Assembly (NCBI GenBank): GCA_023823795.1 | Contig: CP085710.1 | Coordinates: forward strand, 4,862,001 to 4,926,000 | Direction: 5' to 3' | DNA length: 64,000 nucleotides | From: Bacillus sp. F19 | GTDB lineage: Bacteria > Bacillota > Bacilli > Bacillales > Bacillaceae | Shown here: positions 1 through 64,000 of the stretch, piece after piece | Layout: every line of letters starts with the position of its first letter | How positions within the stretch are numbered: the stretch's first letter is position 1 | The notes under the pieces: generated by a model | What the model was told of the DNA's origin: nothing | Database searches by the model: none | The model's input: only the letters and a program-made list of their open reading frames with translations | Made by a program: the position numbers and the translations under genes

Positions 1-1214
1 GCCGTGCCAGGGAGTCCTGCAAGCGATAAGAAAAAGATGGCGACGGCGATTGCCGCAAGCGGTGAACGGTGATACAGACCGGCAAAGGCTGTGACATCCT
101 CTGAGCCTGTTTTTCTTCCGACTGCCTGGACAATCGCAAAAGCGCCGAGATTCATGATGACGTACGATAATAAATAGAACCAGATGGCGTCGAAGTAAAA
201 GTAGCCGCCGAAGGATACAAAACCGACAAGCACATATCCAGCATGTGCAATGGACGAATAGGCAAGCAGGCGTTTGATGTTTTTCTGCCTCAGGGCGACT
301 GTATTGCCGACGATCATCGTAATCGCAGCTAAGATGGCAATAAAGCTTTGATAGACCACCAGTATCGACTCCATGCCGTCTTCATCCGGAATGTTGCCAA
401 AGACAGACAGACATAATCTCAGGATGATAATGAACCCGGCTGTTTTTGATACGGCACTCAGAAAAGCTGTGACAGGTGTCGGTGCCCCCTCGTATACATC
501 CGGTGCCCACATGTGAAAAGGAACCGTTGCGATCTTAAAGGATAAACCGACAAAAATGAGCAGGAAAGAGATTCCGGCGATATAGAGATAGCCTGATTCT
601 GTTAAGGCATTCAGCTGCGGAATCATTTCTGTCAGGCTTGTTGTGCCAGTCAGACCGTAGATATAGCTCATCCCGAATAACGTAATGGCCGTTGAGATCC
701 CGCCGTTGATCACATATTTCAGGGCTGATTCATTTGATTGCAGATTTTTTTTGCGTAAGCCGGCAAGTATATAAGAAGAAATGGACAGCAGCTCAAGCCC
801 GACAAATAAGGTGATTAAATCCCGGCTTGATGCCATCATCATGGCTCCTAGAAGCGCTGCGAGCAGCAAGTAATAGAATTCTCCCCGCTCTTTCAAGCCT
901 TCCTGGGGTTCAAAATCGATTGCCAGCAAGAAAACAATCGCTGCTCCAAGAAGTAGAATGAATTTGAACGCTTTTGCAAAGGAATCCAGTACAAACGTGT
1001 CATAAAGAATTACTGCGTCCTTTGCACCGATCATAAAAGCAAGACTTATTACGGCGGCCGCAATACCGGCGAAACCTATCCATCCGAGCCATTTACGGCT
1101 TTTGCCATCATCCATAAAAAGATCAATAATTGACAGCAGCAGTGCCGTCCCGAGAATGATGAACTCCGGTGTCATGACACTCCATTTATAGCTGAGCAAG
1201 GTTTCCATATCCAT
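1..1214 (-). CDS. nuoN: NADH-quinone oxidoreductase subunit N, 3' part missing
   Basis: Antiporter-like membrane subunit of complex I that helps couple quinone reduction to proton export. The gene reads from the base-1214 ATG (MDMETLLSYKWSVMTPEF) and runs off the left edge, so about 404 codons of an expected roughly 500 are visible. It is strongly hydrophobic with repeated membrane helices and sits directly after nuoM, where nuoN is always found in this operon type. The start was chosen because a G-rich ribosome site overlapping the nuoM stop precedes it; an upstream ATG that overlaps the nuoM stop is in a frame that closes after 11 codons. Identity is inferred from sequence character and operon position. 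Confidence 0.93.
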   Translation of the reverse strand, partial: MDMETLLSYKWSVMTPEFIILGTALLLSIIDLFMDDGKSRKWLGWIGFAGIAAAVISLAFMIGAKDAVILYDTFVLDSFAKAFKFILLLGAAIVFLLAIDFEPQEGLKERGEFYYLLLAALLGAMMMASSRDLITLFVGLELLSISSYILAGLRKKNLQSNESALKYVINGGISTAITLFGMSYIYGLTGTTSLTEMIPQLNALTESGYLYIAGISFLLIFVGLSFKIATVPFHMWAPDVYEGAPTPVTAFLSAVSKTAGFIIILRLCLSVFGNIPDEDGMESILVVYQSFIAILAAITMIVGNTVALRQKNIKRLLAYSSIAHAGYVLVGFVSFGGYFYFDAIWFYLLSYVIMNLGAFAIVQAVGRKTGSEDVTAFAGLYHRSPLAAIAVAIFFLSLAGLPGT

Positions 1215-1220
1215 TGTTCA

Positions 1221-2738
1221 TCACCCCCCTATCCCTTTCATGATGGTCTCGATTGTCAGCTGCAATGGAACGGAAAGTCCATTCGGATAGACGCCAATCA
1301 AAATAATGAAAAACAGCAGCACGATGACCGGGATAATCTCATACCACTTCATATCAACGTGCACATGCTCTGATTTCTTTTCGGCTCCAAAGGTGATCGA
1401 AAGAACAGCCCTCAAAAGATAAGCAGCGGTCAAAATGATGCCGATTGCCCCGATTGCCCCAAGCTCCGGATGCTGATCGAAGACCCCCATGAACGCCGTC
1501 AGTTCACTGATGAAACCGGACATTCCCGGCAAGCCAAGCGAAGCCATTGCACCAGCTAATAAAAAGCCTGCAGCAAGCGGCATGGCTTTCGATAAGCCTG
1601 AAAGCTGATCCAATTGAGTTGTTTGAGTTCGTTCGATTAACACTCCCACTAAAAAGAACAGCAGCGCAGAAATTAGTCCGTGTGAAACGACCTGAAAGAT
1701 CGCACCCTGTATACCAGCTTCATTTAGTGCACCAAGTCCGATGAGCACGATGCCCATATGTGAAATACTCGAATAGGCAAGCACCATTCTGAATTCATTT
1801 TGAATGAGCGCCAGGAAGGCTCCATACAGCAGATTCACAAGCCCAAGCACGATTAAAATGGTGCTTAGCTGTGAAAATTGGTCCGGGAATAAGCCAAGAC
1901 CGAATTTAATCAAACCGAATGCCCCTATTTTCAGAAGGATACCTGAATGAAGCATGACAATGGGCGGCGGAGCCTGAACATGCACTCTCAGCATCCACGT
2001 ATGCAGCGGGAAGATTGGAAGCTTCACTCCAAATGCAGCGATGAGGGCAATCAGCAAGCCAAGCTTAAAATCCTCTGAGATTGGCCCGATCAGCTGAACA
2101 TCTGGCGTATTCAGCATTTGGCTCAGCAGGGCAATATTTGTTGTCCCTGTTTTTGAAAAGAGCAGGATGATCACAATCAGCAAGATCGCCGACCCAAATC
2201 CGTTATAGAGCAAAAATTGATACGCTGCTTTTTCACGGGCCATGAAGCCCCATTTTCCAATAAGGAAGAACATCGGAATCAGCGTAATTTCAAAAAAGAT
2301 GAAGAAAAGAATCAAATTCTGGGCCATGAAGACGCCGAGCATGCCGACTTCAAGAAGGAGCAGCAGCATAAAGTAGCTTTTCCAGTTCTTTTTAATAGAA
2401 ACAGAGGCCGCTGCAGAAAGAGCCGCAAGAATCGATGTGAGCAGAACCATAATCAGCGAAAAGCCGTCCAGCGCAAGCTCGTAATCAACTGTAAACAAGC
2501 CAGGCTGCTTGTCATGGTATTGCCCAAACGCAATCCATTCGCGTTTCTCGGCAAATCGCGCGAGATCATTGCCTATCTGATATTGTGCAAACACGATTCC
2601 AGACAAAAGGACGGCAGGCAAGGTCGCCAGAAACCCGACAAGTTTTAACGATGTTTCCTGGTCTTTTTTCATAAAAGCAAGAACGATGATTCCAAGTACA
2701 GGCGAGAAAACAAGGGCCGTAAGCAGAATGGATGTCAT
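1221..2738 (-). CDS. nuoM: NADH-quinone oxidoreductase subunit M
   Basis: Proton-channel subunit of complex I (505 aa), related to Mrp-type antiporters. About 14 membrane helices are apparent. The conserved core with LPIFPLHTWML, the following HSGILLKIGAFGL segment and the LAYSSISHMG segment is intact, including the lysine-containing helices expected for proton transfer. It lies between nuoL, which it overlaps by 4 bp, and nuoN, which starts 7 bp after its stop, indicating translational coupling in one operon. Length is typical for the family and nothing is broken. Confidence 0.97.
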   Translation of the reverse strand: MTSILLTALVFSPVLGIIVLAFMKKDQETSLKLVGFLATLPAVLLSGIVFAQYQIGNDLARFAEKREWIAFGQYHDKQPGLFTVDYELALDGFSLIMVLLTSILAALSAAASVSIKKNWKSYFMLLLLLEVGMLGVFMAQNLILFFIFFEITLIPMFFLIGKWGFMAREKAAYQFLLYNGFGSAILLIVIILLFSKTGTTNIALLSQMLNTPDVQLIGPISEDFKLGLLIALIAAFGVKLPIFPLHTWMLRVHVQAPPPIVMLHSGILLKIGAFGLIKFGLGLFPDQFSQLSTILIVLGLVNLLYGAFLALIQNEFRMVLAYSSISHMGIVLIGLGALNEAGIQGAIFQVVSHGLISALLFFLVGVLIERTQTTQLDQLSGLSKAMPLAAGFLLAGAMASLGLPGMSGFISELTAFMGVFDQHPELGAIGAIGIILTAAYLLRAVLSITFGAEKKSEHVHVDMKWYEIIPVIVLLFFIILIGVYPNGLSVPLQLTIETIMKGIGG

Positions 2739-4612
2739 AAGAAGTTCCCCCCTGTCACTGCATATAGAACAAGTAAAATAGCGAGTCCGACAAAGGCAAC
2801 GGTTCCATACATCTGCACCTGCCCGTTCTGCATTTTCGAACCGATGGCTCCGGCTGACCGGATAATCCCTGTCACTCCTTTTACAGCACCCTCAACCAGG
2901 AATTTTTCGAGGTACTTGCAGAAGACGCTGATTGTGTTCGTGAGCCAGACGATCGTCATTCCATAGAGTTCATCAATGAAATATTTGTTTTTAAGCACTG
3001 AATGAATCATCGGCACCCGCGATCTTATTTTTTCAGGAGAGATGGATAGTTTGCTGTACATCATGTAAGCAAGCAAGATGCCAAGCAGAGAGACAGCGGT
3101 TGCTGCGAACATAATCCATATTGGTCCTTCAATGTGTCCGTGCCCAAGCTGCGGCGAACCTTCCGTCAGCCAGTCACCAAGAAATGTTCCGAACCAGGGA
3201 GTGTTGCTGTAGCCTGAGAAAATGGCGAGCACGGCAAGGATACTCATTGGAATCAGCATATTGGACGGTGATTCTTTTACACTTGAAAGCTCTGTTTTCG
3301 GACGTCCAGTAAAAACGAGAAAGAAGAGCCGGAACATATAAAAGGCGGTGAAGAAGGCGGCAATGAGTGCCAGCCAGAAAAGGACAGGATTTCCATGTGT
3401 CCACGCCGCTATCAGGATTTCATCTTTACTGAAAAATCCTGAGAAGAGCGGGACTCCGCTTATAGCAAGCGTCCCGATCAGAAACAGCGGTCCCGTGAAC
3501 TTCAGCTTTTTCCACAAGCCGCCCATCTCATCAATGTTTTGTGTATGAACAGCATGAATCACACTGCCCGCTGCGAGAAACAGCAGGGCTTTAAAAAAGG
3601 CATGTGTCATTAAATGAAAAACACCCGCGACATAGCCTGCGGAACCAAGCGCAAGCATCATATAGCCAAGCTGACTGACAGTAGAATACGCAAGCACGCG
3701 TTTGATATCTTTTTGCACAAGCCCGATGCTTGCAGCGAAAATAGCCGTGAAGGCTCCAATTGTTGCGACAATTAGAAGGGCCGTTTCACTTGCGGCAAAT
3801 AGCGGATACATGAGAGCTACTAAATAAACACCGGCCGCTACCATTGTCGCCGCATGAATGAGGGCGGAAACAGGCGTCGGACCTTCCATCGCATCCGGCA
3901 GCCAGGAATGGAGCGGAAACTGACCTGATTTTCCAATCGCCCCGATGAAGATTAAGAGGCTGATCATGGTAATCATATCAAGTGATACCTTTCCATCTGC
4001 GACACTTGCAAAAATCTGGTCATATTCGAAGCTGCCAGCCTGCCAAAAGAGGAGGAGCATGCCGATGAACAGACCAACGTCCCCGATACGGGTCATAATA
4101 AAGGCTTTTTTTGCAGCTGCCTTTGCTTCTTCTTTATAAAAATAGAAACCGATCAATAAGAATGATCCGACTCCGACCAGTTCCCAGAAGATATAGAGCT
4201 GAAGCAGGTTTGTCGTCATGACAAGTCCGAGCATGCTGAAGGTAAATAAACCGAGATACGCATAAAAAACGGGAAAGCGTTCGTCTCCATGCATATATCC
4301 TTTTGAATAAATATGTACAGCTAAGCTTACAAGCGAAACAATCACAAGCATTAAGGCATTTAATTGGTTGATTTCAAAGCCTGCTGTCAGTTCAAAATCC
4401 CCAATTGTGAGCCACACGGTTTCCGCTTTAAAGGTGGGTTGTGTAAACCGCTCAAACAATACAGCTAGCGAACCCGCAAATGCAAGAATCATAAGAGTGC
4501 TTCCTACAAAGGCACTGCCCTCCCTCAGGCGTTTGCCGAACAGAAGCAGCACGAGGAATGAGACAAGCGGGAACAGCGGGATCATCCAGGCATATGGCAT
4601 CATTGTATTCAA
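2735..4612 (-). CDS. nuoL: NADH-quinone oxidoreductase subunit L
   Basis: Largest antiporter-like subunit of complex I (625 aa), carrying distal proton channels and the long lateral helix. The GQFPLHSWLPDAMEGPTPVS motif and the HAATMVAAGVYL helix, both diagnostic of NuoL/Ndh5, are present, followed by LAYSTVSQLGYM. The C-terminal region carries the extra helices after residue 480 expected of NuoL. It follows nuoK by 21 bp and overlaps nuoM by 4 bp. No defect is visible. Confidence 0.97.
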   Translation of the reverse strand: MNTMMPYAWMIPLFPLVSFLVLLLFGKRLREGSAFVGSTLMILAFAGSLAVLFERFTQPTFKAETVWLTIGDFELTAGFEINQLNALMLVIVSLVSLAVHIYSKGYMHGDERFPVFYAYLGLFTFSMLGLVMTTNLLQLYIFWELVGVGSFLLIGFYFYKEEAKAAAKKAFIMTRIGDVGLFIGMLLLFWQAGSFEYDQIFASVADGKVSLDMITMISLLIFIGAIGKSGQFPLHSWLPDAMEGPTPVSALIHAATMVAAGVYLVALMYPLFAASETALLIVATIGAFTAIFAASIGLVQKDIKRVLAYSTVSQLGYMMLALGSAGYVAGVFHLMTHAFFKALLFLAAGSVIHAVHTQNIDEMGGLWKKLKFTGPLFLIGTLAISGVPLFSGFFSKDEILIAAWTHGNPVLFWLALIAAFFTAFYMFRLFFLVFTGRPKTELSSVKESPSNMLIPMSILAVLAIFSGYSNTPWFGTFLGDWLTEGSPQLGHGHIEGPIWIMFAATAVSLLGILLAYMMYSKLSISPEKIRSRVPMIHSVLKNKYFIDELYGMTIVWLTNTISVFCKYLEKFLVEGAVKGVTGIIRSAGAIGSKMQNGQVQMYGTVAFVGLAILLVLYAVTGGNFL

Positions 4613-4633
4613 TCCCCTTCTCGTTTAGAGGTT

Positions 4634-4948
4634 TTAGTGCTTCATAGAGTTATAGTCATCAATATTGACGGATCTCCGGTTACGGTACAGGGCAAATAGG
4701 ATGGCAAGTCCCACGGCTGCCTCTGCTGCTGCGATCGTGATCGTAAAAAGAGAAAAAACCTGTCCGGTAATATCCGGAACGACGCCGTATTTGCTGAAGG
4801 CAACCAGATTAATGTTGGCAGCATTCAGCATAAGCTCGATCGAAATAAGGACGATGACCGTATTTCGTTTCGTTAGGGCTCCGTATAGACCGATGCAAAA
4901 AAGAATCAGCGCGAGAACAAGAAAGGCGGATAATGGAATCGAGCTCAT
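4634..4948 (-). CDS. nuoK: NADH-quinone oxidoreductase subunit K
   Basis: Small membrane subunit of complex I (104 aa, normal size) with three helices. Conserved glutamates in helices II and III are visible in [17 protein letters not shown] and [11 protein letters not shown]; they lie on the proton path linking the quinone site to the antiporter subunits. Its start overlaps the nuoJ stop by 4 bp, so the two are probably translationally coupled. Confidence 0.97.
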
Positions 4949-5463
4949 TTTTTGTCCTCCTCATTCTCGTCTTTTTTCGCCAGAATAATGGCTCCGACCA
5001 ATGCGACAAGCAATAGAACGGATGTTAGCTCAAACGGAATGACAAAATGTGAATAAAGGGAGATTCCGATTTGTTCCGTATTTTTCACATGCAGATTGGC
5101 AGTCGGCTCCCCAAGCTTGAGATCATAGATACCAAGATACATAACAAGCGCAAATGCAGCGATTCCGAGAAATGTAATAAGCTTTCTTCCGGTGCCCGCT
5201 GCGGACTGCTCCTCGTCCTCATGACGCGTGAGCATAATGCCAAACAGCATGATGATTGTAATCGCACCCGAGTAGATTAAGATTTGGACAGCTGCGACAA
5301 ATTCCGCGGAGAGAAGAATATATAAACCGGCAATACTCACGAATGTGAACACCAGCGATACGACCATATGAACCACTTTTGTCACATTCAGCATGAGAAT
5401 GCCGCCCCCGATTGCCACCATTGCGAGTCCGACAAAGGCTACATACTCTCCGGTTATACTCAC
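4945..5463 (-). CDS. nuoJ: NADH-quinone oxidoreductase subunit J
   Basis: Membrane subunit of complex I (172 aa) with five predicted helices. The segment [21 protein letters not shown], conserved in NuoJ/ND6, is present, where a pi-bulge helix takes part in coupling. It overlaps nuoI upstream and nuoK downstream by 4 bp each. The tail is charged ([10 protein letters not shown]), as in other Bacillus NuoJ proteins. Confidence 0.96.
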
Positions 5464-5879
5464 ACCTTATTCTCCTCCCTGATGTTCTCATCATTTTCAT
5501 CCAGCCACTCAAGATTTTTAAAAAGCTGATCGCGGCTGTACTCCGCAAGCTCAAAGTTATTCGTCATTACGATTGCTTCTGTCGGGCAAACCTCTGTGCA
5601 GAGATCGCATAAAATGCAAATTTCAAAGTTGATATCATACGTATCAATGATTTTCCCTTTTTTCGCCGGATCCGGATGCTTCTTCCCTGTCAGTTCAATG
5701 CAATCCGTCGGACAAATATTCGCGCACTGATTGCAGACAATGCACTTCTCCGGATAAAACTTCTGAATGCCGCGGAACCTGTCAGGCAGCGCAAGTGCAT
5801 CGTTCGGGTAATCATACGTCACTTTTTTCTTCGTCAAGTTGTTCAGGGTATACGTTAAACCTTTTGCTAAGCCTCGCAT
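5460..5879 (-). CDS. nuoI: NADH-quinone oxidoreductase subunit I (2 x [4Fe-4S])
   Basis: Electron-transfer subunit of the peripheral arm (139 aa). Two ferredoxin-type motifs are seen, CIVCNQCANICPTDC near residue 45 and CILCDLCTEVCP near residue 87, which bind the two tetranuclear clusters (N6a/N6b) that pass electrons towards NuoB and quinone. The gene is separated from nuoH by an unusual 382-bp spacer filled with repeats, while it overlaps nuoJ downstream. It may therefore be translated independently of nuoH. Confidence 0.97.
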   Translation of the reverse strand: MRGLAKGLTYTLNNLTKKKVTYDYPNDALALPDRFRGIQKFYPEKCIVCNQCANICPTDCIELTGKKHPDPAKKGKIIDTYDINFEICILCDLCTEVCPTEAIVMTNNFELAEYSRDQLFKNLEWLDENDENIREENKV

Positions 5880-6261
5880 GCTCTCACCCCTTGATTTTGT
5901 GAGGATCCTGCCGCTGTGCCGGCTTTAGACCGGGCTGCGGCGGGTGTTTCCTGCTTTTACTTGCCGATTAAGGCTGAATACTGTCCAGAATGCTTCTTTT
6001 ACTAGCCAAAATCCGGGATTTACTTGCCGATTTTTGGATTTACTTTCTATTTTCCAGCCGCCTCCTAAATCAGCGGATAAAATTCGAAGACGGTTTTGGG
6101 TATTTATCTTTAAGATTCACTCTGAATTGGGGTTTGACTAAGATTCCGCAGTTTACTCGCCAATTTCGCCTAAATACTTGCCGGAATGCCTCTTTTACTA
6201 GCCAAAATCCTTGATTTATTTGCCGAAATGACGAATTTACTTTCTATTTTCCAGCTGACTC
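5880..6261. repeat. Repeat-filled spacer between nuoI and nuoH
   Basis: No gene is visible in this spacer inside the nuo operon. It contains two related blocks about 195 bp apart (around 5955-6060 and 6150-6255), each made of 21-23-bp T-rich units such as TTTTACTAGCCAAAATCC, TTTACTTGCCGATTT and TTTACTTTCTATTTTCCAGC. The two blocks match closely over their last 70 bp. The unit resembles those at about 36-37 kb and 51 kb. No promoter or terminator is obvious. Confidence 0.8.
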
Positions 6262-7266
6262 CTATTTGAAGAAAATCTCTTTCACAATCGCCGTTATGAA
6301 AATATTCGCGAGTGCGACCGGGAGCAGCACTTTCCATCCGAATTCCATCAGCTGATCGGCGCGGATCCGCGGGAATGTGACACGGAACCAGATGAGCGTG
6401 AAGATGACCACACTGAATTTGAGGCCGAACCAGATTGCACCAGGAATGAAATCAAGAAATGCAACCGGATTCCAGCCGCCTAAAAATAAAACAGTTGTTA
6501 AGGACGCCATTGCGAAAAAATACACATATTCCGACAGCATGAAGAATGCCCAGCGGAAGCCGGAGTACTCGACATGATATCCGGCAACAAGCTCTGATTC
6601 CGCTTCTGGCAAGTCAAACGGGGTCCTGTTTAACTCTGCCACCGATGCAATCAGGAAAATGAGAAACCCGATCGGCTGAAGGAAAATAAACCAGACATCC
6701 TCTTGTGCATCTACAATCGTATTTAAGTTCAGGCTCCCGGATAACAGGACAACCCCGATGACCGACATGACAAGAGGGATTTCATAGGAAATCATTTGCG
6801 CCGCTGCGCGCATCCCGCCGAGCAGAGAGTATTTGTTATTCGAAGCCCAGCCTCCTGTTACAATGCCAATCGTCGTTAAACCCGATATGGCGATGTAAAA
6901 AAGCAGGCCGACACCTAAATCTGCAAACTGGAAGGCGTCAGTAAACGGAATCGTTGATAGAACGATAAACGCCGGAGCAAAAGCGATGACAGGAGCAAGA
7001 ATAAACAGCGGCCTGTCAGCAAGCTTCGGAATTGTGTCTTCTTTTATCAGAAGCTTTAAAACATCTGCCACCGTCTGCAGCAGACCCCATTTGCCCCCTA
7101 CCTGGTTAGGGCCGATCCGTCCCTGCATAAATCCCATAACTTTGCGCTCTGCCAGAATCCCGTAGGTGACGAAACCAAGGACGACAAACAGGAAAGCTGT
7201 TGCAAGCCCAAAGAATATCGCAAAGTTGCCTATGCCCGGTGATGATTGAAGCAAGCCTTCCACCAT
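6262..7266 (-). CDS. nuoH: NADH-quinone oxidoreductase subunit H
   Basis: Membrane subunit at the junction with the peripheral arm that forms much of the quinone chamber (334 aa, about 8 helices). Conserved signatures include ERKVMGFMQGRIGPNQVG near residue 40, the loop RTPFDLPEAESELVAGYHVEYSG near residue 214 and the late WFRVTFPRIRADQLM. Its start shares one base with the nuoD stop. Downstream lies the repeat spacer before nuoI. Confidence 0.97.
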   Translation of the reverse strand: MVEGLLQSSPGIGNFAIFFGLATAFLFVVLGFVTYGILAERKVMGFMQGRIGPNQVGGKWGLLQTVADVLKLLIKEDTIPKLADRPLFILAPVIAFAPAFIVLSTIPFTDAFQFADLGVGLLFYIAISGLTTIGIVTGGWASNNKYSLLGGMRAAAQMISYEIPLVMSVIGVVLLSGSLNLNTIVDAQEDVWFIFLQPIGFLIFLIASVAELNRTPFDLPEAESELVAGYHVEYSGFRWAFFMLSEYVYFFAMASLTTVLFLGGWNPVAFLDFIPGAIWFGLKFSVVIFTLIWFRVTFPRIRADQLMEFGWKVLLPVALANIFITAIVKEIFFK

Positions 7267-8366
7267 TATCCGTCCACCTCCCCAAGGACAATGTCAATGG
7301 CACCTAGAATGGTAATGAGGTTTGCCATATTTTCTCCTTCCAAAAGCTTTGGCAGGATCTGCAGATTGTAAAAGGAAGGACGCCTGAACTTCAGACGGTA
7401 TGGCTCTTTTTTTCCTTCACTTGCAATGTAGCAGCCGATTTCACCGCGTGGAGATTCAATCCGTACATATGCCTCTCCTTTAGGTGCTTTAATGATTTTC
7501 GGCACTTTTGCGATGATCGGTCCCTCAGCCGGGAATTGTTCAACAGCCTGCTCTAGTATTTTCAGGGATTCCTCAATCTCTTCCATTCGGCATTCGTAAC
7601 GTGCGAAAGCATCGCCTTTTGTCCGAACTGGCACGTCAAAATCAAACCGGTCGTAAATCGAGTATGGTTCATCCTTGCGAAGGTCCCATTTTACTCCAGT
7701 ACAGCGCAGATTTGCCCCGCTTAAGGAGTAAGCAAGCGCCTCTTCTTTAGTGTAAATGCCGACCCCTTTTACACGATTTAAGAAGATTTCATTTCCTGAC
7801 ACGAGATCATGATAGCCCTTCAGCTGCTCTCTCATATAAGGAATGAAATCTGCAACCTTTTCAATCCAGCCCTCAGGCGCATCCCACTTCACACCGCCGA
7901 CCCTCATGTAATTGAAGGTAAGCCTCGCTCCTGAAAGCTCCGTCAGCAAATTAATGATCATTTCCCGCTCGCGGAAGGCATATAAAAATGGACTTACTGC
8001 TCCAATATCAAGCAAATAAGTGCCCCACCAGACGAGATGGCTTGCAACTCTTCCAAGCTCCATCGCAATCACCCTTAAATACTCGCCCCGCTCCGGCACC
8101 TGAATGCCTGTCATCGTTTCCACAGCATGACAGATGACATAATTGTTCGTCATGGCAGAAAGATAGTCCATGCGGTCTGTATAAGGAATGATTTGTGTGT
8201 ATTGAAGGTTTTCTGCAAGCTTTTCGGTGCCTCTATGTAAATAGCCGATAACCGGCGTAGCTTCTTTAATGATTTCTCCGTCAATCTTGATCACCAGCCG
8301 GAACACGCCATGTGTGCTTGGATGCTGCGGTCCGACATTCAGGAGCATTTCTTCTGTCCGTATCAA
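7266..8366 (-). CDS. nuoD: NADH-quinone oxidoreductase subunit D
   Basis: 49-kDa-type subunit of the quinone module, related to the large subunit of [NiFe] hydrogenases (366 aa, normal for Bacillus). The N-terminal loop NVGPQHPSTHGVFRLV carries the histidine that contacts the quinone headgroup. GYLHRGTEKLAE and the C-terminal ESPRGEIGCYI and RRPSFYNLQ motifs are intact. It forms the quinone pocket with NuoB and is adjacent to nuoC and nuoB, as expected. Confidence 0.97.
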   Translation of the reverse strand: MIRTEEMLLNVGPQHPSTHGVFRLVIKIDGEIIKEATPVIGYLHRGTEKLAENLQYTQIIPYTDRMDYLSAMTNNYVICHAVETMTGIQVPERGEYLRVIAMELGRVASHLVWWGTYLLDIGAVSPFLYAFREREMIINLLTELSGARLTFNYMRVGGVKWDAPEGWIEKVADFIPYMREQLKGYHDLVSGNEIFLNRVKGVGIYTKEEALAYSLSGANLRCTGVKWDLRKDEPYSIYDRFDFDVPVRTKGDAFARYECRMEEIEESLKILEQAVEQFPAEGPIIAKVPKIIKAPKGEAYVRIESPRGEIGCYIASEGKKEPYRLKFRRPSFYNLQILPKLLEGENMANLITILGAIDIVLGEVDG

Positions 8367-8369
8367 AAG

Positions 8370-9698
8370 CTACACCTCCACATCATAGGGTTCATAATCT
8401 TTGCGAAGAGGATGGCCAACCCAATCATCCGGCATCATAATTCTTGTCAGGTTCGGGTGGCCGGTAAAATGAATGCCAAGCAAATCAAATGCTTCGCGCT
8501 CAGGCCAGTCCGCTCCTTTCCAAAGCGGTTCAAGGGAATCAATTTCAGGCTTGTCGCGGTCAAGCTTTACTTTCAGCACAACTGTATGGCGATGGACGTA
8601 GGAAAAAAGATAAACGTACATTTCCATATGTGTTTCAAAATCAGTGCCATGCAGTTCAGAGACGTAATCAAATGCCAATTCTTCCTGTTCTTTTAAAAAC
8701 TTGGCGATGGTAAAATAGGATTCTTTCTTTGCAATAAGTGTCGGAGCATCTTTAGACAGCCTATTAATATAGGATTCTTCCAAAACCTCTTTGCCGAGCT
8801 GCTCCTCAATTACTTTTACATACTTCTTTAAAGTGGGCTCATTTGGTGAAGGTTCTTCTTGTTGAGGCTGCTCTTCTGGAGTAAGTTTCTTCGCTTTCGC
8901 TACAGCAGCTGCTTTTGCTTTTGCGGCTGCGATGGCCTTTGCCTTTTCTTTAGCCAATTCGTCATCTGAAAGATTTTCACGGGAAGCCTTCGCTTTCGCG
9001 GCTGCTGCGGCTTTTGCCTTTGCGACAGCTGCTGCTTTTTGCTTGGCTAACTCATCTGCCGGGGCACCTTCTGATTTTGCTTTTTGCTTCGCGAGGGCTG
9101 CCGCCTTTGCTTTTGCAGCTGCGACTGCTTTTTGTTTCGCAAGTGCCAGGCCATCTGCTGATTCATTGCCGGCCCCCTCTTCTGCTTGCCTGGCTTTCTG
9201 TTTTGCCAGTGCGGCGGCTTTTGCTTTTGCGGCTGCAACTGCTTTTTGTTTCGCAAGTGCCAGGTCATCTGCTGATTCGCTGCCGGCCCCCTCCGCTTGC
9301 TTCGCTTTCTGTTTTGCAAGTGCGGCGGCTTTCGCTTTTGCGGCTGCTGCCGCTTTCTGTTTCGCGAGAGCTGTCTCATCTGCCGGTTCAGCTGTTTCCT
9401 TTGCCTTTTGCTTTGCAAGTGCAGCGGCTTTCGCTTTTGCAGCAGCTGCTGCTTTTTGCTTCGCGAGGTTAGCGTCATCTATCGTTTCATTCGCTTTAGC
9501 TTCCTGCGCTTTTTGTTTCGCAAGTGCCGCGGCCTTTGCTTTTGCAGCAGCTGCCGCCTTCTGTTTCGCAATCCCTGTGCTGTCTGTAGGTATGTTTTCT
9601 TGATTTGCCTGCTTTTCAGCCAGCTTTTTCAGGGCAGCTTCCTTTGCTTTTTGAGCGGCTTCACGTTTTAGCTGCTGGATGTCTTTCTCATCGCTCAT
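8370..9698 (-). CDS. nuoC: NADH-quinone oxidoreductase subunit C with Lys/Ala repeat extension
   Basis: 30-kDa-type subunit of complex I (442 aa). The functional NuoC domain is only the last third (from about residue 300); its signature [23 protein letters not shown] lies near residue 405. The first 270 residues are seven imperfect repeats of 31-38 residues, each built around [21 protein letters not shown] and separated by short acidic linkers such as [11 protein letters not shown]. Such lysine/alanine tracts are known on NuoC of some Bacillus, but typical NuoC is near 200 aa, so the tract more than doubles it. It is predicted to be a long charged helix of unknown role. The start overlaps the nuoB end by 11 bp. 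Confidence 0.95.
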
Positions 9699-10209
9699 GG
9701 ATTATTTCACTCCCTGTTTTCGCCTCATAACGGATTTTTTCTTTCAGCTTGTTAATTCCGTAGATAAGAGCGGCAGGATTAGGAGGACATCCAGGAATGT
9801 ACACATCAACCGGCACGATCTGGTCGACTCCTTTTACAACTGCGTAGGATTTAATATAGGGACCTCCTGCTGTTGCACAAGAGCCCATGGCAATGACCCA
9901 TTTCGGTTCAGGCATTTGATCGTAGAGGCGCTTTAGAACCGGAGCCATTTTTTTCGTCACTGTTCCAGAGACGATCATGACATCGGACTGGCGGGGTGAT
10001 GTCCGGAAAAAGGATCCGAAGCGGTCCAAATCGTAGTGGGACGAACCGACACCCATCATTTCAATTGCACAGCAGGCAAGCCCGAAAGTCAGCGGCCACA
10101 GGGAATTGCTTCTCGCCCAGCCCTTCAGCTCTTCAAGCGTTGTTAAAAAGACGCTGCGCTTCAGTTCTTCCATTTCATCCTGAGGAATATTCGTTCCATT
10201 TAAGTCCAT
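9688..10209 (-). CDS. nuoB: NADH-quinone oxidoreductase subunit B
   Basis: PSST-type subunit that holds the terminal cluster N2 and reduces quinone together with NuoD (173 aa). The cluster ligands are visible in [18 protein letters not shown] and IPGCPPNP. The start [12 protein letters not shown] was preferred over an upstream in-frame ATG because it sits at the usual distance from the nuoA end, overlapping it by 10 bp. Operon position nuoA-B-C is standard. Confidence 0.97.
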
Positions 10210-10574
10210 TTCAGCACCTTCTTCTTCCATGCGTAGACTAGCCCGATGACGAGCATGATGACAAAAATGAGCATTTCAATGAGGGCAAACACGCCTAACT
10301 TCTCATATGCGACTGCCCACGGATATAAAAACACGGTTTCAACGTCAAAAATGACAAACAGGAGACCAAACATATAATAGCGGACATTAAACTGCACGCG
10401 TGAATCATGGTAGGGATCAATTCCGCTTTCGTATGTGGTTGCTTTTGCCTCGCTCGGTGCGTTCGGCCTCAAAATCCGGCCTATTCCGAGAGCGACAACA
10501 GGAAGCAAAATGCCAAGGAGCAGGAAAACGACAACGATTAAGTAATTATTCAAGTATACGTTTAGTGATTCCAT
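10200..10574 (-). CDS. nuoA: NADH-quinone oxidoreductase subunit A
   Basis: First gene of the complex I operon (124 aa, three helices). The conserved [22 protein letters not shown] loop region and the [18 protein letters not shown] helix, diagnostic of NuoA/ND3, are present. A strong GGGGGAA ribosome site lies a few bases upstream of the ATG. The operon has no nuoE, nuoF or nuoG in the window, so electrons must enter from another donor, as inferred for other Bacillus 11-subunit complexes. Confidence 0.97.
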
Positions 10575-10637
10575 CCATTTCCCCCGTTATATTAAAAGTA
10601 GTAGAATACTCAAAATATTATAAATGTAACCGCTAAC

Positions 10638-10643
10638 ATTATA
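10638..10643 (-). promoter_or_regulatory. Candidate extended -10 of nuo operon promoter
   Basis: On the minus strand TGTTATAAT, an extended -10 (TGnTATAAT), lies about 65 bp before nuoA. The -35 region is weak, as is common for extended -10 promoters. A second TATAAT lies about 20 bp nearer to the gene but has no matching -35. Confidence 0.45.
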
Positions 10644-10672
10644 ACATCATTATCCAATTCGTGTATATAATC

Positions 10673-11010
10673 CGAAATGCGGAACCGCCCGTTTAGCTCC
10701 GACAGACAGATAAGGATCCGACAGAAAAAGCCGATTTTGCTTTTACTGGCGGAGCCGTTCTGGCCGAGGAGTTGGGCGGTGGAGCTGGACACCACGAAAT
10801 GCGGAACCGACTGTTTAACCCAGGCACGGCAGATAAGAATTCACCGGAAAAGTCCGGTTTTGACTTTTTCGGGGAATTTGTTCTGACCGAGGGGTTAGGA
10901 GGTGAAGCTGGACACCACGAAATGCGGAACCGCCCGTTTAGCTCAGGCATGGCAGATAAGGATCCGACAGAAAAGGCGCTTTTTTGCCTTTACTGGCGTA
11001 GCCGATCTTA
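10673..11010. repeat. Three tandem copies of the ~120-bp structured intergenic repeat
   Basis: Copies span about 10673-10796, 10797-10919 and 10920-11010 (last one shortened). Each begins with AATGCGGAACCG, continues with GTTTAGCTC, CAGATAAGGATCCG and CAGAAAAG, then a GCC/GGC hairpin core, CCGTTCTGACCGAGG, and closes with GGAGCTGGACACCACG. The two ends are partly complementary, so the transcript would fold into one long stem with an internal hairpin. No open frame is conserved between copies. It matches six other copies in this window. Confidence 0.85.
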
Positions 11011-11107
11011 ATTTACATATCCAAAATCCACCTCCTTTGTAGCTTTAATGTAAGCTGCTCTATTAAAGTCATCAGGATGCTATGAACAAAAGACGCGAGG
11101 TGACAGA

Positions 11108-11584
11108 ATGCTAGAATCTTATAATCATCAAATTGAAACAGATTATGGCAGGAATTTGCCTGGCATTGAAAATGAAGAATTGGCCAAAGTGCATTACTAT
11201 GATCAACGGAAAGAGAACTTGTCTCTATTAGAAGATATATATGCAGAACTCGGCTTAACATTAAACTATTCTGTAAAAAGTTTAATTAAACTAAAAGAAG
11301 TGTACTTTTCATTTTTTCAGGAAAATAAGTTTCGTGACTTTCTGCTGTCCATTGGGGACTTGGAAGTATGCATGAGCATTTACTTTGGTGAAGTCGTCAC
11401 GATACACTTGGATGGTGCTTCATGGATCGTCAAAGAATATTCGTTTACTGAAGGCGCCTATGCAGTGCGGACGCAGGGCGACTTATTTTTCTAACCTTTT
11501 TGAATATCACTACATGACTGCAAAAGACGCTTCCGGACAGAAAATGCATCAATTGTATAAGCGATATGAGAGAAAAGCGATGTA
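11108..11584 (+). pseudogene. Unrecognised gene, apparently frameshifted near its 3' end
   Basis: The uninterrupted frame (MLESYNHQIETDY... to QGDLFF) is 128 aa and stops at 11494. Removing one T from the T5 run just before that stop joins it to a second frame reading LFSNLFEYHYMTAKDASG to YERKAM, which stops at 11585 immediately before a terminator. The joined product would be about 158 aa. No family is recognised; the protein is soluble, acidic and without signal peptide. Either a real one-base insertion or a sequencing error fits. A ribosome site (GAGGTGACAGA) precedes the ATG. Confidence 0.55.
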
Positions 11585-11585
11585 A

Positions 11586-11620
11586 ATGGGACCAAACAAA
11601 TTTTTTGTTTGGTTCCTTTT
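11586..11620 (+). terminator. Terminator after the 11.1-kb gene
   Basis: GGACCAAACAAA pairs with TTTGTTTGGTTCC around a short T loop and is followed by TTTTATTTTAT. It lies directly after the stop of the repaired reading frame, which supports the view that the gene originally extended to this point. Confidence 0.7.
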
Positions 11621-11693
11621 ATTTTATATGATTATGAATATTTAATCTATTTAAGATGATGGATATTTTTCATTATTTTTGAATTTATTGGCA

Positions 11694-11722
11694 GAAAAAA
11701 GAGCCATGAAAAATGATGGCTC
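11694..11722 (-). terminator. Terminator of the 74-aa broken gene
   Basis: On the minus strand GAGCCAT and ATGGCTC form a hairpin followed by TTTTTT, 11 bp after the stop of the decayed small gene. Confidence 0.65.
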
Positions 11723-11732
11723 CCTCACTTCC

Positions 11733-11958
11733 TTATTTGTTCCAAACAATTGAAAATGTGTTTCCTTGATCAGAGGTCTCTTTAAGGATGAGGTCAGCAA
11801 ACCCAGCAAGCAAAGTAAACAGCAGCCTATATTCTTGATCGACATTCGTTAAATCGGAGGTGTTCTGCATCACAACCATCCAGCCCGTTTGGCTCTTCCC
11901 TGATTCAATCGGGGAATAATGCGCCTGCTAATGAAAATCCTGCTACTGATTTTTTCAT
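11733..11958 (-). pseudogene. Small gene broken by a one-base frameshift
   Basis: A ribosome site (GAGGA) precedes an ATG that opens MKKSVAGFSLAGALFPD and then stops. Dropping one C from the C4 run at the break continues in IESGKSQTGWMVVMQNTSDL and onward to FSIVWNK and a TAA, giving 74 residues with no further interruption. A terminator follows at once. The span is 226 bp, one more than a multiple of three, as expected for a single insertion. Family not recognised; the first residues could be a weak signal peptide. This could equally be a base-calling error in a homopolymer. Confidence 0.5.
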
Positions 11959-12048
11959 ATGACATCCTCATTCCTCTTCTTTTAGTTTGAGGTTAACATT
12001 TTGTCAACCTCGTACTATTAATTTAACGGGTGAATAAGTCAGCCAAAT

Positions 12049-13035
12049 TTATACGCTGATCGTTATTCTCCGCTTTTCAGTATTTGACTGAATCGCTGCT
12101 TCGTTCACTGCCGTTAACAGCAGGGCATCCTCATTCGAAATAGATGGGGTTTTACCAGACTGGATGGCATCCGCCCATTGTTCCATTGGAATCGGAAGCT
12201 CTTTTGGCAGCTGTTCAATCACATGAGTACCTTCGCCATTTCTAAGCTCCACTTTTCCATCCTGAATCAGCAGGCATCCTTCTGTTCCGTATAATTCGAG
12301 ATAAAACGGGCTTCCATGTGAAACAAACGAGGTTTCGAGCACGCCAGTTACACTGTTCTCATAGGAAATGAGGACAGAAGCCTGATCTTCAACTTCTTTT
12401 GAATAAACGCAATCAAAATGAGCGGATACTTCTTTAGGTTTTCCTGCAAGGCGGTTGAGCAAATAGATCGGATGAGCGCCTAGATCTATGAGAGCCCCTC
12501 CGCCGCATTGCTCAGCATTGTAGAAGTGCGCCGGCAGCCATCCTTCAGGGTTTTCCGCTGAAGGCACTGAACCGTTATGAGCGACTCGGCATCTTGCCAT
12601 TTTGAGTTCTCCAATCAAGCCATCCTTCAGTGCTTTTTCAGCATACAGGTAATAGTTTGTGCTCAGCCTGGGCATTGAGACCACAAGAGAAACTCCCGCT
12701 TTCCGGACGGCTTCAAAGATTTCTTTGCAATCCGCTGTTGTTAACGCCAGTACTTTTTCTGTAAAAATATGCTTTCCATGCTGCGCTGCTTTTATGATGA
12801 CTTCCTTGTGCATGTTAGTCGGCGTGTCAACAACCACCCCTTCAATAGCAGGATTGCTTAGAACCTTCTCAAGCTCAGGTTCAAATGAAACATTCAGTTC
12901 ATTTGCCCACTGCTGCCCTCTTTCTTTGTCCTCATCCCATATATGCGTAATGTTCAATTTAGAACTGTTATGTATATCTCTTTCATAATCAACGGCATGA
13001 ACGTGCCATTTGCTCAGCATGGCGACTGAAATCAT
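12049..13035 (-). CDS. Gfo/Idh/MocA-family oxidoreductase
   Basis: NAD(P)-dependent dehydrogenase of the glucose-fructose oxidoreductase/inositol dehydrogenase superfamily (328 aa, typical length). The N-terminal Rossmann half includes the GVVVDTPTNMH segment; the usual EKP motif reads FTEKVLAL here, so the proline is replaced. The C-terminal half has CGGGALIDLGAHPIYLL, the family's catalytic-helix region. The substrate, probably a sugar or cyclitol, cannot be told. It stands alone on the minus strand beside remnants of a sugar permease and regulator, so it may be a survivor of a lost sugar-use locus. Confidence 0.85.
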   Translation of the reverse strand: MISVAMLSKWHVHAVDYERDIHNSSKLNITHIWDEDKERGQQWANELNVSFEPELEKVLSNPAIEGVVVDTPTNMHKEVIIKAAQHGKHIFTEKVLALTTADCKEIFEAVRKAGVSLVVSMPRLSTNYYLYAEKALKDGLIGELKMARCRVAHNGSVPSAENPEGWLPAHFYNAEQCGGGALIDLGAHPIYLLNRLAGKPKEVSAHFDCVYSKEVEDQASVLISYENSVTGVLETSFVSHGSPFYLELYGTEGCLLIQDGKVELRNGEGTHVIEQLPKELPIPMEQWADAIQSGKTPSISNEDALLLTAVNEAAIQSNTEKRRITISV

Positions 13036-13186
13036 TTTTTTCCCTCCCGAAAGTTTTTTTACTTATAGTAACTTCCTTTTCAAACACCTGATTTCCTTTT
13101 CATTTTTTGGAGTATTTTTTATTAGAGAGGTTTTTTCTTTGGATAAAAGAGGGAATATGCCTGTTATATCCTAAGGAGGAAAACGA

Positions 13187-13558
13187 ATGAAGCTTCATAA
13201 CGGTTCTCTATATTGGCCTCAAACGGTCAGCCATGTTCAGGCATATCCTGAGCTGCAAGATACAATAACATGCGATGTCCTCATCGTTGGAGGGGGAATG
13301 TCTGGTGGTTTGTGTGCTCACACCCTTTCAAGGTATGATTTAAATACAATAGCAGTGGAAAAAAGAACCGTCGGCAGCGGCAGTTCAATTGCAAATACAG
13401 GGCTCCTGCAGTTTTCAAATGATACGATGCTGCATGAATTCATCAAAAAAATAGGTGAAGAGAAAGCGGTCCGTTTTTATAAAATGTGTTTAAAAGCAGT
13501 AGATGAGCTTGAACTTGCAGCTAAAAGCTTATCGAAAGAAGTCGATTTTCAGCAAACA
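13187..13558 (+). pseudogene. Truncated FAD-dependent oxidoreductase (DAO family)
   Basis: The first 120 or so residues match the start of FAD-dependent amino-acid-type oxidoreductases: CDVLIVGGGMSGGLCAHTLS is the dinucleotide fold, followed by VEKRTVGSGSSIANTGLLQ. These enzymes are normally near 380 aa; homology ends at about VDFQQ. The remaining frame (to 13645) reads antisense through the terminator and end of the neighbouring minus-strand gene, so it is not genuine. The start has a strong AAGGAGGAAAACG ribosome site, indicating a recent truncation. Confidence 0.8.
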
Positions 13559-13587
13559 AAAAAACAGCACCGCCATCAGGCAATGCT
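13553..13587 (-). terminator. Terminator of the 90-aa gene
   Basis: On the minus strand CAGCATTGCC and GGCGGTGCTG pair around TGAT, followed by seven T. It marks the exact point where the truncated oxidoreductase loses homology. Confidence 0.75.
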
Positions 13588-13594
13588 GCTCTAT

Positions 13595-13867
13595 TTATTT
13601 CTTCTTTTCATCATAGTATTGAACGGGATACATGGAGCCCTCTGAGACCATTTTATTATCTTCAACGTCGTGAGGATCTGGATGACCCGCTTTTTCAACA
13701 GGAAATGAATCTGTGTTTTTGCGCGCAAAGCAGGGAATCTTGTTTTTGGCGCTCTGAACGAATCCTGTTACCTTTTGACGGTTTGATTTATCCTTTAATA
13801 AATAGGATGTCACTCCGACTCCGACTGTTGATAAGGCAATTCCTGAAATTAATGTTTTCTGTCTCAT
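13595..13867 (-). CDS. Small membrane-anchored protein, unknown
   Basis: 90-aa protein with one N-terminal hydrophobic segment (LISGIALSTVGVGVTSYLL) and a hydrophilic tail ending in EDNKMVSEGSMYPVQYYDEKKK. It resembles short conserved Bacillus proteins of unknown function with an N-terminal anchor and a VQYY-type end, but no named family can be assigned from sequence alone. A GGAGCAACTTGT ribosome site precedes the ATG and a clear terminator follows the stop, so it is probably an intact single-gene transcript. Confidence 0.6.
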   Translation of the reverse strand: MRQKTLISGIALSTVGVGVTSYLLKDKSNRQKVTGFVQSAKNKIPCFARKNTDSFPVEKAGHPDPHDVEDNKMVSEGSMYPVQYYDEKKK

Positions 13868-13984
13868 ACAAGTTGCTCCTTTCGTATTGAATTTGTTTCT
13901 TACTTTTAATTACCCGCTTCTTTCTTTTGCAAAACATAGAAACTTAAAGAATAAAACGCCGCACAAAAGTGCAAGCGTCAAAAG

Positions 13985-14123
13985 CTATCTTTTCTTCTTT
14001 TTGCGGCTGTATATATCAAACCACACAGCTAGGACCAGAATGCTTCCTTTTACAATCAGCTGCCAGTAGGCATCGATATTCATGATGCTCATGCCATTAT
14101 CAAGACTTGCCATAACAAGGGCT
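13985..14123 (-). pseudogene. 3' remnant of a sugar ABC transporter permease
   Basis: The minus strand reads ALVMASLDNGMSIMN, then IDAYWQLIVKGSILVLAVWF and DIYSRKKKKR before a TAG. This is the characteristic C-terminal end (about 45 residues) of XylH/RbsC-type monosaccharide permeases. Nothing upstream in this frame continues the homology. It lies among other remnants and has no start codon of its own. Confidence 0.7.
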
Positions 14124-14210
14124 CGGATGCTTCAAAGAGTTATCCGCCATAATTGAACTTTTTTCAGCCGTTTTTCCGATTTTTACAGACAAATTAAAGA
14201 CGTTTCTTCT

Positions 14211-14879
14211 TCAATCAGAATGGGTGTCTTCATCTTTTTCCTCATAGACATAGGGCTGTGCCGGAGGTTTTATTTTTGATGACTTTTTAATTAGCAGATA
14301 AGGTACCTCAGCTCCGGAATACATACTTGTACTTAACTCTCCTGAGACGTTAACCCACTGTTTATCGTGAAGAGCTTTTCCATTTTCCATCTCAGAAAGA
14401 AGACCATATAAGCCATCATGCTCATCCGTACAGCAAGGATCTCCTTTTCTGGCAATAACAAATTGCGTTTCTGAAAAGTCTTTTTCGCGGAATACAAACC
14501 CAGTCATTTCAATTTGTTTTCCTGCAAACTCTTTTGGAAACCTATCTAGAACATCCAATATTGAGATGTAATTTTCATTTGAAAGAATGATTTTATCCAT
14601 TTTCAGTAAATCATTTTTCTGATTTTCATAATATTCATCAGGTTTATCTTCAGCATGATGATCATCTTCATGCTCAGGTTCATATTTTTCATTTAACTTT
14701 TCCATATATCCATCAGGATCTTCTAAATACTCTTTAGCATTCGCTAATGGTTCTTCTTTTTCCTGAGATGCTGCTTGTTTTTCAGGTTCTCTCTCTTCCT
14801 TTTCTGGCTGCATACTTATGACAAATACAATACTTGCTATGATCAGAAGACCTAAAACTGCCGTTATAAACTTTTTCAT
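14211..14879 (-). CDS. Membrane-anchored protein with YcgQ-like (DUF1980) C-terminal domain
   Basis: 222-aa protein: an N-terminal transmembrane or signal segment (residues 4-22), a charged low-complexity stretch to about residue 95, then a domain with FPKEFAGKQIEMTGFVFRE and DPCCTDEHDGLYGLL. That pattern resembles the C-terminal extracytoplasmic half of the TIGR03943/YcgQ family, partner of the YcgR-type permease. The multi-span N-terminal half of YcgQ is absent and no permease gene is adjacent, so this is a detached version. A role in metal handling is only an extrapolation from the family. Confidence 0.6.
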   Translation of the reverse strand: MKKFITAVLGLLIIASIVFVISMQPEKEEREPEKQAASQEKEEPLANAKEYLEDPDGYMEKLNEKYEPEHEDDHHAEDKPDEYYENQKNDLLKMDKIILSNENYISILDVLDRFPKEFAGKQIEMTGFVFREKDFSETQFVIARKGDPCCTDEHDGLYGLLSEMENGKALHDKQWVNVSGELSTSMYSGAEVPYLLIKKSSKIKPPAQPYVYEEKDEDTHSD

Positions 14880-14932
14880 ATTTGTTAACTCCTACTCCAT
14901 TGAATTCCCGGGAACTGCCCTCTTCTAGTTTA

Positions 14933-14969
14933 ACAAAAAAAAGGGAAGTTTCGTTCAGAAGAAACTTCC
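14933..14969 (-). terminator. Terminator downstream of the AraC-type remnant
   Basis: On the minus strand GGAAGTTTC and GAAACTTCC form a perfect 9-bp stem followed by eight T. It would have ended the transcript of the decayed regulator gene. Confidence 0.75.
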
Positions 14970-15113
14970 ATTAAAAGCATCATTTTTTTTACATGGAGTC
15001 CAATACCAAATAGTGAATCCTTATACTGACTTGGAGACTTCTTGCAGACTTTTTTGAACACACGGCTAAAGTAGTTCGGATCGTTGTAGCCGACTTCAAA
15101 GGCAAGCTGCAGG
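14945..15113 (-). pseudogene. 3' remnant of an AraC-family regulator
   Basis: The minus strand encodes ILQLAFEVGYNDPNYFSRVF followed by KKVCKKSPSQYKDS, the second helix-turn-helix of AraC/XylS-type regulators as found in YesN-like response regulators of sugar uptake. A stop lies immediately upstream in frame and the rest of the protein is missing, replaced by a pair of direct repeats. With the permease end 0.9 kb away it suggests a deleted sugar-uptake operon. Confidence 0.7.
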
Positions 15114-15132
15114 ATCCTTTTTTATATGCTTG

Positions 15133-15275
15133 GTTTGAAACAATTTTTTTCGTGTTCGACCTTTTTTGTTGTGGAATATATTTAGTTTGCTGCACTTTTT
15201 TAGGTGCTCGACATTTTTTGTTGCAGCATAACTGGGTTTGTTGCACTTTTTTCGGTGTGCTCGGAGTCCATATTC
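15133..15275. repeat. Two ~52-bp direct repeats
   Basis: Two imperfect units each contain TTTTTTGTTG then TGCACTTTTTT(A/C)GGTG and GCTCGA. They fill the space between the regulator remnant and the atp operon terminator. A minus-strand frame through them (cysteine/lysine-rich) is judged not to be a gene. Confidence 0.55.
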
Positions 15276-15343
15276 CTGTGTAAATTAAATTAAGAATGTT
15301 CTTCTCCCCAAAACCATTATTTCGCCACTCATTCTGCTGCAAA

Positions 15344-15375
15344 CAAAAAAACCCCCAGGAACCAATATCCCAGGG
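15344..15375 (-). terminator. atp operon terminator
   Basis: Minus strand CCCTGGGA and TCCTGGGG form an 8-bp stem (two wobble pairs) around TATTGGT, followed by seven T, 9 bp beyond the atpC stop. Confidence 0.85.
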
Positions 15376-15384
15376 ATTTCATTC

Positions 15385-15792
<408 letters not shown>

Positions 15793-15815
15793 CTATACCC
15801 TCCTGCGTCCCAAAA

Positions 15816-17276
<1,461 letters not shown>

Positions 17277-17306
17277 CTATGGAACCCATATATTGGGCCT
17301 GTTTGT

Positions 17307-18170
<864 letters not shown>

Positions 18171-18214
18171 TCACCACCTTTTTATAAAAATCAACCTGAT
18201 TCATTATCTTAAGA

Positions 18215-18244
18215 TGAAGTATGAAGGCCGGCCTTCATACTTCA
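18215..18244. other. Perfect 30-bp palindrome between atpA and atpG
   Basis: Fifteen-base arms (left arm TGAAGTATGAAGGCC) meet with no loop, centred on GGCCGGCC. In RNA it would form a very stable hairpin in the atpA-atpG spacer. There is no T run on the minus strand after it, so it is more likely an mRNA processing or stability element than a terminator. Confidence 0.8.
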
Positions 18245-18249
18245 CCTCA

Positions 18250-20843
<2,594 letters not shown>

Positions 20844-20942
20844 TCACTCCCTTCAAGAGTTCCATGATGGGTTACTATCAAAAAAAAGCACGAGATTGTT
20901 CTGTTTGATTCTCGGCCGCATATTTAAATAGAAACATAAAGC

Positions 20943-20978
20943 AATGGCGAAGAAGGGTAAAAAACGATCTTCGCCATT
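20943..20978. other. Hairpin between atpE and atpF
   Basis: AATGGCGAAGA pairs perfectly with TCTTCGCCATT (11 bp, 14-base loop) just after atpE. Stem-loops at this place could protect the atpE message or partly stop transcription, matching the higher demand for the c subunit; this is an inference. Confidence 0.7.
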
Positions 20979-21001
20979 TATGTAGAGAACCTGTCTCTTT
21001 A

Positions 21002-21229
<228 letters not shown>

Positions 21230-21281
21230 TCAAATTATTAAAAAGTTTTTTGATTCTGATGAAACTGTTGAAACATATTAA

Positions 21282-22381
<1,100 letters not shown>

Positions 22382-22388
22382 GAATGAT

Positions 22389-22610
22389 TCAGTCTCCTGA
22401 AAAAAAGTGGTGGACTAGCTTGATCATCGCGGAAATACCTATTCCGAGCCCAATGAGCAGTCCTATGATCATAAAAAGCGGTTCAGTCTGGAAATATCGG
22501 TCGAGCCATCTTCCTGAAAAGATGCCAATTAGTGTTGAACCGACTAGCTGAGATAGAATGCCTGTCATTAGTGCCATGGCCTGCATTGGATGACGCTCTT
22601 TTTTGCGCAT
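22389..22610 (-). CDS. atpZ: AtpZ/AtpI-family protein
   Basis: 73-aa two-helix protein. The segment GSTLIGIFSGRWLDRYFQTEPLF and the following GLLIGLGIGI helix are typical of the AtpI/AtpZ family, the gene preceding atpI in several Bacillus operons and linked to ATP synthase assembly or magnesium supply. It is the first gene of the operon; GAGGACTTGTGA precedes the ATG. Confidence 0.85.
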   Translation of the reverse strand: MRKKERHPMQAMALMTGILSQLVGSTLIGIFSGRWLDRYFQTEPLFMIIGLLIGLGIGISAMIKLVHHFFSGD

Positions 22611-22705
22611 TCACAAGTCCTCGCTAATAGATTAATAAAGGATTTTTCTGGGGATAAAAGCGGTATATGAAAGCGTTATGAAAACCTTATCATTTACCCT
22701 CGTCT

Positions 22706-22734
22706 AGCATACAATAGGCTCTAGTCAATGTCAA
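22706..22734 (-). promoter_or_regulatory. SigA promoter of the atp operon
   Basis: Minus strand TTGACA, 17-bp spacer, TATGCT; a consensus -35 with a 4/6 -10, about 96 bp before atpZ. No competing promoter is seen. Confidence 0.8.
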
Positions 22735-22797
22735 TTGCTTTAAAACCAAAAAACTGACAATCAAAAAAGCCTATCACAAAAAGTTCACATTTGATTT

Positions 22798-25035
22798 TCA
22801 GTGCTCTTTTCCCTCAGGGTTTTCGAGGATAAGATCTGTTTCCATTGTATCTTCCTTGCTGCCTTTTCTTGCAAAAATGACCGCTTTATAAAGTCCGTCT
22901 TTCAGCTTTAGATCGTCTTTATTAAACGTCTTCCTGACAGCTCCTCTTTGAAGATTCCTGCCCCAGTCAAGAAAGCCCTCAAATCTGAGTGTATCGGGGT
23001 CATACAATGCAATACCCATTTCATCAGCTCCGCCCGGCAGATAAAACTCATACTTATACGTTCCTGCAGTATCACCGAATCCAAATTCAAATCCCATCAC
23101 ACGTGGATAATCCGGTTCATCTACTACATATAGATAAGGAAGCTTTTCGATTCGGCCGCCTGCTTCCACATCCATCCATCCATGATGAAGTCCCGCTTCC
23201 ATCCCATTTGAATAAATATCCAAAGTTACGAATACATCCTTTTGCTGTTTTGGTTCAACCTCCACTTTTTGCGGAATCCCCCATTGAAGACCTTTTGTAT
23301 ACTGGGGGTATTTAAAAGTATAAGCCTTTTTTTCATCTGACTGATTATCAAGAGTCAGCTTCACTTTTTTTCGGATACGGTCACCTCGCAGGGAAACTTG
23401 TCCGAATGACAATGAACCGGGATAAAGAAGCGCTTCTGTTTCCAGTGCACGTGTTAAATTGATCCTCCCCGTTCCCTGCTCGACGGGTTCATAGTAGACT
23501 CCGTCCTTGTCTTTCAGAGGCTCTGCTGAATTCATTAAGGCAGCTTTGATTTGCTCCGGGTTCCAATCTGGATGCGCCTGTTTTAATAGAGCACTGGCTC
23601 CTGCAACATGCGGCGCTGACATGCTTGTTCCCTGAAGACTTAAATATCCCTCCGGAACTGTGCTGTCAATTGCGACACCGGGAGCCACGACATCCGGCTT
23701 GATTTCCCACGTATAGGTGACCGGACCTCTTGAACTGAAATCTGCAAGCTGATCAGATTCATTCTGATAGACTGTTCGAACAAAAGCACCATTGCCCAAT
23801 TGTTTTTTAAGCCATAAACCATCCTCTTTTGAAATGGAGACGACCGGAATACCTGCTTCAATTTCAAGGTTTCCCGCAAAATTACCTTTCATGTTGTTGT
23901 AAATGATAATAGCCTTGGCTCCAACTTTTTCCGCAAAAAGGGCTTTTTCAGTAAACGTAATCTTTCCTCTCTCTACAAGAACAATTTTCCCTTTCATATC
24001 CGCTTTATACTGATGCTCTTCACCGATGCCGGCAAAGACGATTTCTTCCCCTTGATTAAGTATCCACTCTTTAGACCCTGCAAGGGCTGTGATGGGAACC
24101 ATTTTTCCCGTACCGCTAAGCTTTAAATAAGGTATTTTTTGCGGAGGAGTGGAAGCCCCGACGGAAATGGATTTGCTTGAAGTGCCGGGCGAGCCGATTG
24201 TCCAGACTCCAGGACCTGAATTCCCGCTTGACGTCACGGCTACAATTCCGTGTTCAACTGCTCGATCTAAAGCGAGACTTGTTGGCCAGTCAGGTCCATT
24301 GACTGTATTACCAAGCGATAAATTTAATACATCCACTTTATCTTCAATGGCCTTTTCAATTGCTGCTATCACTTGTTCGCTAGTGCCGTATCCTCCAGGA
24401 CCCAGCGCACGATAAGCAATGATTTCCGCTTCCGGTGCTACGCCCTGAAGTTTCCCATTCGCTGCAATGATACCGGCCACATGTGTACCGTGCAGTGTTT
24501 CCGTTCCATCTGTCGCTTTTGTTTCCATCGGATCGCTGTCACCGTCTATGAGATCTGCTCCGCCGTGATAGCTTCGGTTCAAATCCGGATGCGTATAATC
24601 TATCCCTGTATCAATAATGCCGACCTTCACTCCCTTGCCTGTCAGCCTTTTATGGTGAGAATCGAATTTTCCGCGAACTTCATTACCGCCGATAAACGGG
24701 ACACTCTCTTCAAGGCCGGCATGATAGGCCGTAACCGGACTCGCGTGCAATACATGGGGTTCTTTCTGAAGAGCTGCCAGATCTTTATGCTTTCCTGCAA
24801 CTGTGAAGCCGCTGAATACTTTTTTATAGGTACGGCGAATGTGAACATTTGGATAAGACTGCTTAATTTTTTGGGATACGGCCTCTGTATATTCTTTTTC
24901 AACTACGATCATGATCGTTTCTGTCTTATCCGGTGATTCCTCAGGAATAGCCGGGATGGCGGGGAACGTTTCTGCCTGTCCTGAAAAAGAAATCAGCATG
25001 AAAAATATTAAAGAAATCGTGCATTTTCGGCCCAT
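22798..25035 (-). CDS. Secreted subtilisin-like serine protease (Vpr-like)
   Basis: Peptidase S8 family, 745 aa. Order: signal peptide (CTISLIFFMLISFSGQAE), I9-type propeptide to about residue 110, catalytic domain with Asp in GIIDTGIDYTHPDL, His in LHGTHVAGIIAA and Ser in QGTSMSAPHVAG, a PA domain inserted before the serine (AIIIYNN and IPVVSISKEDG), and a C-terminal beta region. This layout matches B. subtilis Vpr, although the C-terminal part here is distinct. The start chosen is the ATG after AGGTGACAAAA, giving MGRKCTISL; an upstream in-frame ATG would bury the signal peptide. It is inserted between upp and the atp operon, which are neighbours in B. subtilis. Confidence 0.9.
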   Translation of the reverse strand: MGRKCTISLIFFMLISFSGQAETFPAIPAIPEESPDKTETIMIVVEKEYTEAVSQKIKQSYPNVHIRRTYKKVFSGFTVAGKHKDLAALQKEPHVLHASPVTAYHAGLEESVPFIGGNEVRGKFDSHHKRLTGKGVKVGIIDTGIDYTHPDLNRSYHGGADLIDGDSDPMETKATDGTETLHGTHVAGIIAANGKLQGVAPEAEIIAYRALGPGGYGTSEQVIAAIEKAIEDKVDVLNLSLGNTVNGPDWPTSLALDRAVEHGIVAVTSSGNSGPGVWTIGSPGTSSKSISVGASTPPQKIPYLKLSGTGKMVPITALAGSKEWILNQGEEIVFAGIGEEHQYKADMKGKIVLVERGKITFTEKALFAEKVGAKAIIIYNNMKGNFAGNLEIEAGIPVVSISKEDGLWLKKQLGNGAFVRTVYQNESDQLADFSSRGPVTYTWEIKPDVVAPGVAIDSTVPEGYLSLQGTSMSAPHVAGASALLKQAHPDWNPEQIKAALMNSAEPLKDKDGVYYEPVEQGTGRINLTRALETEALLYPGSLSFGQVSLRGDRIRKKVKLTLDNQSDEKKAYTFKYPQYTKGLQWGIPQKVEVEPKQQKDVFVTLDIYSNGMEAGLHHGWMDVEAGGRIEKLPYLYVVDEPDYPRVMGFEFGFGDTAGTYKYEFYLPGGADEMGIALYDPDTLRFEGFLDWGRNLQRGAVRKTFNKDDLKLKDGLYKAVIFARKGSKEDTMETDLILENPEGKEH

Positions 25036-25082
25036 TTTTGTCACCTCGCTCTTATTCTTTTCTAAGGAAGGTTCTTTCATGT

Positions 25083-25165
25083 AAGAAAAGCGGAAGCGCC
25101 AAAGCCCGCTCCGGCAGAAAAGTCCGGGTTTGACTTTTTTGGCGGTGCATTTCTTATGTGCTGCA
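25083..25165. repeat. Degenerate copy of the ~120-bp repeat
   Basis: Starts AGAAAAGCGGAAGCGCC and keeps CCGGCAGAAAAGTCCGGG and TTTGACTTTTTTGGC, but the middle and end are missing. It lies between the subtilase start and upp. Confidence 0.65.
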
Positions 25166-25207
25166 GATTGACAGCGATGTGCAATTTTTTATCCTGTATA
25201 AAACTAA

Positions 25208-25236
25208 AAATCCCCCTTTTTTATAAAGGAGGATTT
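25208..25236 (-). terminator. upp terminator
   Basis: Minus strand AAATCCTCCTTT pairs with AAAGGGGGATTT and ends in a short T run, 9 bp after the upp stop. Confidence 0.8.
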
Positions 25237-25244
25237 CGTTTCTA

Positions 25245-25874
25245 TTATTTCGTTCCGAACATTCGGTCTCCGGCATCACCAAGGCCAGGGACAATATATC
25301 CATGATCGTTTAATTTTTCATCAAGTGCTGCAATGTAAATATCAACATCAGGATGTGCTTCCTTCACAATCTCCACACCTTCTGGAGCCGCGATTAAACA
25401 CATGAATTTAATATTTTTAGCGCCGCGTTTTTTCACACTGTTGATTGCTTCAACAGCAGATCCGCCTGTTGCAAGCATTGGATCAACAACGATAAATTCG
25501 CGCTCTTCCACGTCAGAAGGGAGTTTCACATAATACTCGATTGGCTTTAACGTCTCTGGATCGCGGTATAAACCTACATGTCCGACTTTTGCTGCCGGGA
25601 TCAGTTTAATGATTCCGTCAACCATTCCAAGACCAGCTCGGAGAATAGGGACAATCGCAAGCTTTTTGCCAGCCAAAACCTTTGATTTTGCTACTTGCAC
25701 CGGTGTTTCAACTTCCACTTCTTCAAGCGGCATGTCTCTTGTAATTTCAAACATCATCAAGCTCGCAACTTCATCAACAAGCTCACGAAATTCTTTCGTA
25801 CCTGTCTTTACATCACGGATATATGTTAGCTTATGCTGAATAAGTGGATGATCAAAAACGTATACTTTGCCCAT
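25245..25874 (-). CDS. upp: Uracil phosphoribosyltransferase
   Basis: Salvage enzyme converting uracil and PRPP to UMP (209 aa, the normal length). The PRPP-binding loop [16 protein letters not shown] near residue 130 and the uracil-binding [17 protein letters not shown] end are present. Start [16 protein letters not shown] was chosen over an in-frame ATG ten codons upstream because AGGAGATGAGCCG precedes it and the length then fits the family. In B. subtilis glyA and upp are adjacent; here the amylase and uppP lie between them. Confidence 0.97.
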
Positions 25875-26094
25875 CGGCTCATCTCCTTTTCTATGACACT
25901 TCAATAGATTTTACAGAAAAAGAAGAGCTGTTTCAAGAAGGATGGGAGATTTATTTGCAGGAATTCTTTAAAAGGACCGTTAGAGTGCAGATATTTACCG
26001 TTTTTTTATAAATATGAGTTCTTTCAAACATTTATCGGTGTAACTCCGAGATTTATCAATGTAATTCTCCCTTTTATCGGTCTTATTCATGAAT

Positions 26095-26128
26095 GAAAAA
26101 ACAGCTCACCCCTCAAACAGGCGAGCTG
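26095..26128 (-). terminator. Terminator of the glucanotransferase gene
   Basis: Minus strand CAGCTCGCC pairs with GGTGAGCTG (one wobble), followed by TTTTTT. The 25905-26095 stretch between this and upp has no gene; it holds a few loose units such as TTTATCGGTGTAACTCC and TTTATCAATGTAATTCTCC. Confidence 0.8.
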
Positions 26129-26135
26129 ATCTTTT

Positions 26136-28262
26136 TTAGTTCTGGAAATTAGAAATAGATGTCCCCGGACCGCTTGATGGGGTCGTGTATAAATGGTTCG
26201 CTCCGCTTTCCCAAACAACATTTCCGCTTGCATCCTTTTTAATAAACTTAAATTCAATATCGCGCCCAGCCGGCACGCTGACGTCATAATACCAGCCCGG
26301 ATACTTTGTGATTACCTGGTTATACATCGGTCCAATAGCCCTCGCTGCATCCCAGTTTCCAAGCTCGCTTACATTTCCTACTATATATACTGACTGGCCA
26401 GGACTAGTTGTTGCATTGTTCACCATAAACCGTACAGATGACTGCTTTCCGGATAAAACCTCAACTGGACCGTACGTATTGCTTACTGTCCCTCCTGATA
26501 AAGTGACAGACACCTGATAATTGCCTTCAGCTAAAACTGGCACCTGTGCACGAATTTCAGTATTCGACCAGGATAATACGGCTGCATTTCCTGTTCCAAC
26601 CTTCACTGAACCAACAGATGTGCCGAAGGATTCTCCGCTGATTGTGATGGTTCTTCCAGGGACTGCCATGACCGGACCGATTTGACCGATTGTCGGTGCG
26701 GCTGCGGTTCCATTGGAAGAATAGACGCCTGCTTCCCCTGGTGATAGGTCAAATGCAGAAACAGCTCCTCCGCTGCCCACTGATAAACTGTTGCCATTCA
26801 ATAAGGAAGTCAGCTGATCAGAATAACTCCCTGCAGGCAGGGCCGTTGAAAGATTTGTTATGTTGTAAGCTGCTGTTTTGCTTTTATTCACCGCTACCAA
26901 TACTACATCTTTGCCAAATGTTCTTTCATAGATATAGACATCATTATTAATCCATCTTTCTTTTGTTTTTCCATAGCCTAAAGCCTGGTTCGATTTACGC
27001 AGGGCTGAAAGCTTGCTGATGATCTGATAGGCTTTCGTTGTTTTATTGAAAGATGTTTGTTTTTTCCGGTTGTTTGGATCTCCATTGCCTGTCATATATT
27101 GCTCGGTTCCGTAATACACGTTCGGCACGCCTCTTGAAGTGAGCATGACAGCTAAAGCAAGATCTGTATTTTTTACATCCGCCCCGTCAAAGTGAAAGCG
27201 GTCCATATCGTGATTATCAAGGAAGGTGACCTGATCGGCAGCCTGTTCATACTTCGCTTCCGACTCAGTGATCATCGAGTTAAAGCCATACCAGCTGTCA
27301 GAGCCGTTTCTTAATACCTGTCTCAGTTTTTGGCCAAAACGGAAATCAAGCAATGACATTCCTGTGGTGTTGGCAAAGTTATAATAGTTTTGATCCACCT
27401 CATTTTCCCCAAGGAACCATTCTCCGAACGTAAACACCGGTTTATAGCTGTAGATGGTTTCCATGAACGTCTTTTGCCAGCCGAACGGCATATGCTTAAC
27501 TGCATCTACCCTGATCCCGTCGATTCCCATATCGAGCCAGAGCTTCACAGAATCCTTTAAGTATTTATCCACTGTCGGGTTCTGATGATTGAAATCTGCC
27601 AGATCATAGAGATTTCTGTATATCCCATCTTCAATAGAAGAAAAATTCGTTCCGCCATTATGATGGAATAAGTCTTTCGTATCGTTTGTATAGCCGCCCA
27701 CAAGCGTACCGTTATCATATAGCTTCCCGTTTTCCATATAAGACGGAGTGTCTTCTGATGCTTGTGAGGTGTGATTTGGCGCAAAATCGATAATGACCTT
27801 TATTCCCTTCTGATGTGCTGTATTGATAAGGGCTTGAAACTCTTGCATCGTGCCGTAAAATGGGTTTGGCTTTTTAAAATCCCGCGCCCAATATCCGTGA
27901 TAGGATGCCGTGCCTGCTGCATCATTCAAAACGGAATAGACATTTTCGACAGGCTGAGATATCCATAACGCCGTAATCCCCATATCCGTGAAATATCCTT
28001 CATTCAGTTTATTGATAATTCCCTGCCAGTCACCGCCGCAGTATTTTCTTAAGTTTGAGCAGTCGGCGCTGAACAAGCTGCCTGTCGGATTATTATTAGC
28101 ATTCCCATCACTGAATCGATCCGTCATAATTTGATAGATAATATCGTTTGAATAGTTTACTTTGTTATTTATGGAAGCGTTTGCATAATTATCCGCAAAC
28201 GGTCCATACAAACTAAAAATAAGAACAAATGCAAATAGTAGACTCATTGCTTTTTTTAACAT
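26136..28262 (-). CDS. Secreted cyclodextrin glucanotransferase (GH13 with IPT/TIG and CBM20)
   Basis: 708-aa secreted starch enzyme. A signal peptide (residues 1-29) is followed by the GH13 barrel with IIDFAPNHT, the nucleophile Asp in [17 protein letters not shown], the acid/base Glu in FTFGEWFLG and [11 protein letters not shown]. An aromatic residue in [11 protein letters not shown] corresponds to the central-site residue typical of cyclodextrin glucanotransferases. Then come a beta domain to about residue 515, an IPT/TIG domain ([21 protein letters not shown]) and a CBM20 starch-binding domain ([14 protein letters not shown] ... [12 protein letters not shown]). Maltogenic amylase is the main alternative. 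It converts starch to cyclodextrins outside the cell. It breaks the glyA-upp order and was probably inserted. Confidence 0.88.
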
Positions 28263-28329
28263 CCAGCCATCTCTCCCTTGATCATGTTTTCCTGAACTTC
28301 CTTTAGCTGCTTCCTCCTTTCCACAATAA

Positions 28330-28360
28330 AACCCCGTTATTCATAAAGAATAACGGGGTT
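28330..28360. promoter_or_regulatory. Perfect 13-bp-arm hairpin in the glucanotransferase leader
   Basis: AACCCCGTTATTC and GAATAACGGGGTT enclose a 5-base loop, 68 bp before the start codon. On the minus strand it is followed by TTTTATT, a weak terminator tail, so it could act as an attenuator or message-stabilising stem. A second inverted repeat, TTGTCC-6-GGACAA (28362-28379), lies beside it. Confidence 0.6.
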
Positions 28361-28418
28361 GTTGTCCATATCAGGACAATGCATAGCCCTCAGGTTATGT
28401 TGCAGGTATCTAAGAATG

Positions 28419-28447
28419 ATATTAAATAGATTTAATCGTTTACACAA
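28419..28447 (-). promoter_or_regulatory. Candidate promoter and CcpA (cre) site of the glucanotransferase gene
   Basis: Minus strand TTGTGT, 17 bp, TAATAT resembles a SigA promoter. Overlapping it, TGTAAACGATTAAA matches the cre consensus TGWAANCGNTNWCA at 13 of 14 positions. A cre on the promoter would give glucose repression, which suits a starch-degrading exoenzyme. Confidence 0.6.
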
Positions 28448-28624
28448 TATTCTAAATACTCATTTTCCACTTTCAGATTTTAAGTATTTTGGCCCATCCT
28501 CAGTGAATTTCACTTTACACAAATTTACCATTTTCATGAAATTCATAGACTTCTAACTATGAAACGTTTAAAATCATCAAAGAGCGTTTTTTAAATTGAA
28601 CTAGTTAAAGAGGTGGATTTAAAC

Positions 28625-29452
28625 TTGAATTTATGGGAGATTTTTGTTGCTGTTGTTTTAGGCATTGTGGAAGGTTTAACGGAATTTGCTCCAGTATCCT
28701 CTACTGGACATATGATTATATTTGATGATTTGCTGTTTCAATCTAAAGAGCTTTATGGTGAACATGTTGCAAATACGTTTAAAATTGTGATTCAGCTGGG
28801 ATCCATTCTTGCGGTCGTCATTATTTTCAGAGAGCGTTTTATCAGCTTGCTCGGTCTGAAAAAAGAAACAGCTGAGGTAAAACGAACAAAGTTAAAATTA
28901 ACAAAAGTCATCGTAGGTTTGCTGCCTGCTGCTGTTCTTGGTCTTCTATTTGAAGATTATATCGATGAACATTTATTTTCTATCCATACAGTTTTAATTG
29001 GCCTAGTCATTGGCGCGTTCTTGATGCTGGCTGCTGATTTCGTTCAGCGCAAAAGAACCATTACAACAGAAACCGTGGATAAAATCACATACAAACAGGC
29101 TTTGCTTGTAGGGCTGATCCAATGTTTATCGTTATGGCCGGGATTTTCTCGTTCTGGATCGACGATTTCCGGAGGCGTTATGCTTGGCATGAATCATAGA
29201 ACTGCTTCTGACTTCACCTTCATCATGGCCGTTCCAATTATGGCAGGCGCAAGCGGACTTTCTCTTCTAAAGAACTGGGAGCACTTCACGCTGGACGCAC
29301 TTCCATTCTTTATTGCAGGATTTATCAGCGCATTCGTAGTCGCTTTAATTTCGATTCGCTTCTTCCTTGACCTTATCAACAAAATTAAATTAGTGCCGTT
29401 TGCCATTTACCGCATTATTTTAGCAGCAGTAATTTATTTTGTATTTCTATAA
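28625..29452 (+). CDS. uppP: Undecaprenyl-diphosphatase (BacA/UppP)
   Basis: Membrane phosphatase recycling undecaprenyl pyrophosphate, the lipid carrier for cell-wall synthesis (275 aa, about 8 helices). Conserved motifs GIVEGLTEFAPVSSTGHMI near the N-terminus and WPGFSRSGSTISGG near residue 175 contain the catalytic Glu, His and Arg residues. A TTG start giving MNLWEIFVAVV is preferred because AGAGGTGG stands 8 bases upstream; an in-frame GTG overlaps that site. The only plus-strand gene in this part; it is not found here in B. subtilis. Confidence 0.95.
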   Translation: MNLWEIFVAVVLGIVEGLTEFAPVSSTGHMIIFDDLLFQSKELYGEHVANTFKIVIQLGSILAVVIIFRERFISLLGLKKETAEVKRTKLKLTKVIVGLLPAAVLGLLFEDYIDEHLFSIHTVLIGLVIGAFLMLAADFVQRKRTITTETVDKITYKQALLVGLIQCLSLWPGFSRSGSTISGGVMLGMNHRTASDFTFIMAVPIMAGASGLSLLKNWEHFTLDALPFFIAGFISAFVVALISIRFFLDLINKIKLVPFAIYRIILAAVIYFVFL

Positions 29453-29457
29453 GAGAA

Positions 29458-29495
29458 AAGAGCAAATCCGGCTCATCTGGATTTGCTCTTTTTTC
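29458..29495 (+). terminator. uppP terminator
   Basis: GAGCAAATCC pairs with GGATTTGCTC, followed by six T. It faces the glyA terminator. Confidence 0.9.
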
Positions 29496-29499
29496 GGTC

Positions 29500-29525
29500 A
29501 AAAAAAGGGCTGAACGAGTCAGCCC
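29500..29525 (-). terminator. glyA terminator
   Basis: Minus strand GGGCTGACTCGTTCAGCCC stem followed by seven T. Confidence 0.9.
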
Positions 29526-29531
29526 AATCTA

Positions 29532-30767
29532 TTACACATACAAAGAAAACTTAGAAGTTAAAGCTTCTACTCTGCTCTTTGCTTCTTCTAATTTCGCTTC
29601 ATCTTCAGGGTTGCTGAGTGCAAGACCCATGATCGCAGCGATTTCATCCATATCTTCAAGACCGAAGCCTCTGCTTGTTACAGCAGCAGTACCGATACGG
29701 ACTCCGCTTGTCACGAATGGACTTTCTGGATCAAATGGAATTGTGTTTTTGTTCACTGTAATTCCGATATCATCCAACACTTTTTCTGCAACTTTGCCAG
29801 TCAGATTCAATGAACGCACATCAATTAAAATCAAGTGATTGTCTGTTCCGTCTGATACTAGCGTTAATCCTTGGTTCTTCAAGCTTTCAGCAAGACGATT
29901 TGCATTAGCAATGATGTTAGATGCATATGTCTTGAAGTCGTCTTGAAGGACTTCTCCAAATGAAACAGCTTTTGCAGCAATTACATGCATAAGCGGTCCG
30001 CCTTGGATTCCAGGAAAAATTGATTTATCAATCTTTTTCGCGAATTCTTCTTTGCAGAGAATCATACCGCCGCGAGGTCCGCGCAATGTTTTATGCGTTG
30101 TTGTTGTAACAAAATCAGCATAAGGAACAGGATTTTGATGCAGGCCTGCCGCTACAAGTCCTGCAATATGAGCCATGTCTACCATGAAATAAGCTCCGAC
30201 TTCATCCGCAATTTCACGGAATTTCTTGAAATCAATTGCACGAGGATATGCACTTGCGCCTGCAACAATCAGCTTCGGCTTATGCAAGCGGGCTTTTTCT
30301 AATACATCTTCATAGTTAATGCGATGTGTTTCTTGGTCCACACCATATTCAACGAAATTGTACTGCACGCCGCTGAAGTTAACAGGGCTTCCGTGTGTTA
30401 AGTGACCGCCATGAGATAAGTTCATGCCAAGAACTGTATCTCCCTGTTCAAGGATTGTGAAGTACACAGCCATATTTGCCTGTGCACCTGAATGAGGCTG
30501 CACGTTAACATGCTCTGCACCGAAAATTTCTTTTGCACGGTCTCTTGCAATATTTTCTACAACATCCACATGCTCACAGCCTCCGTAATAACGGCGGCCA
30601 GGGTAACCTTCTGCATATTTGTTCGTAAGGACTGAGCCTTGAGCTTCCATTACGGCTTCTGTAACAAAGTTTTCAGAAGCAATCAATTCGATTTTCGTGC
30701 GCTGACGCTGTAATTCATCCTGAATTGCTTCAAATACGCTTGTATCCTGCTTGCTTAAATGTTTCAT
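29532..30767 (-). CDS. glyA: Serine hydroxymethyltransferase
   Basis: PLP enzyme interconverting serine and glycine with tetrahydrofolate, the main source of one-carbon units (411 aa). The PLP lysine lies in [19 protein letters not shown] near residue 225; [15 protein letters not shown] near residue 50 is the usual N-terminal signature. Start [15 protein letters not shown] follows a GGGGGATTC ribosome site; 14 codons of open frame upstream are not likely to be translated. It follows ywlG as in B. subtilis. Confidence 0.98.
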
Positions 30768-30961
30768 GTTTAGAATCCCCCTATCCATTTCATCTGATTT
30801 TGCAGACAATTTTCACATTCAATTCAACTTTATTGTACACGTTCATGATCAAGATTGTAATAGATTTATGTATATTTTTTATCAAGAACGGTGATTTTTG
30901 AGGAAATAGCACTAAAATAACGAATAATAACCACATAATTTTTTTATATTGTTCGTATTTA

Positions 30962-31534
30962 TTATGTACACTTCCTGTTTTCTTCCTTGGCTGCATACAC
31001 GGCTCTTTCTCCGCCGATCAGCTTCGGACGTGTCTTTGCCATTGTAACACGGGCATGTCCAACCTGATTTACAGAGCTCCTGACAGGAACCGCTACATGC
31101 AAAAGATGCATACCGATAAAAGTATCACCGATATCAATGCCGCCGTCAGCTTTTATGAATTCAACCACAACAGGCTCTTTGAAAGCTGAATAAGCATATG
31201 TCGCCATCGCTCCGCCAGCCGCTCGTACAGGTGTAACCGTTACTGCTTCAAGGTTATAGGAAGCAGCTGTCTCATGCTCAACAACTAATGCTCTGTTCAA
31301 ATGCTCGCAGCATTGAAAAGCAAGATGCATGCCTGTTCTTTCTTTAAACGCCTTTAATTCCTCAAAAATCATTTCCGCGGCTTCAATCGTACCAGCCGTA
31401 CCAATCTTTTCTCCAATCACTTCACTCGTGCTGCAGCCAACCACAAAGATGTTTCCCGCGCGAAAGGAAGATTGCTCTTCTAAATCAGCAAGCATCGTGC
31501 GCAGCTGATTCTTCCACTCCCCAATCGTTGTCAT
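30962..31534 (-). CDS. ywlG: TIGR01440 family protein YwlG
   Basis: Conserved protein of unknown function (190 aa) always found between rpiB and glyA in Bacillus. It has [19 protein letters not shown] near the N-terminus and [26 protein letters not shown] near residue 140. It lies 6 bp after rpiB in the same operon. No catalytic role can be read from the sequence. Confidence 0.9.
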
Positions 31535-31540
31535 TTCGCT

Positions 31541-31990
31541 TCACCCTTGCCGTTTATTTTCAAATGCAGTGATTTTACTGACGCGATTTTCGTGTCTTCC
31601 GCCTTCAAATTCTGTTGTCAGCCAGATTCTTGCAATTTCACGGGCCAGACCAGGACCGATAACACGCTCGCCCATAGCAAGCATATTGCTGTTATTGTGC
31701 TCTCTTGTTGCTTTTGCACTGAATGTATCATGGACAAGCGCGCAGCGGATCCCTTTTACTTTATTGGCAGAAATGCTCATGCCGATGCCCGTGCCGCAAA
31801 TCAGAATTCCGCGGTCAAATTCCCCGCTTGCCACTTTTTCTGCTACCGGCAGCGCATAGTCCGGATAATCTACCGACGTTTCGCATTCACAGCCAAAATC
31901 TTCATACTGTATTTTCATTTCATCCATTAGCTGCTTGATTTCCTCGCGGAGATTCAGCCCGCCATGGTCAGAAGCAATTGCAATTTTCAT
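31541..31990 (-). CDS. rpiB: Ribose 5-phosphate isomerase B
   Basis: RpiB/LacA/LacB family sugar-phosphate isomerase (149 aa) that interconverts ribose 5-phosphate and ribulose 5-phosphate. The N-terminal ASDHGGLNLRE and the active-site segment GILICGTGIGMSISANKVKGIRCALVHD with its cysteine are present. It corresponds to B. subtilis ywlF. Neighbours ywlE and ywlG are the expected ones. Confidence 0.95.
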   Translation of the reverse strand: MKIAIASDHGGLNLREEIKQLMDEMKIQYEDFGCECETSVDYPDYALPVAEKVASGEFDRGILICGTGIGMSISANKVKGIRCALVHDTFSAKATREHNNSNMLAMGERVIGPGLAREIARIWLTTEFEGGRHENRVSKITAFENKRQG

Positions 31991-32011
31991 TTTTTTAACC
32001 CTCCAGAACGC

Positions 32012-32464
32012 TTAATTTTCTAATTTTTTAATCAGAAGCATAATCATTTTTTCTAAATCTTCACGGGTCATTCTGTAAATCTCAAGTGAACCGCCGAACG
32101 GATCCATGACATCGCGCCGATTCTGTTCATCCTCCATCACAAATTCAGAGAGGGTAAAGGCTTTTTCGATCGCCTGCGGATATCGTTCAAATATCAGCTC
32201 TTTATGACTTTCAGTCATTGTTAAAATGTACGTTGCCCAGCGGATGTGCTCTTCATTCAAAAGAGACGAGCGGTGATTGCATACGATTCCTTTTTCATCA
32301 AGGGCCTGTTTCGCATGAAAGGAAGCATCACTGCCGCCGCTTGCATACACACCTGCAGATTTGACCGAAAGGAGATGATCGTTTTCTTTCATATGATTCA
32401 ATAATGCTTCCGCCATGGGGCTTCTGCATGTATTTCCTGTACAAACAAAAAGGATATTAATCAT
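32012..32464 (-). CDS. ywlE: Low-molecular-weight protein arginine phosphatase
   Basis: LMW-PTP fold enzyme (150 aa) that removes phosphate from arginines placed by McsB in the CtsR/ClpC quality-control pathway. The P-loop CTGNTCRSPMAEALL at residue 7 has the nucleophilic cysteine, and the threonine before the second cysteine is the residue linked to arginine rather than tyrosine specificity. The acid aspartate is in RDVMDPFGGS near residue 120. Confidence 0.93.
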   Translation of the reverse strand: MINILFVCTGNTCRSPMAEALLNHMKENDHLLSVKSAGVYASGGSDASFHAKQALDEKGIVCNHRSSLLNEEHIRWATYILTMTESHKELIFERYPQAIEKAFTLSEFVMEDEQNRRDVMDPFGGSLEIYRMTREDLEKMIMLLIKKLEN

Positions 32465-32530
32465 TCATCTGCCTCCTTTCTTTTATTATAATCCAATTAG
32501 GGTTAGGAAAGTAGTCATTGGGACTTTTCA

Positions 32531-32564
32531 GAAAAACAAAAAACAGGCCATTATTGGACCTGTT
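32531..32564 (-). terminator. mntP terminator
   Basis: Minus strand AACAGGTCCA and TGGCCTGTT (one mismatch) around ATAA, followed by TTTTTGTTTTTC. Confidence 0.7.
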
Positions 32565-32569
32565 ATCAT

Positions 32570-33130
32570 CTATATTGGAAAAATCAGCTTCAAGCCAAAA
32601 CCTAATAGAATGCTTCCGCCGAGAGCTTCACCGTATGTACCCAGCCAGTTTTGAACTCTTCTTCCAATCAGAAGGCCAATCCATGTGAGCACCATGCTGA
32701 CAATGCCGAACATTGCGATTGTCAGGAACGTTCTTGCACCGTAAATTCCAAGACTTAAACCGACTGAAAAGCTGTCCAGGCTTACGCTGAGCGCAAAAAA
32801 AAGGAGACCAAAGCCTACCGGTGTAATCATAGGTTCATTATCTTTTTTTAATGAAGCGAAAATCATCTGCACTCCGAGAAGGATCAGCAGTGCACCGCCT
32901 GCAATCGAGGCAATATTCCCAAACGTACTGGAGAGCACTTTTCCGATCCACATCCCGGCAAGCGGCATCCATAAATGAAACAGACCGATCGTCAGCCCAA
33001 TATAAAAAATCTGCCTTAACCGGAGTTTGATCAGCCCCATCCCAAGTCCGACTGAAAAAGCATCCATTCCAAGCGCAAATGCCATCATAAATAAGGTAAT
33101 GAGTTCCCCAATTAATGCCTCTATATTCAT
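32570..33130 (-). CDS. mntP: Manganese efflux pump MntP
   Basis: Membrane exporter of Mn2+ (186 aa, six helices). Paired acidic motifs [18 protein letters not shown] near the N-terminus and [19 protein letters not shown] near residue 110 carry the aspartates that move the metal. Start [13 protein letters not shown] follows GGAGGCTTTAGA. It matches ywlD in B. subtilis order. No yybP-ykoY-type leader is seen in the 75-bp upstream gap. Confidence 0.93.
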
Positions 33131-33205
33131 TCTAAAGCCTCCTCGGACACGCTTCATTCAAACTTATGCACGTCCGAGTTTTCTTAGAACATCTTCTAAG
33201 TCTTC

Positions 33206-34246
33206 TTATTCCTTCACAATCTGCTGTCCTGCAGCCTTCAGTAAACGGTTCATCACCGCTTGCCCGACACCTTCATTTGAAAAACTTTCACTGTAAATAC
33301 AATCTACTTCCGCATCGTCGAATTCACGCAGCACATCGTAGAGTCCGGCTGCAACTGTCTGAATGTCCTCTCTGCTTCCGCAAACTAAAACAGTGTCGGC
33401 CTGATAGCTTTCTGCTTTTTCTTTTGTTGCAAGCACACCTACTTTTTTCCCTTCTCGTTTTGCAGCATCAATTGTTTTTTGAAAAAAAGATAATGAGCCT
33501 TCAACAATCATTAATGGTGCTTTCGGTGCATAGTGGGTATATTTCATTCCAGGAGACTTTGGAGTAAGCCCTTCCTCTATTAACGCCTGATCCATTAGAA
33601 CCTTTCCAATTAGGCTTTCAAGCTGTTCCTGCGTCACTCCGCCCGGTCTTAAAATGACCGGAATCTGCTGAGTGCAGTCTAAGACAGTAGATTCCACACC
33701 TACACCAGTTGCGCCTCCGTCCATAATGCCGGCGATTCTGCCATTTAAATCATCGTATACATGAGCAGCGCGTGTAGGACTTGGCTTTCCAGAAAGATTC
33801 GCACTAGGTGCAGCAATCGGCAGGTCTGTTTCTTTGATAATGGCAAGTGCCAGCGGATGATCTGGCATTCTTACTGCTACCGTATCAAGTCCTGCTGTTA
33901 CACGATCAGACAGCCCGGGTTTCTTCGGCAAGACAAATGTAATCGGTCCCGGCCACAAAACATCGATTAACTTTTCCACATAAACAGGCACTTCAGCTGC
34001 AATTTCATGCAGCTGTTCTTTTGTCGCAATGTGGACAATCAGTGGATTATCGCTCGGCCTTCCTTTTGCTTCATAAATCTTACCCACAGCGAGATCCGAT
34101 TTAGCGTTGGCGCCAAGGCCATATACGGTCTCTGTTGGGAAAGCCACAACCTCATTCTCTCTTAATTTGGCTGCCGCCTGTGCAATTTGTTGATAACTTA
34201 AGGATAAATCCTTTAAATTATCCACAATCCAAACTTTTGTTTCCAT
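33206..34246 (-). CDS. ywlC: L-threonylcarbamoyladenylate synthase (TsaC/Sua5)
   Basis: Makes threonylcarbamoyl-AMP for the t6A37 modification of ANN-decoding tRNAs (346 aa). The N-terminal YrdC domain has VVAFPTETVYGLGANA, KIYEAKGRPSDNPLIVHI and APSANLSGKPSPTRA; the C-terminal Sua5 domain begins near residue 215 after SPGMKYTHYAPKAP, the conserved linker that covers the active site. Start METKVWIVDNL follows GGAGAGTTATAAGA. Its promoter region overlaps a cluster of DnaA boxes. Confidence 0.95.
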   Translation of the reverse strand: METKVWIVDNLKDLSLSYQQIAQAAAKLRENEVVAFPTETVYGLGANAKSDLAVGKIYEAKGRPSDNPLIVHIATKEQLHEIAAEVPVYVEKLIDVLWPGPITFVLPKKPGLSDRVTAGLDTVAVRMPDHPLALAIIKETDLPIAAPSANLSGKPSPTRAAHVYDDLNGRIAGIMDGGATGVGVESTVLDCTQQIPVILRPGGVTQEQLESLIGKVLMDQALIEEGLTPKSPGMKYTHYAPKAPLMIVEGSLSFFQKTIDAAKREGKKVGVLATKEKAESYQADTVLVCGSREDIQTVAAGLYDVLREFDDAEVDCIYSESFSNEGVGQAVMNRLLKAAGQQIVKE

Positions 34247-34269
34247 TCTTATAACTCTCCTGTCTAACA

Positions 34270-34409
34270 TGTGAATAACTTTGTATTTCCCGACCTTTTC
34301 TTCCATTCCTCATGAAAGTATAAAAGATGACCCCAAATAAAACAAGCTTTATCCACATTTTGTGGATAAAGCTTGAGAATCAGTGGATAACTGTGTGGAT
34401 ATATCCACA
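34270..34409. promoter_or_regulatory. DnaA-box cluster between ywlC and ywlB
   Basis: Six boxes in 140 bp. Exact matches to TTATNCACA lie at 34270-34278 (minus), 34349-34357 (plus) and 34361-34369 (minus). One-mismatch boxes lie at 34382-34390 (minus), 34394-34402 (minus) and 34401-34409 (plus). The 34349/34361 pair forms an inverted repeat. No dnaA, dnaN or AT-rich unwinding region is near, so this is not oriC. From memory, B. subtilis has a DnaA-box cluster at the same ywlC locus that influences replication initiation by binding DnaA. Confidence 0.85.
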
Positions 34410-34856
34410 TCATGAGGTTTTTACCATCACAACGGCATGTTCTTTTTCCAATGATTCTTTAAAATGAGCCGAATTTAATAAGTGCTCAGGAATCTCGTTT
34501 TGTTCCACTGACTGAAAACCAATCAGCGTAAGAAATTCGATTGAATTTTTCTTATTGGTGACAAGGTAGCTTCCGCAGAGGCCCTTTTCTTTTCCTAATG
34601 CATGGATACTTTCAAATAAGGAAAGAAGATGAGCCTGATTTATATTTTCAGAAACGACAAGGGAACGCAGCAAACCGTCTCCATTCACAGGTTCAATTCC
34701 CAAGCTTGCAACGATTGTATTTTCATCACTTTCCATTACGACAAAGTATTCGGCAATGTCCTCTATTCCTTCAGAGATCAAACCCGCTTTTTCGATAAAT
34801 GATTTTATGGCTTGTACATCTTTTTTCTCTGCAATCCGCAATTGATAGTACATCAT
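34410..34856 (-). CDS. ywlB: GNAT-like acetyltransferase YwlB
   Basis: 148-aa protein with a GNAT-type fold pattern: LRIAEKKDVQAIKSFIEKAGL start, VASLGIEPVNGDGLLRSLVV strand region near residue 50-70 and SIEFLTLIGFQSV near residue 105. Target unknown. Its stop overlaps the last DnaA box. The position between spoIIR and ywlC is as in B. subtilis. Confidence 0.8.
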   Translation of the reverse strand: MMYYQLRIAEKKDVQAIKSFIEKAGLISEGIEDIAEYFVVMESDENTIVASLGIEPVNGDGLLRSLVVSENINQAHLLSLFESIHALGKEKGLCGSYLVTNKKNSIEFLTLIGFQSVEQNEIPEHLLNSAHFKESLEKEHAVVMVKTS

Positions 34857-34922
34857 TTCACCCCGTTTTTCTTTTCTACTTCAAATCTATGACGGGGAAT
34901 GACTTTTATGCACTCAATAATA

Positions 34923-35045
34923 AGAAAAGCGGAATCGCCCGTTTAGCTCCGAAAGACAGATAAGAATCCGGCAGAAAAGTCCGGGTTTGACTTTTTTGCC
35001 GGATTTGTTCTGGCAGAGGAGTTGGGCGCTAGAGCTAGACATCAA
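34923..35045. repeat. Copy of the ~120-bp structured repeat
   Basis: Full-length copy: AGAAAAGCGGAATCGCCCG, GTTTAGCTCCGAAAGACAGA, GGCAGAAAAGTCCGGG, then TTCTGGCAGAGGAGTTGGGC and GCTAGAGCTAGACATC. Located between ywlB and spoIIR. Confidence 0.85.
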
Positions 35046-35075
35046 AGCGCAAATTTTTATAATTTCTTAATACTA

Positions 35076-35112
35076 GAAAAAAAGAAAGACTTAAGGATTT
35101 CCCCTTAAGTCC
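35076..35112 (-). terminator. spoIIR terminator
   Basis: Minus strand GACTTAAGG and CCTTAAGTC pair around a 6-base loop, followed by TTTCTTTTTTT. Confidence 0.85.
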
Positions 35113-35113
35113 A

Positions 35114-35788
35114 TCATGAGAATAAGTTCGAAAACCATTCAACCAAAAAGAATTTGACTTCTACTTCTTCTTTTTCTTCTTCTTCTTCATCTACAATTAG
35201 AGCACTAAGCTCTTCGGACGTTTTTTCAGCCTCTGCACTTTTGTCCTCTTCTTCGATCTCTGCTGCCTTGACAGCCTGTCCGTTAGAAAAATCAAGAAAG
35301 CAAAGCGGCGGAAACAGCACGCACCACCAGTTGGCGCCTTTCCCTTCGCCGAGCGTGATCAGGATGGCCTCATAGTCACCTGCCGGGTAAATATAGCTGC
35401 CATACATCTTTGTCGGGAAACTGACATTATCAAAATCAACGCTGAATTCCTGCTCCATGTTCTCTTTCACTAAAACAGACTGAACAATTTTCTCAATCTC
35501 AGGAAGTCTTGACTGAATTAGTTCGCGTGCCGCCTCTATAGAAGTGAGCTTCGCAACCCACACCGTGATCTCTTTATTCACTTCGTCGCGAATTTTTCGT
35601 TTTAAAGCCTGATCCTCATCAGAATCGCTGTTGGCCAAAATGCGGAGGCGAATCGCCTCATCCGGAATCACAACCGGTTCCGATCCCTGCTGCTCGGCAC
35701 CAGCCGAAAGCGGTTCTTTATATACGTTCATTATTGCACCAATTAATAATAATAAAATATAGATAAATGCGATATGCTGTTTCTTCAT
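35114..35788 (-). CDS. spoIIR: Stage II sporulation protein R
   Basis: Secreted forespore signal that triggers SpoIIGA to process pro-SigE in the mother cell (224 aa). A signal peptide (IAFIYILLLLIGAIMNVY) precedes the conserved VVIPDEAIRLRILANSDSDEDQALKRKIRDEV and the GKGANWWCVLFPPLCFLD motif near residue 160. The acidic, glutamate-rich region before the C-terminal KFFLVEWFSNLF is longer than I would expect. Start ATG follows GGTGAGGGAA. A SigF-like promoter lies upstream, as required for forespore expression. Confidence 0.95.
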   Translation of the reverse strand: MKKQHIAFIYILLLLIGAIMNVYKEPLSAGAEQQGSEPVVIPDEAIRLRILANSDSDEDQALKRKIRDEVNKEITVWVAKLTSIEAARELIQSRLPEIEKIVQSVLVKENMEQEFSVDFDNVSFPTKMYGSYIYPAGDYEAILITLGEGKGANWWCVLFPPLCFLDFSNGQAVKAAEIEEEDKSAEAEKTSEELSALIVDEEEEEKEEVEVKFFLVEWFSNLFS

Positions 35789-35814
35789 TTCCCTCACCAT
35801 CCCCTTCTAGGAAA

Positions 35815-35844
35815 CAGTATGGACAGGGATTTAGATTCTTAAAC
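35815..35844 (-). promoter_or_regulatory. SigF-type promoter of spoIIR
   Basis: Minus strand GTTTA, 15 bp, GTCCATACTG. This fits the forespore SigF consensus (GYATA, 15, GGNNANAMTR) with one mismatch in each element, about 27 bp from the start codon. Confidence 0.7.
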
Positions 35845-35879
35845 TAGTTTTTTGTTTTCTAGTAATCTATTTTTTTGCT

Positions 35880-37290
35880 GAAAACCTGATTGCGAGTTGG
35901 AAGGCCATTTGTGTGAATTGAAACATAATTTCTGCGAATTGGAGATGGTTTTTTGCTAATTGGATGGCGGTTTCTGCGAGTTGGGTGCTCCGGATCCAAG
36001 TCTGATACCCTATATAGCTGAATTTCTTTTATTCTGGGCTGCATCTACGATAGAATGGCCAACGGCAGCTAGTAACTGGCATTTTTATCGTCCGAAATCA
36101 AGGTTTGTGAGTTGGATGTCTGTTTTTGCGAGTTGAAGCGTAATTTCTGCGAATTGGAGTTGGGTTTTTGCTAATTGGATGGCGGTTTCTGTGAGTTGGG
36201 TGCTTCGGATCCAAGTCTGATACCCTATATAGCTGAATTTCTTTTATTCTGGGCTGCATCTACGATAGAATGGCCAACGGCAGCTAGTAACTGGCATTTT
36301 TATCGTCCTTTGTGAGTTGGATGTCTGTTTTTACGAGTTGAAGCGTAATTTCTGCGAATTGGAGATGGGTTTTTGCTAATTGGATGGCGGTTTCTGTGAG
36401 TTGGGTGCTTCGGATACAAGTCTGATACCCTATATAGCTGAATTTCTTTTATTCTGGGCTGCATCTACGATAGAATGGCCAACGGCAGCTAGTAACTGGT
36501 ATTTTTTTCGTGCGAAATCAAGGTTTGTGAGTTGGATGTCTGTTTTTGCGAGTTGAATTGTAATTTCTGCGAATTGGAGATGGTTTTTTGCTAATTGGAT
36601 GGCGGTTTCTGCGAATTGGGTGCTTCGGATCCAAGTCTGATACCCAATGCAGCTAGATTTCCTTAATATCTTTAGCTGCATCTACGATAGAATGGCCAAC
36701 GGCAGCTAGTAACTGGCATTTTGTTTTCGTGCGAAATCAAGGTTTGTGAGTTGGATGTCTGTTTTTGCAAGTTGAATCGTAATTTCTGCGAATTGGAGAT
36801 GGGTTTTTGCTAATTGAATGGCAGTTTCTGCGAGTTGGGTGCTTCGGGTCCAAGTCTGAAACTCAATTCAGCTGAATTTCCTTAATATCTTTAGCTGCAC
36901 CTACGATAGAATGGCCAACGGCAGCTAGTAACTGGCATTTTTATCGTCCGAAATCAAGGTTTGTGAGTTGGATGTCTGTTTTTGCGAGTTGAATCGTAAT
37001 TTCTGCGAATTGGAGTTGGGTTTTTGCTAATTGAATGGCGGTTTCTGCGAGTTGGGTGCTTCGGATCCAAGTCTGATACCCAATTCAGCTGAATTTCCTT
37101 AATATCTTTAGCTGCATCTACGATAGAATGGCCAACGGCAGCTAGTAACTGGCATTTTTATCGTCCGAAATCAAGGTTTGTGAGTTGGATGTCTGTTTTT
37201 GCGAGTTGAATCGTAATTTCTGCGAATTGGAGTTGGGTTTTTGCTAATTGAATGGCGGTTTCTGCGAGTTGGGCACTTCTCATCCAATTC
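35880..37290. repeat. Tandem array, seven copies of a ~215-bp unit
   Basis: Anchor GAATTGGAG recurs near 35941, 36156, 36361, 36576, 36795, 37012 and 37229, giving periods of 205-219 bp. Each unit has about five head-to-tail 21-bp subunits, e.g. TTTTTGCGAGTTGAATCGTAA, TTTCTGCGAATTGGAG, TTTTTGCTAATTGGATGGCGG, TTTCTGCGAGTTGGG, then a near-identical 110-bp linker containing GGCCAACGGCAGCTAGTAAC. Last copies differ in the linker (AATATCTTTAGCTGCA). The 21-bp subunits read as seven-residue repeats on the minus strand but stops interrupt every frame, so it is judged non-coding. The rest of the 35801-37528 gap holds no gene. Confidence 0.9.
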
Positions 37291-37528
37291 TGATCCCCGA
37301 TGCAGGTGATTTCATAAATATTTTAGCTGCATCTATGATTAATTAGCGATCGTTATTTAGAAAAAGCTAATTTTCAAGTGAAAATGGATGGTGAATGTCC
37401 GATATATTGAATAATTCACCTATAAAAAGTTAAATTTTCATCTATAAAAATCCTAATTTGCAGAAGAAGAAGGATTCCAAGCCCTGCCGCAGAAATAAAA
37501 AGCAGACTAAAATAAAAGGAGCATTCCA

Positions 37529-38521
37529 TTGATTAAAAAGGAACGTGAAATACCAATTAAATTAAGAAAACTAGAGGCACTTCTTAGAAGATTACCTTCA
37601 AACCATCTAAAGAGAAGTAAAATTGAGGAGGAATATGCCAAAATTCGAGCTGGATATCGAGGAGAAAAATCTATTGACTATTATCTAAATGCAATGGATG
37701 AAAAGAGATTTTTTATATTTCATGATATTAGACTCCAACATTGTAATAATGAGTATTTTCAAATCGATATTTTATTACTGACAAGCAACTATCTTGTCAT
37801 TCTTGAAATAAAAAATATGAACGGAACATTGTGCTTTGATCAAAAATTTCACCAACTGATCAGGGCTTTGAACGGTAAAGAAGAAGCATTTCCAGATCCT
37901 ATAACCCAAGTAAAACGGCAGAAAAAGCATTTGCATCAATGGCTAATTTCTAATCATTTCCCCTCGCTCCCTATCTATCCACTAATTGTTATCAGTAATC
38001 CTGCAACCCTTATTAAATCGATTCCAGCATATTCAGACGAAGTAACAAGAAAAGTGATACATGCTTCACAGCTTCACTCAAAAATTGAACAAATCAATCA
38101 ACGAGTAAAAGATGATGTGCTAAGTACCAGAGAGGTAAATAAACTTTCCCGATTGCTATTAAAACTTCATTCTCCTCATAATCCAGATATACTGTCTCAC
38201 TTTCAATTACAGGAAAAAGATCTCCTAAGAGGTATTCAATGCCCGAATTGTAATAACCTTGAGATGCTAAGAGTAAACGGTTCCTGGACCTGTTCAAGTT
38301 GCAAAATCTCGAGTAAGGATGCACATTTGGCAGCCTTAGATGATTATTGTCTTTTGATTTCAGCTACCATCACCAATCAAGAATTACGCAATTTTCTAAA
38401 AATCACGTCTGTTTCCTCTGCTGCATATCTGCTGAAACAGTTAAAGCTTGAAACCACAGGCTCCTACCGCCACCGCAAATACCATCTCCTTCCTAACACA
38501 ACAAAAACGCCTCATCACTGA
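37529..38521 (+). CDS. NERD-domain protein with C-terminal zinc ribbon
   Basis: 330 aa. The NERD (nuclease-related) domain spans about residues 45-160, with YRGEKSIDYYLNAM, HDIRL, FQIDILLLTSNYLVILEIKNMNG (the Asp and Glu-x-Lys of the nuclease-like core) and PITQVKRQKKHLHQWL. A zinc ribbon follows near residue 238: CPNCNN then CSSCK. Function is unproven for this family; DNA processing is suggested by the fold. It is AT-rich relative to neighbours and interrupts the spoIIR-prmC order, which suggests gain by transfer. Its end overlaps prmC by 7 bp tail to tail. Confidence 0.85.
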   Translation: MIKKEREIPIKLRKLEALLRRLPSNHLKRSKIEEEYAKIRAGYRGEKSIDYYLNAMDEKRFFIFHDIRLQHCNNEYFQIDILLLTSNYLVILEIKNMNGTLCFDQKFHQLIRALNGKEEAFPDPITQVKRQKKHLHQWLISNHFPSLPIYPLIVISNPATLIKSIPAYSDEVTRKVIHASQLHSKIEQINQRVKDDVLSTREVNKLSRLLLKLHSPHNPDILSHFQLQEKDLLRGIQCPNCNNLEMLRVNGSWTCSSCKISSKDAHLAALDDYCLLISATITNQELRNFLKITSVSSAAYLLKQLKLETTGSYRHRKYHLLPNTTKTPHH

Positions 38522-38527
38522 GACGTT
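38505..38527 (-). terminator. prmC terminator overlapping its last codons
   Basis: Minus strand AACGTCTC AGTGAT GAGGCGTT stem (one mismatch pair) and TTTGTTG tail; the left arm is part of the prmC coding end. Confidence 0.55.
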
Positions 38528-39384
38528 CCGTTCACTACAGCAAATACCATGCGATCTTTGCCATTTATATCGTATTTTACTTCTGCTTCTGCATGTGGCA
38601 GCTTGTCCAGCAGCAGAGCTTTTACATCTTCTCCTTGTCCGGCTCCAACTTCAAATGCGATCAGGGCGCGTTCGCTGATGACGAGCGGAATTTCTGCGGC
38701 GAGTCTGCGGTAAAAATTCAGTCCGTCCACACCGCCTGCCAGTGCGCGAAGCGGTTCATGGTCCTTCACAACTGGAGACAGCTCCAAAATGTCAGCATCC
38801 GGGATGTAAGGCGGATTAGACACGACGACATCAAGCTTCTTGCCGCTATTTAAAATCGGGGATAACAGATCACCGTGTAAAAATTGGACTTCTGCTCCTA
38901 GATTTTTTGCATTCAGCTGAGCAACTTCAAGTGATTCGGGTGCAATGTCGACCGCACACAACTTGAACATCGGATTTTCCAAAGCAAGGGAAATGGCAAT
39001 GGCACCGCTGCCTGTCCCGATATCTGCTGCTTCTACTGAAGAATATCCGTTAAACAAGTATTTTGCTTTTAACAAGATTCCTTCTACCAGCTCCTCGGTT
39101 TCCGGGCGCGGTATGAGGACTTCTTTGTTGACCAAAAACGAACGGCCGTAAAATTCTTCTGATCCGATCATGTGCTGAACAGGTATTCCTTCAGCATGAC
39201 GGTTTACATCTGTTTTAAAGCTTTCCCAGACTCCGTCAGAAAGATCGGTTCTAAGGTTAGCCAGCATCTCTGCACGGCTCATATTTAGATGATGGCGCAA
39301 AAGGAGCTCTCCCGCATTGTGGTCCCGTTCTGCTTCTGCCAAAAAAGAAGAAGCCCACTTCAGGGCTTCGTATATCTTAATCAT
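38515..39384 (-). CDS. prmC: Release factor glutamine methyltransferase
   Basis: SAM-dependent methylation of the glutamine in the GGQ motif of RF1/RF2 (289 aa). SAM-binding ADIGTGSGAIAISLAL near residue 118 and the substrate-binding VVSNPPYIPD near residue 185 are the diagnostic motifs. It lies 2 bp after prfA, encoding its substrate. Confidence 0.96.
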   Translation of the reverse strand: MIKIYEALKWASSFLAEAERDHNAGELLLRHHLNMSRAEMLANLRTDLSDGVWESFKTDVNRHAEGIPVQHMIGSEEFYGRSFLVNKEVLIPRPETEELVEGILLKAKYLFNGYSSVEAADIGTGSGAIAISLALENPMFKLCAVDIAPESLEVAQLNAKNLGAEVQFLHGDLLSPILNSGKKLDVVVSNPPYIPDADILELSPVVKDHEPLRALAGGVDGLNFYRRLAAEIPLVISERALIAFEVGAGQGEDVKALLLDKLPHAEAEVKYDINGKDRMVFAVVNGTSQ

Positions 39385-39386
39385 GC

Positions 39387-40457
39387 TTACTGGTCTGCCT
39401 GATCAAGTCTGCTCGATTGATCTTCAACGATAAGAGCATCGACAAAATCATCAAGTTTCCCTTGCAAAATCTGGTCAAGCTTTTGGATCGTCAGGCCAAT
39501 GCGGTGGTCTGTAACACGGTTTTGCGGGAAGTTATACGTGCGGATCCTTTCTGATCGGTCACCTGTACCGACAGCAAGCTTGCGGGTTTGGTCGTATTCA
39601 GCCTGTGCTTCTCGCTGAAATTTATCATAAACGCGTGCGCGCAATACTTTCATTGCTTTTTCTTTGTTTTTGATCTGGGATTTTTCATCCTGACATGAAA
39701 CGACCGTTCCTGTTGGAAGATGCGTTAAGCGAACAGCTGACATGGTCGTGTTTACACTTTGTCCGCCCGGTCCGCTTGATGTGAATGTATCTACACGAAT
39801 GTCTTTTTCATGGATCTCAATCTCTACTTCTTCTGCTTCCGGCAAGCATGCAACGGTAGCTGTTGAAGTATGGATTCTTCCGCCTGATTCTGTTTCAGGA
39901 ACGCGCTGTACACGGTGTGCCCCATTCTCATATTTCAGCTTCGAGAATGCGCCTCTTCCGTTGATCATGAAAATAATCTCTTTGTAGCCGCCGACTCCTG
40001 TTGAGTTTGCTTCCATCACTTCTGTTTTCCAGCCTTGTGCTTCAGCAAAACGGCTGTACATGCGGTAAAGATCGCCTGCAAATAATGCTGCCTCGTCTCC
40101 GCCTGCTGCACCGCGAATCTCCATGATTACGTTTTTGTCATCGTTCGGGTCTTTTGGAACAAGAAGGATTTTCAAACGTTCAGAGAGCCCTTTTTCCTGT
40201 GCCTGAAGCTCAGAAAGCTCTTCTTTCACCATTTCGCGCATATCTGCGTCAAGCTTGTCATCAAGCATCATTTTTGCGTCATCGATCTGCTCTTTCACAG
40301 ATTTATATTCACGATATACTTCAACAGTTTCCTGCAGGTCAGATTGTTCTTTTGAATATTCACGAAGCTTCTTAGAATCGTTGATAATATCAGGATCCAT
40401 CAGCAGCCCATTTAATTTTTCGTAGCGGTCTTCTACAGATTGTAAGCGATCTAACAC
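39387..40457 (-). CDS. prfA: Peptide chain release factor 1
   Basis: Recognises UAA and UAG and releases the peptide (356 aa). The catalytic GGQ is in [20 protein letters not shown] near residue 230; the stop-codon-reading PxT-type loop is near residue 185. A GTG start giving [15 protein letters not shown] was chosen from the family length and the upstream GAGGTGAATAAC; 26 further codons of open frame upstream are AT-rich and not conserved. Confidence 0.96.
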
Positions 40458-40533
40458 GTTATTCACCTCAATTTTCGTCCATAACGTTATAATTATAGTA
40501 TAGGTTAACCCAAGCGTCAAAAGCAAATTGACC

Positions 40534-40665
40534 AAGAAAAGCCCAAGCGCCTGTTTAGCGCAGGCAGACAGATAAAGATTCGCCAGAAAAAGCGCTTTTT
40601 GCCTACAGGCGAATCCGTTCTGGCCGAGGAGTCAGGCGATTCCGCCTGCCATCGAAGCGCAAAAT
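40534..40665. repeat. Copy of the ~120-bp structured repeat
   Basis: AGAAAAGCCCAAGCGCCTG, GTTTAGCGCAGGCAGACAGA, CGCCAGAAAAAGCGC, TTCTGGCCGAGGAGTCAGGCG and a divergent end GCCATCGAAGCGCAAA. Lies between prfA and the VOC gene. Confidence 0.85.
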
Positions 40666-40699
40666 TCATTCTTAAAACCCCAGAAAGAAAGGAAGAAAA

Positions 40700-41113
40700 A
40701 TGAAAATAAGAAAAGTGCATCATGTTGCCGTCATTTGTACTGATTATGCCGTGTCGAAGGACTTTTATGTCAATAAACTCGGGTTTGAAGTCATCCATGA
40801 ATTTTACCGGGCTGAAAGGGATTCTTATAAATTGGATCTGGCTGTTGGGGATCATACTCAAATTGAGCTGTTTTCTTTCCCGTCGCCCCCGGAGCGTCCT
40901 TCACGTCCAGAATCAGCAGGCCTTCGACATCTGGCTTTTTCTATTGAAAATATTCATGAGACAGTGAGTCATTTGAATGAACTGGGAATCGAAACAGAGC
41001 CGATCCGGGTCGATCCCTTTACAAACAGGCTCTTCACCTTTTTCAAAGATCCAGATGGATTGCCGCTCGAGTTGTACGAGGATCCCGTCGAAACAGAGAG
41101 TCACATTTCGTAA
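40700..41113 (+). CDS. ywkD: VOC (glyoxalase/bleomycin-resistance fold) family protein YwkD
   Basis: 137-aa single-domain VOC protein: VHHVAVICTDYAVSKDFYVNKLGFEV at the start, QIELFSFPSPPERPSRPE in the middle, GLRHLAFSIENI and FFKDPDGLPLELYE at the end. Metal ligands are consistent with His7, Glu52, His74 and Glu124. The substrate is unknown. Name follows position between racA and prfA, as in B. subtilis. Confidence 0.85.
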   Translation: MKIRKVHHVAVICTDYAVSKDFYVNKLGFEVIHEFYRAERDSYKLDLAVGDHTQIELFSFPSPPERPSRPESAGLRHLAFSIENIHETVSHLNELGIETEPIRVDPFTNRLFTFFKDPDGLPLELYEDPVETESHIS

Positions 41114-41241
41114 AATCTGCACTTTCTTTGACGAATCCATTCTTCTTTTGTCTGCATAGAAGGGATGCATCTTCCCCTTATCGAACATGTTGATTATTGT
41201 GTTTCGTATGTTTCGGATCGATTAAGATAGGGGGAAAACCG

Positions 41242-41760
41242 ATGAATACAAGCCAGGTCGCGAAGTTATTGGGTGTGTCGCCGAAAACCGTACAGCGCTG
41301 GGTAAAGCAGCTTAATTTGCAGATGGATCGGAATGAGCTCGGCCATTATTTGTTTACAGATGAAGATATTAATACCTTAAGAGATATTAAAGATCAATTA
41401 AATCAGGGAATCCTTTTTCATGAAGTAAAGGTTGCGGAAAAGAAACCTCCAAGAATAGGGATTGTGAAAACAGAAGCAGCTGAATCCGGCACTGATTTCG
41501 ATGAATTATTGCAAAAGATTGCTGAGCTTGATCAAAAAGTAAACAGCAAAGCAGACAGTGTTGTCTCTTATCAGCTTTTGCAGCATCGCAGGGAAATTGA
41601 GGAATTAAATGGACGAATTGCCGAACTGGAAGCTAAGATTGAAAGCTTGGAAAAACAAAAAGATAAGCATCCAATCGAGCATGCTCTTGTTTTTGATCAT
41701 ATCAAAACACCTAAAAAACAAAAGCGCAGAAATCTGATCAGCTCCATCTTCAGCTTCTAG
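41242..41760 (+). CDS. racA: Chromosome-anchoring protein RacA
   Basis: Sporulation protein that binds origin-proximal DNA and tethers it to the cell pole (172 aa). MerR-type helix-turn-helix at the N-terminus (TSQVAKLLGVSPKTVQRWVK), a coiled coil from about residue 88 to 145 (REIEELNGRIAELEAKIESLE) and a basic tail. Start ATG follows AGGGGGAAAACC. TATCGAA, a one-mismatch Spo0A-box, lies at 41179-41185 upstream. Confidence 0.93.
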   Translation: MNTSQVAKLLGVSPKTVQRWVKQLNLQMDRNELGHYLFTDEDINTLRDIKDQLNQGILFHEVKVAEKKPPRIGIVKTEAAESGTDFDELLQKIAELDQKVNSKADSVVSYQLLQHRREIEELNGRIAELEAKIESLEKQKDKHPIEHALVFDHIKTPKKQKRRNLISSIFSF

Positions 41761-41764
41761 CATG

Positions 41765-41798
41765 GAAAAAACTCGTTTACTATAGAAACGAGTTTTTT
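41765..41798. terminator. Bidirectional terminator between racA and the lipoprotein gene
   Basis: AAAAACTCGTTT pairs with AAACGAGTTTTTT; T runs on both strands serve the two converging genes. Confidence 0.85.
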
Positions 41799-42207
41799 AT
41801 TTTGTTTCAAGGTTCACTTTAATATCGTAGCGCGGAATGATATTCTGCATTTTTGTTTGAAGTTCTGCCTGCTTCTTTTGTTCTTCATCATCTGTGAGTT
41901 CTTTATCAGATGTTACATCCACCCATATTGTGTTTCCGTTCATCATAACATTCTCGATTTTAAGAGACTTGTCATTCCGGATCGCTTCTTGAAGCTTATC
42001 CATTTCATCTTCATTTTGCTCACGGTTTTTTGACAGATTTAAAAAGTTGGGATTTTGTTCCGTCGTTCCGCGTTCATTTGATACACCTTCCCCTGTTTGT
42101 TTCAGCTCACTGCCTTTATGCGACTCAGGGTGAATTTCGGACTGCCTGCTGGGATTTGAGCATGCTCCCAGTAAAAGCAGGATAATAACCATCCATGCAA
42201 CTTTCAT
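41797..42207 (-). CDS. Putative lipoprotein, unknown
   Basis: 136-aa exported lipoprotein: MKVAWMVIILLLLGACSN is a clear lipobox signal (LLGAC). The mature part is hydrophilic with a disordered first half (SHKGSELKQTGEGVSNERG) and a conserved-looking end (NTIWVDVTSDKELTDDEE ... IIPRYDIKVNLETK). Start follows GGAGGTGTTCATT. No function is recognised; it might belong with spore-associated small lipoproteins but there is no direct evidence. Confidence 0.75.
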   Translation of the reverse strand: MKVAWMVIILLLLGACSNPSRQSEIHPESHKGSELKQTGEGVSNERGTTEQNPNFLNLSKNREQNEDEMDKLQEAIRNDKSLKIENVMMNGNTIWVDVTSDKELTDDEEQKKQAELQTKMQNIIPRYDIKVNLETK

Positions 42208-42288
42208 AATGAACACCTCCATTTTTAAGGTGCCCAAATTTCCCATAAAAAAAGCTGCCTGATAAAAAATATCGGCAGCTTTGGTGTT

Positions 42289-42912
42289 TTATTTTAAGTT
42301 CTGAGTTTCCTGCTCACTTCGAAAAGCTTTAGCAGGTTTTTCGGGTACTTCATGATGATGGCGGCATCTTGGCTCGTACGATTCAGATGCACCGACAAGA
42401 ATGATTGGATCGTTGTACGATGCCGGTTTGCCATTAATCAGTCTTTGGGTGCGGCTTGCAGGAGATCCGCAAACAGAGCAGACAGCCTGAAGCTTTGTTA
42501 CGAGCTCAGCGACAGCCATTAGTGCAGGTACCGTGCTGAATGGCTCTCCTCTGAAATCTTGATCAAGTCCTGCAGCAATCACACGGTATCCATGATTGGC
42601 AAGCGTTGTGACAACATCCACGATGTCTTCATCAAAAAATTGAACCTCATCAACAGCGATAACGTCTGTTTCGGGTGTAATATATTTAAATAGGTCACTT
42701 GAAGAGGCAACGGCATGACTGATCATCGCAGTCCCATTATGTGAAACAACCTCTTCATCACTGTAGCGATTATCGATGGCAGGCTTAAACACCTTCACTT
42801 GCTGTTTGGCAAATTGCGCCCGGCGGACTCTTCTGATCAGCTCTTCAGATTTCCCCGAGAACATGCTTCCGCAGATGACCTCAAGCCACCCGCTTTGTTT
42901 CATAATATACAT
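42289..42912 (-). CDS. tdk: Thymidine kinase
   Basis: Type II thymidine kinase, ATP-dependent salvage of thymidine (207 aa). P-loop [15 protein letters not shown] near residue 18, [14 protein letters not shown] near residue 87, and a structural zinc site with CSVCGS and the late CRHHHE. The start chosen ([12 protein letters not shown]) is at the end of a GGGAGAGG region; the ATG three codons later is also possible. Lies next to rpmE, as in Bacillus. Confidence 0.96.
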
Positions 42913-43017
42913 GAAAACGGCCTCTCCCTTCATATTAAACCTGTTTCTATGGTTGAGCGCCCTTTATGACGTCACATTTCTATCGTAAAATAAACCGCAG
43001 CGGTTTATTAGGATCGT

Positions 43018-43140
43018 ATGAATCCATATGTAAAAGTGCTTATTCCACTCTTATTATGGCTGTTTTTCCCAAAAATTCGCGGGAAATGGCGTAAAAAAAC
43101 AGGCAAGACAGAAATCTTGCCTGTTTCCTTTAATCTATGA
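43018..43140 (+). CDS. Possible 40-aa membrane peptide
   Basis: MNPYVKVLIPLLLWLFFPKI followed by a basic tail RGKWRKKTGKTEILPVSFNL. One hydrophobic helix with a positively charged tail resembles many small bacterial membrane peptides, and TTAGGATCGT gives a weak ribosome site. The 3' half overlaps the rpmE terminator, so it may be chance. Confidence 0.25.
   Translation: MNPYVKVLIPLLLWLFFPKIRGKWRKKTGKTEILPVSFNL
43092..43126 (-). terminator. rpmE terminator
   Basis: AAACAGGCAAGA and TCTTGCCTGTTT form a perfect 12-bp stem; the minus strand continues with seven T. Confidence 0.9.
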
Positions 43141-43341
43141 TTATTTAAGACCGTATTTTTTGTTGAAGCGATCAACACGACCGTCAGCAGAAGCGAATTT
43201 TTGACGTCCTGTGTAGAATGGATGGCACTCAGAGCAAACCTCGATGCGCACCTCGTCTTTTACAGAACCAGTTTCAAATTCATTTCCACAAGCACATTTA
43301 ACCATAACTTTTTTGTAGTTAGGATGTATAGCTGCTTTCAT
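43141..43341 (-). CDS. rpmE: 50S ribosomal protein L31 (zinc type)
   Basis: 66 aa, normal length. [11 protein letters not shown] and [14 protein letters not shown] carry the four zinc-binding cysteines, marking the zinc-containing form rather than the Zur-controlled cysteine-free form. Downstream of rho as in B. subtilis. Confidence 0.97.
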
Positions 43342-43475
43342 TCCGTTTCATCTCCTTCCGCCCTGAATCGTTTGTCGAAACAGAGTTATCAATTCCAGAA
43401 GATTGACTTCCGGAAAAGCACATAAAAAAATTATAACAAGCTTCCAATTTATTTGCAACTAGTTCGGAATAAAAT

Positions 43476-44759
43476 TTACAATCGTTTTCCCGAGACACCT
43501 GCCGCTTTCCATTCAGCATCTAAAATGCTGAAGAATTCTTCATTGGATTTTGAATTACGCAATTTTTTAAGGAATTTTTCAGCAAAGTCAGGTGAATCTG
43601 ACATTGATTTGCGGATCGCCCATAGCTTTTCAAGATGTTCTCTAGGAATAAGCAATTCTTCTTTACGCGTTCCAGAACGGCGGATATCGATTGCCGGGAA
43701 GATGCGTTTTTCAGCAAGAGAACGATCAAGGTGAAGTTCCATGTTGCCCGTTCCTTTAAACTCCTCATAGATCACATCATCCATGCGTGAACCTGTATCT
43801 ACTAGAGCTGTTGCAAGAATTGTCAGGCTGCCGCCTTCTTCAATGTTTCTTGCCGCTCCGAAAAATCGCTTCGGACGGTGAAACGCAGCAGGATCGATAC
43901 CGCCTGACAGGGTACGTCCGCTTGGCGGAATAACAAGGTTATAAGCACGCGCAAGACGGGTGATGCTGTCCATCAGGATGATTACATCTTTCTTATGCTC
44001 GACAAGGCGCATTGCACGTTCAAGTACAAGCTCTGCGACTTTGATATGGTTCTCAGGAACTTCATCAAATGTTGAGCTTACGACATCGCCTGCTACAGAA
44101 CGTTCTATATCCGTTACTTCCTCAGGACGCTCATCGATCAGAAGAACGATCAGTTCAGCTTCAGGATGATTCGTTGTCACACTGTTAGCGATTTCTTTTA
44201 ATAACATCGTTTTACCAGCTTTAGGAGGCGCAACGATTAGTCCGCGCTGTCCAAATCCAACGGGAGCAATCACGTCCATGATGCGTGTCGAAAGGTCATT
44301 TGGTTTTGTTTCAAGAATAATTTGTCTGTTCGGATACAGCGGTGTCAAAGCCGGGAAATGAACACGCTCTTTTGCAGATTCAGGGTCGTCCCCATTTACT
44401 GCCTCTACGTGAAGCAATCCGTAATAGCGTTCGTTTTCCTTCGGCGGACGCACTTTACCGGAAACCTTGTCCCCATTTCTTAAATCAAAACGGCGGATTT
44501 GCGAAGCTGAAATATAGATATCTTCAGAACTCGGGGAATAATTGATAGGTCTTAAGAACCCAAATCCCTCTGATTGAATAATTTCAAGAACGCCTTCCAT
44601 GAACAATAAGTCCTCTTGCTCAGCGTTTGCTTTTAAAATGGCAAAGATCAATTCTTTTTTTGTCAGTTTACTGTAATATGAAATTTTATAATGACGCGCA
44701 AGTTCATATAACTCTTTTAATTTCATATGTTCGAGATTGGAAATTGAAACCTCGCTCAT
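43476..44759 (-). CDS. rho: Transcription termination factor Rho
   Basis: Hexameric RNA-dependent ATPase (427 aa). N-terminal helical domain, cold-shock-like RNA-binding domain ([20 protein letters not shown]), P-loop [16 protein letters not shown] near residue 175, Walker [17 protein letters not shown] and Q/R-loop residues are all present. Spaced 134 bp from rpmE and 308 bp from glpX. Confidence 0.98.
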
Positions 44760-45067
44760 GTCAACACCACACTTTATAAATTATAAAAAACATTGTTCTT
44801 CCATCTATATTCGTGAAAAAATTAGAAAATGGATCAGATATAGAGAAGAAATAGAAGATAGGCTTGAAGTAGGAAAAGCAGTGTGAAAGATAATCTTTCA
44901 TTTTCGCAGCACTCTTTAGTTTTACCTTATTTGCTGAATTTAATCAATATATTTCAGATATTGAAATGATTTTGAAATAAAGCCAGAAAAGCAGAACAGA
45001 CCTTAGATGATTCTACAAAAAAGAAGCGAGCAGCCGGAGCCGCTCTGCTTTTTTCATTATTGTGGTT
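44760..45067. other. rho-glpX intergenic region
   Basis: No gene is visible. It contains the glpX terminator near its right end and an AT-rich stretch upstream of rho that presumably holds the rho promoter, although no clear -35/-10 pair stands out. Confidence 0.6.
45022..45056 (-). terminator. glpX terminator
   Basis: Minus strand AGCAGAGCGGC and GCTGCTCGCT pair around TCCG with one bulged base, followed by TCTTTTTTG. Confidence 0.75.
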
Positions 45068-46030
45068 TTATTTCATTACTAGATTCGGTTTTTTGCTTAA
45101 GCTGTGTGTGCCGTCAATGAAACGAACGGTTCCTGATTTTGCACGCATAACAAGTGTTTGAGTTGTTCCGATAGAAGCTTTGAACTGAACCCCTTTAAGG
45201 AGTTCCCCGTCTGTTACGCCTGTTGCTGCAAAAATGGCGTCTTCGCCTTTAACCAGGTCTTCCATGCGGAGTACCCTGCTAACGTCTAGGCCCATCTTTT
45301 CGCATCTTTCGCGTTCTTCATCATTTTGCGGAAGCAGTTTGCCTTGGATTTCTCCCCCAAGACATTTTAGCGCAACTGCTGCCAGAACGCCCTCAGGCGC
45401 GCCGCCTGATCCAAACAGGATATCTACACCCGTATGATCAAATGCTGTATTAATCGCACCAGCAACGTCTCCATCATTGATCAACTTAATTCGGGCGCCC
45501 GCCTCGCGAAGCTCTTTAATGATATGCTCGTGTCTTTCACGGTTTAAGATCGTTGCAACGACATCTTCAATGTTTTTGTTCTTCGCTTTTGCAACAGCCT
45601 TTAAGTTATCGATGATTGGAGCATTAATATCAATGCAGCCAACTGCTTCAGGTCCAACCGCAATTTTATCCATGTACATATCCGGTGCATTCAGAAGATT
45701 TCCGTGATCTGCAATCGCAATGACTGCAAGTGCGTTCCAGCCTCCTGATGCAACGATATTTGTACCCTCAAGCGGATCAACAGCAACGTCTACACGCGGT
45801 CCATAGCCTGTCCCAAGCTTTTCGCCGATGTAGAGCATTGGCGCTTCGTCCATCTCGCCTTCTCCGATTACGACTGTGCCTTTCATCGGAATAGTATCAA
45901 ATACGTCTCTCATTGCGGATGTTGCTGCATCATCAGCTTCATCTTTTTTGCCTCTACCCATCCAGCGTGCAGAAGCAAGTGCTGCTGCCTCCGTTACGCG
46001 AACTAGTTCCATCGATAAACTTCTTTCCAT
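45068..46030 (-). CDS. glpX: Class II fructose-1,6-bisphosphatase
   Basis: Hydrolyses fructose 1,6-bisphosphate in gluconeogenesis (320 aa). [16 protein letters not shown] near residue 55 and [15 protein letters not shown] near residue 83 supply metal ligands; [19 protein letters not shown] is near residue 190. Start [12 protein letters not shown] follows GAGGAGGAAACGAACA; nine earlier codons are unlikely to be used. Confidence 0.96.
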
Positions 46031-46181
46031 TGTTCGTTTCCTCCTCATGTATCCCATGTTGTGATTTTTATTTATTTAAGCTCTTTTCATAATTATTGTC
46101 ACTTATATCGAAAAAAGAGCACGATATATACGAGAAAATCAAATACGGAAAGCAACTATCTCTGTGAAAACAGCTTTTTAT

Positions 46182-47471
46182 TTATGAGCTTTGCAGCTGC
46201 TCAATTTCCTGCTCTGTCAGCTTTTCACGCCAAATTGTTGCCCCGAGGCTTGTCAGCTTTTCTTCAAGCTGGCTGTAGCCGCGGTCAATGTGCTCGAGAC
46301 CCGTAACCTCTGTCACTCCTTCTGCAATCAAACCCGCTGCCACCAATGCGGCCCCTGCGCGAAGATCGCTCGCCTTTACTTTGGCGCCTTGAAGCTTTGT
46401 TGGCCCTGACACAATCGCTGATCTGCCTTCCACCTTAATCTTTGCTCCCATCCGGCGCAATTCATCAATATGCTTAAAGCGCGCAGAATAGATTGTATCC
46501 GTTACAACGCTTGTCCCAGTAGACTTCGTTAACAAGGATGTAAAAGGCTGCTGCAGATCTGTCGGAAAGCCTGGATAAACAAGTGTTTTAATATCTACCG
46601 CTTTTAGTTCCTTCTGACCGCCGACAATCCAGATCTGATCATTATTTGTTTCAACGTGGATGCCCATCTCTCTGAATTTTGCAATGAGAGATTCAAGGTG
46701 AAGCGGAATCACATTATCAATCAGCACTTCATGACCCATTGCTGCCCCGATAATCATATACGTCCCAGCTTCAATTCTGTCCGGAATAATCGAGTGTCTG
46801 CAGCCATGAAGACTTTCAACACCATCAATGCGGATGACATCTGTACCTGCGCCTTTTATTCTTGCACCCATGCTGGATAAAAGCGTAGCAACATCAATAA
46901 TCTCCGGCTCTTTCGCCGCATTCTCAATAATCGTCTGTCCTTTTGCAAGCACAGCAGCAAGCATAATATTAATAGTTGCACCTACACTTACAACGTCCAA
47001 ATAGATTCGTGCACCTTTTAATTCCTCAGCGCGCAAATAGATGGCACCTTGTTCATTTGTTACCTGTGCCCCTAAAGCTTCGAAACCTTTAATATGCTGA
47101 TCAATAGGACGAGGGCCAAGATGGCATCCTCCAGGCAAACCGATAACTGCCTTTTTAAAACGTCCAAGCATTGCACCCATTAAATAATAGGAAGCGCGCA
47201 GCTTTTTGACCTTCCCGCTTGGAAGAGGCATGGAGATCATCTCTGCCGGATTCACATACATTTCGTTATCCTTAAATTCAGCTGTCCCTCCTATCTCTTC
47301 GAGAAGCCCTTTCAAAATATGTACATCCGAAATATCGGGTAAACCTTCAATCGTCACGGGTGATTGCGCGAGGATGGTAGCGGGTATTAACGCAACCGCA
47401 CTGTTTTTGGCACCGCTTATATTAACCGTTCCTTTTAAAGGATATCCGCCTGCTATTTTTAACTTTTCCAT
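46182..47471 (-). CDS. murZ: UDP-N-acetylglucosamine 1-carboxyvinyltransferase (second copy type)
   Basis: First committed step of peptidoglycan synthesis, transfer of enolpyruvate to UDP-GlcNAc (429 aa). The fosfomycin-target cysteine is in [19 protein letters not shown] near residue 117; the N-terminal [22 protein letters not shown] is typical. The location between the fsa-fba genes and rho is that of murZ (murAB) in B. subtilis; the paralogue murAA normally lies with spoIID. Start [12 protein letters not shown] follows a GGAG site. Confidence 0.94.
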
Positions 47472-47826
47472 GATAGTCTCCTTTCTCAGAGAAGTTGGCT
47501 TTTTGCTCAAGCTAAAAGCCATCGTGTTATGAGATTAAAATGGTGGTTCTTAAGTCTAAAAACCTTAACCTGCACGATTAAAAATGAAAGAGACTCTGGA
47601 AAAGATCTCTTTTCAACAAATATTTTCCATTAATGCGGCAAAGAATACAAGTTCAAGTTTTTTTTCTTTTATTCATTATGACATATGAAATTTTTTTAGA
47701 TACCATTTAATTTAATGAAGAGGTCATTTGGCAGGGGCAAATAATAAGCGAATGGAAGGTTCTTAATTTAAGAGACAAATGGCAAGCACGATGCTTGCCA
47801 TTCATTTAATCTATAGTCATTGCAAT
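47472..47826. other. murZ-fsa intergenic region
   Basis: No gene is visible. AATGGCAAGCA and TGCTTGCCATT (about 47774-47800) form an 11-bp stem after fsa, probably its terminator although the T run is poor. AAAGAGA and TCTCTTT near 47590-47615 form a weaker stem upstream of murZ. Confidence 0.55.
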
Positions 47827-48471
47827 CTATTGTTTACGATTATTCCAGTCTGCTAAAAACTTTTCGATTCCTTGATCTGTTAAAGGATGCTTGCAAAGCT
47901 GATTAATAACGTTGAATGGAATTGTGGCAATATGTGCACCGTGCAGAGCTGCTTCTGTCACGTGCATTGGATGTCTGATGGATGCTGCTATGATTTGAGA
48001 TTCGATTCCGTGAATATCAAACATTTGCGCGATTGTAGAAATCAGCTCCATGCCATTTTGTCCAATGTCATCCAATCTGCCGACAAATGGTGATACATAT
48101 GTAGCACCGGCTCTTGCTGCAAGCAATGCCTGATTTGCATTGAAAATCAGCGTAACATTCGTTTTAATGCCAAGGTCCGTTAATGCTTTGACAGCCTTCA
48201 AGCCGTCTGGCGTCATTGGAACTTTCACTGTGATGTTCGGTGCAATCTTAGCAAGCTGCTTGCCCTCTTCAATCATTTCCTCTGCCTTTAAGGAAATAAC
48301 TTCTGCACTGACTGAACCTGAGACGATTTCTGTGATCTCTCTTAGGCGATCATGAAAGGATACATTTTCTTTTGCTACTAAACTCGGATTCGTTGTAACA
48401 CCTGATAAAACTCCGAGAGACTGAGCTTCTTTAATTTCTTCGACATTTGCCGTATCAATGAAAAATAACAT
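47827..48471 (-). CDS. Transaldolase / fructose-6-phosphate aldolase-like
   Basis: Small (214 aa) TalC/FSA-type barrel, ywjH in B. subtilis. [33 protein letters not shown] is the family start; [19 protein letters not shown] holds the Schiff-base lysine; [16 protein letters not shown] is typical of the phosphate-binding end. Bacillus members act mainly as transaldolases in the pentose phosphate pathway. Next to fba, with which it shares substrates. Confidence 0.92.
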
Positions 48472-48535
48472 TCTTCCATCCTCCTAAGATATCAGAAAAA
48501 TTGATATTGTTTACGCTTACTTCTTATTGGAAGAG

Positions 48536-48575
48536 AAACCGCCTTGTCGTTTCTGATGTGTATCAAAGGCGGTTT
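48536..48575 (-). terminator. fbaA terminator
   Basis: Minus strand AAACCGCCTT and AAGGCGGTTT stem with a 20-base loop followed by CTCTTCC; moderate strength. Confidence 0.6.
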
Positions 48576-48592
48576 TATCTTTTTTTGAAAAA

Positions 48593-49450
48593 TTAAGCTC
48601 TGCCAGCAGAACCGAATTCCTTCATTTTGCCTGCAACTGTAGCTTTAATTGCATCGCGTGCTGGTCCTAAGTATTTACGTGGATCGTATTCGTTAGGCTT
48701 AGCTGCTAATGTTTCGCGAACTGCTTTAGCAGAAGCGATTTGATTTTCAGTGTTAACGTTGATTTTAGCTGTACCGAAAGAGATCGCTTTTTTGATATCG
48801 TGTGTTGGGATACCAGTTCCGCCATGAAGAACTAAAGGCATACCTGTAAGGTTACCGATTTCTTCCATCTCTTTGAAGCCTAAGTTAGGCTCGCCTTTGT
48901 AAGGGCCGTGTACAGATCCTAGTGCAGGAGCAAGGCAGTCTATGCCTGTGCGTTTTACCATTTCGTCGCACTCTTTAGGATCAGCGTAAATAACGCCTTC
49001 AGCAATTACGTCGTCCTCTTGTCCGCCGACAGTTCCAAGCTCAGCTTCAACAGAAACGCCTTTTGAATGAGCATAGTCCACAACTTTAGCAGTTGTTTCG
49101 ATGTTTTCTTCAAATGGGTGGTGAGAAGCATCAATCATAACTGAAGTGAATCCAGCATCGATTGCTTCTTTACATTTTTCAAAGCTTGAACCATGGTCAA
49201 GGTGAATCGCAACTGGAACAGTCACTTTCAAGTCTTCCATAAGTCCTTCTACCATTTTAACAACTGTTTTGAAGCCGCTCATGTAACGTGCAGCGCCCTC
49301 AGATACACCAAGGATTACAGGTGATTTTTCTTCTTCAGCAGCTTGAAGAATTGCTTGAGTGAACTCAAGGTTGTTCAGGTTAAATTGACCTACAGCGTAA
49401 CCTTCGCTTTTTGCTTTATTCAACATTTCTGTCATTGATACTAAAGGCAT
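48593..49450 (-). CDS. fbaA: Class II fructose-bisphosphate aldolase
   Basis: Zinc-dependent aldolase of glycolysis and gluconeogenesis (285 aa). Catalytic Asp and zinc His lie in [15 protein letters not shown] near residue 80; further zinc ligands in [14 protein letters not shown] and [16 protein letters not shown]. Position between spo0F and the transaldolase gene matches B. subtilis. Confidence 0.97.
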
Positions 49451-49639
49451 GTCGAAATATCCTCCCTATGCAGCTAATTTGCTAAACCGAAAAGCTTACG
49501 TAACATCTAGCATGACCAGAACGATTGCAATGTATGTAATCTGATGAAATGATATACGGGCTTTTCTCATTAACTAGCATACCAACTTATAAGAAAAACG
49601 GCAACTTTTCGACATAAATCTGAATTTTTCGTTTAATAT

Positions 49640-50011
49640 TTAATTCGATCTGATTGGAAGGTACTTTCTCACAGCATCACGAATCTCATCTATATCAAAC
49701 GGTTTTGCGAAATGCGTAAGCGCGCCAAGGTCTTTCGCTTCCTGAATCATATCGAGCTCTCCGTACGCAGTCATAATGATAACGCGGATGTCGGGCTCAA
49801 CCACCCTCATGCGTTTTAGGATTTCAATTCCATCCATTCCAGGAATTTTCATATCTAAAAGCACTAAATCAGGTGAATGCTTGTCTACAATTTCCAAAGC
49901 CTGAAAGCCATTTGCCGCCTGAAATGTCTGATATCCCGCTTTTTGAAAAACCTCATTCAGCAAAATTCGGATTCCGTACTGATCGTCCACAATTAATATT
50001 TTTTCATTCAT
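49640..50011 (-). CDS. spo0F: Sporulation phosphorelay response regulator Spo0F
   Basis: Single-domain receiver (123 aa) passing phosphate from sporulation kinases to Spo0[19 protein letters not shown] gives the acidic pocket, the phosphorylated Asp is in [13 protein letters not shown] near residue 54, with Thr in IIMTAYGE and Lys in THFAKPFD. No output domain, as expected. Start MNEKIL follows GAGGTGCAGGGAC. Confidence 0.97.
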
Positions 50012-50413
50012 GTCCCTGCACCTCTTCATATTATGATATTTAGCAAAAACTGCCGATCGTTTTTATTTAAGCTCTTTTCTGAAACATTGTTGCTTTTAAA
50101 TGATATTTAAGGTGCTCAAGCAGCACTTTCAAGACTCTAATGCTTTACTGGCAAAGAGCACGAAAACCATTTTATATACGTGGTTTTACTGCGAAACAAC
50201 AATCTATGCGAAACAGCTATGTTTACTTAAACCTGCGGAGAGCTTCCTCTCTAATATAAGACAGTCCGCTGAAACATACGATATTTATTCGGTTCTGCGT
50301 ATTCTTATTCCTGCTTAAATAAGAAGAACTTTATCGACAAATTCTGAAATGCCCTGTTAGGAGTTCTATTTATTATTCGTTATAATAATGGATGTAAAGG
50401 AGTGTATTTTTTT
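50012..50413. promoter_or_regulatory. Divergent spo0F / ywjG upstream region
   Basis: Control region for two divergent genes; no gene is visible. I could not identify a convincing SigH promoter. A TGTCGAT sequence (one mismatch from the Spo0A box) lies on the minus strand near 50335, closer to ywjG than to spo0F. Confidence 0.4.
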
Positions 50414-50947
50414 ATGATGAAAATTTTCATGACACAATTAAATGGCCACTTCAGCCGGATCCATGAGCAGGAAGAGGCTGCAATAGAAGACGGCGCAAGA
50501 CTGCTCGCACAGGCTGCAGTCGGAAGCGGCACAATTTATATACATGGATTTGATGAGCTTGGCGGCATTATTGGTGAAGCTGTGTTAAGCGCTGAGCCTC
50601 TGCCCGGTGCAAAACCTTTATTCCTTGAGGACGGTACAATGAATAAGCTGACAGATGCAGACCGCGTGCTGCTGTTTACCTATCGGTCGAATGACCTGAA
50701 GGCGATAGAGCTTGCTCTGAAGCTGCGTGAAATCGGCGCTGGCACAGTCGGCGTATCATGCTTTATGAAGGATGAAGAAGCAAGTCTTGATGAGCTTGTG
50801 GATGTTCATATTGATTCAAAGCTGAAAAAGGGTCTGATTCCCGATGAAGATGGCAGCCGCTATGGCTATCCTGCTTTAATGACTTCGCTATTTGCCTATT
50901 ATGCGCTGAGTTTTACACTGAAAGAAATACTTAGCGAGTATGAATAG
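50414..50947 (+). CDS. ywjG: DUF2529 family protein YwjG
   Basis: 177-aa protein of unknown function with a sugar-isomerase-like (SIS) look: AQAAVGSGTIYIHGFDELGG near residue 35, TDADRVLLFTYRSNDLKAIELALKL near residue 85 and GAGTVGVSCFM. Bacillus homologues lie between spo0F and pyrG in the same orientation. The ATG was chosen because AAGGAG lies 11 bases upstream; a GTG overlapping that site is less likely. Confidence 0.85.
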   Translation: MMKIFMTQLNGHFSRIHEQEEAAIEDGARLLAQAAVGSGTIYIHGFDELGGIIGEAVLSAEPLPGAKPLFLEDGTMNKLTDADRVLLFTYRSNDLKAIELALKLREIGAGTVGVSCFMKDEEASLDELVDVHIDSKLKKGLIPDEDGSRYGYPALMTSLFAYYALSFTLKEILSEYE

Positions 50948-50949
50948 AT

Positions 50950-51530
50950 AAGTGAAGCTGGGCTGCGCAGAAAAACGAAATCTGCTGCATCTTCCAAACA
51001 GGCAGAAGCAGTTTTTAGCGAAATTCGCCCTTTTATTAGCGAAAAAGTCATAATTTATAGCCAGTTTTCTATTTTTATTAGCCGATTTTGAGTTTTATTT
51101 AGCCGGCGATTTTTTTGATTTATCCGATACATTTAATAATGTGCATTTTTTCTTATTTCCGAGCTGAAATTGCCCTTTATTAGCCAAAATCACAATTGGG
51201 GTATGGAATCCATCAAAGCGTATTGCGAATGCATTTTTTTCAGCGGATAATAAGAATAAATGGTCTTTTACTAGAAAAGATCACTCTTTAATTGGATACC
51301 CATACTGCTTCAAGCAGCGCGGACGTTTATAGAAAATACGAAATTTCTGAAACAGGCAGATCTTGACCAGGCTGAATCTTATCATACCGCCGAAATAAAG
51401 ATTTTATCAGCCGATTTATCATTTTTTACAGCCGGTGTTCCCATTCATTCGGCCATTTTCGGATTTTTTTCGGCCAAGCTGATTTTTCTTTCAATCATAT
51501 AGCTTTTTTCAGCCGATACATTCTGATTCA
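50950..51530. repeat. Cluster of 20-24-bp T-rich units between ywjG and pyrG
   Basis: No gene is visible. Units such as TTTTTAGCGAAATTCGCCC, TTTTATTAGCGAAAAAGTC, TTTTTATTAGCCGATTTTG, TTTTATCAGCCGATTTATC and TTTTTTCGGCCAAGC recur head to tail in two groups (about 51010-51130 and 51390-51530) joined by a less regular linker. The GCCGATTTT/GCGAAA core resembles the repeats at 6 kb and 36 kb. Confidence 0.7.
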
Positions 51531-51565
51531 AAGACCACTTTTCACATGAAACAATTCCGATATAA

Positions 51566-51604
51566 CAAAAAACCCTGACAGCTCAGCTGTCAGGGTTTTT
51601 TTTA
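51566..51604 (-). terminator. pyrG terminator
   Basis: AACCCTGACAGCT and AGCTGTCAGGGTT form a near-perfect stem; A/T runs flank both sides. Confidence 0.92.
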
Positions 51605-51607
51605 TGA

Positions 51608-53293
<1,686 letters not shown>

Positions 53294-53319
53294 TTATAAG
53301 TTTTGATTGGGGGCTATAA

Positions 53320-53450
53320 AGAAAAGCGGAAGCGCATTGTTCAGCTCCGACAGGCAGATAAGGATCCGGCAGAAAAGGCGCTTTTTGCCTTTACTGACGG
53401 AGCAGTTCTGACCAAGGAGCTAGGTGCTGGAGCTAGACATGAATGCTCAA
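53320..53450. repeat. Copy of the ~120-bp structured repeat
   Basis: AGAAAAGCGGAAGCGCATTG, TCAGCTCCGACAGGCAGATA, CCGGCAGAAAAGGCGC, GTTCTGACCAAGGAGCTAGG and GCTGGAGCTAGACATG. Upstream of pyrG. The stretch to 53565 holds only a weak AAGCGG/CCGCTT stem. Confidence 0.85.
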
Positions 53451-53559
53451 ACTTTCTCTCGCCTGTAAATAAATAAAGCGGAAGTAACTTGCCCGGCAGT
53501 ACAAATGCCCGCTTCCGGCTGCCTATTTATGGCCAGCAGGATATGATCCCCGCTTTGTA

Positions 53560-53600
53560 AAAATAAGAAAGCTCCCTTTCCGCTTTACGAAAGGGAGCAT
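53560..53600 (-). terminator. rpoE terminator
   Basis: GCTCCCTTTC and GAAAGGGAGC pair perfectly around 8 bases; the minus strand continues with TTTCTTATTTTT. Confidence 0.85.
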
Positions 53601-53679
53601 GGTATATAGAATCCATAGGTATTGCTTTTAAAGAGCCCAAATAAGATTCTACCTAGTTGGTTCCTGAAAGTCAAGATGA

Positions 53680-54234
53680 TTATAAATCTTCTTCCTCATC
53701 TTCTTCAAGATCCTCGTCCAGGTCTTCATCTAACTCTTCTTCTTCAAGATCGAACTCTTCTTCTTCAATGACTTCATCGATTTCTTCTGCATCGTCATCC
53801 AGATCATCGTCATCATCAAGGTCATCGTCAGTATCGTCTTCGTACTCTTCGATGTCATCATATTCTAATTCTTCTTCATCCACTTCATCGAAGTCATCAA
53901 GCTCAAGGTCTTCCGCAACCGCTTTTTTCGCTTTTTTCTTCTTAGGCTTAGCGACTGGCACAACCTCTTCTTCGATTTGTTCATATGGGTACCAGCTGCG
54001 CAGTCCCCAAGTATTTTCTCCAACACAAATATAACGTCCGTCGATATTTAAATCTGTGTAAAATTGTGAAATTTTATCTTCAACCTGGCTTTGAGTCAAG
54101 CCGATAATTTGGCTGATCTCTTTTACTAAATCTTTAAAAAGATATGGCTGTTTTTTTTCTGTCATCAGGTCGTATGCAACTTCAACCATTGACAATTCTT
54201 TAAGCTGGTCCTTGGAATATTGTGAAATACTCAA
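53680..54234 (-). CDS. rpoE: RNA polymerase delta subunit
   Basis: Gram-positive accessory subunit that speeds polymerase recycling and promoter selectivity (184 aa). The N-terminal HARE-HTH winged-helix domain runs to about residue 90 ([34 protein letters not shown]), then a short basic patch KPKKKKAKK and a disordered tail of almost only Asp and Glu. Adjacent to pyrG as in Bacillus. Confidence 0.96.
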
Positions 54235-54489
54235 AGTGAGGCACTCCCTTTCTCGTCGTTCATCTATTGGAGGTGAAAAAACGCAAGCGGCTTTGTCAGC
54301 TGGACAGCCTGTTTTTTCTCACCCTATAAGAAATCCGGAAGTGAGATTGATAGCACCGTCCGAATCCTATGTATTCAAGTCATACCATTCATTATAAACA
54401 AATTCTAACACTTTATGCTACCTTAATCTTCTTCCTTGAAATAAATCAGAATAATTTTCAGCATTTCTATTAGAATTTAGAACTTCATA

Positions 54490-54519
54490 GAAAAACTCGG
54501 AAGATTTCCCGAGTTTTCA
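54490..54519 (-). terminator. telA terminator
   Basis: Minus strand AAACTCGG and CCGAGTTT pair around an 8-base loop, followed by TTCT. The 54235-54490 gap upstream of rpoE holds no gene. Confidence 0.7.
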
Positions 54520-55605
54520 GCGGCTGTTTTTGATTTGTTTAAAGTTGTTCTGAAGCTCCTGAAGGCGGACGCGGCCTTGTTCGCGAAGCTGTTTGTTCTC
54601 GTCTTCAATGGCCTTTGTTTCCTGCATTCCTTTTAGGATAATGCTCCAGGTTTCTTCTATTGTTTCCATTTTAATGCTTGGACTTCCTGAAAGTCTCGCA
54701 ATATCAACACTTTGCTTTGATATATTTTGAGCGTTACGGACAAGCATTTCATTTGTGCGTTTTTCAAGCTCGTTCATAGAATCGGCCACAAGCTTCTGTC
54801 TTTTTGCAGCAATCGCGTTGATAAGACCTGTTTTAAAGATTGGAATGGTTGTGACGAAAGCAGAGTTGATTTTTCCTATCAGCTTTGTATTTCCTCTTTG
54901 CAGAAGCCGTATTTGCGGCGCTGACTGATAGGCCACTTGTTTGGCAAGCTCCAGGTCATAAACTCTTTGCTCAAGGACTTCTACCGCATTTCGCATTGTA
55001 TCAAGCTCCATTTGTGCAAGCTGATCCCCTGATGCTGCTTTTGTTTCTAAAGCCGGAAGCTGCTGCTTCAGTTCAGCTGCTTTCATATCTCCGGCCACGA
55101 TATATTTTTCAAGCTCCATATAATATTGGAAGTTTTGTTCATACAGCTGTTCAAGTGTATTGGTTGAACGCTTCATTTCATCTTCATATTTGACGATTTC
55201 CATGTACACTTTATCAATTTCTCCGCCCATCGTCTGGTACTTGGACATGATTTTCTCTACCATCTTCTGACCGCGGTTAAAGATTTTCTTCATAAACCCT
55301 TTATCTTCTGCAAAATCCTTTGGATCAAAGCGGTCCATGATTTTGCCAAGATGTTTGAGGAGAGCGCTTGACTCTTCCATACTGCTTGACTGCATCGTAT
55401 TTAATATTTTTCCTGAAAAAGCGGAAATTTCATCCGCCGGTGCTTTTCCATATTCAAGCATGCCGACTTGATTGCGGTAGTCAATCATTTGCGCAAGCTT
55501 TTGAACTTCCGGCTCTTTTTGCAGCTGCACTTTCATATTGTTCGGCCCTTGCTGCAGAACCTCTTCCATTTGATCCACTTTACCCAGTCCTGGTACTTGA
55601 GACAT
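54517..55605 (-). CDS. yceH: TelA-family toxic anion resistance protein (YceH)
   Basis: 362-aa soluble, helix-rich protein of the TelA/KlaA family. The N-terminal MSQVPGLGKVDQMEEVLQQG is followed by long amphipathic helices, KKIFNRGQKMVEKIMSKYQTMGGEIDKV near residue 105 and NKLIGKINSAFVTTIPIFK-like core near residue 240. The family is linked to tellurite and cell-envelope stress through the Ter system, molecular role unknown. It follows yceG by 26 bp, and the pair matches the end of B. subtilis yceCDEFGH. Confidence 0.9.
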   Translation of the reverse strand: MSQVPGLGKVDQMEEVLQQGPNNMKVQLQKEPEVQKLAQMIDYRNQVGMLEYGKAPADEISAFSGKILNTMQSSSMEESSALLKHLGKIMDRFDPKDFAEDKGFMKKIFNRGQKMVEKIMSKYQTMGGEIDKVYMEIVKYEDEMKRSTNTLEQLYEQNFQYYMELEKYIVAGDMKAAELKQQLPALETKAASGDQLAQMELDTMRNAVEVLEQRVYDLELAKQVAYQSAPQIRLLQRGNTKLIGKINSAFVTTIPIFKTGLINAIAAKRQKLVADSMNELEKRTNEMLVRNAQNISKQSVDIARLSGSPSIKMETIEETWSIILKGMQETKAIEDENKQLREQGRVRLQELQNNFKQIKNSR

Positions 55606-55631
55606 ATTGGTATCCTCCCTCGATAATAAAA

Positions 55632-57239
55632 TCAGAACATTTTGCGGATGAATTTTTTCAGCCGCGAAGGCTCCTGAAACTCTTCTCCAAAGCTCATTTC
55701 ATCCAGCCAATGACTGTCAAAATATCGTTCATCTACAAAGTTTTCTATGTCATTATGACCCGGCGGATTATAAATCACAATATCCAGCCCGAATTCATTC
55801 ATTAAAAGCAGAATGGCTGCATCAGCACGTGTCATAAAGCCGTTATTCTCATTATTGTAAAGCACAACCCGCGGCACATATTGAGAGTAATCGAAATTCT
55901 GCAGCAGCTTGATCATGCTGTTTGGAATATTCACTGCTTGATTAAACAAATATAATTGCAGATCATATAAGCTTTCCTGCTCTAGTTTTTTCAATTTAGG
56001 ATGTGCGCAATATCTCGAGATTGCTTCAGCAATTCCCTTTTGCAGGCCGGTTGGAAGGTTGCTGTATCTCCACCAATGGCTGTTCATCATTTTTTCAGCC
56101 TGCAGCTCCTGCTTTTCACCCAGGGCATTTTGATAATGAAAGTGAGGGTTTCCTTTGGCTTCCCAAGTAAAAGGAAATTGTTTAATAACCTCTGCATATT
56201 CATAATCGGTCAAGTCCTGAATCTTGCTCCAGTAAGCCCGCCGGTTTTTTGTCATCCCAAAAATTTTTGAAAAGATGGACGGTATATTCACTGTATTGTT
56301 CCGGACTTCAAAATTCGGCCTTAAAAATGCTCTTTCTTTTATAAGAATGAAAAGTTCGTCGTATGTTGTTTTCAGCGTAATGGCATTAGGAGAATAATTT
56401 CTGAATTGCCAAGGCTTATAAAGCAGGGAATCATCTGAATGAAGAACCTGGTCGATTTCTTTTGATGCTTTGTAAGCAATAGTAGAAGTTCGCTCAGGTC
56501 TTGTTTTTGGAAACGCTGTCAGCTGGTGAGTCCCCGGATAGCGAATGATCTTGCTGTTCGCTTCATCCGGATCTGCATCAGCCAGTATATCTGTTCCCTC
56601 CGGATGGGCAATAATGACGTCACAGCCGAAAAGAATAAGGAACTTAAGAAAGGATTGCTCGCTTGCCGTCGCATTTCCATACCAGAAAAACGCTGGTATT
56701 CCGTCTTCTTGCCTGGCAGTTTTTTCAAGTTCTTTATATAAATGATTCCACGTCCATTTAACAAGATCCACAATGACTCTTCTGAAATCTCCTGTTTCAT
56801 CCTTGCGCTCCTCGAAAAAGGGAGTCAGCACTTTGATGACACAAGCTCTCAAATGGCGGTTCAATTCAGGATTTTTCAGCATTGGAAGCAGCTGGTCACG
56901 GTCCATAAAAGCAACAAACCGGTTCACTGACAGTTTTTCTTTTCCATGCAGAATTAATAAGTTCTGAATCGCCTGGAATTTTTCCTGCGGAATGGTTTTG
57001 TCTAGATTTTCACTGAGAAAGTGAAGGTCCAGTTCGTCGTTATGAACAAGATCAAAGAGCATTTGAAAATACTCATCTTCCACTAAAGGTGTTCCCAGCA
57101 TGCGAATGGCTATTTGAGGGATTTTCATTTCAGAGGGAGTATTCACAAATCCCGAGCGCTCAGGTAACGGCTGAAAAAGAAGCGCTTGCCAATCTGTTTC
57201 AAGATTAGCCGCTGCTACTGGCTGATATGTTCGAATCAT
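55632..57239 (-). CDS. yceG: YceG-family component of the Ter stress system
   Basis: 535-aa soluble protein matching B. subtilis YceG; the family is described as a putative component of the Ter-linked biosynthetic module. Features visible: MLGTPLVEDEYFQMLFDLVH near residue 50, FFWYGNATASEQSFLKFLILFGCDVIIAHPEG near residue 185, and VLYNNENNGFMTRADAAILLLMNEFGLDIVIYNPPGHNDIENFV near residue 460. The last segment looks like a Rossmann-like fold. Catalytic activity is not established. Start MIRTYQPVAAAN follows GGGAGAGAG. Confidence 0.88.
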   Translation of the reverse strand: MIRTYQPVAAANLETDWQALLFQPLPERSGFVNTPSEMKIPQIAIRMLGTPLVEDEYFQMLFDLVHNDELDLHFLSENLDKTIPQEKFQAIQNLLILHGKEKLSVNRFVAFMDRDQLLPMLKNPELNRHLRACVIKVLTPFFEERKDETGDFRRVIVDLVKWTWNHLYKELEKTARQEDGIPAFFWYGNATASEQSFLKFLILFGCDVIIAHPEGTDILADADPDEANSKIIRYPGTHQLTAFPKTRPERTSTIAYKASKEIDQVLHSDDSLLYKPWQFRNYSPNAITLKTTYDELFILIKERAFLRPNFEVRNNTVNIPSIFSKIFGMTKNRRAYWSKIQDLTDYEYAEVIKQFPFTWEAKGNPHFHYQNALGEKQELQAEKMMNSHWWRYSNLPTGLQKGIAEAISRYCAHPKLKKLEQESLYDLQLYLFNQAVNIPNSMIKLLQNFDYSQYVPRVVLYNNENNGFMTRADAAILLLMNEFGLDIVIYNPPGHNDIENFVDERYFDSHWLDEMSFGEEFQEPSRLKKFIRKMF

Positions 57240-57330
57240 CTCTCTTCCCTCCCCCAAAAGTCACTTCCAGCTATCTATTTTTTATTTTTACGTTTCATTC
57301 GAGCAGAAATTTACCGTTCCAGAAAAGAGC

Positions 57331-57540
57331 CTATCTGCATGTTCTCTTTTCGCCAAATACGTGCTGCATTCCTTCACCCGTTACAACCCATGTTTTCCCG
57401 AATTTCCGAATGGTGCCTTTAGGGAATTCAATCCGTTTACGCAGGGTAGAATTGTCTATTCCCCATTCCCGGCAGGCCTGAGTGGAACTCATAATATTCT
57501 TATCCAATAAATTTGTATGGTTCTTTTCTAATGTAACCAA
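57331..57540 (-). CDS. Small helix-turn-helix protein
   Basis: 69 aa. The core SSTQACREWGIDNSTLRKRIEFPKGTIRKFGKTWVVTGEGM is a compact HTH with a wing-like end, similar to short DNA-binding proteins often annotated only as helix-turn-helix. A TTG start is preferred because GGAG stands 8 bases before it; a GTG overlaps that site. It lies between yceG and the HAD gene in the same direction, so it may regulate the locus. Confidence 0.6.
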   Translation of the reverse strand: MVTLEKNHTNLLDKNIMSSTQACREWGIDNSTLRKRIEFPKGTIRKFGKTWVVTGEGMQHVFGEKRTCR

Positions 57541-57642
57541 TACGTTCACTCCAATAATATCTAAAGAAAATCAATCTTGCAGCCATTTGACATTGGAACA
57601 CCTATTTTATTATTGTACCAGCACAAGGTAAATATTTCTATT

Positions 57643-58458
57643 TTACAACTCAGCTGGTGCCGGGCTTACCTTCGCCAATATGTTTTCCAAAATTTCTTCG
57701 GAGGCAAAAATCCCATTTTTGTTCGTTCTTTTAATCGTTTCTACTAAACGTGTATTTGATTCGCCCAATTCTCCGTGCAGCGGTGAGAAGGCATGATCTG
57801 CACCTTCTAGCATGCATAGATCTAGCAGTGAATCCCCCGCAGTAATGACCGTTTTTGCACCAATTGCTTCTTTGACATATGCAACGGCATCCCATTTGTT
57901 GATCGGCTTTGGTACAAAGTACAGCTTTCTTCCTTGCAGAGAGTGCTTCCAGCCATGGCGATCGAGCCACAGGATAAATTCCTGCAGTCGCACTTCAGGG
58001 ATGAGAGTGCGATCGATTATATTATATAGAAAGAGATTTTCAGCATTTTTTTGTTTTAACACCCAATCATCTGCTGCAATCTCCTGAAACTTGAGGGAAA
58101 CCTCTTCTAAACTTGTGCACTCATTTTTCATCAGGTTTTCTAAATGTTCTTTCCACTCCGAGTCGAGCTTCCCGTTCTTGAACACATGTCCACCATTGCT
58201 TGTGACAGCATAGCCTGGGATGATTTCTTCCTGGAAAACAGTGATGCGCTCGTATTGTGAGGGTGTTCTTGTAGTAACGGGCACAAATGTCATTTGCTCC
58301 GCAATTTCCTTCAGCATGGAAATCGCTTTTTTCGTCATAAATGAGATTTCCTGACCTTCGAGCGTTTCGATCAGGCGAATATCAGATTCGCTCACCGGCT
58401 CCCGGAAGGACCTTCTTGAATAAATGAGTGTTTGATCCAGATCACTTGCAAAAATCAC
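57643..58458 (-). CDS. HAD-superfamily phosphatase of the Ter biosynthetic cluster
   Basis: 271-aa HAD hydrolase. Motif I FASDLDQTLIYSRR at the start, motif II VPVTTRTPSQYERI near residue 60, the lysine in KPINKWDAVAYV near residue 190 and motif IV ITAGDSLLDLCMLEGADHAF near residue 208 are all present, with a cap domain between motifs II and III. The sucrose-phosphatase-like layout suggests a small-molecule phosphate as substrate. It lies 12 bp after a phosphoribosyltransferase gene, suggesting it removes phosphate from that enzyme's product. Confidence 0.85.
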   Translation of the reverse strand: MIFASDLDQTLIYSRRSFREPVSESDIRLIETLEGQEISFMTKKAISMLKEIAEQMTFVPVTTRTPSQYERITVFQEEIIPGYAVTSNGGHVFKNGKLDSEWKEHLENLMKNECTSLEEVSLKFQEIAADDWVLKQKNAENLFLYNIIDRTLIPEVRLQEFILWLDRHGWKHSLQGRKLYFVPKPINKWDAVAYVKEAIGAKTVITAGDSLLDLCMLEGADHAFSPLHGELGESNTRLVETIKRTNKNGIFASEEILENILAKVSPAPAEL

Positions 58459-58470
58459 AGATTGTTCCTC

Positions 58471-59589
58471 CTAGTTTAGGGGCTTAATAATCCCGCAGCA
58501 TGAATATGACATGTTCTTATATTCGATTACCGGTACGTTTCTTTCTTTTGCAAGCAGGAAAATGTGTTCAAGATCCTTATTGTTTAAATCTTTCACAAGA
58601 ATTTTCCAAGGTATTCTGCGCAAAAGTACACGAGTTGTTTCTCCGACTCCAGGTTTAACATGATGAATATTTTCTATGCTGAAATCATCCTGAATTTGTT
58701 TAATATCCCGGATGCCTTTCCAAGTCGGTTCTTTATCCTCTGCCTCAAGCTTTAACACTTGCTCGCCGATTTCACCCGAAACATGCGCAAACTCTGAAAC
58801 GACAACGTCAATAAAATGATTCGAAACATCCTCAGGAAGCAGTTCAGAATAATATTTAGCCCCGTGAAAATCATCAGGTCCAATGAACTGGTCATTTAAT
58901 ACGGTCCTGCTGACCAATCCTGAAACGGTAGAATTTAAGCAGGCACTTGGAATTAAGAAGTCTTCTCTGGTTCCGTAAATCTCCGTGCAATAGCCAGGAT
59001 CTGCCAAGACAGCAAGTGAATCATTGATATTCATTTCGTATTTCCTGTTGAAGCCGGCGACAGCCTCTGTCAGTTCTCTCGTAATAGCGCCTTTCCCAGT
59101 CCAGCCGTCCACAAACTGCACATGATCATTCGGATGATTCTGAGCAATATATCTCATCGCATTTTCATCAATGCCGCGGCCTCTGACGATGGAAACACTA
59201 TAATGAGGAACGTTAAGATTATAGGTTTCTAGCAGATATCTCTTCATCAAAATGCCGATCGGCGTACCTGCTCTTGCAAGTGATACAAGAACGATGCTGC
59301 GGCCCTTCTCTTTAAGGATGCGCTCTGCAACGGCTCCTACTGCAATCGCCAGTTTTTGTTTGTACATATCTAAGGAATGATGAAAAAGCTGTAAATATTC
59401 ATCTGTCGGCTTGTATTCAATCGGAAGCATTTCTGAGTAATGGGTTCCGCTTTGAACAGCCTGCTCTCTTTCTAAGGTTGATTTTTCAAGGCTGGCCTGA
59501 CTCAGGTCCTTTAATAAGAAAATAACGTCCTGCTCCGAATAGCTTCCCATTGCTGCCGGTTTTGGCAATTGCTGCTCCACCTTATTCAT
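58471..59589 (-). CDS. Phosphoribosyltransferase-like protein with PELOTA domain (StiP family)
   Basis: 372 aa. The first 270 residues form a divergent phosphoribosyltransferase (StiP/PRTase_1 type): SIVLVSLARAGTPIGILMKRYL near residue 100 and the PRPP-loop-like HVQFVDGWTGKGAITREL near residue 155. The last 85 residues (TTRVLLRRIPWKILVKDLNN, EHIFLLAKERNVPVIEY) match the PELOTA-type RNA-binding domain seen in this family. Databases often label it a cysteine protease StiP; the sequence supports a PRTase fold better. ATG preferred over a GTG three codons earlier; it overlaps the next enzyme's stop (ATGAATAA). Confidence 0.82.
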   Translation of the reverse strand: MNKVEQQLPKPAAMGSYSEQDVIFLLKDLSQASLEKSTLEREQAVQSGTHYSEMLPIEYKPTDEYLQLFHHSLDMYKQKLAIAVGAVAERILKEKGRSIVLVSLARAGTPIGILMKRYLLETYNLNVPHYSVSIVRGRGIDENAMRYIAQNHPNDHVQFVDGWTGKGAITRELTEAVAGFNRKYEMNINDSLAVLADPGYCTEIYGTREDFLIPSACLNSTVSGLVSRTVLNDQFIGPDDFHGAKYYSELLPEDVSNHFIDVVVSEFAHVSGEIGEQVLKLEAEDKEPTWKGIRDIKQIQDDFSIENIHHVKPGVGETTRVLLRRIPWKILVKDLNNKDLEHIFLLAKERNVPVIEYKNMSYSCCGIIKPLN

Positions 59590-60949
59590 CTGCTGCACTT
59601 CCTTTTTTGTTTGTACTGAAAAAGACGAGATTGATGATTGGAAAAACTCTTTTCAGCTGGTTCATTATTGATCTCATATTGTCACTTAAAACAGCACGTT
59701 CAAAAAAGACAAAGACTTCGTCGTATTGACCTTGTTCTGCATTATAAAAGAAATTAGCTGTTTCTCCGTCTTCCGGGTTTGTAAAAGGATAACCGCTTTT
59801 CACTGCGTAATCTTCCCTTTCAACCGGGTGAATCGGACTTCTGGTCGTTGATTGATAGAAGATCCCTTCTCCCATAAAGGATGCCGTTTTCATAGGCACA
59901 TACATAAATTCCCCTGTACCAAGGCATAGAGTTTTCTTTCCTTTACGGAATTCAAGGAGCTTGGCTGCTGCACTTTGACAATAATCATCGACACTAAGCT
60001 GCTCCTGATCTGAAAGACCGAATCTGCCTGTGTGTATTAAATAGGGTGCAGAAAGAAGTTCAGAAGAATACGAAGTCGTATCATTACTAGATATATAGAT
60101 TTCATTTATCTCAGATTCAAACGCTCGTTCTGATCTTTTTTCAGCCTGGTTCTCTGCTACCGGATCCCCGGTTGTTGAAATAAGACCTGTTATTAAAGAA
60201 ACCGTATGGATCGCAACACCAAGTCTTTCTTCTGTTTCTCTGAATCTTTTTTGGTCCTCTTCTGAACGCCAATCTAGAATAGACACGACTGTATATTCAC
60301 GGCGAGGATACTTCGATTGGATAGATTCAATGATATTCAGAGCCGTTTTACCTGTTGTTACTTCGTCATCCACTAAAACGATCGGACGGTCATTTTCAAA
60401 TAGACTCTCGTCCACATAACAGCGGTGAGAGGTCGCATGTGAGTGCTCTTCTTCAAAATTGATGATGGAATCCATTCCAGATACCATTTCCCTTGTTGTA
60501 TGAAAAAAAGAAGCATTTTCAAAGTTTTCAAAGACTGCATGTCCAAGGGCAGTTGCTGTTTCAGCGAATCCTATAAATAGAGCCTGATCGTTTAATGTGT
60601 GGCGGTACTCACTCTTTTGAATCGCTTCCCCGTTTAAACCAGCAAGAATTTGGTCTCTTTCAGGATGTGTTTCTCCGTGTACAACCTCCATATATCTTGC
60701 TGCAAGAGCTTGTCCAGTTAAAAGAGCAAGCGCAGGATCAACTGGAATATGTTTGCCGAGGACTTTGCTCACAAATAAGAAGCCGCGTTTTTTATTAATC
60801 CGTGCTGCCATTGAAAACAGATTTTCCAAAGGAAGAAGATAAGGATTGCTTGTCAGTTCAATTTCAACAGAAAGCTTTCCTAATAAATCAAATGTATAAT
60901 TGCTCGTTTGTTGTTTCGCTGATAAGGTCAATAAATGATTGCTGCTCAT
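59582..60949 (-). CDS. Phosphoribosyltransferase with TRSP domain
   Basis: 455 aa. N-terminal phosphoribosyltransferase with PRPP loop RPIVLVDDEVTTGKTALNII near residue 188; C-terminal TRSP domain from about residue 285 with HTGRFGL, CLGTGEFMYVPM and the naming motif YQSTTRSPIHPV near residue 372. Predicted to attach a ribose phosphate to an unknown base-like substrate. Start ATG has a GGGGTG site and lies inside the preceding lyase gene, a 62-bp overlap, so the two are tightly co-translated. Confidence 0.85.
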   Translation of the reverse strand: MSSNHLLTLSAKQQTSNYTFDLLGKLSVEIELTSNPYLLPLENLFSMAARINKKRGFLFVSKVLGKHIPVDPALALLTGQALAARYMEVVHGETHPERDQILAGLNGEAIQKSEYRHTLNDQALFIGFAETATALGHAVFENFENASFFHTTREMVSGMDSIINFEEEHSHATSHRCYVDESLFENDRPIVLVDDEVTTGKTALNIIESIQSKYPRREYTVVSILDWRSEEDQKRFRETEERLGVAIHTVSLITGLISTTGDPVAENQAEKRSERAFESEINEIYISSNDTTSYSSELLSAPYLIHTGRFGLSDQEQLSVDDYCQSAAAKLLEFRKGKKTLCLGTGEFMYVPMKTASFMGEGIFYQSTTRSPIHPVEREDYAVKSGYPFTNPEDGETANFFYNAEQGQYDEVFVFFERAVLSDNMRSIMNQLKRVFPIINLVFFSTNKKGSAADE

Positions 60950-62105
60950 GGAACACCCCGTATATTTTTGATTTCAAGATGATTTTCCGCGCCCAATTGT
61001 AATGGGGTTTGATTTCGTTCATTTTATTTGAAAACTCACTTCTGATGACGCCGTTATAAGATTGCGCCTGATCAAGGATCGACGATGCATCCAAATATTC
61101 TTCTTTTGTCACGGCATTCAGCGCGTTTACTATTTTAATATGCAGCGGATGAATAATGGTCTTGCCTACAAGGCCATTCGTATTATCAAGGACGAGTTCA
61201 TGGATTAATCCATCGTCATAACGGTCGATCAGGTTTGCTCTGAACTCAAGACCCTCGGTGCCGTATGCCTTCTGAAAAGGCGTTTGTCTGATTTGAGGCT
61301 TTAAAATCCGCTGGCCTCCGCCAAAATATTCCCAAACGGGTCCTGAAATGACATATTCTTTTTCACATCTTCCAAACACATTAATGATGTCTGTAATGCA
61401 GTCACGAATGACGGAAATATCATAAATGGTTGTATCGCGGCTTCTTCTGATGCCGAATAATCCTGATAAATCCGTTCCGCCGAGGCGGACATTCAGAACG
61501 AGTTCATAGTAATCATCAAGAATCTCTTTGATGACGAGCAATTCTGCCATACGCGACTCTTTATAAATAATTTCCTTCGTCTCTAAAATTGGCATCCCAT
61601 ACAAAGTGACAGAATAAAGAGCGGCGATCTCCTGCAGGGCTGCATAATAGCCTCTTCCATTTTCAGAAGAGAATTTCGGGAAGACAAACCCGCTTAAAAG
61701 CTGGATATGATGCTTAAGCTTTGAGGCAAGGCGTTTCATTTGGTCTTCATTTCTGATCCGCACAAAAATAAGCGGCAGATTTCTCTGATCAAACTGGCCT
61801 TTTAAGATGCTGTTTGAGATTACTTCGATTTGCCTGACTGTATTTTCTTCCGCTGATTCTACTTCCGTATCACCGATTGAATCCTCAAGACAAATAACCA
61901 TTGAAGTTAATCCTTCATGCTTTCCATTAAGAAATTTACCAGATAGTACATCGCTTGAAATAGCTGTCCGATTACCAGGCATGTAGAGAGTCGCACCTAA
62001 CGTATAGGCCAATGTTTCCCGTTCTGTTTCTTTTGAAAAATGAATTGGTTCGTATAAAAAGATTTCATTTCGCTTTTCTTGAGATAAATATTGAAAATGC
62101 TTCAA
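60888..62105 (-). CDS. HpcH/CitE-like carbon-carbon lyase of the Ter cluster
   Basis: 405-aa TIM-barrel lyase of the HpcH/HpaI-citrate lyase beta superfamily (C-C_Bond_Lyase branch). TLYMPGNRTAISSDVLSGKF near the N-terminus, VICLEDSIGDTEVESAEEN (the metal-binding Glu-Asp), LIFVRIRNEDQM and GFVFPKFSSENG match the barrel strands. Unlike CitE it has a long C-terminal extension. Start is TTG preceded by GGAGGAACAAGC. First gene of a four-gene set ending with the HAD phosphatase. Probably makes or splits a carbon skeleton used by the two PRTases. Confidence 0.85.
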   Translation of the reverse strand: MKHFQYLSQEKRNEIFLYEPIHFSKETERETLAYTLGATLYMPGNRTAISSDVLSGKFLNGKHEGLTSMVICLEDSIGDTEVESAEENTVRQIEVISNSILKGQFDQRNLPLIFVRIRNEDQMKRLASKLKHHIQLLSGFVFPKFSSENGRGYYAALQEIAALYSVTLYGMPILETKEIIYKESRMAELLVIKEILDDYYELVLNVRLGGTDLSGLFGIRRSRDTTIYDISVIRDCITDIINVFGRCEKEYVISGPVWEYFGGGQRILKPQIRQTPFQKAYGTEGLEFRANLIDRYDDGLIHELVLDNTNGLVGKTIIHPLHIKIVNALNAVTKEEYLDASSILDQAQSYNGVIRSEFSNKMNEIKPHYNWARKIILKSKIYGVFHEQQSFIDLISETTNEQLYI

Positions 62106-62161
62106 GCTTGTTCCTCCATTCAGACCCTCTGCGTGATGTACTAGGTGGTAAATTGCTTATT

Positions 62162-62410
62162 AGAAAAGCGGAGGCGCCTGGTTAGCTCCGACAGACAGAT
62201 AAGAAATCACCCGAAAAGTCCGGGTTTGACTTTTTGGGGGATTTTGTTCTGGCCGAGGAGTTAGGCGCCGCAGCTGGACAATCGAAAAGCGGAACCGCCC
62301 TGGGCAGACTCGGGCAGGCAGATAAGGATCCGGCAGAAAAGGCGCTTTATGCCTTTACTGCCGGAGCCGTTCTGACCGAGGGGCTTGAGCGGTGCCTTCA
62401 AACTTTTCCT
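62162..62410. repeat. Two tandem copies of the ~120-bp structured repeat
   Basis: Copies at about 62162-62284 and 62285-62405. The first has GGCGCCTGGTTAGCTCC near its start and GGAGTTAGGCGCC near its end, which pair almost fully. They fill the space between terD and the lyase gene and hide any promoter of the lyase operon. Confidence 0.85.
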
Positions 62411-62419
62411 TTTTAAAAA

Positions 62420-62447
62420 GGCGCGTTGTTTATAAAAACAACGCACC
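62420..62447 (-). terminator. terD (second) terminator
   Basis: Minus strand GGTGCGTTGTTT pairs with AAACAACGCGCC (one G-T), followed by five T. It separates the terD genes from the lyase-PRTase-HAD genes. Confidence 0.85.
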
Positions 62448-62474
62448 TCTCATCATGATTTTACTGTCCGGTTA

Positions 62475-63053
62475 TTAAATGTCTAAACCGTAGTCTTTAA
62501 CAAGTGAACCTAAGCCGCCCTGGTAGCCGCTTCCGATTGCATTGAATTTCCATTCAGCGCCGTGACGGTATAACTCGCCAACTACAACCGCTGTTTCGAT
62601 TGAGAAATCTTCTCCTAAATCGTAGCGGATTAATTCTTGATTGCTCTCTTCGTTTAAAATGCGTACATATGCATTTGAAACTTGTCCAAAGTTTTGGCTG
62701 CGTGATTCAGCATCATGGATCGTGATTGTGAACGCAATTTTATCTATTGTTGATGGTACTTGAGAAAGGTTTACTTTGATTACTTCATCATCGCCTGTGC
62801 CTTCTCCTGTACGGTTGTCGCCAGTATGCTCAACAGAACCGTTTCCGCCTATAAGGTTGTTGTAGAAAATGAAATCTGCTTCGCTTGCAGCTTTGCCGTT
62901 TGCATCTAATAGGAAAATAGACGTGTCCAAGTCAAAATCATTTCCGCCGTCATACTTGTTTGTGTCCCAGCCAAGACCTACTAATACTTTTGATAAACCA
63001 GGATTTGATTTTGTTAAATCGATTTTTTGACCTTTAGATAAACTGATTGCCAT
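62475..63053 (-). CDS. TerD-family calcium-binding stress protein (192 aa)
   Basis: Canonical Ter[55 protein letters not shown] (acidic Ca2+-binding loop near residue 80) and [19 protein letters not shown]. Close to B. subtilis YceC/YceD/YceE in length and motif spacing. TerD proteins respond to tellurite, envelope and sigma-W-type stress; the cytoplasmic role is unknown. Downstream of a longer paralogue by 40 bp. Confidence 0.95.
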
Positions 63054-63093
63054 TTCGATTCGACTCCTTTTATGTATAAGTTTATTTTAATAA

Positions 63094-63702
63094 TTATGAG
63101 TGACGATTTGCAATTTCAGTGATTGATGCATCTTTTGTGCCTGATCCGACTGCTGCGAATTTCCACTCGCCGCCGTGACGGTAAATTTCTCCCGGAATAA
63201 GAGATGTTAAGCCGGAATAGTCATCAGACAGGTTGTAATGGACAAGTTCTGTTCTAGTTGCTGAATCCACAACACGGATAAACGCATTTTGAATCATTCC
63301 GAAATGCTGCTTTCTTTGTACAGCCTGATAAATGTTTACAACAAACACAATCTTATGCACGTTGGGTGGCACTTTGCTGAGATCGATTAAAACCTGCTCA
63401 TCGTCTCCATCGCCATCACCTGTTAAGTTGTCGCCTGTATGTTTGACAGAACCGCATTTGCTTGTAAGGTTGCCGAAATAAATCACACTTTTCTTGTCAA
63501 GCAGAAGGTCATTTTCATCCAGCATCAATACAGATGCGTCACAATCCACATTGCTTCCGCCTCCGCCGCCGAATAAACCGCCAAGCATTCCGCCGCTTTT
63601 TTTCTGTACAGGGTCCCAGCCAAGGCCTACCATTAAATTCTTCAGGCCCGCATTGCCTTTTGTCAGATCAATTTTTTGACCCTTTTGTAATGTAATTGCC
63701 AT
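63094..63702 (-). CDS. TerD-family protein with glycine-rich insertion (202 aa)
   Basis: Second TerD paralogue: [27 protein letters not shown], then an insertion with MLGGLFGGGGGSN around residue 40, VDCDASVLML and the calcium loop HTGDNLTGDGDGDDEQ near residue 95. The insertion and DCDAS in place of DFDLD distinguish it from its neighbour. The start ATG follows GAGGGAGAGTGAAGAA; 21 open codons upstream are excluded. A palindrome-rich promoter lies before it. Confidence 0.94.
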   Translation of the reverse strand: MAITLQKGQKIDLTKGNAGLKNLMVGLGWDPVQKKSGGMLGGLFGGGGGSNVDCDASVLMLDENDLLLDKKSVIYFGNLTSKCGSVKHTGDNLTGDGDGDDEQVLIDLSKVPPNVHKIVFVVNIYQAVQRKQHFGMIQNAFIRVVDSATRTELVHYNLSDDYSGLTSLIPGEIYRHGGEWKFAAVGSGTKDASITEIANRHS

Positions 63703-63766
63703 TTCTTCACTCTCCCTCTTGGGTAATGTGGAAACTTGCAAGTCTGAAACCAAGACCAAAGTCACT

Positions 63767-63812
63767 TTTATATAACAAATGGACCATTTGGTCTACCATC
63801 ACGATACCGTGA
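63767..63812 (-). promoter_or_regulatory. terD promoter with overlapping palindromes
   Basis: Minus strand TAGACC, 17 bp, TATAAA is a plausible SigA promoter about 65 bp before terD. The spacer holds two nested inverted repeats, AAATGG-A-CCATTT (63777-63789) and GACCA-TT-TGGTC (63782-63793), and TCACG-ATAC-CGTGA (63799-63812) lies just upstream of the -35. This looks like an operator arrangement. Confidence 0.55.
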
Positions 63813-63921
63813 CCACAAGTTTAATACTACCAACAAAATAACAAAATTCAAAATAAAAACCTTTTTCAAAGGTGTTAATCTTTCATACGATTTAAATAAA
63901 AAAAAGTTTCATATTAAATAC

Positions 63922-64000
63922 TTACAAAATGATTTCTTTTTCTAGGAAAGTCGCTTTAATATCAAGCTTCATTTCTTGCTTCTCCACATTTTCCCCAAGA
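63922..64000 (-). CDS. C-terminal end of an upstream gene, cut by the window
   Basis: The minus strand reads LGENVEKQEMKLDIKATFLEKEIIL before a TAA. The rest lies outside the window. Given its position it is probably another gene of the Ter locus, but 25 residues are too few to name it. Confidence 0.5.
   Translation of the reverse strand, partial: LGENVEKQEMKLDIKATFLEKEIIL

Follow-up and report, generated by a model that had tools for sequence, protein, structure and literature searches.

Anantharaman, Iyer and Aravind are said to have predicted in 2012 a Ter-linked operon that makes a nucleoside-like metabolite. The closest relative in Bacillus subtilis is the yceCDEFGH operon, with terD genes, yceG and telA. 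This operon has been listed under sigma-W, sigma-B and sigma-M (PMC3498285), and its TerC is reported to be MeeF/YceF (PMC10550928). For the biosynthetic branch of Ter systems, later papers (PMC7824862, PMC8115787) still cite the 2012 prediction. Ter genes occur on chromosomes, on plasmids and in some phages, and on Klebsiella and Escherichia plasmids the ter locus (terZABCDEF) is likewise described beside a putative biosynthetic cluster, there arranged as two operons on opposite strands (PMC8115787), whereas the locus from Bacillus sp. F19 described here runs in one direction.

This locus lies at the end of the analysed window, a stretch of 64,000 nucleotides, on the minus strand throughout and in an ordinary chromosomal setting, flanked by rpoE/pyrG-like genes and icmF. 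In the direction of transcription, two terD genes are followed by genes for a C-C bond lyase, a PRTase_2-TRSP protein (PRT), a StiP-PELOTA protein (StiP), a HAD phosphatase, an HTH_59 protein, YceG and TelA:

63922..64000, minus strand, 3' end of the ATP-grasp gene (whole gene 63922-64989, past the window end); Pfam ATPgrasp_Ter 160 bits, cut-off 29.1
63886..63911, minus strand, sigma-W/ECF-type promoter-like site, TGAAAC-N16-CGTA, between the ATP-grasp gene and terD
63700..63826, minus strand, leader, conserved, that reaches to the start codon of terD and may form an RNA structure or serve as an operator
63094..63702, minus strand, terD-1 with an ATG start at 63702; Pfam TerD 252 bits
62475..63053, minus strand, terD-2; Pfam TerD 285 bits
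62160..62394, minus strand, copy of a dispersed repeat in the terD-2/lyase gap, outside the system
60888..62105, minus strand, CitE-like C-C bond lyase; Pfam C-C_Bond_Lyase 405 bits
59582..60949, minus strand, PRTase_2 and TRSP protein; Pfam PRTase_2 245 bits, TRSP 140 bits
58471..59598, minus strand, StiP and PELOTA_1 protein; Pfam StiP 369 bits, PELOTA_1 118 bits
57643..58458, minus strand, HAD-superfamily (Cof/S6PP-type) phosphatase; Hydrolase_3 33.9 bits and S6PP 30 bits, cut-offs 20.9 and 20.3
57331..57540, minus strand, HTH_59 DNA-binding-type protein of 69 amino acids; Pfam HTH_59 53 bits (scanned as 57340-57540)
55632..57257, minus strand, yceG; Pfam YceG_bac 334 bits, in two stretches
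54517..55605, minus strand, telA; Pfam TelA 345 bits

The listed open reading frame of terD-1 (223 amino acids) reaches further upstream, to a GTG, and yceG more probably begins with an ATG at 57239 than with the listed TTG. A preliminary description of this DNA had placed a lyase, two phosphoribosyltransferases and a HAD phosphatase between two terD genes and yceG-telA. All families that it named (C-C lyase, TRSP, PRTase_2, PELOTA, YceG_bac, TelA, TerD and HAD) scored above the Pfam cut-offs in a profile search with the proteins of the locus, and the gene order and the overlaps (62 nt between lyase and PRT, 17 nt between PRT and StiP) stood as well; the HTH_59 gene between the HAD gene and yceG had been missed, and 369 bases, some 235 of them dispersed repeat, lie between terD and the lyase gene. 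In two other loci (L045, L101), HTH_59 and HAD form one fused protein. An ATP-grasp partner, which had been suspected past the end of the window, is indeed encoded there, upstream of terD, and a strongly matching ATPgrasp_Ter gene adjoins terD in all eight genomes of the genus. The expectation of a nearby terC was disappointed: a profile search of the genome detected four TerC genes, all of them elsewhere.

Judged by its protein families, the locus represents in Bacillaceae, as had been supposed, the Ter-linked operon for a "nucleoside-like metabolite" that was put forward in 2012; the idea itself is not new. PRTase-TRSP, PELOTA PRTase, HAD, C-C lyase, ATP-grasp, TerD and TelA are common to both, and the Pfam description of ATPgrasp_Ter names a Ter-linked metabolite pathway outright; the F19 locus differs by the additional HTH_59 gene, the lack of TerC, just two terD genes and a leader found only in the genus. 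It has terD genes, yceG and telA in common with the B. subtilis operon, and its candidate promoter is of the sigma-W type; that operon has TerC and lacks the three cassette families tested, whereas the F19 locus has the ATP-grasp gene and the cassette and lacks TerC. For these three families this agrees with the earlier claim for B. subtilis, since PRTase_2, StiP and C-C_Bond_Lyase gave no match in the control genome, in which TerD, YceG, TelA and TerC were all detected. The order lyase-PRT-StiP-HAD-YceG-TelA recurs on plasmid pFI430 of Lactococcus cremoris MG1363 (L147), a plasmid typed as mobilizable that differs by three TerD genes and a gene for a DUF475 protein downstream and whose ter stretch gave no ATP-grasp or HTH match.

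The enzymes and the Ter genes are inherited together closely, if not perfectly, and this conclusion is supported by sequence comparisons at two levels. Among 101 genomes, namely Bacillus sp. F19 and relatives, PRTase_2 matches above the cut-off, StiP matches and strong lyase matches fall into an identical set of 35, all of which lie within the 46 genomes with TerD and YceG; counted by genus, the figure is 10 of 46. Five further genomes (G062, G067, G075, G095 and G099) contain lyase-family matches above the Pfam cut-off and none of the other enzymes (best E values 9e-16 to 2e-7); these were left out of the tally as probable CitE-like paralogues. Of the 80 best named loci to which StiP led, 76 contain the four enzymes together, always on one strand and with a median span of 4.5 kb, and 74 of these 76 have them in the order lyase-PRT-StiP-HAD. 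TerD is present in 78 of the 80 and the ATP-grasp gene in 22; when a length cut of 20.4 kb is applied, which removes 15 shorter loci, all 65 loci of at least this length contain the four enzymes and TerD. These counts come from non-independent samples, as the genomes are relatives and the named loci were picked by StiP similarity. PRT and StiP are fused into a single open reading frame in 17 loci (six from Firmicutes, 11 from Actinobacteria). Exceptions exist: StiP and HAD occur without lyase or PRT in L075 and L090, where the sequence covered, 10 kb on the upstream side and 2-4.5 kb on the downstream side, contained no Ns, and in L075 an ATP-grasp gene lies beside this pair and TerD is also absent. 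HAD is missing from L046 and the lyase from phage ME3, and for two proteobacterial plasmid loci (HAD-StiP and PRT-HAD-StiP) no TerD is annotated within 20 kb, in tables that are incomplete, with an HMM scan covering up to 6 kb. Eleven relatives contain ter-yceG-telA without the cassette, and ter genes have been reported to confer tellurite resistance without other genes (PMC8115787, PMC8779313); the cassette therefore appears to be an accessory to what the ter genes do.

Upstream of the Ter genes, terD-yceG-telA are preceded by a candidate sigma-W-type promoter, recognised from its sequence pattern. TGAAAC-N16-CGTA has its sole match in the window at this site; shuffling leads to an expectation of 0.20, and 20 of 100 shuffles contained at least one match. 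A looser version, TGAAAC-N15-17-CGT, precedes the first terD in 13 of 18 loci, this one being among them, and in 31 of 74 named loci, as compared with about 0.01 expected per 400 bases. The leader between this site and terD carries an inverted repeat, TCACG-N4-CGTGA (63799-63812), and was found only in this genus: it is present as a single copy in all eight genus genomes (with up to three mismatches; reversed control 0), and among 100 loci its model recovered only the genus members L032 and L033, plus two matches at E values of about 4. We do not regard it as an established RNA structure because covariation did not exceed that of shuffles (the observed score was reached in 64 of 500, and both sides changed in one of 24 pairs) and structure support was weak, with fold z-scores of -1.4 to -2.7 for the six sequences folded; Rfam returned no family in the locus. 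Further downstream, parts of 62150-62440, mostly bases 47-280, match 69 places in the Bacillus sp. F19 genome, and because this dispersed repeat parts terD from the lyase gene, a single transcript across the locus is not assured.

The enzymes themselves bear conserved motifs. PRT has a canonical-looking PRPP loop, VDDExTTGxT, with D194, D195, E196, T198, T199, G200 and T202 invariant in 15 of 15 sequences, and HAD residues D6, D8, T62-T63, K188, D209 and D213, which we presume to have catalytic roles, are invariant in 14 of 14. Sequence searches against the PDB linked the lyase with human CLYBL (E 0.0011) and the ATP-grasp protein with 2pn1; for StiP, PRT-TRSP and YceG, no match was good enough to use.

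We consider it probable that the locus is an uncharacterised Ter-linked biosynthetic operon with a ribosylated product that feeds an envelope-associated response of TerD, YceG and TelA. On how the promoter is used, in which order the reactions proceed, what kind of product arises and what it does for the cell, we infer the following: a sigma-W-type envelope-stress promoter would drive the terD pair, and the remaining genes would probably be reached by read-through; lyase, PRTase_2-TRSP and ATP-grasp proteins would form a ribosylated small molecule with PRPP as the source; HAD would remove phosphate from a phosphorylated intermediate; StiP, with its predicted PRTase-type fold and RNA-binding-type PELOTA domain, may contribute another PRTase-like subunit or play a regulatory part; and the product could enter the TerD/YceG/TelA response as ligand or precursor. 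We recognised neither experimental work on the cassette enzymes nor an identified product in the literature searched, a coverage that mostly excludes subscription journals. The missing product is a practical target because a compact, intact, single-direction cassette from Bacillaceae is available together with the same ordered cassette on the plasmid of a laboratory Lactococcus strain.

It has also been proposed, in a review on jumbo phages (PMC7824862), that such systems act against phages, in which case the product would be an infection signal. Copies of the cassette do occur on phages and plasmids, and deletion of terC in Klebsiella reportedly leads to larger plaques (PMC12054061); the phage effects described in the text available to us, however, concern ter genes and not the cassette enzymes, the F19 locus resides among ordinary chromosomal genes, and PADLOC, run on nine proteins, returned one marginal match (PRT as PRTase_III-A, E 0.00048). 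We regard an anti-phage role as unlikely.

The structure predicted for StiP (pLDDT 93.8) has, with confidence, a type I phosphoribosyltransferase (PRTase) fold, and a second look at the Foldseek matches revealed PyrR and HGPRT among them. In class I PRTases, the PRPP loop usually contains a pair of neighbouring acidic residues. StiP has D164-G165 at this position in 37 of 37 sequences and lacks the usual second acidic residue; because of this invariant pair, a catalytic role as a second PRTase is uncertain. Sequence alone does not identify StiP as a PRTase, since the comparison of the StiP and PRT profiles gave a probability of 0.3%; single StiP members reached E 0.11 with Pribosyltran and E 0.26 with NAPRTase, both too weak.

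A PELOTA_1 domain was present in 12 of 12 StiP proteins scanned, and the 12 PDB sequence matches of StiP, all weak (E 0.17-0.89), are either components of the ribosome or RNA binders (L7Ae/eL8, S12, L24). Both findings would suit modification by the cassette of a macromolecule, be it tRNA, DNA or a membrane molecule, in place of the release of a free signal; PELOTA would then bring the RNA, and PRTase-fold proteins would exchange or add a base, as base-exchange enzymes do. The lyase, ATP-grasp and HAD proteins, in contrast, resemble enzymes of small-molecule chemistry, and inspection by eye of the 22 unassigned clusters that recur most often among the neighbours, five of which were scanned in Pfam, two of these five without a family, revealed no recognisable RNA- or DNA-modifying enzyme; we judge macromolecule modification to be quite improbable. 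Alternatively, StiP might be a PyrR-like sensor that binds the cassette's nucleotide product in its PRTase-type pocket, without catalysis because the second acid of the PRPP loop is invariably lost, while PELOTA contacts RNA, for example the leader before terD, and the product thereby feeds back on ter expression. We hold this to be a long shot; if true, many "cysteine protease StiP" annotations would denote RNA-binding metabolite sensors, and StiP relatives are found on 2568 of 72556 plasmid records, most commonly from Klebsiella.

"Cysteine protease" is the name given to StiP in Pfam PF11202 and in NCBI products, and it stands in 18 of the 20 plasmid annotations listed. A proteolytic stress system is nevertheless extremely improbable, and we reject StiP as a cysteine protease on the grounds of its predicted PRTase-type fold and of alignments without any invariant cysteine; none of the 50 StiP matches listed in the second look at the Foldseek results was named as a cysteine-protease fold. 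Renaming StiP from a protease to a PRTase-fold protein would redirect many annotations as well as the search for the product. Finally, the repeat element inside the terD-lyase gap might point to chance neighbours or a decayed remnant, both of which we rule out, the former by a gene order that recurs across families, and the latter by the invariant motif residues and by lyase, PRT and StiP frames that are free of internal stops in all eight genomes of the genus.

The window locus is real, shows no sign of decay and exemplifies well a known system, whose mechanism and product we infer. On the minus strand, genes for an ATP-grasp protein, two TerD proteins, a C-C bond lyase, PRTase_2-TRSP (PRT), StiP-PELOTA (StiP), a HAD phosphatase, a small HTH_59 protein, YceG and TelA follow each other, the HTH_59 gene sitting between HAD and yceG. 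Every family named in the preliminary description scored above its own Pfam cut-off in a scan of the window proteins, and the ATP-grasp partner sought past 64 kb was indeed found: only the 3' end of its gene lies inside the window, and the best Pfam family for the 355-aa product is ATPgrasp_Ter, described there as 'ATP-grasp in the biosynthetic pathway with Ter operon'. A terC gene, likewise sought there, is absent from the locus, and the four TerC genes of the genome lie elsewhere. On the extended contig, an IcmF-type methylmalonyl-CoA mutase gene beyond the ATP-grasp gene marks the end of the ter genes. This analysis adds the ATP-grasp and HTH genes to the description of the locus, and also the reassignment of StiP to a predicted PRTase-type fold, in which the PRPP loop reads D-G and thus lacks the second acidic residue. 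Elsewhere, the genome encodes a TerD together with a TerF-like vWA protein (L006:9065-10332) and a TerD-TerB fusion protein (L007:8013-9443). The terD-lyase gap contains a repeat, several genomic copies of which are arranged in tandem with steps of about 122 bases:

Window 62160-62394, terD-lyase gap: copy of a dispersed DNA repeat present at 69 places in the genome

As summarized in a jumbo-phage review, Anantharaman, Iyer and Aravind proposed in 2012 that PRTases and HAD enzymes produce a nucleoside-like signal, that TerB and TerD might sense it, and that the membrane is where TerC and TelA work (PMC7824862). For Klebsiella, one paper speaks of a putative biosynthetic cluster and describes how it relates to TerC as unclear (PMC8115787). 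According to the same source, terZ-F in trans made E. coli tellurite resistant; a second paper names terCD as the minimal combination (PMC8779313); on these accounts the cassette is therefore dispensable for tellurite resistance there. A lactococcal orf53-telA-telB-telC locus has also been tied to tellurite (PMC13109727).

Twenty stretches were taken from relatives, and fourteen of their genomes contain the module. The order lyase-PRT-StiP is identical in all fourteen, HAD follows in 13 (it is absent from L046), and yceG-telA lies downstream in 13 and on a separate contig in G048. In other genera, three terD genes and TerC commonly precede the lyase; the three genomes examined from the genus (the window, L032 and L033) have two terD genes, the ATP-grasp gene and no TerC at the locus. 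ATP-grasp occurs upstream of terD together with TerC in L034, L059, L061, L064, L069 and L078. An HTH gene precedes yceG-telA in L032, L033 and L039, and an HTH_59 domain is fused to the HAD phosphatase at L045:5880-6911 and L101:8072-9100.

A genome scan with a StiP alignment yielded at least 592 relatives among at least 597 stretches; the analysis below uses the best 80. Among the matches listed, from which very near records may be absent, the nearest named loci (67-69% StiP identity), which serve to place the host, belong to Bacillus sp. SJS, Metabacillus mangrovi, M. fastidiosus and Filibacter tadaridae. The four enzymes are encoded together on a single strand in 76 of these best 80 loci, 74 of the 76 in the order lyase-PRT-StiP-HAD, and they are accompanied by TerD in every one of the 65 loci that reach 20.4 kb, a cut that removes 15 shorter loci. 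Across the 80, TerD was found in 78, TerC in 65, yceG in 37, telA in 36 and ATP-grasp in 22; the TelA profile overlooks divergent TelA proteins, such as a recurrent Paenibacillus neighbour that Pfam assigns to TelA. PRT and StiP share a single open frame at 17 loci, 11 of them from high-GC Actinobacteria, for which frames run from one stop to the next and PRT scores less. Four loci are incomplete. L125 and L127 are short pieces; the other two, whose sequence is free of Ns over 10 kb on the upstream side and 2-4.5 kb on the downstream side, depart from the four-enzyme pattern:

L075:9956-12997: StiP-HAD pair without lyase or PRT, with ATP-grasp, without TerD
L090:7776-12127: StiP-HAD pair without lyase or PRT, with TerD and TerC

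Gene tables, which are incomplete, list no TerD within 20 kb of PRT-HAD-StiP on a Bradyrhizobium plasmid or of HAD-StiP on a Vibrio plasmid, and as far as these tables go both are further exceptions to Ter linkage. Acinetobacter phage ME3 combines PRT-HAD-StiP with TerD and TerC and has no lyase within the stretch. On plasmid pFI430 of Lactococcus cremoris MG1363 (L147:4550-14672), a laboratory strain that offers a tractable host, the entire cassette stands in order beside genes for YceG, TelA, three TerD and a DUF475 protein, and a 65-kb IMG/VR contig (L132) encodes ATP-grasp, PRT, HAD, StiP, lyase, TerB, TerC and several TerD.

Six families were searched in one set of 101 genomes, including the window's own. 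The same 35 genomes have PRTase_2 above cut-off, StiP and strong lyase matches (E no higher than 2e-110), and all of them fall within one set of 46 genomes in which TerD occurs and which is also the set with YceG above cut-off; by genus, the 10 with the module lie within the 11 with TerD, out of 46. Naive probabilities calculated for this overlap take no account of how closely the genomes are related. Left out of these counts were three PRTase_2 genomes (G073, G088, G092) and one YceG genome (G076) under cut-off, as well as G062, G067, G075, G095 and G099, whose far weaker lyase-family matches above the Pfam cut-off (best E 9e-16 to 2e-7) we took for CitE-like paralogues. Eleven genomes have ter-yceG-telA without the cassette. 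TelA is more widespread (91 genomes, 90 above cut-off). ATPgrasp_Ter matches occur in all 101, mostly in frames of more than 1000 residues, taken for carbamoyl-phosphate synthase; strong matches adjoin terD in the eight genus genomes and G090, and one, in G075, lies away from ter genes. The linkage of the enzymes to ter genes put forward in the preliminary description holds for all 35 cassette genomes, with exceptions elsewhere such as L075: co-inheritance, another addition of this analysis, is close and not perfect.

Also new is a promoter pattern ahead of terD. The terD-1 ATG is preceded, at a distance of 184-209 bases, by a TGAAAC-N16-CGTA site. The looser TGAAAC-N15-17-CGT stands ahead of the first terD at 13 of 18 loci in one set, which includes that of the window, and at 31 of 74 in a second set, where about 0.01 would be expected per 400 bases of the same loci. 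For B. subtilis yceCDEFGH, a published table lists sigma-W, sigma-B and sigma-M (PMC3498285). In the eight genus genomes, the shared sequence 3' of the site comprises a further promoter-like block and a leader containing TCACG-N4-CGTGA:

Window 63700-63911: genus-wide conserved terD control region with sigma-W-type site, second promoter-like block and unique inverted-repeat leader

The leader is present once in each of the eight genomes, and a reversed control gave no match. Single-sequence folds of six of the eight leaders are related and not identical, covariation is no higher than in shuffles, and an RNA model run across 100 loci finds only two genus members (L032, L033). The leader may equally be a DNA operator, with the HTH_59 protein perhaps as the ligand of this putative site. 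A leader of a different kind, the L31-Firmicutes ribosomal protein leader (Rfam RF03156), lies on the minus strand at window 43352-43385.
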